Shown here piece after piece: positions 1 through 30,385 of a stretch of DNA of 30,385 nucleotides; the stretch's first letter is position 1, and each line of letters begins with the position of its first letter. The position numbers were made by a program, and so were the translations under genes. The notes below the pieces were generated by a model that was given only the letters and a program-made list of their open reading frames with translations, made no database searches and was not told where the DNA came from. Source of the stretch: an uncultured Acetatifactor sp. (GTDB lineage Bacteria; Bacillota; Clostridia; Lachnospirales; Lachnospiraceae); contig CAKRRD010000040.1 of the NCBI GenBank assembly GCA_934394815.1, positions 1 through 30,385 of the forward strand, in the 5' to 3' direction.

Positions 1-312
1 CGGTTAAGAGGGTATAGAAAGCCAGGAAAGGCGGAAAATACCCACAGCGCAGCGGTTAAGAGGGTATAGAAAGCCAGAAAAGGCGGAAAATACCCACAGC
101 GCAGCGGTTAAGGGGGTATAAAAAGCCAGGAAAGGCGGAAAATACCCACAGCGCAGCGGTTAAGAGGGTATAGAAAGCCAGGAAAGGCGGAAAATACCCA
201 CAGCGTAGCGGCAGGAAGGGTACAGAGAGCCGAAGAGTGCAGGAAATACCCCGAGGCCAGCTGAGACAAGGGTATGGGATAGTAAAAAGTAAGTATAGTA
301 CCCAGACAAAGA
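1..312. repeat. Tandem array of 52-bp hairpin-forming units
   Basis: Four near-identical 52-bp units start at 1, 53, 105 and 157, differing at only a few bases. Two degenerate units follow in the same register at 209 and 261. Each unit contains GGGTAT and, 22 bases later, ATACCC. Inside these lies a GCC/GGC pair, so every unit can fold as a hairpin. In units 5 and 6 most of the interior has diverged but the GGGTA and TACCC arms stay in the same columns. The array begins at the window edge and probably continues to the left. It lies directly upstream of the phosphorylase gene. The unit length is not a multiple of three, which argues against a coding repeat. No function is known to me. Confidence 0.9.
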
Positions 313-390
313 AAAGAATATGAAAAAGTGAGTGTGGCACGGTACATTCATTTTGGAAAAATAAAACTATCGTGCAGAATGGAGTTTGAA

Positions 391-2661
391 ATGAATTTAG
401 AGCAGACTTTAAATGAGATCACCGGCAAGTTATATGGCAAGAATATCGGTGCCTGCACCGATGCACAGCTGTACACCGGAGTATTGCAGCTGACCAAAGA
501 GAAGATGGCAGAGACTCCTGCAATCATCGGAGACAAGAAAGTTTATTACATTTCCATGGAGTTTTTGATCGGTAAGCTGTTATCCAACAACCTGATCAAC
601 CTGGGTATCTACGAGGAACTGAACGACATTCTGAAGAAAAACGGCAAGAATCTGTCAGACATCGAAGAGGCAGAACCGGAACCTTCTCTCGGTAACGGTG
701 GTCTGGGCAGACTGGCGGCCTGCTTCCTGGATTCCATTGCTACTCTGGGACTGCCCGGAGACGGCATCGGCCTGAACTACCACTTCGGACTGTTCAAACA
801 GGTATTCAAGGATCATCTGCAGAACGCCGAGAAAAATGACTGGATCCAGAAGGATTCCTGGCTGAACAATACCGGTACAAAATTCGAAGTGGCTTTCGGC
901 GACCGCAAGGTGACTTCCGTACTTTATGACATTGATGTCGTAGGTTATGAGAACGGACTGAACAAGCTGCATTTATTTGATGTTGAGACCGTAGATGAGA
1001 GTCTGGTAAAGAAGGGCATCACTTTTGACAAGGAAGCAATCGAGAAGAACCTGACCCTGTTCCTGTATCCCGATGATTCCGACGAGGCAGGTAATCTGCT
1101 GCGTATTTATCAGGAATATTTCATGGTATGCAACGGCGCCCAGCTGATTCTGAAGGAAGTGAAGGAAAAGGGATACGATCTGCATACACTGCCCGAGCAT
1201 GTGGCGATCCAGATTAACGATACCCATCCTACCATGGTCATCCCCGAACTGATCCGTATCCTCACCACAGAGGAAGGCTTCACCATGGACGAAGCTATCG
1301 ATGTGGTAAGCCGCACCTGCGCTTATACGAACCATACCATTCTGGCAGAAGCTCTGGAGAAATGGCCGCTGGCTTATATTGAGGAAGTAGTGCCTCAGCT
1401 GGTTCCCATTATCAAGGAACTGAGTGACCGCGTGGCAAAGAAATACAAAGACGAAAAGGTTCAGATCATTGACAAGGACAAGAGAGTGCATATGGCACAT
1501 ATCGACATCCACTACGGCTACAGCGTTAACGGTGTGGCAGCAATCCATACCGAGATTCTGAAAGAAAGTGAACTGAACCATTTTTACAAGATCTATCCCG
1601 AGAAGTTCAACAACAAGACCAACGGTATCACCTTCCGCAGATGGCTGCTGTCCTGTAACCGTGAACTGGCTGCATTTCTGAGCCAGACCATCGGCGACGG
1701 CTACAAGAAGGATGCAGACGAATTACAGAAGCTGTTGGAGCATAAGGACGATCAGGCTGTACTGGATGCCATCTACGACATCAAGAAGACCAAGAAGACC
1801 GAACTGGTATCCTATATCAAGGAGAAGGAAGGCGTGGAACTGAATCCCGATTCCATCTTCGATATTCAGGTAAAGCGTCTGCATGAGTATAAGCGCCAGC
1901 AGATGAACGTGCTGTATATCATCCACAAATATCTGGAGATCAAGGGCGGCAAGAAGCCTTCTACCCCTCTGACCTTCATCTTTGGTGCAAAGGCCGCACC
2001 TGCGTATGTGATTGCACAGGATATTATCCATCTCCTGCTGGTAATGTCTGACATTATCAACAACGATCCGGAAGTCAGCCCCTACATGAAGCTGGTAATG
2101 GTAGAGAACTACAACGTAAGCTATGCCGAGAAGCTGATTCCTGCCTGCGATATTTCCGAGCAGATCTCCTTGGCTTCCAAGGAGGCATCCGGAACCGGCA
2201 ACATGAAGTTTATGCTGAACGGTGCTGTGACTCTGGGAACCAGTGACGGTGCAAATGTAGAGATTCATGAGCTGGTAGGCGACGACAATATCTATATCTT
2301 CGGTCAGGACAGCGACACTGTCATCAAGCATTACGAGAAGGCAGATTATGTGTCCAAAGACTACTACAAGAAGAGCCATGTCATCAAGGAGGCTGTAGAT
2401 TTTATCATCAGCAAGGAAACACTCAAGGTGGGCAAAAAGGAGAATCTGGAGCGCCTGTACAACGAACTGCTGAACAAAGACTGGTTCATGACCCTGCTTG
2501 ACCTGGAAGACTATATCAAGGTAAAAGATCAGGCATTCGCTGATTACGAGGATCAGCAGAAGTGGAAGAAGATGATGCTGGTGAACATCGCCAAGGCCGG
2601 ATTCTTCTCCTCCGACAGAACCATCGCAGAGTACAACAGAGACATCTGGAAGCTGAAATAA
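391..2661 (+). CDS. glgP: Glycogen/maltodextrin phosphorylase (GT35)
   Basis: Cytoplasmic PLP-dependent alpha-glucan phosphorylase. It releases glucose-1-phosphate from the non-reducing ends of glycogen or maltodextrin using inorganic phosphate. The N-terminal block [18 protein letters not shown] and the block [17 protein letters not shown] are family hallmarks. The PLP site [10 protein letters not shown] puts the cofactor lysine at residue 606, followed by [10 protein letters not shown]. The product is 756 residues, slightly shorter than the roughly 790-840 of many bacterial and animal relatives. I start at 391 because GGAG lies six bases upstream; in-frame starts at 328 (GTG) and 379 lack a good ribosome binding site. 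A terminator follows, so it is probably a separate transcript from the importer genes, although they share a pathway. Glycogen versus maltodextrin preference cannot be read from the sequence. Confidence 0.96.
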
Positions 2662-2697
2662 TTTGGAAAACGAATATAAAATTCTTTTTTGAAGAAA

Positions 2698-2739
2698 GGG
2701 CACAGTGACGGGAGAACCGGGCGGCTGTGCCCCTTTTTT
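2698..2739 (+). terminator. Intrinsic terminator after the phosphorylase gene
   Basis: An eight-base-pair stem, GGGCACAG (2698-2705) with CTGTGCCC (2725-2732), is followed by six T residues. It lies 36 bases after the phosphorylase stop codon. Confidence 0.85.
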
Positions 2740-2999
2740 GTGGGAAACGGGTATCTGCCAAGCCGGAGCCGTCCTGTCCGATGGAATACACATTATCAGA
2801 CTGATAAATGGGATGCCGTGTAAAGTATGCAATCACATTAGAGTATACAATGAACCAGATACAGAGGGGAATGGTAGAAAACAGCTTCTGATAAAAGAAC
2901 AGTGTGAAATTGACGAACAATATATGGTGAAAATGCACAAAACCACGTTGAACATTTTAAGAACAATATACAAACTTCCAAGGATTTACAGAAAACCCC
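2740..2999. other. Intergenic stretch with no recognisable gene
   Basis: This stretch lies between the phosphorylase terminator and the importer promoter. A 103-codon open frame spans 2705-3016, but it starts inside the terminator, has no ribosome binding site and its product resembles nothing I know. I see no RNA gene or clear repeat here. Confidence 0.6.
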
Positions 3000-3028
3000 T
3001 TGCAACCTGTTCGTGAATGTGCTATGTT
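3000..3028 (+). promoter_or_regulatory. Candidate promoter of the maltodextrin importer operon
   Basis: TTGCAA (3000-3005) and TATGTT (3023-3028) are separated by 17 bases. Each matches the housekeeping consensus at four of six positions. The likely start of transcription falls just before or within the downstream palindrome at 3042, the usual geometry for repression. A similar TTGCAA-17-TATATT promoter occurs at 30330-30358. Confidence 0.5.
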
Positions 3029-3041
3029 CTATTTACAGCAA

Positions 3042-3079
3042 CGGAAACGTTACCGGTAACCATACCGATACCGTTTCCG
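3042..3079. promoter_or_regulatory. 38-bp imperfect palindrome, probable LacI-family operator
   Basis: Two 19-base half-elements abut head to head at 3060/3061. The left one reads CGGAAACGTTACCGGTAAC. The right one, read on the minus strand, is CGGAAACGGTATCGGTATG. They agree at 15 of 19 positions. The left element contains a perfect 12-bp palindrome, GTTACCGGTAAC (3049-3060). The position just downstream of a candidate promoter, and the LacI-family gene in the same cluster (7966-9000), make this the probable operator of that regulator. The binding partner is inferred. Confidence 0.75.
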
Positions 3080-3158
3080 ACAAACAGACGGGAGTATTGC
3101 ATACGATGCAAAAATAATGAAGGGAATCCCGTTTCAACCCAAAAGGAGAGGTAAGATT

Positions 3159-4583
3159 ATGAAGAAGAAACTGACAAGTGCATTACTTTGTGCAGTAATG
3201 GCAGCTTCCATGCTGACCGGTTGCGGAAGTTCTGACAACGCAACAGCAACCACCCCTGCTACCGACAACAAGACGGATGCAGCAGCAAGTACCGAAGCAG
3301 CAGCAAGTACCGAAGCAGCAGACAAGACTGCAGAGGCAGCAGGCTCTGTATACTATCTGAACTTCAAACCCGAAGTTGACGAAGTATGGCAGAAGCTGGC
3401 TAAGGAATATACCGAGGAGACCGGTGTTCCTGTAAAGGTTGTTACCGCAGCAAGCGGTACCTACGAGCAGACACTGATGTCTGAGATCGCTAACAAGGAA
3501 GCACCTACCCTGTTCCAGATCAACGGACCTATCGGTTATCAGAACTGGAAAGACTACTGTGCAGACTTAAAGGATACAGACCTGTACAGCTGGTTAATGG
3601 ATAAGAGCCTGGCAATCACCGGCGAAGACGGTGGCGTATACGGAATCCCTTACGTAGTAGAGGGTTACGGTATCATTTACAACGACGCTATCATGCAGAA
3701 GTACTTCGCACTGGATGGCGCTAAGGCAGCAAGCATGGATGAGATCAACAACTTCGCTAAGTTAAAAGAGGTTGTAGAAGATATGCAGGCTAAGAAAGAT
3801 GAGCTGGGTATTGAAGGCGTATTCGCTTCCACATCCCTGACTCCCGGTGAAGACTGGAGATGGCAGACTCATCTGGCTAACATCCCTGTATACTACGAGT
3901 TCAAGGACAAGGGTATCACCGATACCGACACTCTGGAGTTCACTTACTCCGATAACTTCAAGAACATTTTCGATCTGTACATCAACAACTCCTGCACAGC
4001 ACCCGGCCTGCTGGGAAGCAAGTCTGTAGACGACTCCATGGCTGAGTTCGCTCTGGGTCAGGCAGCAATGGTACAGAACGGTAACTGGGGTTGGAGCCAG
4101 ATCAACGGCGTAGACGGTAACACCGTTAAGGCTGAGGATGTTAAGTTCCTTCCTATCTATACCGGAGTTGAAGGTGAAGAGAACCAGGGACTGTGCACCG
4201 GTACTGAGAACTTCTTCTGCATCAACAAGGAAGCTTCTGCTGAGGATCAGGCAGCATCTATCGCATTCGTTGAATGGCTGTTCTCTTCTGAGACCGGTAA
4301 GGCAGCAGTAACCAACGACCTTGGATTCATCGCTCCTTTCGATACCTTTAGCGATGACGAAAAGCCCACCGATCCTCTGGCACAGGAAGTTCTTCGTTAC
4401 ATGGCAGATAGCTCCAAGACATCTGTAGCATGGAACTTCACTTCTTTCCCCAGCCAGCAGTTCAAGGATGACTTCGGTGCAGCTCTTCTGGAGTATGCTT
4501 CCGGTTCCATCGACTGGGATACTGTAAAGACAACCGTAGTTGAGAGATGGGCAGCTGAAAAGGCAGCCATCGCAGCCAACTAA
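3159..4583 (+). CDS. malE: Maltodextrin ABC transporter, substrate-binding lipoprotein
   Basis: Extracytoplasmic sugar-binding component of an ABC importer. The product is 474 residues. It has a lipoprotein signal peptide ending in the lipobox LTGC, with the acylated cysteine at residue 22. A low-complexity Ala/Ser/Thr/Glu linker (about 23-64) contains repeated ASTEAA, then a family 1 solute-binding fold. I start at 3159 because AAGGAGAGG lies directly upstream; the earlier in-frame ATG at 3117 has none and would spoil the signal peptide. It is the first gene of an operon with two permeases and a 4-alpha-glucanotransferase, which is why I assign maltodextrin as ligand. The sequence alone fixes only sugar ABC binding protein. 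No ATPase gene is nearby; such importers in Firmicutes usually share an MsmX/MsmK-type ATPase encoded elsewhere. Confidence 0.9.
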   Translation: MKKKLTSALLCAVMAASMLTGCGSSDNATATTPATDNKTDAAASTEAAASTEAADKTAEAAGSVYYLNFKPEVDEVWQKLAKEYTEETGVPVKVVTAASGTYEQTLMSEIANKEAPTLFQINGPIGYQNWKDYCADLKDTDLYSWLMDKSLAITGEDGGVYGIPYVVEGYGIIYNDAIMQKYFALDGAKAASMDEINNFAKLKEVVEDMQAKKDELGIEGVFASTSLTPGEDWRWQTHLANIPVYYEFKDKGITDTDTLEFTYSDNFKNIFDLYINNSCTAPGLLGSKSVDDSMAEFALGQAAMVQNGNWGWSQINGVDGNTVKAEDVKFLPIYTGVEGEENQGLCTGTENFFCINKEASAEDQAASIAFVEWLFSSETGKAAVTNDLGFIAPFDTFSDDEKPTDPLAQEVLRYMADSSKTSVAWNFTSFPSQQFKDDFGAALLEYASGSIDWDTVKTTVVERWAAEKAAIAAN

Positions 4584-4645
4584 GTACTATCCTTAAAGCA
4601 AGACGATAACTTAATCCATCTTATAAAAATCTCAATAGAGATCTC

Positions 4646-4685
4646 AAACACAGGGGGCGGTGGTGGTACCACGGCCCCCGTGTTT
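4646..4685 (+). promoter_or_regulatory. Stable intercistronic stem-loop between malE and malF
   Basis: AAACAC-A-GGGGGC (4646-4658) pairs with GCCCCC-GTGTTT (4674-4685), leaving a single bulged A. The loop itself contains the palindrome GTGGTACCAC. No proper T-run follows, so it is a poor terminator. It more likely protects the 3' end of malE mRNA or partly attenuates transcription, giving more binding protein than permease, as the malE-malF hairpins do in enterobacteria. The function is inferred. Confidence 0.7.
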
Positions 4686-4730
4686 GTAAAACCCGATATC
4701 ACGTAAAAAGGAATTAATAGGAGAAGGCTT

Positions 4731-5573
4731 ATGCAAAAGACATTAAAACGATATTTTCCCATTTTTGTACTGCCTACGTTGATCGCATTTTCCTTTGCAT
4801 TTATCATACCGTTTGTTATGGGCGTATATCTGTCCTTTTGCAAATTCAAGACGATCACAAATGCACAATTTGTAGGCCTGGAAAATTACATTAAAATTTT
4901 CGCGGACAAAGATTTTGTCAACGCATTCGGTTTTACCTTAAAATTTTCTGTTGTATCCATTATTACCATTAATGTGTTTGCATTTATTCTGGCACTGGCA
5001 CTGACCAGAAAAATCAGAGGAACCAACCTGTTCCGTACCGTATTCTTCATGCCGAACCTGATCGGCGGCATCATCCTGGGCTATATCTGGCAGCAGATGA
5101 TCAATGCGGTATTGTTAAAATACGAGACCACACTGGTAGCCAACCCTACCTACGGTTTCTGGGGTCTGGTCATCCTGATGAACTGGCAGATGATCGGTTA
5201 CATGATGATCATTTATGTGGCAGGCCTCCAGAATGTACCTACCGATCTGATCGAAGCAGCGCAGATTGATGGTGCAACTTCCCTGCAGACCTTATTCAAA
5301 GTGAAAATCCCGATGGTTATGCCATCTATTACCATATGTCTGTTCCTTACCGTATCCAACAGCTTCAAGCTGTTCGACCAGAACCTGGCACTGACCGCCG
5401 GTGCTCCCAGCAAAAAGACAGCTATGCTGGCTCTGGATATCTACAATACCTTCTATGGCAGAAGCGGATTTGAAGGTGTCGGTCAGGCCAAAGCAGTACT
5501 GTTCTTCATTGTAGTGGCAGTCATTGCCCTGGGACAGCTGGTACTTACCAGACGTAAGGAGGTAGAGCAATAA
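4731..5573 (+). CDS. malF: Maltodextrin ABC transporter permease, MalF-type
   Basis: Inner-membrane permease of the sugar importer, 280 residues with about six hydrophobic segments. The cytoplasmic EAA loop that docks onto the ATPase reads EAAQIDGATSLQTLFKVKIPMVMPSI in the second half; the core motif is EAA-x3-G-x9-I-x-LP-like. It is shorter than the E. coli MalF, lacking the large periplasmic P2 insertion, which is usual in Firmicutes. The start at 4731 is preceded by AGGAGAAGG. It lies 147 bases after malE across a stem-loop, and its stop codon overlaps the malG start by one base (TAATG), so the two permeases are translationally coupled. Confidence 0.92.
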   Translation: MQKTLKRYFPIFVLPTLIAFSFAFIIPFVMGVYLSFCKFKTITNAQFVGLENYIKIFADKDFVNAFGFTLKFSVVSIITINVFAFILALALTRKIRGTNLFRTVFFMPNLIGGIILGYIWQQMINAVLLKYETTLVANPTYGFWGLVILMNWQMIGYMMIIYVAGLQNVPTDLIEAAQIDGATSLQTLFKVKIPMVMPSITICLFLTVSNSFKLFDQNLALTAGAPSKKTAMLALDIYNTFYGRSGFEGVGQAKAVLFFIVVAVIALGQLVLTRRKEVEQ

Positions 5574-6412
5574 TGACTAAGAAAAAAACTTCCAATGTAA
5601 TCATTTTTTGTATCCTGTGTGTGCTGGTAGTTGCATTTTTGACACCTATTTTCTTCGTGCTGATCAACTCCTTCAAAGGAAAACTGTTCATCAGTAACAA
5701 TCCCTTCGCACTGCCTACCGCAGAGACTTTTGCAGGACTTACCAACTATGTGAACGGTATTGAAAAAACAGGTTTCTTCACAGCCTTCGGATGGTCTGCT
5801 TTTATCACGGTATTTTCTGTGGCAGCGATCATTCTGTTTACTTCCATGACCGCTTATTACCTGACCAGAGTAAAAACCGGTGTGACCAACGTATTGTATT
5901 ATATGTTTGTATTTTCCATGATCGTACCTTTCCAGATGGTTATGTTTACTATGTCTAAACTGGCAAATATGACGCACTTAAACAACCCTCCCGGAATGGT
6001 GCTTCTGTACCTGGGCTTCGGATCCGGTCTGTCCGTATTTATGTTCTGTGGATTTATCAAATCTATTCCGCTAGACATCGAAGAGGCAGCCATGATCGAC
6101 GGTTGTAACCCGTTGCAGACTTTCTTCGGCGTCGTAATGCCGATCCTGAAGCCGACTGCTATCACAGTAGCGATTCTGAACGCTATGTGGATCTGGAACG
6201 ACTATTTGCTGCCATATCTGGTAATTGGTCTGAGTACTAATTACAAAACCATCCCGGTTGTGGTACAATACCTGGTAGGCTCTTACGGTGCAAAGGATCT
6301 GGGTGCTATGATGGCACTGTTGGTACTGTCTGTTATCCCTATCATCGTCTTCTATCTGACCTGTCAGAAGTATATCATCGAAGGTGTGGTAGCCGGCGCA
6401 GTTAAGGGTTAA
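5573..6412 (+). CDS. malG: Maltodextrin ABC transporter permease, MalG-type
   Basis: Second inner-membrane permease of the importer, 279 residues with about six membrane segments. It is typical of the CUT1 family. The EAA loop reads EEAAMIDGCNPLQTFFGVVMP in the second half and the C terminus ends in EGVVAGAVKG, a characteristic MalG-like tail. It starts at the A of the malF stop codon, with AAGGAGG ten bases upstream inside malF. malQ follows after 30 bases with no terminator, so transport and cytosolic processing are on one transcript. Substrate assignment to maltodextrin comes from that context. Confidence 0.92.
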   Translation: MTKKKTSNVIIFCILCVLVVAFLTPIFFVLINSFKGKLFISNNPFALPTAETFAGLTNYVNGIEKTGFFTAFGWSAFITVFSVAAIILFTSMTAYYLTRVKTGVTNVLYYMFVFSMIVPFQMVMFTMSKLANMTHLNNPPGMVLLYLGFGSGLSVFMFCGFIKSIPLDIEEAAMIDGCNPLQTFFGVVMPILKPTAITVAILNAMWIWNDYLLPYLVIGLSTNYKTIPVVVQYLVGSYGAKDLGAMMALLVLSVIPIIVFYLTCQKYIIEGVVAGAVKG

Positions 6413-6442
6413 ACGAAAAAGTTACAACGGGAGATTTGTGTT

Positions 6443-7936
6443 ATGAGAAAAAGCGGAATATTGCTGCCGGTGAGCAGTCTGCCGTCAAGGTACGGAATCG
6501 GCTGCTTTTCGAAAGAAGCATATAAATTTATTGACAGATTAAAAGAAGCCGGTCAGGCCTATTGGCAGATTCTGCCATTAGGACCCACCAGCTACGGAGA
6601 TTCTCCTTACCAGTCCTTCTCCACGTTTGCAGGGAATCCTTATTTTATCGATCCCGAAGATCTGGTGGCGAGGGGTTATGTGACCGCAGAGCAGTGCAAT
6701 GCTTATGATTTTGGCACGGATATTCATTCCGTGGATTATGGCCAAATCTACAAGAGCCGGTTCCGCCTGCTGAAAGAAGCTTTTGAGAACAGCCATATTG
6801 AGGAAGATGCGGATTTTCAGGCATTTGTAGAGAAAAATGCATACTGGCTGGATGATTATGCATTGTATATGGCCATCAAGGACGGCTTCCGAGGGATCTG
6901 CTGGGCGGCCTGGGAAGAGGATATCAAGCTGAGAACTCCGGAGGCTATGGACAGATATCGCAGAAAATATGCGAAAGAGATCGTATTTTATCAGTTCCAG
7001 CAATATCTGTTCCAGGTACAGTGGGACAGATTAAAGACTTATGCCAACGATAACGGTATCAAGATCATCGGGGATATTCCCATCTATGTGGCTTTCGACA
7101 GCTCAGATGCCTGGGCAAATCCGGAACTGTTTCAGTTCGATGAGGACTGTGAGCCAGTGGCGGTAGCGGGATGCCCTCCCGATGCATTTTCCGCCACCGG
7201 ACAGCTGTGGGGCAACCCTTTATATCAGTGGGAACACCATAGAGAGACCGGTTATGCCTGGTGGATGCAGCGCCTGGCCGCCTGTTTTGAGCGTTATGAT
7301 GTGGTGCGCATCGATCATTTCCGTGGATTTGACGCTTATTATGCGATTCCTAACGGTCAGCCCACCGCGGAGCATGGCCATTGGGAACAGGGGCCCGGAT
7401 ATGATATTTTCCGTACTATGAAGGAAAAACTGGGTGAAAAGGAAGTTATTGCAGAAGACCTTGGATTTTTAACGCCATCTGTGATAGAATTAGTGAAGAA
7501 ATCCGGTTATCCAGGTATGAAGATTTTGCAGTTTGCATTTGATTCCCGCGAAGAAAGTGATTATCTGCCGCATAATTATACACATAATTGCGTGGTATAT
7601 ACGGGAACCCATGATAATGATACGGTGATGGGATGGTACGATACACTGAAGGGAGCGGATAAGAAGCTCTGTGACGATTATCTGCGTCTGAAAAATGCGG
7701 ACGGCGAGTCTGTTCCCAGAGAGCAGATTCCCTGGGAGTTCGTACGCGCGGCCATGTCCAGCGTAGCGGATCTGGCAATCATTCCCATGCAGGACTATCT
7801 TGGACTGGGATCGGAGGCCCGCATCAACATTCCTTCCACACTGGGAATCAACTGGAAGTGGAGAATGGGGAACGGAGATTTTACAAAGGAGCTTGCAGGA
7901 CGGATCCGCAGTATGACGAAGCTGTACGGCAGATAA
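6443..7936 (+). CDS. malQ: 4-alpha-glucanotransferase (amylomaltase, GH77)
   Basis: Cytoplasmic disproportionating enzyme. It transfers alpha-1,4-glucan segments between maltodextrins and releases glucose, making longer chains that the phosphorylase can use. The 497-residue length is that of the compact bacterial amylomaltases. The three catalytic acids are visible: nucleophile Asp291 in VRIDHFRGF, acid/base Glu338 in IAEDLG, and transition-state stabiliser Asp393 in HDNDT. Their spacing equals that of the Thermus aquaticus enzyme (293, 340, 395). The start at 6443 is preceded by GGGAG. It is the fourth gene of the importer operon and is followed by the LacI-family regulator after 29 bases. 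Confidence 0.97.
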   Translation: MRKSGILLPVSSLPSRYGIGCFSKEAYKFIDRLKEAGQAYWQILPLGPTSYGDSPYQSFSTFAGNPYFIDPEDLVARGYVTAEQCNAYDFGTDIHSVDYGQIYKSRFRLLKEAFENSHIEEDADFQAFVEKNAYWLDDYALYMAIKDGFRGICWAAWEEDIKLRTPEAMDRYRRKYAKEIVFYQFQQYLFQVQWDRLKTYANDNGIKIIGDIPIYVAFDSSDAWANPELFQFDEDCEPVAVAGCPPDAFSATGQLWGNPLYQWEHHRETGYAWWMQRLAACFERYDVVRIDHFRGFDAYYAIPNGQPTAEHGHWEQGPGYDIFRTMKEKLGEKEVIAEDLGFLTPSVIELVKKSGYPGMKILQFAFDSREESDYLPHNYTHNCVVYTGTHDNDTVMGWYDTLKGADKKLCDDYLRLKNADGESVPREQIPWEFVRAAMSSVADLAIIPMQDYLGLGSEARINIPSTLGINWKWRMGNGDFTKELAGRIRSMTKLYGR

Positions 7937-7965
7937 GTCTGTAGGCTTGGAAAGGTTTGCGCTCC

Positions 7966-9000
7966 ATGGAGGAAATCACGATCAAAGACGTCGCAAGAAT
8001 CTGCGGTGTCGGCGTCAGCACGGTATCCCGTGCTATAAACAATCATCCGGACATCAACCCTGAGACCAAGGAAATGATCATACGGGTGATCAAGGAAAAT
8101 AACTATGTACCCAACAACAGTGCCCGGAACCTGAAACGTCAGGATGCCAGGGCCATCGCGGTACTGGTCAAAGGTATCAACAACTCTTTCTTCAGCCAGA
8201 TGATCAAGGTGCTGGAGGAAGAGATCAAGGAAAAGTCCTACGCCATGGTATTACAGCATGTCGATTATGACGAGGACGAAGTGGAAGTGGCATTGAAACT
8301 GGTGAAGGAGAAGCGCCTCCGCGGTATTATCTTCCTCGGCGGTTATCTGGTGCACAGCGAGGAAAAGCTGGCACAGCTGCATGTGCCGTTTATCTTGAGT
8401 ACCACAGGAATGCTGCCCAAGGGGTTCAGCCGCAACACCTATTCCTCCGTAGCGGTGGATGATACCAAGGAAAGCTACAAGATGGTAGACTATCTGTGCA
8501 AGAACGGACATAAGGATATTGCGATCCTCTGTGCCCGCAAGACCGATGCTTCCATCGGTAAGCTGCGTCTGGAAGGCTATAAAAAAGCGCTGAAGGACAA
8601 CGGCATCGAGGTACGGGATGAACTGATCCTGCCCATGAGAAGCGATCTGGAGGATTACTCTCTGGAGAATGCCTACATGGTAACGAAGGAATTTCTGGAG
8701 AAGCAGATTCCCTGTACGGCAATCTTCGCCATCTCTGATATGCTGGCTATCGGTGCGGGGAAAGCACTGTCCGATGCAGGATATAAGGTGCCTGAGGATA
8801 TTTCGCTGGCCGGCTTCGATGGTTTGGAAATCGGCAAATATATCATTCCGTCCCTGACTACCTTAAAGCAGCCGGTGGACAGCATGGCGAGAGAGACCGC
8901 CCGCATCCTGTTCGATATCATCGGGAAAAAGGCGAAGCATCAGCACTGCGTGTTCGACGGAGAACTGGTGGTGCGGGATTCTACCATGCCGAGGGTGTAA
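7966..9000 (+). CDS. malR: LacI/GalR-family transcriptional regulator, probable MalR
   Basis: DNA-binding repressor of 344 residues. An N-terminal helix-turn-helix and hinge (about residues 3-55, IKDVARICGVGVSTVSRAIN) carries the family signature. A periplasmic-binding-protein-like sugar sensing domain follows, with the conserved late segment DISLAGFDGLEIGKYIIPSLTT. I choose the ATG at 7966, with GGAAAGG ten bases upstream, over a TTG at 7957 that would sit on top of that site. Its place at the end of the importer/malQ operon suggests it controls this cluster, probably through the palindrome at 3042-3079. That gives autoregulation if it shares the transcript. Effector and polarity (repressor or activator) are not visible. 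Confidence 0.93.
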   Translation: MEEITIKDVARICGVGVSTVSRAINNHPDINPETKEMIIRVIKENNYVPNNSARNLKRQDARAIAVLVKGINNSFFSQMIKVLEEEIKEKSYAMVLQHVDYDEDEVEVALKLVKEKRLRGIIFLGGYLVHSEEKLAQLHVPFILSTTGMLPKGFSRNTYSSVAVDDTKESYKMVDYLCKNGHKDIAILCARKTDASIGKLRLEGYKKALKDNGIEVRDELILPMRSDLEDYSLENAYMVTKEFLEKQIPCTAIFAISDMLAIGAGKALSDAGYKVPEDISLAGFDGLEIGKYIIPSLTTLKQPVDSMARETARILFDIIGKKAKHQHCVFDGELVVRDSTMPRV

Positions 9001-9003
9001 CGT

Positions 9004-9741
9004 ATGCAGATTCACGGCTTTCACAAGACAACTTTATTAGATTATCCGGAACATATTGCAGCCACTGTTTTTACAGGGGGCTGCAATTTTCGCTGTCCGT
9101 TTTGCCATAATGGGGAACTGGTGCTGGATCCCGGTGCGCAGCCGTCCATTACAGAGGAGGAAGTGCTCTCTTACCTGAAAAAAAGGCGGGAAATCCTCCA
9201 GGGTGTCTGTGTCACCGGCGGAGAGCCGACCCTGCAAAAGGATCTGAAAGACTTTTTGGGGAAAATTAAGGAACTTGGGTATCCCGTGAAGCTGGACACT
9301 AACGGGTACCGGCCCGGTGTGTTGTGGAATCTGCTGCAGAACGGATTGGTGGATTATGTGGCCATGGACCTCAAAGCATCCCGGGAAAACTATGCGACGG
9401 CCGTAGGGTTGAAGACCATGGACCTCTCCCGGATTGAGGAGAGCATCGGTATTCTGAAAAGCAGTGGAATCCCTTATGAATTCCGTACTACGGTGGTGAA
9501 AGGGATCCACAGGGTGGAAGAATTCGAGGATATCGGCAGATGGATCGCCGGATGCCCTGTGTATTATCTCCAGAATTACGAAGAGAATGAAAACTGCCTG
9601 TACCGGATACAGCAGACTGCAGAGAATGCTGGGGACGGGAAGCATGCCCGATTCGAGGCCTTCTCCCGGGAAGAACTGGAGCAGATGGCGGAACTGGCCG
9701 GGAAGTATGTCGGGAAGGTTGCGCTGCGGGGCGTGGAATAA
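9004..9741 (+). CDS. nrdG: Anaerobic ribonucleotide reductase activating protein (radical SAM)
   Basis: Radical SAM glycyl-radical-enzyme activase of 245 residues. The [4Fe-4S]-binding motif CxxxCxxC is Cys27-Cys31-Cys34 (CNFRCPFC), followed by the SAM-contact motif VTGGEPT at about residue 75. The opening GFHKTTLLDYPEHIAATVFTGGC is typical of the NrdG2-like class that annotators call anaerobic ribonucleoside-triphosphate reductase activating protein. No partner (NrdD, PflB or other glycyl radical enzyme) is encoded in this window, so the true substrate is open. It begins three bases after the regulator's stop codon, with GAGGG inside that gene as ribosome binding site. It is probably cotranscribed with the sugar operon, although its role is unrelated on its face. 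Confidence 0.85.
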   Translation: MQIHGFHKTTLLDYPEHIAATVFTGGCNFRCPFCHNGELVLDPGAQPSITEEEVLSYLKKRREILQGVCVTGGEPTLQKDLKDFLGKIKELGYPVKLDTNGYRPGVLWNLLQNGLVDYVAMDLKASRENYATAVGLKTMDLSRIEESIGILKSSGIPYEFRTTVVKGIHRVEEFEDIGRWIAGCPVYYLQNYEENENCLYRIQQTAENAGDGKHARFEAFSREELEQMAELAGKYVGKVALRGVE

Positions 9742-9756
9742 ACCTCATATTCCGGC

Positions 9757-9924
9757 AGTTACATGCGATACCTTTACCAGAACTTTAACTTTGTCCGTCC
9801 GCGTAACTCAAAAATTCTTTACTACGACTGCACCAACTATTATTTCAAGATCGAAGCGGAAGATGGCATGAAAAAGTATGGCAAAAGAAAAAATAGCACA
9901 ATTTCCAAAATAGTACAATATTGA
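9757..9924 (+). pseudogene. Remnant of an IS1634-type (DDE) transposase
   Basis: One frame reads YQNFNFVRPRNSKILYYDC, then TNYYFKIEAEDG and KKYGKRK, ending in IVQY and a stop at 9922-9924. From memory, transposases of the IS1634/IS4-like group contain RNSKxLYYDCTNYYFEIEEEDG, then YGKSKEH and, at the same spacing, IVQM. Only about 55 codons of a roughly 500-residue protein remain. There is no start codon, ribosome binding site or terminal inverted repeat that I can identify. The fragment directly follows the radical SAM gene, marking an old insertion and deletion scar. A homology search would settle the family. Confidence 0.65.
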
Positions 9925-9934
9925 TGCAAAAATC

Positions 9935-9979
9935 AAAACAGCCACACCACTGATAAACACTGGGGGTATGGCTGTTTTT
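9935..9979 (+). terminator. Intrinsic terminator after the alpha-glucan operon
   Basis: AAAACAGCCACACC (9935-9948) pairs with GGTATGGCTGTTTT (9965-9978), with one mismatch. The right arm runs into a five-T tract. It can stop transcription from the malE-nrdG operon before the pectinase gene. The A-rich left side makes it workable on the other strand too. It may have come with the transposase remnant. Confidence 0.75.
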
Positions 9980-10053
9980 GGCTTTATAAAGTGTCAAAGA
10001 TGGGTATATAACTTTTGGTGAGAGTGTTCTCAATATTTCCTGTCAAGCAAAAA

Positions 10054-10068
10054 AATGTAAATGCTTAC
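10054..10068. promoter_or_regulatory. Upstream cre-like site of the pectinase gene
   Basis: AATGTAAATGCTTAC matches the downstream palindrome at 10186-10200 in 13 of 15 positions. It resembles catabolite-responsive elements of the TGTAANCGNTTACA type. It lies 118 bases upstream of the second copy in an otherwise A-rich region without genes. Confidence 0.5.
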
Positions 10069-10184
10069 TATAAAATTGCACAAAATGAAATATGAAAAAC
10101 TGTAGAAAAGAAACAAAAATGACGGAATTAACAATTTTGAGTTTGCTTTTATATGGTTACAATGCTAACATAAATACTATACAG

Positions 10185-10204
10185 GAATGTAAGGGCTTAC
10201 ATTC
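10185..10204. promoter_or_regulatory. 20-bp palindrome (cre-like) upstream of the pectinase gene
   Basis: GAATGTAAG-GG-CTTACATTC is a perfect inverted repeat with nine-base arms around GG. The core TGTAAGGGCTTACA differs from an ideal cre site only at the central CG. It lies 32 bases before the start codon, downstream of possible weak -10 elements (TACAAT at 10158 and TAACAT at 10166). A repressor bound here would block transcription. CcpA or another LacI-family protein is the likely reader; this is inference. The region 9980-10184 otherwise contains no gene. Confidence 0.6.
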
Positions 10205-10236
10205 TTGAAATGCAGTATTTGATCGGAGGTATGGAA

Positions 10237-13200
10237 ATGGTTGATTTCAAAGGGAGAAAGGGTAAAAAACGTCTGCTGGCGCTGGTACTGGCCGGTTTGA
10301 TGGTTTTCTCCGGAACAGGAATGACTCCCCTGAGTGTGCAGGCGGAGACGGAAACGGTGCAGATGGAGAGCGCGGCACCGGAAGCCGTGGAAACGACTGA
10401 AGCAACAGAAAGTGTTGTGGAAGAAAGCACAGAGGCAGGAACCGAAGTTTCTGAGGCAGCAGCTACGACAGAGAACGCAGCTACGACAGAGAACGCAGCT
10501 ACGGCAGAGAACGCAGCTACGGCGAAGGCTGTAAAGAATGTGGAAGCTTCTGACGCAGAGAATGTGAGTGCCGGGGCAACGGAAAGCTCTGCAACGGAAT
10601 CTACGGAAAATGCAGAGACCAGTGTGCAGCCGACAGAAGAAGCTGTGAACGGTGCGGAAGCAACGGAGGCATCCGCAGAGGCAGCGCTTCTGGTGGCAGA
10701 AGAGAATACTGTGGCTGTGCAGGCGGAGGCAGGCACATATGTGCTGGAGGCGAAGGGGCTGACAGCGTTCTCGCAAGGAAAAGTCGATGGCGATAAAGAG
10801 ACAGCAGGCACGGACGACTATTTTACTATTATTTATAGTTCTAAGAGTAAAGTAGATGGTAGTAAAAAGACTTTTGATAAAGGCGGATCTAATGAATATT
10901 ACTCAGAACAGAGAATCAATTTTGGTGGAGCAGCTTCCACAAGCAAAAATGCCGTAAAATTTGAAACAAAAGCGGCTGCTGCAGTAACTGTGTGGTGGGT
11001 AGAAGCCGGAGATGATAATCGCCAGATGACTATCATTGATGAAAATGGGACAGTAGCTGATACAAGTGTGACACTTGCCAAAAATGATAGTTGTGTATCT
11101 ACATTGAAGGTTTCCAGTGCAGGAACATACTATTTGGGTGGAAAAACAAATAACAACTACATCTTCAAAGTCCAGGTAACCGAGGAATCTACAGAGCCGC
11201 TGCCGGAAGCAAAGGACATCAATGTAAATGTTACTTTGAACAATAGCAATCTGCTTGGAGCAGAAGATCATATTCTGTTAAATGAGACAGATGTAACTAA
11301 GGGTGGTACATTTGCTTTAAAATCCAATACTACATACAAGATTACAAGCAGCAATAGTGATATCAAGGCAACTGTTGATGGCAAGGACAGTGTAACTCTC
11401 GAAGATAGTACCAAAGAACTTACCATTGCACTGGAGAGCACTGTGGTATCACTGACACCGGTCATGAATGGAGAACCTTTAGAGGGGAATCAGGTAGTTG
11501 CTAAAGGCAATGGCAAAGAATATCCTTTAGTAAATGAAACTCCTGTAAAATTGCCGAAGGACGCTGAATTTACTCTGGAGGTCAGGAATGCAGAGGGCAG
11601 CATTTTAGAGACATGGTTTGCAAATGTAAATGACAAAAACAGCTTTTCTACGAAAGATTATGCAGACGGTGCAGAAGTACTTATCACTATTTCTAAGGTA
11701 AGTTCTGTAGAAATCACCCCGGAGATCAAGGGAACCGGACTTCTGGCAGAGAATACGATCACCTTTACCAATCAGAAGGATTCCACAGACACACATCAGG
11801 CAGTATCCGGATCCTCAATGGATTTAAAGGCAAAAGCAACATATGATATTACGGTAAGCTCTTCTGAACTGATTGCCATGGTTGCTGGTAAGACTTCCTA
11901 CACAACAGGAACAGATCCAGAAACCATTTCTGTTGAAGTATCTACTCCGATAACAAAGACAACGGACTGGGTGTTCAACAAAGATAATAATAAGAATAGT
12001 AAAGAGGGAATTGCAGTAGAAAATCAAGATGCCAAGCCAAATGTAGGAGAAATTCTTAAAGGTACGGCAATTTCCGGATCCACGGGTATTCTTTACTATG
12101 CTCAGGGAACTTCATCTGGCGTAAATTATGATACACAATTACGTTTCCGTGCAGGAGCTGTCTTATATCTCCCGGTGCAGGATGATACCACAAAGGTAAC
12201 CTATGTACAAACCAGTAATTCCGAAAAGATAGACAGACCTACTTATATAGGAAGTACGGAATCCGGATATTCGGTTTATATGCCGAGCGGCAGTATAAGC
12301 ATAACCGTCGGAGATGTTACGGATTATCTGGTGACAGTAGATGGACAGAAGTATCTGCCGATTATCTCCGGAGGAGATGTAAAACTGAGTGGTATCACTC
12401 TGTTGGAGTATAACCCCGTGAATGAAGTGACAGTATCCGGAACCATTAAGGATGCAGCCAAGGCAGGGGTAAAGAGCATCATCTTTAAAAATCTGGATAA
12501 TGAAAATGCAGAACTGGTAACTGCAGAGGTAAATGCCGATGGAGGTTACAGTGCTGTATTAAAGCGTGTAGACGGCGAGACACATTATGCAGCAAGTGTG
12601 GTGGCATCTGGATACAAAATCAATGATACAGACGGAGTCGATCAGTTTACTCTGACCGGAAATGGTGCAACAGCAAAGGCTGATTTCACAATCAAAGAAG
12701 CACCGACAGCGAAGGTAAGCGGCAAATTGTCTGGTGTAAGTGATGCGCTGATTAAGGGACAGCTCAGTGCAAGACTGGTGCCGGATAATGCGGCAATGTC
12801 TCCGATCGAACTGAATCTGACCAGAGTGGCAGATGGAGAATACAGTTTTGCAGAGGTAACACTGGAAATTGGAAGAGAATACACAGTAGAGCTGACCAAT
12901 GCAGATGATCTGGAAGTCCTGGATGATATCCAGTTAAGCGGAACAGAAACATCACCGCTTGAAATTCAAGCAACAGCCAAACCGGTATATGCAGTCAGCG
13001 GTAAATTCGTAACATCCGATAAGAAAAATTCGGATGTCAAAACGGTTACATTTACCAATATGGAGACCGAAGAGTATTCTTATAGCGCAGCAGTAACAGG
13101 AGATTCTTATACCATTAATCTTCGTGCAGGCAATTATGTTACCAGCGTGGAGAGTGGCAGCTATAGCGCATTCGATCATGTAGAGGTAACTGATCAGGCA

Positions 13201-16200
13201 GTAAGCAACGACGTATATCTGCAGGGAGCGGTCGATACTTCCACGGTTGCGTACAGGGAGACCGTAGAAGTAGGTGAAGGAAAAGAGTTCACCAGGATTG
13301 CGGATGCCGTATCCTATATCGCAAGAATGGATCGTAATGCCGGACAAAGGGTTACAATCAAACTGGATGCAGATAAGATTTACAGAGAACAACTGGTAAT
13401 TGATACACCGGATATTACAATTGAGGGTAACGGATCTACGATTACCTGGTATTATGGCGTAGGCTTTTCCTATTACAGTGCAAAGCTGTCAGAGGATGGC
13501 AAGAGTGCATATTATGATGAAGCATATGCTGTAGACAAGTATAATAAGCAGATGATTTCTCAGAATCCCGGACATTGGGGAGCAACTGTCAACCTTCTGA
13601 GTGGAGCAAGAGGATTTGCGGCTGAAAATCTGACCTTTGAAAACTCATTGAACAGATACCTGACAGAAGAGGAGCTTGCGGATGGTGCTGCTGAAAATGC
13701 AAGTGCAGCAATCACGGCAAGAAATACAAAGAACATCAATGTTCTGACCAAGGCAGCAAAAGAGAGAGCCTGCGTATTATATATTCAGGCAGATGACACT
13801 GAATACAAGAACTGTAAGCTGCTCAGCCGTCAGGATACCCTGTATACCGGAGATAATACAGAAAACTCTTATTTCAAAGACTGTCTGATCGAAGGTAATG
13901 TGGATTACATCTGTGGTGATGGTAATGCGGTATTTGATGGATGTACTTTAAGCATGCTTGGATATGCAGAAGGAGACAGCACAGGAGGCATTATCGTAGC
14001 CAACAAGGCGAAGGCGGATCAGGGATACCTTTTCTCCGGATGTAAGATTGTTTATTCCAACAATGCCGGTGTTAAGAAGACAACACAGAACATTCTGGTG
14101 CGTGCATGGGATGCCGGTACTGTGTACTGGATCAATACCGAAGTGGCAGATGCAGATATAATTGCAGCTAAGGCTTACAAAGATATGAACAGTAAGGCCA
14201 GCGATGCACATTATTATGAGTACAATACACATACAGCAGCCGGAGAAATTCTGGACAGCAAGAGAACACTTACAGATGATGAACAGAAGACTGTAGTTAC
14301 CATGCTGACGAAGGAAGAGGCAGATGCAGTGCAGATGACGTCCTTCTTCGGCTCCTGGGCACCGGAGTACTACGAGGGTGACCTGACGATTGAAATTGCA
14401 GAAGCAGCTTTGAAGCTGACAGCACCGGTAAAGAAAGCTGCGGTAGATAATACGGTAAGCTGTACGGCAGCAGGCGTCAGCACTTCCAAGGCAACATGGT
14501 ATGAAGGTGATAAGGCGTTCACCGGAGAAAACTTTGCAGCGGATACCGAGTATACGGCAAAGGTGACACTGACTGCAGGAAACAGATATAAATTCCAGGC
14601 AGATCTGAGTGTAACAGTGGACGGTGCTGAGACAAAGACCGTGGTAAGTAAGGATGGTAAGACAGTAGAAGTTACGATCGTATATCCTAAGACAGACGAA
14701 GATGGATACTACGAGCTGAAGCTGGAAAACGGACTGAAAGCAGGAGTGGCTTATGAAGGCGGATTCTCCGTACTTCAGGATATGGATTACAAGGCAGTTG
14801 ACGGAGGAGACCTTGTCGGTGGAGTACGTTATCCCGGATATGTTGCAGGTAAGGCGAACCCTACAACGGCAGGCGTCAACAGTAAGGGAAATATTCCTGA
14901 TGCAGGATCTGTTCTGAAAGTAGTGGCAGAGAGAGACGGCCGTCTGAAAGTTGCTGTTAAGATTAACGGTGGCAAGAATATTACCGTATATCTGGTAGAT
15001 GAAGCTACCGGAACAGCAGTTGATAAGCATACCAATGAAGGTTCTGCCAGTGAGAAGGTAGCATTGACCTTTAATCTGACAGCAGGCCATACATATTACT
15101 TATACGGAAATGGTACCAAGCTTCCTCTGTATTCTGTTGTAGCAGATTACAGAAAGCCGGTGGCATGGGACAAGATCGCAGCTCCTGAACTGGGTACTCC
15201 TGTGGCAGATAACAAGACCGGTACAATCACAGTACCATATACTGCACAGGTAGGCGGAAGAAATGCAGATTCCATTGAGGTAAGAATGTTACAGGATGGT
15301 AAGGTAGTAAGTACTGTTTCAAGCACGGTGGAAGGTGACAGCGGCGAAGTAGTATTTGAGCCGGCTGCAAGCGGAAACTATTCTTTCCAGGCTGCACTGA
15401 AACGTACAGACTGCGAAGATAAAATGAGCAGGGAAACAGAAAATGTGGCATTTGTACTTCCGATGAAACAACCTGTTATTATTGGAGTAGAGAATCTCGG
15501 AAACGGTGCGGCAAAGTTCAGCTGGAAAGAAGTACCCGAAGCAGATGGTTACAAGGTATATCTGGATGGTGTATTACAGGCAACTGTGACCACGCTTTCT
15601 TATAAGTTCAAAGGATTGACGGTAGGTCAGAAATATGAGTTTGGAGTTGAGGCGGTCAGAGGACAGGATATAGATGTATCTTCCAGAGCCACTGTAGAAC
15701 AGACAATTACGGCAGAAGCCAGAAAATTGTGGAATTATGCAGCATTTGGCTCCGGTACGGATACCATGTCAGAGAATGGTAAAAATAATGGCTACAGCGG
15801 AAATCTTGAAGATGGTACCCTGAAACTGTGGAGCCTGAACAGTAAGGGTAAGCTGGTACCGGCATCTACCGATGGACTGGCATATTATTATACCGTGATG
15901 GATGCAGAGACAGAGAACTTTACTCTGACAGCAGATATTACCGTAGATTCCTGGACATTTACCAATGGACAGGAAGGCTTTGGACTGATGGCAGCCGACA
16001 GCGTAGGCGAGAATGGAGATTCCAGTGTGTTCTGGAACAACTCTTATATGGTAAGTGCTACGAAAGTCGAGTATCTGTGGGACGCAGCGGAAGGAAAGAT
16101 ATCTGATTCCGGAGATAAGTATACCATGAAGCTTGGTGTAGGCTCTCAGGAGAAGATCGGTGTAACTCCGGAAGCAGTAGCAGCAGATACCGCTGTTAAG

Positions 16201-18990
16201 GTTCTCAGCAGTAAAATGACAACATTGGATATCAGTGCCCCTTCTGGCGGTAACGGAGCAGGTACCTATAATCTGGTTGGCGGATATACCAATGCGGTAT
16301 TGAAAGATATTACAGATTTGAATACACAGACAACTTTCCGGATGACAATCCAGAGAAACAATACGGGTTACTTCTTAAGTTACACGAATCTGGCAACCGG
16401 AGAGACAACCATGAACAAGTATTATCACGGGGATGACTGTGATGAACTGACCAGATTGGATAAGGAGAATATCTATGTCGGTTTCTTCGCCTCCAGAAGT
16501 GCCAGAATCAGCGTAAGCAATGTAAATCTTACAACGATTGATCCCGTCAGGGATGCACCGGCAGAAGAAAGACCTGTAACTTATGTAACGCCGAATTATA
16601 CCATCGAATCTTCCAAGTCGGCAAACAGCGAAAATTATCAGATGGTGTATTATGGAAATGCAACCGGTACACTGACAATTACAAACAGTGAAGGAGTGGT
16701 AATTGTTGATGCACAGAAGGTAGAGGCAAATACCAAATTCCGGGTGGATACCACTCTGAAGAAGGGAGCAAACACTTTCAAAGTAGAATTTACTCCGGAT
16801 GCGGATTATCAGCCTTCCAAGTATGAGCGTTTAAGCAGCTATGATACAGTAACATTTGAGTTTACCGTTGATTATACGGTAATCGACAGCAGAAATATTT
16901 TTGTAAGTCCTTCCGGCAGCAGCGCAGGCGCAGGAACCAGACAGGATCCTGTAGATATCTATACTGCTGTAAAGAAAGCGGCACCGGGACAGAAGATTGT
17001 TCTGATGGAAGGAACTTATACACTGGAGAAAACAGTTGTAGTAGACCGCGGAATCAACGGAACCGCAGAAGCGAGAATTTATATGATTGCGGATCCCAAG
17101 GCATCCACCAGACCGGTTCTGGATTTCCAGGAAAAATGCGCAGGCATGATCCTGGCCGGTGATTACTGGTATTTCCAGGGATTTGATGTGACACGTTCTG
17201 CAAATGCACAGAAGGGTATTCAGGTATCCGGAAGCCATAATATTCTGGACAATCTGAAGGCTTATAAGAATGGTAATACAGGTGTACAGATCAGCCGTTA
17301 TAAGAGCACTGACAGTTGGGAAGACTGGCCTTCTGATAACCTGATCCTGAATTGTAGTTCTTATTTGAATGCAGATGCAGGATATGAGGATGCAGATGGA
17401 TTTGCAGCAAAACTTACCATCGCAGATGGAAATGTATTTGATGGCTGTATTGCAGCTTACAATGCAGATGACGGTTGGGATCTGTTTGCAAAGGTAGAGA
17501 GCGGTACGATCGGACAGGTAACGATCCGTAATAGTGTGGCATTTAAGAATGGTTATATTATCGGAGATAATGGAGAAGAGATCGACGCAGGTAATGGTAA
17601 TGGTTTCAAGATGGGCGGCTCCAGCATGAGCGGACATCACAGACTGGAGAACAGTGTAGCATTTGGTAATAAGGCAAAGGGCATTGACTCCAACAGTTGT
17701 CCGGATATTCAGGTATATAACTCAACCACTTACAACAATGAATCCTTTAACGTTGCATTTTATACCAACGATGCAAAGGAAACAGCATTTATGGCAAAGG
17801 GTATCCTGTCCTTCAAGGATAGTCAGAATGCGGCAGAAAGTCTGGTAGCAGAACAGTTCAAGACAAAGGGTGCGCAGGTAGAAAGTGATTATCTCAATGA
17901 AATGAATTATTACTGGATGGGAGAAAAATCTGTTAATACAGAAGGAACAGAGGCTACAGCTTCCTGGTTCCGCAATACGGATATGCAGAGTGCTATCAAT
18001 GGCGGCATCTACCGTAATGCAGATGGAACCATCAATATGAATGGCTTCCTGGAGGTGACTTCTGTAGTGCCCGAGGGAGTAGGAGCCAGAATGACGGGTA
18101 CGGCATCCGGCGTTATTATCGTGGACGAAGAGAGCGATAACAATGGCACAACAAACGGTGGCTCTGATAACAGTAGCGATGGCACAACAAACGGTGGCTC
18201 TGATAACAGCAGTGATGGCACAACAAACGGTGGTTCTGATAACAGCAGCGATGGCGGAAGCGGTGACAGCAGTGTGAATACTGTGAACTGGGATGATGTT
18301 AAGCTTTCTGTACAGAATAAACTGGTAGAACTGGTGCAAAATCCTAAGATTGTCGGTGTCAACATGAATTTTGTATGTAGTGGAGAGGTTAAAGTACCGG
18401 CATCCATAGTACAGGCAATCAAAGGAACCAATATAACGATTGCATTCCACAGCGGAAACGGCGTGGCACTGAGCATCAGTGGTCAGGATCTGAAGAACAG
18501 AGATTTGTCCAAACTTCAGAATATTGATCTGACGGTAACACAGAACAGCGATGTCATTCCTGCAAACGTGGTAGCTGCCAAGGGCGGAAAAGTAAACAGA
18601 CAGTTTACCATCAGAGACACCGGCAGTTTCGGTGTACCTGTGAACCTTCATGTAAATGTGGGCAAGGAAAATGCAGGCAAGAGCGCTAACCTGTATCGCT
18701 ACAATGCAGAAAAAGGACGTCTGGAGTACTGCGGCTCCTTCACGGTAACTTCCAACGGACAGTCCATGTTTGCAGTATATCGCGGAGGCAGCTATCTGGT
18801 AACGGTAACCGATCGCAGACCTTCCGAGAGTATCTGGTATGCCGGCGGCGATTACACCGTTAAGGCAGGTGATACCCTTTCCAAGATTGCAAAGAGAAAT
18901 CATATGAGTCTGACAGAACTGCTTCGCAGAAATGCACAAATCACCAACCGGGATCTGATCAGAGTCGGCCAGAAGCTGAATCTGAACTAA
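10237..18990 (+). CDS. Giant secreted pectin methylesterase (CE8)-pectate lyase (PL9) with LysM
   Basis: A cell-surface pectin degrader of 2917 residues. A signal peptide (1-36, cut after VQA) precedes an Ala/Thr/Glu-rich linker (37-165). Beta-rich modules follow, including two related repeats starting near 323 and 489 and three carboxypeptidase-regulatory/CNA-B-like modules (730-1000). The CE8 pectin methylesterase (1003-1378) has QDTLY with Asp1200, VDYICG with Asp1223 and Arg1289 in VRAW. Next come Ig-like modules, an FN3 (about 1742-1822), a lectin-like module (about 1830-2105) and the PL9 lyase (2217-2607). PL9 calcium ligands map to Asp2387, Asp2411, Asp2412 and Asp2415, with Lys2458 the probable base. 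A Gly/Ser/Asn linker and a beta domain lead to LysM (2873-2917), which should hold the protein on peptidoglycan. The esterase makes demethylated pectin that the lyase can cut. The start at 10237 has GGAGGT six bases upstream. The frame is intact throughout. Confidence 0.93.
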   Translation: MVDFKGRKGKKRLLALVLAGLMVFSGTGMTPLSVQAETETVQMESAAPEAVETTEATESVVEESTEAGTEVSEAAATTENAATTENAATAENAATAKAVKNVEASDAENVSAGATESSATESTENAETSVQPTEEAVNGAEATEASAEAALLVAEENTVAVQAEAGTYVLEAKGLTAFSQGKVDGDKETAGTDDYFTIIYSSKSKVDGSKKTFDKGGSNEYYSEQRINFGGAASTSKNAVKFETKAAAAVTVWWVEAGDDNRQMTIIDENGTVADTSVTLAKNDSCVSTLKVSSAGTYYLGGKTNNNYIFKVQVTEESTEPLPEAKDINVNVTLNNSNLLGAEDHILLNETDVTKGGTFALKSNTTYKITSSNSDIKATVDGKDSVTLEDSTKELTIALESTVVSLTPVMNGEPLEGNQVVAKGNGKEYPLVNETPVKLPKDAEFTLEVRNAEGSILETWFANVNDKNSFSTKDYADGAEVLITISKVSSVEITPEIKGTGLLAENTITFTNQKDSTDTHQAVSGSSMDLKAKATYDITVSSSELIAMVAGKTSYTTGTDPETISVEVSTPITKTTDWVFNKDNNKNSKEGIAVENQDAKPNVGEILKGTAISGSTGILYYAQGTSSGVNYDTQLRFRAGAVLYLPVQDDTTKVTYVQTSNSEKIDRPTYIGSTESGYSVYMPSGSISITVGDVTDYLVTVDGQKYLPIISGGDVKLSGITLLEYNPVNEVTVSGTIKDAAKAGVKSIIFKNLDNENAELVTAEVNADGGYSAVLKRVDGETHYAASVVASGYKINDTDGVDQFTLTGNGATAKADFTIKEAPTAKVSGKLSGVSDALIKGQLSARLVPDNAAMSPIELNLTRVADGEYSFAEVTLEIGREYTVELTNADDLEVLDDIQLSGTETSPLEIQATAKPVYAVSGKFVTSDKKNSDVKTVTFTNMETEEYSYSAAVTGDSYTINLRAGNYVTSVESGSYSAFDHVEVTDQAVSNDVYLQGAVDTSTVAYRETVEVGEGKEFTRIADAVSYIARMDRNAGQRVTIKLDADKIYREQLVIDTPDITIEGNGSTITWYYGVGFSYYSAKLSEDGKSAYYDEAYAVDKYNKQMISQNPGHWGATVNLLSGARGFAAENLTFENSLNRYLTEEELADGAAENASAAITARNTKNINVLTKAAKERACVLYIQADDTEYKNCKLLSRQDTLYTGDNTENSYFKDCLIEGNVDYICGDGNAVFDGCTLSMLGYAEGDSTGGIIVANKAKADQGYLFSGCKIVYSNNAGVKKTTQNILVRAWDAGTVYWINTEVADADIIAAKAYKDMNSKASDAHYYEYNTHTAAGEILDSKRTLTDDEQKTVVTMLTKEEADAVQMTSFFGSWAPEYYEGDLTIEIAEAALKLTAPVKKAAVDNTVSCTAAGVSTSKATWYEGDKAFTGENFAADTEYTAKVTLTAGNRYKFQADLSVTVDGAETKTVVSKDGKTVEVTIVYPKTDEDGYYELKLENGLKAGVAYEGGFSVLQDMDYKAVDGGDLVGGVRYPGYVAGKANPTTAGVNSKGNIPDAGSVLKVVAERDGRLKVAVKINGGKNITVYLVDEATGTAVDKHTNEGSASEKVALTFNLTAGHTYYLYGNGTKLPLYSVVADYRKPVAWDKIAAPELGTPVADNKTGTITVPYTAQVGGRNADSIEVRMLQDGKVVSTVSSTVEGDSGEVVFEPAASGNYSFQAALKRTDCEDKMSRETENVAFVLPMKQPVIIGVENLGNGAAKFSWKEVPEADGYKVYLDGVLQATVTTLSYKFKGLTVGQKYEFGVEAVRGQDIDVSSRATVEQTITAEARKLWNYAAFGSGTDTMSENGKNNGYSGNLEDGTLKLWSLNSKGKLVPASTDGLAYYYTVMDAETENFTLTADITVDSWTFTNGQEGFGLMAADSVGENGDSSVFWNNSYMVSATKVEYLWDAAEGKISDSGDKYTMKLGVGSQEKIGVTPEAVAADTAVKVLSSKMTTLDISAPSGGNGAGTYNLVGGYTNAVLKDITDLNTQTTFRMTIQRNNTGYFLSYTNLATGETTMNKYYHGDDCDELTRLDKENIYVGFFASRSARISVSNVNLTTIDPVRDAPAEERPVTYVTPNYTIESSKSANSENYQMVYYGNATGTLTITNSEGVVIVDAQKVEANTKFRVDTTLKKGANTFKVEFTPDADYQPSKYERLSSYDTVTFEFTVDYTVIDSRNIFVSPSGSSAGAGTRQDPVDIYTAVKKAAPGQKIVLMEGTYTLEKTVVVDRGINGTAEARIYMIADPKASTRPVLDFQEKCAGMILAGDYWYFQGFDVTRSANAQKGIQVSGSHNILDNLKAYKNGNTGVQISRYKSTDSWEDWPSDNLILNCSSYLNADAGYEDADGFAAKLTIADGNVFDGCIAAYNADDGWDLFAKVESGTIGQVTIRNSVAFKNGYIIGDNGEEIDAGNGNGFKMGGSSMSGHHRLENSVAFGNKAKGIDSNSCPDIQVYNSTTYNNESFNVAFYTNDAKETAFMAKGILSFKDSQNAAESLVAEQFKTKGAQVESDYLNEMNYYWMGEKSVNTEGTEATASWFRNTDMQSAINGGIYRNADGTINMNGFLEVTSVVPEGVGARMTGTASGVIIVDEESDNNGTTNGGSDNSSDGTTNGGSDNSSDGTTNGGSDNSSDGGSGDSSVNTVNWDDVKLSVQNKLVELVQNPKIVGVNMNFVCSGEVKVPASIVQAIKGTNITIAFHSGNGVALSISGQDLKNRDLSKLQNIDLTVTQNSDVIPANVVAAKGGKVNRQFTIRDTGSFGVPVNLHVNVGKENAGKSANLYRYNAEKGRLEYCGSFTVTSNGQSMFAVYRGGSYLVTVTDRRPSESIWYAGGDYTVKAGDTLSKIAKRNHMSLTELLRRNAQITNRDLIRVGQKLNLN
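10462..10515 (+). repeat. Three 18-bp in-frame repeats in the N-terminal linker
   Basis: The unit GCTACGACAGAGAACGCA occurs three times in tandem (10462, 10480, 10498), with one base change in the last. It encodes ATTENA, ATTENA, ATAENA just after the signal peptide. Such repeats expand and contract by slippage without breaking the frame. Confidence 0.85.
18145..18252 (+). repeat. Three 36-bp in-frame repeats in the C-terminal linker
   Basis: Near-perfect 36-bp units start at 18145, 18181 and 18217, each encoding GTTNGGSDNSSD. They form a flexible hydrophilic linker between the PL9 lyase and the wall-binding end. Differences are silent third-position changes (for example AGT/AGC). Confidence 0.9.
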
Positions 18991-19045
18991 TCGGTAGAAG
19001 TTCTGTAAGAGACAGAGAAAGGTACAAGACGGGAAACTGTAAAAC

Positions 19046-19082
19046 AAAAAAACGGATGGCTTGGGAGGGCCATCCGTTTTTG
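19046..19082. terminator. Bidirectional terminator between the pectinase and D-LDH genes
   Basis: ACGGATGGC (19052-19060) pairs with GCCATCCGT (19069-19077). The stem is flanked by an A-run on the left and a T-run on the right, so it can end transcription from both convergent genes. Confidence 0.88.
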
Positions 19083-19083
19083 G

Positions 19084-20073
19084 TTATCGCACCTGATTGG
19101 GGCTGGCCTTTCCGCTTCCGAAGTCCACTGCATTTTGCAAAGTGGTCTCTGCGATGGCCTCCAGTGCTTCCCTGGTGAAGAATCCCTGATGGGATGTGAT
19201 CATGACATTGGGGAAGGACAGAAGTCTTGCGGTGGTGGAGTGTTCCAGAATCTCATCGGAGCGGTCCTCGAAGACATTTTTCGTCTCTTCCTCGTAGACA
19301 TCCAGGCCGACCCCGGCGAATTTGTGCAGGCGGATACCCTCGATGAGATCCTGGGTCTTGACCAGAGCTCCACGGGAGGTGTTGACGAGAATGACGCCAT
19401 CCTTCATTTTCCGGATGGTGTCAAGCTGGATCAGGTGGTAAGTGGAGTCCATCAGGGGGCAGTGAAGGGAGATCAGGTCGCTTTCCGCCAGAAGTTCGTC
19501 CAGAGTCACGTAGGTGACAATGTCTTTCAGGTCGGGATTCTCGTAGACATCGTAAGCGATGACCTTCATACCGAAACCGTTGCAGATCCGGCACATGGCG
19601 GCACCAATCCGGCCGGTACCGATGATTCCGGCGATCTTGCCGTGGAAGTTGAAGCCAATGAGGCCGGCGAGACTGAAATCATTTTCCCGGACTTTGTTAT
19701 AGGCTTTGTACAGGCGGCGGTTGCAGGCCAACGCCAGAGCCATGGCATGTTCCGCTACGGCTTCCGGGGAATAACCGGGGACACGCATGACGCATATGCC
19801 ATAGGCGGCTGCTTTTTCCAGATCCACATTGTTATATCCGGCACAGCGCAGAAGGACGAGACGGACGCCTTTTTCATGAAGGATTTTTAACGTAGCCTCT
19901 CCTACGTTGGAACTGACGAAGGCGCAGACGGCATCGAAACCGTCGGCCAGAGCGGCAGTGCGGGGATCCAGATCCGGACGGATGTATTCGATCTGGATAT
20001 CGGGATATTTTTTCAGAGCCGCCTCGAAAGATTCTTTATCATAGCTTTTAGTATCGTAAAATAATATTTTCAT
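19084..20073 (-). CDS. ldhA: D-lactate dehydrogenase (D-2-hydroxyacid dehydrogenase)
   Basis: Cytosolic NAD-dependent enzyme that reduces pyruvate to D-lactate, regenerating NAD during fermentation. It has 329 residues. The Rossmann motif GTGRIG starts at residue 152. The catalytic triad is Arg234 (NTSRGALV), Glu263 (in DVYEEE) and His295 (SHQGFFT), offset by one from the Lactobacillus bulgaricus D-LDH numbering (235, 264, 296). This makes D-LDH much more likely than a phosphoglycerate or hydroxyisocaproate paralogue, though the latter is not excluded. The start at 20073 follows GAGGAGGAC; an upstream in-frame ATG at 20127 has none. It is transcribed alone from a good promoter at 20144-20172. 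Confidence 0.92.
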   Translation of the reverse strand: MKILFYDTKSYDKESFEAALKKYPDIQIEYIRPDLDPRTAALADGFDAVCAFVSSNVGEATLKILHEKGVRLVLLRCAGYNNVDLEKAAAYGICVMRVPGYSPEAVAEHAMALALACNRRLYKAYNKVRENDFSLAGLIGFNFHGKIAGIIGTGRIGAAMCRICNGFGMKVIAYDVYENPDLKDIVTYVTLDELLAESDLISLHCPLMDSTYHLIQLDTIRKMKDGVILVNTSRGALVKTQDLIEGIRLHKFAGVGLDVYEEETKNVFEDRSDEILEHSTTARLLSFPNVMITSHQGFFTREALEAIAETTLQNAVDFGSGKASPNQVR

Positions 20074-20143
20074 AACAGTCCTCCTCGGGTTGATTTTTAT
20101 AGTATGTGTATTGCTGTTTTTAATCATGCCCCGATTTGGATTT

Positions 20144-20172
20144 ACTATAGCTCAAAATGTAGAAATTGTCTA
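20144..20172 (-). promoter_or_regulatory. Promoter of the D-lactate dehydrogenase gene
   Basis: On the minus strand TAGACA (20172-20167) and TATAGT (20149-20144) are separated by 17 bases. Each matches consensus at five of six positions. It lies about 70 bases upstream of the start codon. No clear Rex or other operator was recognised. Confidence 0.65.
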
Positions 20173-20263
20173 TCATAATTCCAAAGCGATATTGAGAAAA
20201 ATTATAAAAATGATGCAGATATGATGCAAAGGGCGGATATACTGGTGTCAGGAGGTGAGGATT

Positions 20264-21217
20264 ATGAAAAAGGTATTTTTTGCAGCGGTAATTGCCGGAG
20301 TATTGCTGGGATTTGCGTCCTGTGGGAACCGGGAGACGGCGGCTGGTCCGGAGACGGAGACCGTTATAGACAGTATCGGGGAGACCCGGGACAGTCAGGC
20401 GACAGAAGAGACGGCAGCCGGAGTGACGGAGGCCGTGGAACTGCCCACACAGGCGGAAACAGCAGAAAGCCAAAGCAGTACACAGGAAAGTGATCAGGTA
20501 CGGTTTGCCGTGGAAGACCATGACGGCAGCAGTGCCCCCGGGGATAAGACAAGGGATTATAAGTATTCTTACCAGACGGTCGAGATTACAATTCCGGGGA
20601 ATGCGGCGGTACAGGAGAAGATTCAGAAGGATCTGGATAAATATGTAGACGATTTTGTGGAAGGAATTCAGGCCGGAGATCTTGGCACTCTCTATGAGGA
20701 TATGACTGTATATGAGCAAAGCTATGAGGATCTTACTTTTCACGTAATTCGTGCGGATGATAAGGTGATCAGTCTTGCGTGGGGAATTGAAGGTTATAAT
20801 CAGGGAGCCCATGGATGGTATACGTTGTACTATATGAACTATTATACGCAGACCGGGGAGAAAATTACTTTTGAAAGTCTGGGAAGCGGATTCCGCGACA
20901 AAGCACTGGGACTGGTGACAGCCGCAGCGGCGGAAAGGCAGGCAAAAGAGGACTGCTTTTTTAATGATTATGAAAAGAGCATAAAACTGGTGGTGCTGGA
21001 CGGTACGGAAGACCTGGATCCTATCTATCAGGAAATCTACGGAGCGGATATTGCGGGTGCGGACAATGGTGTAGCAACACCGACTTTCAGCATTACGGAG
21101 GATGGATTTGTATTCGAATCCGGTCAGTATGTATTACAGTCCTACGCCGTCGGAATCGTTGATTTCGAGATTCCGGCAGAGGATTTCGGGGATGCCCTGA
21201 CGGCAGATATTTTTTAG
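20264..21217 (+). CDS. DUF3298/RsiV-like lipoprotein
   Basis: Secreted lipoprotein of 317 residues with unknown function. The signal peptide ends in FASC, giving an acylated Cys20. An acidic Thr/Glu/Ala-rich tether follows (about 21-85). The rest is a DUF4163/DUF3298-type domain as found in RsiV and PdaC. Visible hallmarks are an early strand KYSYQTVEITIPG, the central NQGAHGWYTLYYMNYYTQTGEKITFESL, and the closing DGFVFESGQYVLQSYAVGIVDFEIP. RsiV binds lysozyme and controls a sigma factor, but this protein is a lipoprotein with no cytoplasmic anti-sigma domain, so that role does not carry over. The start at 20264 follows GGAGGTGAGG. A possible -10 TATACT is at 20238, without a good -35. Confidence 0.8.
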   Translation: MKKVFFAAVIAGVLLGFASCGNRETAAGPETETVIDSIGETRDSQATEETAAGVTEAVELPTQAETAESQSSTQESDQVRFAVEDHDGSSAPGDKTRDYKYSYQTVEITIPGNAAVQEKIQKDLDKYVDDFVEGIQAGDLGTLYEDMTVYEQSYEDLTFHVIRADDKVISLAWGIEGYNQGAHGWYTLYYMNYYTQTGEKITFESLGSGFRDKALGLVTAAAAERQAKEDCFFNDYEKSIKLVVLDGTEDLDPIYQEIYGADIAGADNGVATPTFSITEDGFVFESGQYVLQSYAVGIVDFEIPAEDFGDALTADIF

Positions 21218-21300
21218 AAAATCGCGGGCCTGACGGATGAGAAGATTTGTGCAGGAAAGGACTTTACACGGGCTGACACTGTGTATATAATAAGAACATT

Positions 21301-21384
21301 GGGAATGAGGTTCTCCCGGAAGCGTAAGCTTCGAACCGCCGGAATTGGAACATACGAATTCGATTTGGCTGATGACTTCTGCAG
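21301..21384 (+). promoter_or_regulatory. Fluoride (crcB-type) riboswitch aptamer
   Basis: The conserved fluoride-riboswitch blocks appear in order: GGGAATGAGGTTCTCCC (21301-21317), GAACCGCC (21333-21340) and GGCTGATGACTTCTGC (21367-21382). Stem one is GGGA/TCCC and stem two includes GCC/GGC. The pseudoknot GAGGUU (21307-21312) pairs with GACUUC (21374-21379) with two G-U wobbles. Between the first two blocks a perfect extra hairpin carries a GNRA tetraloop, GAAGC-GUAA-GCUUC (21319-21332). The aptamer lies upstream of a cation/proton antiporter, a gene class known to be fluoride-regulated. The identification comes from remembered consensus; a covariance-model search against the crcB RNA family would confirm it. 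Confidence 0.93.
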
Positions 21385-21410
21385 AATATGCAGGGGACAC
21401 CAGCCTTTTT
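21367..21410 (+). terminator. Riboswitch expression platform: terminator overlapping the aptamer
   Basis: GGCTG (21367-21371) pairs with CAGCC (21401-21405), immediately followed by TTTTT. Inside, CTTCTGC (21376-21382) pairs with GCAGGGG (21390-21396). The left arm consists of the last conserved aptamer block, so aptamer and terminator are mutually exclusive. Fluoride binding should therefore prevent termination and turn the antiporter gene on. Confidence 0.85.
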
Positions 21411-21454
21411 GTTGGAATGAAAAAGTCCTGCTGCGACAAAACGGAGGAATTTTT

Positions 21455-22660
21455 ATGCTTACATCATTGGGACTGATTTTTTTATTGGGACTGCTTATGG
21501 CGGCGATCTGCCAGAAGATCCATCTGCCCCGCATCATTGGATTGCTGCTTACAGGTATCATTCTGGGGCCTTATGTGCTGAATTTGTTGGATGTGTCGAT
21601 CCTGAATATCTCATCGGAACTGCGGCAGATCGCGTTGATTATTATTTTGCTGAAGGCCGGGTTGTCGCTGGATCTGAAGGATCTGAAAAAAGTGGGGCGC
21701 TCCGCAGTCATGTTATCCTGTGTTCCGGCGACTTGTGAGCTGCTGGCTTTTGTGGTATTTGCACCGATGATTCTCAATATCAGCCGGGTGGATGCGGCGG
21801 TCATGGGAGCAGTTCTGGCAGCAGTGTCCCCGGCGGTGGTGGTGCCGCGGATGGTACATCTCATGGAGACGGGCTACGGTACGGAGAAAAGCATTCCGCA
21901 GATGATCCTGGCGGGAGCCTCCTGCGATGACATTTATGTCATAGTGCTGTTTTCCACTTTCGTCGGGATGGCGCAGGGTGGCCAGGTCAATGCGCTGGAT
22001 TTCGTGAATATTCCGGTATCGATCCTGACCGGCGTGCTGTTCGGCACACTGGTGGGATGGCTGTTGGGACAGCTGTTTGAACTGTTGTACCGGAAGGGCA
22101 GTTATGTGCGTAACAGCATGAAAGTCATTATCATCATGGGGTTATCCTTCTTGTTAATGGCTTTGGAAACGCTGTTAAAGGGAATGGTGGCCTTTTCCGG
22201 TCTGCTTGCGGTAGTGAGCATGGCCTGCGCGTTGAAAATACGGGCACCGAGGGAGGTCACCGGCAGATTGTCCGCCAAGTTTGGAAAGCTGTGGCTGGCG
22301 GCAGAGGTGGTGCTGTTCGTGCTGGTGGGCGCAGCGGTGGATATCCGCTATACCATGGAAGCCGGACCGGCAGCGGTAGCAATGATCCTGTTGGCACTGG
22401 TGTTCCGCTCCATCGGTGTGGCACTGTGTATGCTGGGAACGGATCTCAATAAGAAGGAGAGGCTGTTCTGCATGATCGCCTATCTGCCGAAGGCTACGGT
22501 ACAGGCCGCCATCGGCTCTGTGCCGTTAGCGATGGGACTGCCCTGCGGCAAGATTGTCCTGTCCGTGGCAGTGCTGGCGATCCTTATTACGGCACCATTG
22601 GGCGCGCTGGGAATGGATGCCACATACCGGAAGCTGCTGGAATGTAATTCACTGCAATAA
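21455..22660 (+). CDS. Cation/proton antiporter (CPA family), fluoride-regulated
   Basis: Integral membrane antiporter of 401 residues with about 11-12 hydrophobic segments. The paired acidic residues Asp158-Asp159 in ASCDDIYV sit in the middle of a membrane segment, the position of the ion-binding pair in CPA Na+/H+ exchangers. A second family block reads GAVLAAVSPAVVVPRM. There is no C-terminal RCK/TrkA domain, unlike KefB/KefC. The start at 21455 follows GGAGG at seven bases; an upstream extension would run through the riboswitch. The riboswitch indicates a role when fluoride is present, either moving fluoride-linked ions or restoring pH after HF entry. The transported ion is not readable. 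No crcB or fluoride CLC gene is in this window. Confidence 0.88.
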   Translation: MLTSLGLIFLLGLLMAAICQKIHLPRIIGLLLTGIILGPYVLNLLDVSILNISSELRQIALIIILLKAGLSLDLKDLKKVGRSAVMLSCVPATCELLAFVVFAPMILNISRVDAAVMGAVLAAVSPAVVVPRMVHLMETGYGTEKSIPQMILAGASCDDIYVIVLFSTFVGMAQGGQVNALDFVNIPVSILTGVLFGTLVGWLLGQLFELLYRKGSYVRNSMKVIIIMGLSFLLMALETLLKGMVAFSGLLAVVSMACALKIRAPREVTGRLSAKFGKLWLAAEVVLFVLVGAAVDIRYTMEAGPAAVAMILLALVFRSIGVALCMLGTDLNKKERLFCMIAYLPKATVQAAIGSVPLAMGLPCGKIVLSVAVLAILITAPLGALGMDATYRKLLECNSLQ

Positions 22661-22665
22661 TCCGA

Positions 22666-22694
22666 TTGATTTTAGGAAATCCTTATGCCATAAT
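22666..22694 (+). promoter_or_regulatory. Candidate promoter of the Fic gene
   Basis: TTGATT (22666-22671) and CATAAT (22689-22694) are 17 bases apart, with four and five consensus matches. There is no terminator between the antiporter and the Fic gene, so readthrough from the riboswitch-controlled transcript is also possible. Confidence 0.45.
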
Positions 22695-22713
22695 GATAGA
22701 AACGGAGGAGATT

Positions 22714-23325
22714 ATGGCACTGGAAAACAAATTGGGAATTTCTGATTCGGCGGAACTTGCCCGCGAAGAGGAAAAAATAAGCAAACAAAAAGCGGCATGG
22801 CTGTTTGAAAGTGGAACACTGGATACCCTGCCTGCGGGAACTTTTGCGGCTCTGCAGATAATCCACAAGTACCTCTTTGAAGATATTTATGAATTCGCCG
22901 GGAAGATACGCACTGTGAATCTGGCAAAGGGCAGTTTTCGTTTTGCCCCGGTAATGTATCTGGAAGCGGCGCTTGCAAATATTGACAAGATGCCGCAATC
23001 CACGTTTGATGAGATCATCGAGAAATATGTGGAGATGAACATAGCACATCCGTTTCGCGAGGGCAATGGGCGCAGTACTCGCATCTGGCTGGATCTTATG
23101 TTAAAAAGCGGTATCGGACAGGTGGTGGACTGGAGTCTGGTGGACAAGGAGGATTATCTTCTGGCAATGGAGAGAAGCCCTATCCGGGACACGGAGATCA
23201 AGGTGCTGCTGAAAGCGGCGTTGACCACGGAGATCAACAGCCGGGAGATTTATATGAAAGGGATCGACCATAGTTATTATTATGAAGGTTATATTACTTT
23301 TAAGACGGAAGATCTGAGAAAATAA
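22714..23325 (+). CDS. Fic-domain AMP-transferase with C-terminal inhibitory motif (class III)
   Basis: Fic enzyme of 203 residues, probably transferring AMP from ATP to a protein hydroxyl. The catalytic loop HPFREGNGRSTR begins with His112 and matches the HxFx(D/E)GNGRxxR consensus fully, so it should be active. Near the C terminus SYYYEG (187-192) matches the inhibitory (S/T)xxxE(G/N) motif, with Glu191 the residue that blocks productive ATP binding. An inhibitory helix at the C-terminal end of a single-domain protein defines class III, as in Neisseria NmFic, where oligomerisation tunes activity. No separate antitoxin is encoded beside it, consistent with self-inhibition. The start at 22714 follows GGAGGA; an upstream ATG frame from 22690 has no site. 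The target is unknown; gyrase/topoisomerase IV is known for some relatives. Confidence 0.92.
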   Translation: MALENKLGISDSAELAREEEKISKQKAAWLFESGTLDTLPAGTFAALQIIHKYLFEDIYEFAGKIRTVNLAKGSFRFAPVMYLEAALANIDKMPQSTFDEIIEKYVEMNIAHPFREGNGRSTRIWLDLMLKSGIGQVVDWSLVDKEDYLLAMERSPIRDTEIKVLLKAALTTEINSREIYMKGIDHSYYYEGYITFKTEDLRK

Positions 23326-23331
23326 TACCAT

Positions 23332-23360
23332 TTGACATTGAGAACCATTTTCGATAAAAT
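23332..23360 (+). promoter_or_regulatory. Strong promoter with a Fur-box-like spacer
   Basis: TTGACA (23332-23337, perfect) and TAAAAT (23355-23360, five of six) are exactly 17 bases apart. The spacer holds TGAGAACCATTTTCG (23339-23353), which matches the 7-1-7 Fur core TGATAATnATTATCA at 10 of 14 positions. Repression by Fur with iron is therefore plausible. It drives the ABC exporter operon, or else a very short RNA ended by the hairpin at 23362-23405. Confidence 0.7.
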
Positions 23361-23361
23361 G

Positions 23362-23405
23362 ACCGTGCGGGCAGTTAGAAGTTACTAACTCCTGCACGGT
23401 TTTAT
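23362..23405 (+). terminator. Terminator after fic, overlapping the next operon's start site
   Basis: ACCGTGCGGGCAGTTAG (23362-23378) pairs with CTAACTCCTGCACGGT (23385-23400) with small imperfections, followed by TTTTATTTT. It ends the Fic transcript. The stem begins two bases after the -10 of the promoter at 23332-23360, so transcripts of the ABC operon would start within its left arm. The stretch 23406-23503 contains a possible ATGGG/CCCAT hairpin and nothing else I recognise. Confidence 0.85.
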
Positions 23406-23503
23406 TTTAACAATAAATCAGAGATGGGTTGGCGATGAATCCTAAGGCCCATGCCTGCGGGAAGGTCCGGGATATTTTATAAGAGAAAAGGATGGAAATA
23501 CCT

Positions 23504-25339
23504 ATGATGATCAACAAAAGACTGATCGGCATTGTGCCGGAGAGCCGGAAGTACATTGCGGGAAATGTGGCCTTGCAATGGCTGTCACTGGTGGCCAATA
23601 TGGTGATGATGACGGCGATTGCGACACTATTGTCGGCTTTGTATTTTTACAGGGAAATGAGCACACTGTTTTCCGGTGCGGTTGTGGCGATGCTGGCAGC
23701 ACTCCTAGTGCGTTTTGGCTGTGCCATCGGGGCATCGAAAATGAGTTACCTCTCTTCCAAAGAGGTGAAGAAGACGCTGCGCAGACGGATCTATGAGAAG
23801 CTTCTGCGTCTGGGTGCTTCTTATCAGGAGCAGACGACGACCTCCGAAGTGGTACAGGTGGCTGTGGAAGGTGTGGATCAGCTGGAGACGTATTTTGGCG
23901 CGTATCTGCCCCAGTTTTTCTATGCCATGCTGGCGCCCCTGACGCTGTTTATTTATCTGTGCTTTATCAATGTGCCTTCGGCAGTGGTGCTCCTGATCTG
24001 CGTGCCCCTGATCCCGGTGGCCATCGCGGCCGTACAGACCTGGGCGAAAAGGCTGCTGGCGAAATACTGGGGACAGTACACGGCGCTGGGAGATACTTTT
24101 CTGGAAAATCTGCAGGGACTGACCACTTTGAAGATCTATCAGTCCGATGCCTATAAAAATGAAGAAATGAATGCGGAATCGGAGAAATTCCGCAAGATCA
24201 CCATGAAGGTGCTGATCATGCAGCTGAATTCCATTACCATCATGGATTTCATCGCCTATGGCGGTGCGGCGCTGGGAATCATCCTCTCCGTCAGTCAGAT
24301 GCGGGCGGGAAAAGTAGATCTGGCCGGATGCCTGCTGATCATTTTACTGGCAGCGGACTTTTTTATCCCCATGCGGCAGCTGGGCTCCTTTTTCCACATT
24401 GCCATGAACGGTATGGCGGCCAGCGAGAAGATCTTCCGGCTGTTGGATCTGCCGGAGCGGGAGGATGGTGGTGAGACTGCGGCAAATGCGGATAACTTTG
24501 AGGCATCGGTCGCAACAACGGGAGAAGCAACCATGACGAAGAACGGGAAAATGATGCAGAACGTACTGTTTCCCACAGAGGGTGATATCTGTCTGGAACA
24601 GGTGCATTTTGCCTATGAAGCGGACCGGGAGATCCTCCACGGTGTGGATCTGGTGCTGCGCAGGGGCAGACTGACAGCCATCGTGGGAGAGAGCGGCTGT
24701 GGAAAATCCACCATTTCCGGCATCCTCATGGGCAGAAACGGTGGATATACCGGCACGGTACGGGTCGGCACTGTGGATATGCGTCAGATTCCGGAGGTGA
24801 GCCGGATGCAGAATATCACCTATGTCAGTCACCAGAGTTATCTGTTCCGCGGAACCGTCCGGGAGAATCTGTGCATGGGACGACCGGAGGCTACGGAGGA
24901 GGAACTGTGGCAGGTGCTGGAAAAGGTGCGTCTGGCGGATTTCCTGCGGAGTGAACAGGGACTGGAGACTCCGGTGCAGGAGAAGGGAAGCAATTTCTCC
25001 GGGGGCCAGTGTCAACGGCTGGCACTGGCGAGAGCACTTCTGCATGACAGTCCGGTCTATATTTTCGATGAAGCGACTTCCAATATTGATGTGGAGAGTG
25101 AGAATGATATCATGGCGCTGATCCGGGAACTGGCAGCCACCGGGGAAAAGACGATTCTGCTGATCTCCCACCGGCTGGCGAATGTGGTGGAAGCGGACCG
25201 AATCTATGTCATGGATGCCGGAATTGTGACGGAACAGGGAACACAGGAAGAACTGCTGGCGAAGAACGGAACCTACGCGAGATTATGGAATGCCCAGCAG
25301 AGTCTGGAGAATTACGGAAAAAGAGGTGCGCAGGCATGA
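23504..25339 (+). CDS. ABC transporter ATP-binding/permease subunit A (CydD-like)
   Basis: Half-transporter of about 611 residues. An N-terminal six-helix exporter-type membrane domain (about 15-310) precedes a polar spacer and an ATPase domain (about 360-600). Walker A GESGCGKST is at 395-403, the signature reads FSGGQ, Walker B ends YIFDEATSNID with the catalytic Glu present, and the H-loop is ISHR. It is half of a heterodimer with the next gene, overlapping it by four bases (ATGA). The pair resembles CydDC-type and siderophore-type heterodimers; the cargo is not readable. The Fur-like promoter hints at iron, and the YgbA gene downstream at redox or nitrosative stress. Start choice is uncertain between 23492, 23504 and 23507, as none has an ideal ribosome binding site. 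Confidence 0.85.
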   Translation: MMINKRLIGIVPESRKYIAGNVALQWLSLVANMVMMTAIATLLSALYFYREMSTLFSGAVVAMLAALLVRFGCAIGASKMSYLSSKEVKKTLRRRIYEKLLRLGASYQEQTTTSEVVQVAVEGVDQLETYFGAYLPQFFYAMLAPLTLFIYLCFINVPSAVVLLICVPLIPVAIAAVQTWAKRLLAKYWGQYTALGDTFLENLQGLTTLKIYQSDAYKNEEMNAESEKFRKITMKVLIMQLNSITIMDFIAYGGAALGIILSVSQMRAGKVDLAGCLLIILLAADFFIPMRQLGSFFHIAMNGMAASEKIFRLLDLPEREDGGETAANADNFEASVATTGEATMTKNGKMMQNVLFPTEGDICLEQVHFAYEADREILHGVDLVLRRGRLTAIVGESGCGKSTISGILMGRNGGYTGTVRVGTVDMRQIPEVSRMQNITYVSHQSYLFRGTVRENLCMGRPEATEEELWQVLEKVRLADFLRSEQGLETPVQEKGSNFSGGQCQRLALARALLHDSPVYIFDEATSNIDVESENDIMALIRELAATGEKTILLISHRLANVVEADRIYVMDAGIVTEQGTQEELLAKNGTYARLWNAQQSLENYGKRGAQA

Positions 25340-27084
25340 CGGACACAAAGACGATGCAGCAAAATCAAAACGAAAAACTGTCGGTGAAAAAGCGCAGCGG
25401 CTTCCGGGTCATGGCGGAACTGATCGGACTGGTGAAACCGCTGTCCGGATATATGTGCCTGGCCATTTTCGCAGGACTTCTGGGACATCTGTGCGCCGCC
25501 TTTATTACGATACTGGGCGGCTATGCGGTGCTGGCGGTACTGGGGGTGCAGGATAAAATCACGCCGCTGCAGGTATTTATCACGGTGCCGTTTCTGGCAC
25601 TTTTGCGGGCGGGGCTTCGCTATGGGGAGCAGTCCTGCAACCATTTTATTGCCTTTAAATTATTGGCGTTGATCCGGGACAAGGTATTCCGGGCATTGCG
25701 CAGGCTGTGTCCGGCGAAGCTGGAAGGCAGAGGCAAGGGAGACCTGATTGCGGTAATCACCTCGGATATTGAACTGCTGGAGGTATTTTACGCGCATACC
25801 ATTTCTCCGGCGGCCATTGCATTTCTGTTTATCCTGATCCTGTGCGGATTCATTGGCAGCTTCCATCCGGCGCTGGGACTGCTGGCGCTGGCGGCTTATG
25901 TAATGGTGGGTGTGCTGGTGCCGCTTATCATTTCGAAGGCCAGCGGGGATCACGGCATCCGCTTCCGCAGCGGATCGGGAGATTTGTCCGGTTACGTGCT
26001 GGACAGCCTGCGGGGACTGACGGAGACCATTCAGTACGGCCAGGGACAGGCGAGACTGGACGGCATGATGGCGAAGACGGATGTACTGAGCGGTGAAGAA
26101 GAGAAAATGAAGGCGATCTCCGGACGGAATACGGCGATTACCAATACGGTGATCCTGCTGTTTGATCTGGCGATGCTGTGTACCTCCGTGGCGCTGTACC
26201 GAAATGGTGCGGTCGGTTATGAAGGTGTAGTGATTCCGACGGTGGCACTGATGAGTTCCTTCGGCCCCTGTGTGGCACTGGCGGCGCTTGGCAGCACTTT
26301 ACAGAATACATTCGCGGCGGGGAACCGGGTGTTAGATATTCTGGAGGAAGAACCGGCGGTGGAGGAGATCACCGGGAGACCGGAGATCGCTTTTACCGGA
26401 GCTGCGGCGGAGCATGTGACCTTTTCTTATGAGGCAAAGGCAGCAGACCCGGCAAATGTTGGTGCCGGGATGGCACAGAACAATATTCTGACAGATGTGT
26501 CGGTAGAAATTCCGGAACATTCCGTCATCGGCATCACCGGCAGAAGCGGCAGCGGTAAATCCACCCTTTTGAAGCTGTTGATGCGGTTCTGGACGGTACC
26601 GCAGGGAGAGGTGAAACTGTCCGGTACTTCCGTGGAGGAGATCAATACGGCGAACCTCCGGGCAATGGAAAGCTTCGTGACCCAGGAGACCCATCTGTTC
26701 CACGACAGCATCCGTAATAATCTCCGGATTGCCAAGCTGGATGCCACGGAGGAAGAGATGATCGCCGCCTGCAAAAAGGCATCCGTGCATGATTTTATTA
26801 TGACACTGCCACAGGGATATGACACACCTGTCGGAGAATTGGGAGACACCTTATCCGGTGGAGAGAGACAGCGGATCGGTCTGGCGAGAGCCTTTCTGCA
26901 CGATGCACCGTTCCTGCTGCTGGATGAGCCCACGAGTAATCTGGACAGCCTGAACGAAGCGGTGATCTTAAAATCCCTCAGGGAAGAAAAAGAGGACAAG
27001 ACCGTCGTGCTGGTGTCCCACAGAGAATCCACCATGCGCATTGCAGATAGGAGTTATTCCGTAGAAAACGGGAGGATGAGCTGA
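25336..27084 (+). CDS. ABC transporter ATP-binding/permease subunit B (CydC-like)
   Basis: Second half-transporter, 582 residues. A six-helix membrane domain (about 30-325) is followed by an ATPase domain with Walker A GRSGSGKST (402-410), signature LSGGERQR, Walker B LLLDEPTSNLD and H-loop VSHR. Both subunits keep the catalytic glutamate, so both ATP sites could be active, unlike many heterodimeric exporters with one degenerate site. The start at 25336 sits in an ATGA overlap with the upstream gene, with AGAGGTG before it. Its stop overlaps the next start (TGATG). The three genes are thus translationally coupled. Confidence 0.88.
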   Translation: MTDTKTMQQNQNEKLSVKKRSGFRVMAELIGLVKPLSGYMCLAIFAGLLGHLCAAFITILGGYAVLAVLGVQDKITPLQVFITVPFLALLRAGLRYGEQSCNHFIAFKLLALIRDKVFRALRRLCPAKLEGRGKGDLIAVITSDIELLEVFYAHTISPAAIAFLFILILCGFIGSFHPALGLLALAAYVMVGVLVPLIISKASGDHGIRFRSGSGDLSGYVLDSLRGLTETIQYGQGQARLDGMMAKTDVLSGEEEKMKAISGRNTAITNTVILLFDLAMLCTSVALYRNGAVGYEGVVIPTVALMSSFGPCVALAALGSTLQNTFAAGNRVLDILEEEPAVEEITGRPEIAFTGAAAEHVTFSYEAKAADPANVGAGMAQNNILTDVSVEIPEHSVIGITGRSGSGKSTLLKLLMRFWTVPQGEVKLSGTSVEEINTANLRAMESFVTQETHLFHDSIRNNLRIAKLDATEEEMIAACKKASVHDFIMTLPQGYDTPVGELGDTLSGGERQRIGLARAFLHDAPFLLLDEPTSNLDSLNEAVILKSLREEKEDKTVVLVSHRESTMRIADRSYSVENGRMS

Positions 27085-27446
27085 TGAATGTAAATCAGAT
27101 TCAGGATAAACGGGAGCGGGAGAAGGAGATGGTCTCCGACATGATCCTGCTCTACTGTCAGAAACAACACAAATCTATACGAAAAGCATCCGGGCTTAAG
27201 AAAACAGACCTCTGCCCGGAATGCGCCGAACTGGAAGACTACGCCCGCATGCGCAGCGACAAATGCCCTTTCATGGAGACCAAGACCTTCTGCTCCAACT
27301 GCAAGGTCCACTGCTACAAGCCCGACATGCGGGAGCGCATCCGCACCGTCATGCGCTTCTCCGGCCCAAGGATGCTGCTCGTCCACCCTGCGGCCGCCAT
27401 CCGGCATGTGATCGAGTCCCGGAAGGAAGCCGCGAAAAACCGATAA
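27084..27446 (+). CDS. ygbA: YgbA-type nitrous oxide-stimulated promoter family protein
   Basis: Small cytoplasmic protein of 120 residues matching the YgbA_NO family. In E. coli and Salmonella, ygbA is induced by nitric oxide through NsrR and helps recovery from nitrosative stress; its biochemical activity is unsettled. The seven cysteines are Cys25, 44, 47, 61, 70, 73 and 77, arranged as CPEC, CPF and CSNCKVHC. A metal or Fe-S site, or thiol chemistry, would fit that arrangement. GGAGGATG inside the ABC gene is its ribosome binding site and the start overlaps that stop codon by one base. Its codons end in C far more often than those of the ABC genes, suggesting a different origin. Coupling to an exporter pair points to a shared stress regulon. 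Confidence 0.85.
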   Translation: MNVNQIQDKREREKEMVSDMILLYCQKQHKSIRKASGLKKTDLCPECAELEDYARMRSDKCPFMETKTFCSNCKVHCYKPDMRERIRTVMRFSGPRMLLVHPAAAIRHVIESRKEAAKNR

Positions 27447-27451
27447 CAAAG

Positions 27452-27483
27452 CCCCGGCAGTTATCATAACTGCCGGGGTTTTT
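27452..27483. terminator. Strong terminator between ygbA and cellobiose phosphorylase
   Basis: CCCCGGCAGTTAT (27452-27464) and ATAACTGCCGGGG (27466-27478) are perfect inverted arms followed by TTTTT. It ends the ABC/ygbA operon and probably also serves the convergent minus-strand gene, though the T-run there is weaker. Confidence 0.92.
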
Positions 27484-27502
27484 AAGGAGGATAGAAAGCT
27501 TA

Positions 27503-29938
27503 TTAACCCATGGTGATGACTACATTGTATTCTTCCTTACCCTTTTCATAAGGAATGATGTGGCCGTCTACAGCCTTGCCGTCCACGGTCATGGATACCA
27601 CGCCCTTTTCCACATTCTGCGGGTTTTTCACCTGAATGTGATAAGTGCCCTCCCGGAACTTACGGGTGATGGAGAAATCACCAAAGTCCTTGGGGATACA
27701 AGGATCTACGGACAATCCCTGATGGGTGGGGTATACACCCAGAATGTACTGAGAGATATTTACGAAAGTCCATGCTGCGGTACCGGTCAGCCAGCTGTTC
27801 TTCGCCTCGCCGTGGAATTTGGCATCCTTACCGGCCACCATCTGGGAATATACATAAGGCTCGGTGCGATGAATCTCACTGATGTCCTCGATGTATGCGG
27901 GACAGGTCTTGCGGTAGATCTCGAAAGCTCTGTCACCTCTGCCGAGCACGGTCTCTGCGATAGATACCCAGGGATTGTTGTGGCAGAAGATACCGGCATT
28001 CTCTTTATATCCGGGGGGATAAGAGGATACTTCACCAAGTTCGAGGTGATACTCCGTATATGCGGGCTGCAAGATCATGACACCATATTTGGTATCCAGT
28101 CTCTCTTTTACGGAATTCAATGCCTTCTCGGCAAGTCCTTCCTTCACACCGACACCGGCCAGTACGCAGAAGCCCTGAGGCTCAATGTAGATCTGACCTT
28201 CACGGCATTCTTTGGAACCTACCTTGTGGCTGTAAGCATCGTAAGCACGAACGAACCAGTCACCGTCCCAGCCATCCTTCAGGATTGCATCGTACATTGC
28301 CTGTACTTCCTTACGTGCACGGGCAGCCTCGGCCTCGTCACCCATCAGTTCACACAGCTGTGCATATTCTTCACCGTATTTTACAAACATGCCGGCAATG
28401 AATACGGATTCTGCCACGGGTCCTTCACTGGGACCGAAGGTCTGGAAGGATTCTCCGGGATGAGCGGAGAAACAGTTCAGGTTCAGGCAGTCATTCCAGT
28501 CGGCACGGCCGATCAGGGGCAGATTGTGAGGACCTTTGTGGTTGATGATATAGTCTAAGGAGCGTTTTAAGTGATCCATCAGAGGAGCAGCCACGCTCAT
28601 GTCGTTATCAAAAGGAACCATCTGGGTCAGAATGGAGGTATCGCCGGTCTCTCTGACATAAGCGCTGGTACCTGCAATGAGCCACAGGGGATCATCATTG
28701 AAGCCGCTGCCGATATCGGAGTTGCCCTTCTTGGTCAGAGGCTGGTATTGATGGTAAGCGCTGCCGTCCTGGAACTGGGTGGAAGCGATATCAATGATAC
28801 GTTCTCTTGCACGATCCGGGATCAGATGCACGAAACCGAGCAGATCCTGACAGGAGTCACGGAAGCCCATGCCACGGCCGATTCCGGATTCGTAGTAGGA
28901 AGCGGAACGGGACATATTGAAGGTAACCATACACTGGTACTGGTTCCAGGTGTTGACCATACGGTTCACCTTTTCATCGGCGGAAGTTACGGTGTAGCGG
29001 GCCAGCAGCTGTTTCCAGTAAGTCTGTAATGCTGCGAAAGCTTTTTCCACCTGGTCGTCAGTCTGGTATTTTGCCAGCATTTCTTTTGCACGGGTCTTGT
29101 TGATCACACCATAGGATTCCCACTTTTCTTCTTCGGGATTCTCAATATAGCCCAGTACGAAGATGAAAGTCTTGGTCTCACCGGCTGCCAGTTCTACGTT
29201 GATCTGATGAGAAGCGATGGGAGACCAGCCGCTTGCCATGGAATTCGTGCACTTGCCGTTCTCGACCGCTTCGGGAGAATCCGCACCTCTGTACGCACCC
29301 AGGAAAGCGTCTCTGCTGGTATCGAAACCGTCGATCTTCGCATTCACGGAATAGATTGCATAATGATTACGACGCTCGCGGTATTCGGTCTTATGATAGA
29401 TAGTGGAATCCTGTACCTCCACTTCACCTGTGCTTAAGTTACGCTGGAAGTTCTTCATATCATCGTCAGCGTTCCACAGGCACCATTCTACATAAGAGAA
29501 TACGGACAGCTTCTTGTCCTCGGAGCTTCCGTTGGTCAGGGTCAGCTGAGAGATCTCACAGTTATCGTTCAGAGGAACGAAGGAGAGCACGGAAGCCTTG
29601 ACACCGTTCCTGGAAGAGGTGAAGCGGCTGTAACCGATACCGTGGCGGCACTCGTAGGAGTCCAGCTCAGTCTTTGTAGGCTGCCAGCCGGGGTTCCATA
29701 CGGTATCCCCGTCCTTGATGTACAGATACTTGCCGTTGATGTCGGCCGGTACGTTGTTGTAACGATAACGGGTCAGACGCAGCAGCTTTGCATCCTTATA
29801 GAAGGTATATCCGCCGCAGGTATTGGATATCAGACTGAAAAACTCATTGCAGCCCAGGTAGTTGATCCAGGGAAGCGGAGTCTTGGGAGTGGTAATGACA
29901 TATTCCTGATGCACATCATCAAAATGGCCATACTTCAT
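27503..29938 (-). CDS. cbp: Cellobiose phosphorylase (GH94)
   Basis: Cytoplasmic inverting phosphorylase: cellobiose plus phosphate gives alpha-glucose-1-phosphate and glucose, saving ATP compared with hydrolysis. The 811-residue length and long identical stretches match the Clostridium thermocellum enzyme as I remember it. The opening [20 protein letters not shown] and the blocks [12 protein letters not shown] and [20 protein letters not shown] are family-specific. The general acid is Asp483 in [13 protein letters not shown]. The phosphate-site segment [12 protein letters not shown] is near residue 725. The ATG at 29938 is chosen because AAGGAG lies eight bases upstream; a start seven codons earlier would include that site in the protein. 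It is monocistronic in this window. No cellobiose transporter is visible, but one may lie beyond the right edge. Confidence 0.97.
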
Positions 29939-30012
29939 AAGAAAATCTCCTTCTTTCATATTATTGTATACTGAGTGTTTGTTTTTTCGCTGCGGAGCAC
30001 TTTGCGTTCAGT

Positions 30013-30024
30013 AAACGATTAAGT
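30013..30024. promoter_or_regulatory. Operator-like element, copy 1
   Basis: AAACGATTAAGT lies about 20 bases downstream of the -10 of the cellobiose phosphorylase promoter. The identical 12-mer recurs at 30369-30380 after the rightward promoter. Outer AAC/GTT-type symmetry is partial. A shared LacI-family regulator is likely but unproven. Confidence 0.55.
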
Positions 30025-30044
30025 ACTCCGGATTTCTGATTTGT

Positions 30045-30073
30045 ATTATACAGAAGCGAATCTGAAAATGCAA
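30045..30073 (-). promoter_or_regulatory. Promoter of cellobiose phosphorylase
   Basis: On the minus strand TTGCAT (30073-30068) and a perfect TATAAT (30050-30045) are 17 bases apart, about 110 bases upstream of the start codon. The operator-like 12-mer at 30013-30024 lies just downstream, within the transcribed leader. Confidence 0.8.
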
Positions 30074-30187
30074 TACGAATCTTAAAAAAGCCCGTAAAAT
30101 GCGCAATGTATACAAAAACACATGGGAAAGATGGGCAGAAGACACAAAACGAAAGAGACGTTGGGACGTCGCTTTTACGAAATAAAA

Positions 30188-30222
30188 TAATAGCAAACGT
30201 TATCGCACACTTTGCTATTATA
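30188..30222. repeat. 11-bp perfect inverted repeat around a mal-operator-like core
   Basis: ATAATAGCAAA (30188-30198) and TTTGCTATTAT (30212-30222) flank a 13-base centre. AAACGTTATCG at 30196-30206 matches the half-elements of the importer palindrome (3042-3079) at 10 of 11 positions. There is no T-run suited to termination, so a protein-binding site is more likely. The stretch 30074-30329 holds no gene that I can see. Confidence 0.6.
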
Positions 30223-30329
30223 TAGAAGAAACACAATCAATGTACAAGCCAAATGTACAAAACTACATATCTCAAATTGTTAATTATAGACAAAGTGGAT
30301 ACTTTTTGGAAAAAAACTGCAAAAAAGTA

Positions 30330-30380
30330 TTGCAAAATGCTCAAAGGTGGTATATATTAAAACTACGAAAACGATTAAGT
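30330..30380 (+). promoter_or_regulatory. Rightward promoter and operator copy 2 for a gene beyond the edge
   Basis: TTGCAA (30330-30335) and TATATT (30353-30358) are 17 bases apart. The 12-mer AAACGATTAAGT follows at 30369-30380, where transcription would start. The gene itself is outside the window. The shared 12-mer with the cellobiose phosphorylase leader suggests a divergent, co-regulated sugar operon. Confidence 0.6.
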
Positions 30381-30385
30381 TACAA

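Follow-up and report, generated by a model that had tools for sequence, protein, structure and literature searches.

The window, the whole 30,385-nt stretch of DNA that was analysed, carries a fluoride riboswitch aptamer (crcB motif) behind a sigma-70 type promoter, an intrinsic terminator that overlaps the aptamer, and a gene for an NHA-type cation/proton antiporter. The features are given below; percentages are the paired cells of each element in 36 aligned sequences.

21263..21291, + strand: sigma-70 type promoter, TTTACA-17-TATAAT, 11 of 12 consensus positions, abutting the 5′ side of the aptamer
21292..21388, + strand: fluoride riboswitch aptamer (crcB motif), RF01734
21301..21317, + strand: P1 stem-loop (98.6%)
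21307..21312, + strand: pseudoknot 5′ strand GAGGTT, in the P1 loop, with six allowed pairs to GACTTC at 21374-21379
21319..21332, + strand: GTAA-capped (GNRA) hairpin between P1 and the AACCGCC block, from the sequence
21338..21369, + strand: P3, GCC at 21338-21340 with GGC at 21367-21369, three allowed pairs (98.1%)
21374..21379, + strand: pseudoknot 3′ strand GACTTC, common to the terminator (97.2%)
21367..21410, + strand: intrinsic terminator with its stem at 21367-21405 and a T run at 21406-21410; the aptamer 3′ strand forms the left arm
21455..22660, + strand: NHA-type cation/proton antiporter, 401 aa, the first gene 3′ of the riboswitch, with GGAGG before the ATG (by eye)

Aptamer and competing terminator

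An Rfam scan of the whole window returned the fluoride family as the sole match above a gathering threshold (RF01734 at 21292-21388, forward strand; 41.4 bits against 34, E 2.2e-8, model matched over its full length), and a permissive Rfam scan of 21200-21460 gave nothing besides this family. An earlier note on this DNA had proposed a fluoride aptamer with its conserved blocks and a six-pair pseudoknot, together with a covariance-model search as a check; the score proved significant, and the pseudoknot lies at 21307-21312 and 21374-21379. Its sixth pair is a U-G wobble in 33 of the 36 sequences, and one P3 pair has 12 cells changed on both sides in the same set. The span given earlier, from 21301, begins nine bases into the Rfam match and lacks the promoter at 21263-21291. 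Since that promoter ends at 21291, transcription would be expected to begin at the aptamer's 5′ boundary. Boxes resembling TTTACA and TATAAT were seen by eye ahead of the aptamers of several relatives; promoter-like sites in the scanned region numbered two, against 1.4 expected by chance.

With respect to the GNRA-capped hairpin, which had been put forward as a further variation, its presence is clear but its special status is not upheld: aligned relatives also have a hairpin-like stretch there, though a shorter one (by eye), so that the hairpin in the window is a longer version of the usual element, and ordinary. Folded alone, the aptamer gave a z-score of -0.13 against shuffled sequences, in a fold that leaves out pseudoknots, and the terminator stem, which contains internal mismatches, was absent from the list of a simple terminator scan. 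Neither this miss nor the aptamer z-score outweighs the score of the covariance model.

The block GGCTGATGACTTCTGC occupies 21367-21382, and CAGCC at 21401-21405 is followed by five T at 21406-21410. Folding the 129-nt leader yielded 15 terminator pairs at -39 kcal/mol (z -2.67), with 1 of 200 shuffles as good. The terminator shares 21367-21383 with P3 and the pseudoknot, and the two folds exclude each other. Both were assessed in 36 leaders, the window and 35 relatives chosen by a simple sequence pattern, from which L014 (a repeat of L008) and linked loci such as L004, L024 and L057 are missing. The terminator is paired in 89.6% of 527 cells, with 5 of its 15 pairs changed on both sides and two that are frequently unpaired (in 23 of 36 and 11 of 34 sequences); for the aptamer, paired cells amount to 97.9%, and both sides have changed in 4 of 13 pairs. 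Slid controls, over which the tested structures have the advantage of deriving from the window's own folds, reached at most 53.7% for the terminator and 69.0% for the aptamer. This covariation supports two incompatible folds, which argues that both are maintained, as a transcription switch requires.

A transcription-terminating switch turned on by fluoride is thus predicted. Fold and covariation in the 36 leaders bear out the earlier reading of the aptamer 3′ strand as the left arm of a terminator ending in CAGCC-TTTTT, and the expectation that fluoride turns expression on was the right prediction, with aptamer and competing terminator both confirmed computationally. This reuse of a strand had, however, been overrated, as it appears as the standard mechanism in passages of PMC2864571 and PMC11077080, the former having reported in 2010 that terminators overlap the aptamer in crcB RNAs. 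The crcB riboswitch of Bacillus cereus has the same aptamer, the same six-pair pseudoknot strand serving as the terminator base and the same ON logic (PMC11077080). That switch controls crcB, whereas the one in the window controls an antiporter and has longer inserts (hairpin and P3 loop).

We regard it as very improbable that the riboswitch is degenerate or unresponsive to fluoride here. Its 41.4 bits do fall in the lower part of the range for antiporter-linked aptamers in the 196-genome sample described below (35.9 to 59.3 bits), its aptamer contains long inserts, and a close relative, L007, is without the whole element; nevertheless, the Rfam cut-off is passed over the full model, both folds can form, and a nearly identical RNA is kept in L001. 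The latter locus belongs to the nearest relative, Lachnospiraceae bacterium GAM79 (L001/G001, titled a complete genome), whose antiporter is 94% identical and whose genome has one riboswitch match, at the antiporter.

An antiporter with an NHA2-like cation site

The product of the controlled gene matches PF00999 over residues 12-381 (148.1 bits, cut-off 26.2), in agreement with its earlier designation as a CPA-type antiporter. This is its sole Pfam match; PF02537 and the CLC domain (PF00654) are absent, and the protein is accordingly neither Fluc/CrcB nor CLC-F. The companion claim that the window holds no other fluoride exporter also stands, in that no CrcB or CLC domain occurs among the 19 window ORFs scanned with Pfam, a set that leaves out shorter or overlapping ORFs. 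None of the four NCBIfam matches of the antiporter reaches its own cut-off, and assignment to the PRK05326-type K+/H+ antiporters (NF003716) was rejected at 67.6 bits against a cut-off of 355.

By sequence, the closest solved relatives are two chains of NHA2/SLC9B2 (E 2.6e-38 and 1.5e-37). Foldseek, applied to a predicted model with a mean pLDDT of 83.8, placed human NHA2 first by E-value (TM 0.81, 31% identity); archaeal NhaP structures, at TM 0.80-0.85 and 19-24% identity, fit equally well or better by TM-score. The antiporter therefore has the animal protein NHA2 (SLC9B2) as its best PDB sequence match and shares its cation-site residues, but it is bacterial, lacks the region of NHA2 that lies N-terminal to chain residue 132, has Tyr for Trp457, and is under the control of a fluoride riboswitch.

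In terms of the ion site, E95, D158, D159, R318 and T348 of the antiporter align with E215, D278, D279, R432 and T462 of the NHA2 chain (bison NHA2 residue numbers in PMC8850199 are lower by one than the chain numbers used here). Letters are present at these positions in 64, 65, 65, 66 and 66, respectively, of 66 alignment rows, which count the window's own row and at least two duplicate rows, and each residue is invariant there. The five residues are likewise invariant in alignment A2 (35 rows, leaving out L024, L048, L056 and L059), and in rows with and without a linked riboswitch. The conserved Trp of the NHA2 salt-bridge network is not kept: Tyr343 aligns with Trp457, and Tyr is found in 65 of the 66 rows. 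NHA2 is an electroneutral Na+/H+ exchanger whose exchange depends on this ion site (PMC8850199). Because that site is kept, and because NHA2 itself is electroneutral, one-for-one exchange would be expected, and the sequence suggests that the antiporter most likely trades a monovalent cation (Na+ or Li+) for H+.

Riboswitch linkage and known exporters among relatives

Related antiporters were collected at 62 loci, of which 59 were placed (the partial L060-L062 were left out). In 39 of the 59, a riboswitch on the same strand precedes the antiporter by 41-328 nt, and the other 20 have no above-cut-off riboswitch at the antiporter. In a sample of 196 genomes from the order to which the nearest relative belongs, scanned with filters that lose weak matches, 50 above-cut-off fluoride riboswitches were found in 46 genomes. 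Thirty-six of these precede a member of the antiporter clade by 37-545 nt, 3 precede crcB, and 11 are near neither, 4 of the last group preceding CLC-F by hand comparison. The antiporter is thus the main fluoride-riboswitch target in this sample. The cut-off for the clade was chosen with the score gap already known, the lowest full-length member being at 217 bits, one fragment at 109 and the next match at 60.8. Linked above-cut-off riboswitches are absent from 28 of the 63 antiporter genomes (one of the 28 has a 32.2-bit match), so some clade members may serve another purpose.

With respect to gene partners, no downstream gene family occurs in more than 3 of 37 linked loci over the 2.5 kb searched. 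The candidate seen in three loci, ABC-transporter ATPase-like by eye, was set aside as chance, being on the opposite strand in two of them. Carriage on plasmids was also discarded, there being no near match in PLSDB.

Several loci depart from the usual arrangement. At L007, roughly 30 bases (4940-4969) take the place of the 209 bases (21216-21424) that hold the promoter, riboswitch and terminator in the window; the antiporter there is 94% identical, and its gene closely follows an upstream lipoprotein-like gene. If the MAG is correct, L007 would be a natural unswitched version. At L036, L041 and L045, inspection by eye shows either a leader of which just the 3′ part survives or an aptamer with a damaged 5′ part; the L041 genome has a riboswitch match there at 33.9 bits, just under the cut-off, and those of L036 and L045 have none there. 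Decay of the switches or assembly faults would account for this. L004 carries, at 514-704, two tandem terminator-like repeats with GCTRATGACTT ahead of the antiporter (by eye) and one Rfam hit. In L195 (G159), three fluoride riboswitches fall within 1.7 kb, one before crcB and another before an ORF resembling a MutS-type ATPase (by eye); linkage of the fluoride riboswitch to mutS has been reported (PMC2864571).

The pairing itself belongs to a published class. Na+/H+ antiporters are the next-most common class linked to the riboswitch after the exporters (PMC11139923, citing Baker 2012), and this class has, as in the window, a riboswitch ahead of a Na+/H+ antiporter (Baker 2012 via PMC11139923). 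An antiporter under a fluoride riboswitch, as described by the earlier note, is therefore confirmed, but its novelty was overrated. The passages of PMC11139923 on the class name no subfamily, describe no pattern of replacement and assign no role other than pH homeostasis. Clostridioides difficile CD0656-0657 likewise combines a fluoride riboswitch with an NhaP-type antiporter in an operon (PMC11477304). There the CLC gene comes first, whereas in the window the antiporter directly follows the riboswitch, and the nearest relative is without a CLC match. As the operon is described in that source, the C. difficile antiporter would sit beside an exporter and not instead of one, which would count against replacement if that antiporter belonged to the present clade. 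Neither the switch nor the antiporter linkage is new in kind; the part worth following is the replacement pattern, and among the matches listed (open PMC; titles and abstract beginnings) there was no report of an NHA-type antiporter replacing Fluc or CLC-F.

Statements on exporters rest on the genomes of relatives and not on the window's own genome. CrcB was found in none of 50 genomes of antiporter relatives (50 of 62 searched), and the same search found it in 10 of 14 control genomes. CLC matches above cut-off occur in 26 of the 50, one with CLC-F motifs, in Fibrobacterales G050 (locus L050), which thus combines an antiporter relative with CLC-F and is without a riboswitch match. The L001 genome has no CrcB or CLC match. 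Among the 196 genomes, the antiporter clade is present in 63 and CrcB in 23, with no genome holding both (expected 7.4; hypergeometric P 6.8e-5, kinship ignored). CLC matches occur in 77 of the 196 and the GREGV and GEVTP motifs of CLC-F in 11, typed by the motifs of PMC11139923, so that fragments or CLCs without the GREG motif could hide further CLC-F. CrcB or CLC-F is present in 34 of the 196, and the overlap with the antiporter is a single genome, G246, which has CLC-F (expected 10.9; P 8.6e-6, kinship ignored); avoidance of CLC-F alone is not significant (P 0.08). A second order (197 genomes), inventoried for the antiporter and CrcB with CLC-F untyped, gave 36 and 16 genomes, respectively, and none with both (expected 2.9; P 0.034, kinship ignored).

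Kinship was modelled on RpoB trees (single gene, FastTree, midpoint rooted). The first comprised 76 of the 96 genomes with a transporter, 16 having been left out and 4 more having no RpoB match. Transporter state changes 18 times on this tree, against a mean of 29.3 for shuffled labels (lowest of 500, 23); the states are thus clumped by kinship, yet have changed repeatedly. As a test of avoidance this tree was rejected, since a set restricted to genomes that carry at least one transporter yields a negative association by construction, and for that reason 40 transporter-less genomes were added to give a tree of 116 (46 of the 100 such genomes were searched for RpoB, 43 matched and 40 were fetched). 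Proportionate subsamples were compared with independent evolution on this larger tree. Over 20 subsamples, which reuse the same 40 transporter-less genomes and are therefore not independent, the median P was 0.010 when known exporters were simulated and 0.035 when the antiporter was simulated, with P < 0.05 in 19 and 14 of the 20, respectively. With kinship modelled, avoidance of known exporters by the antiporter is thus of moderate strength. This avoidance, seen in two samples, is a computed observation, as are the aptamer, the competing folds, the gene family, the recurrent linkage and the conserved cation site.

In light of these data, we consider it likely that the locus is a fluoride-ON riboswitch switching a single antiporter gene, and that the antiporter stands in for Fluc or CLC-F in this lineage. 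A different account, which we view as rather unlikely, would make the antiporter an agent of ordinary pH or sodium homeostasis, accessory to fluoride stress, with the lack of exporters reflecting lineage history and little fluoride met. All three transporters (CrcB, CLC-F and the NHA-type antiporter) are absent from 100 of the 196 genomes, so that lacking a known exporter is common in the order, and pH homeostasis is the explanation that the review offers for riboswitch-linked antiporters (PMC11139923). The clumping on the RpoB tree and kinship-aware medians of only 0.010 and 0.035 are also in keeping with such an account. On the other hand, the states do change 18 times among the 76 genomes, and overlap between antiporter and CrcB is zero in two orders. 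The figure of 100 in 196, part of which may be explained by incomplete assemblies, contrasts with the presence of exporters in over 85% of GEBA strains (PMC11139923).

Possible routes to fluoride tolerance

We infer the response to fluoride, the ion exchanged, its direction and the resulting protection as follows. Without fluoride, the terminator would take the aptamer 3′ strand (21367-21383), and transcription would end at the T run. Binding of Mg-fluoride would let P3 and the pseudoknot retain that strand, and the polymerase would continue into the antiporter gene. Fluoride enters as HF, and its trapping in the cell scales with the pH gradient; accumulation in cells without an exporter has been reported to track that gradient (PMC11077948). 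Given such entry and trapping, an induced exchanger could act in either of two ways: it could remove the incoming acid load, or, running in reverse, it could flatten the pH gradient so that fluoride would exit as HF. Which direction prevails would depend on the sodium gradient of the host.

Export of fluoride by the antiporter clade itself, as F- alone or with H+ or Na+, would make it a third bacterial export family beside the two, Fluc and CLC-F, named in a review (PMC11139923). We judge this to be decidedly unlikely, although the antiporter is the main riboswitch target (36 of 50 in the 196-genome sample) and avoids CrcB and CLC-F much as those two avoid each other, being found together in about 3% of strains (PMC11139923); EriC/CLC-F, moreover, was also misannotated until its riboswitch link was understood (PMC7266159). 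Against direct export stands the NHA2-type cation site, invariant at all five residues in the examined rows. With this site intact, Na+/H+ exchange that alters the pH gradient is likelier than direct transport of fluoride.

Replacement of Fluc or CLC-F by a cation/proton exchanger is thus the reading that we prefer for this lineage. As the sampled relatives with the antiporter rarely have a known exporter, the antiporter may be their fluoride protection. The earlier note suggested a fluoride-tolerance protein that has been less studied, an idea strengthened by the recurrence of the pair in many species and by the avoidance of CrcB and CLC-F in the sampled genomes. More broadly, NHA2-type antiporters might have replaced Fluc and CLC-F as the principal fluoride-tolerance transporter in many Clostridia, lowering fluoride in the cytoplasm either through the pH gradient or by carrying fluoride, a proposal that we offer as possible but short of probable.

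Were an antiporter of another fold to do the work of the exporters in many Clostridia, a further fluoride defence system would have to be counted, and roughly one in three genomes of the sampled order (63 of 196) would acquire a candidate defence. Fluoride tolerance would then be attained through cation/proton exchange and, if the pH-gradient reading holds, fluoride would be excluded without being moved. Fluoride would also be a physiological signal for bacterial relatives of human NHA2. Should the proposal be wrong, what the window contains is an ordinary example of a regulatory class already in print.

As to the surrounding DNA, genes for a Fic protein, a CydD/CydC-like ABC pair and a YgbA_NO protein lie at 22714-27446, between the antiporter and a GH94 gene. 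In L001 and L007, DNA matching the GH94 end of the window is found within about 250 bases after the antiporter. On the other side of the riboswitch, an ORF of 2926 residues at 10210-18990 encodes a pectinesterase domain and a C-terminal LysM domain.
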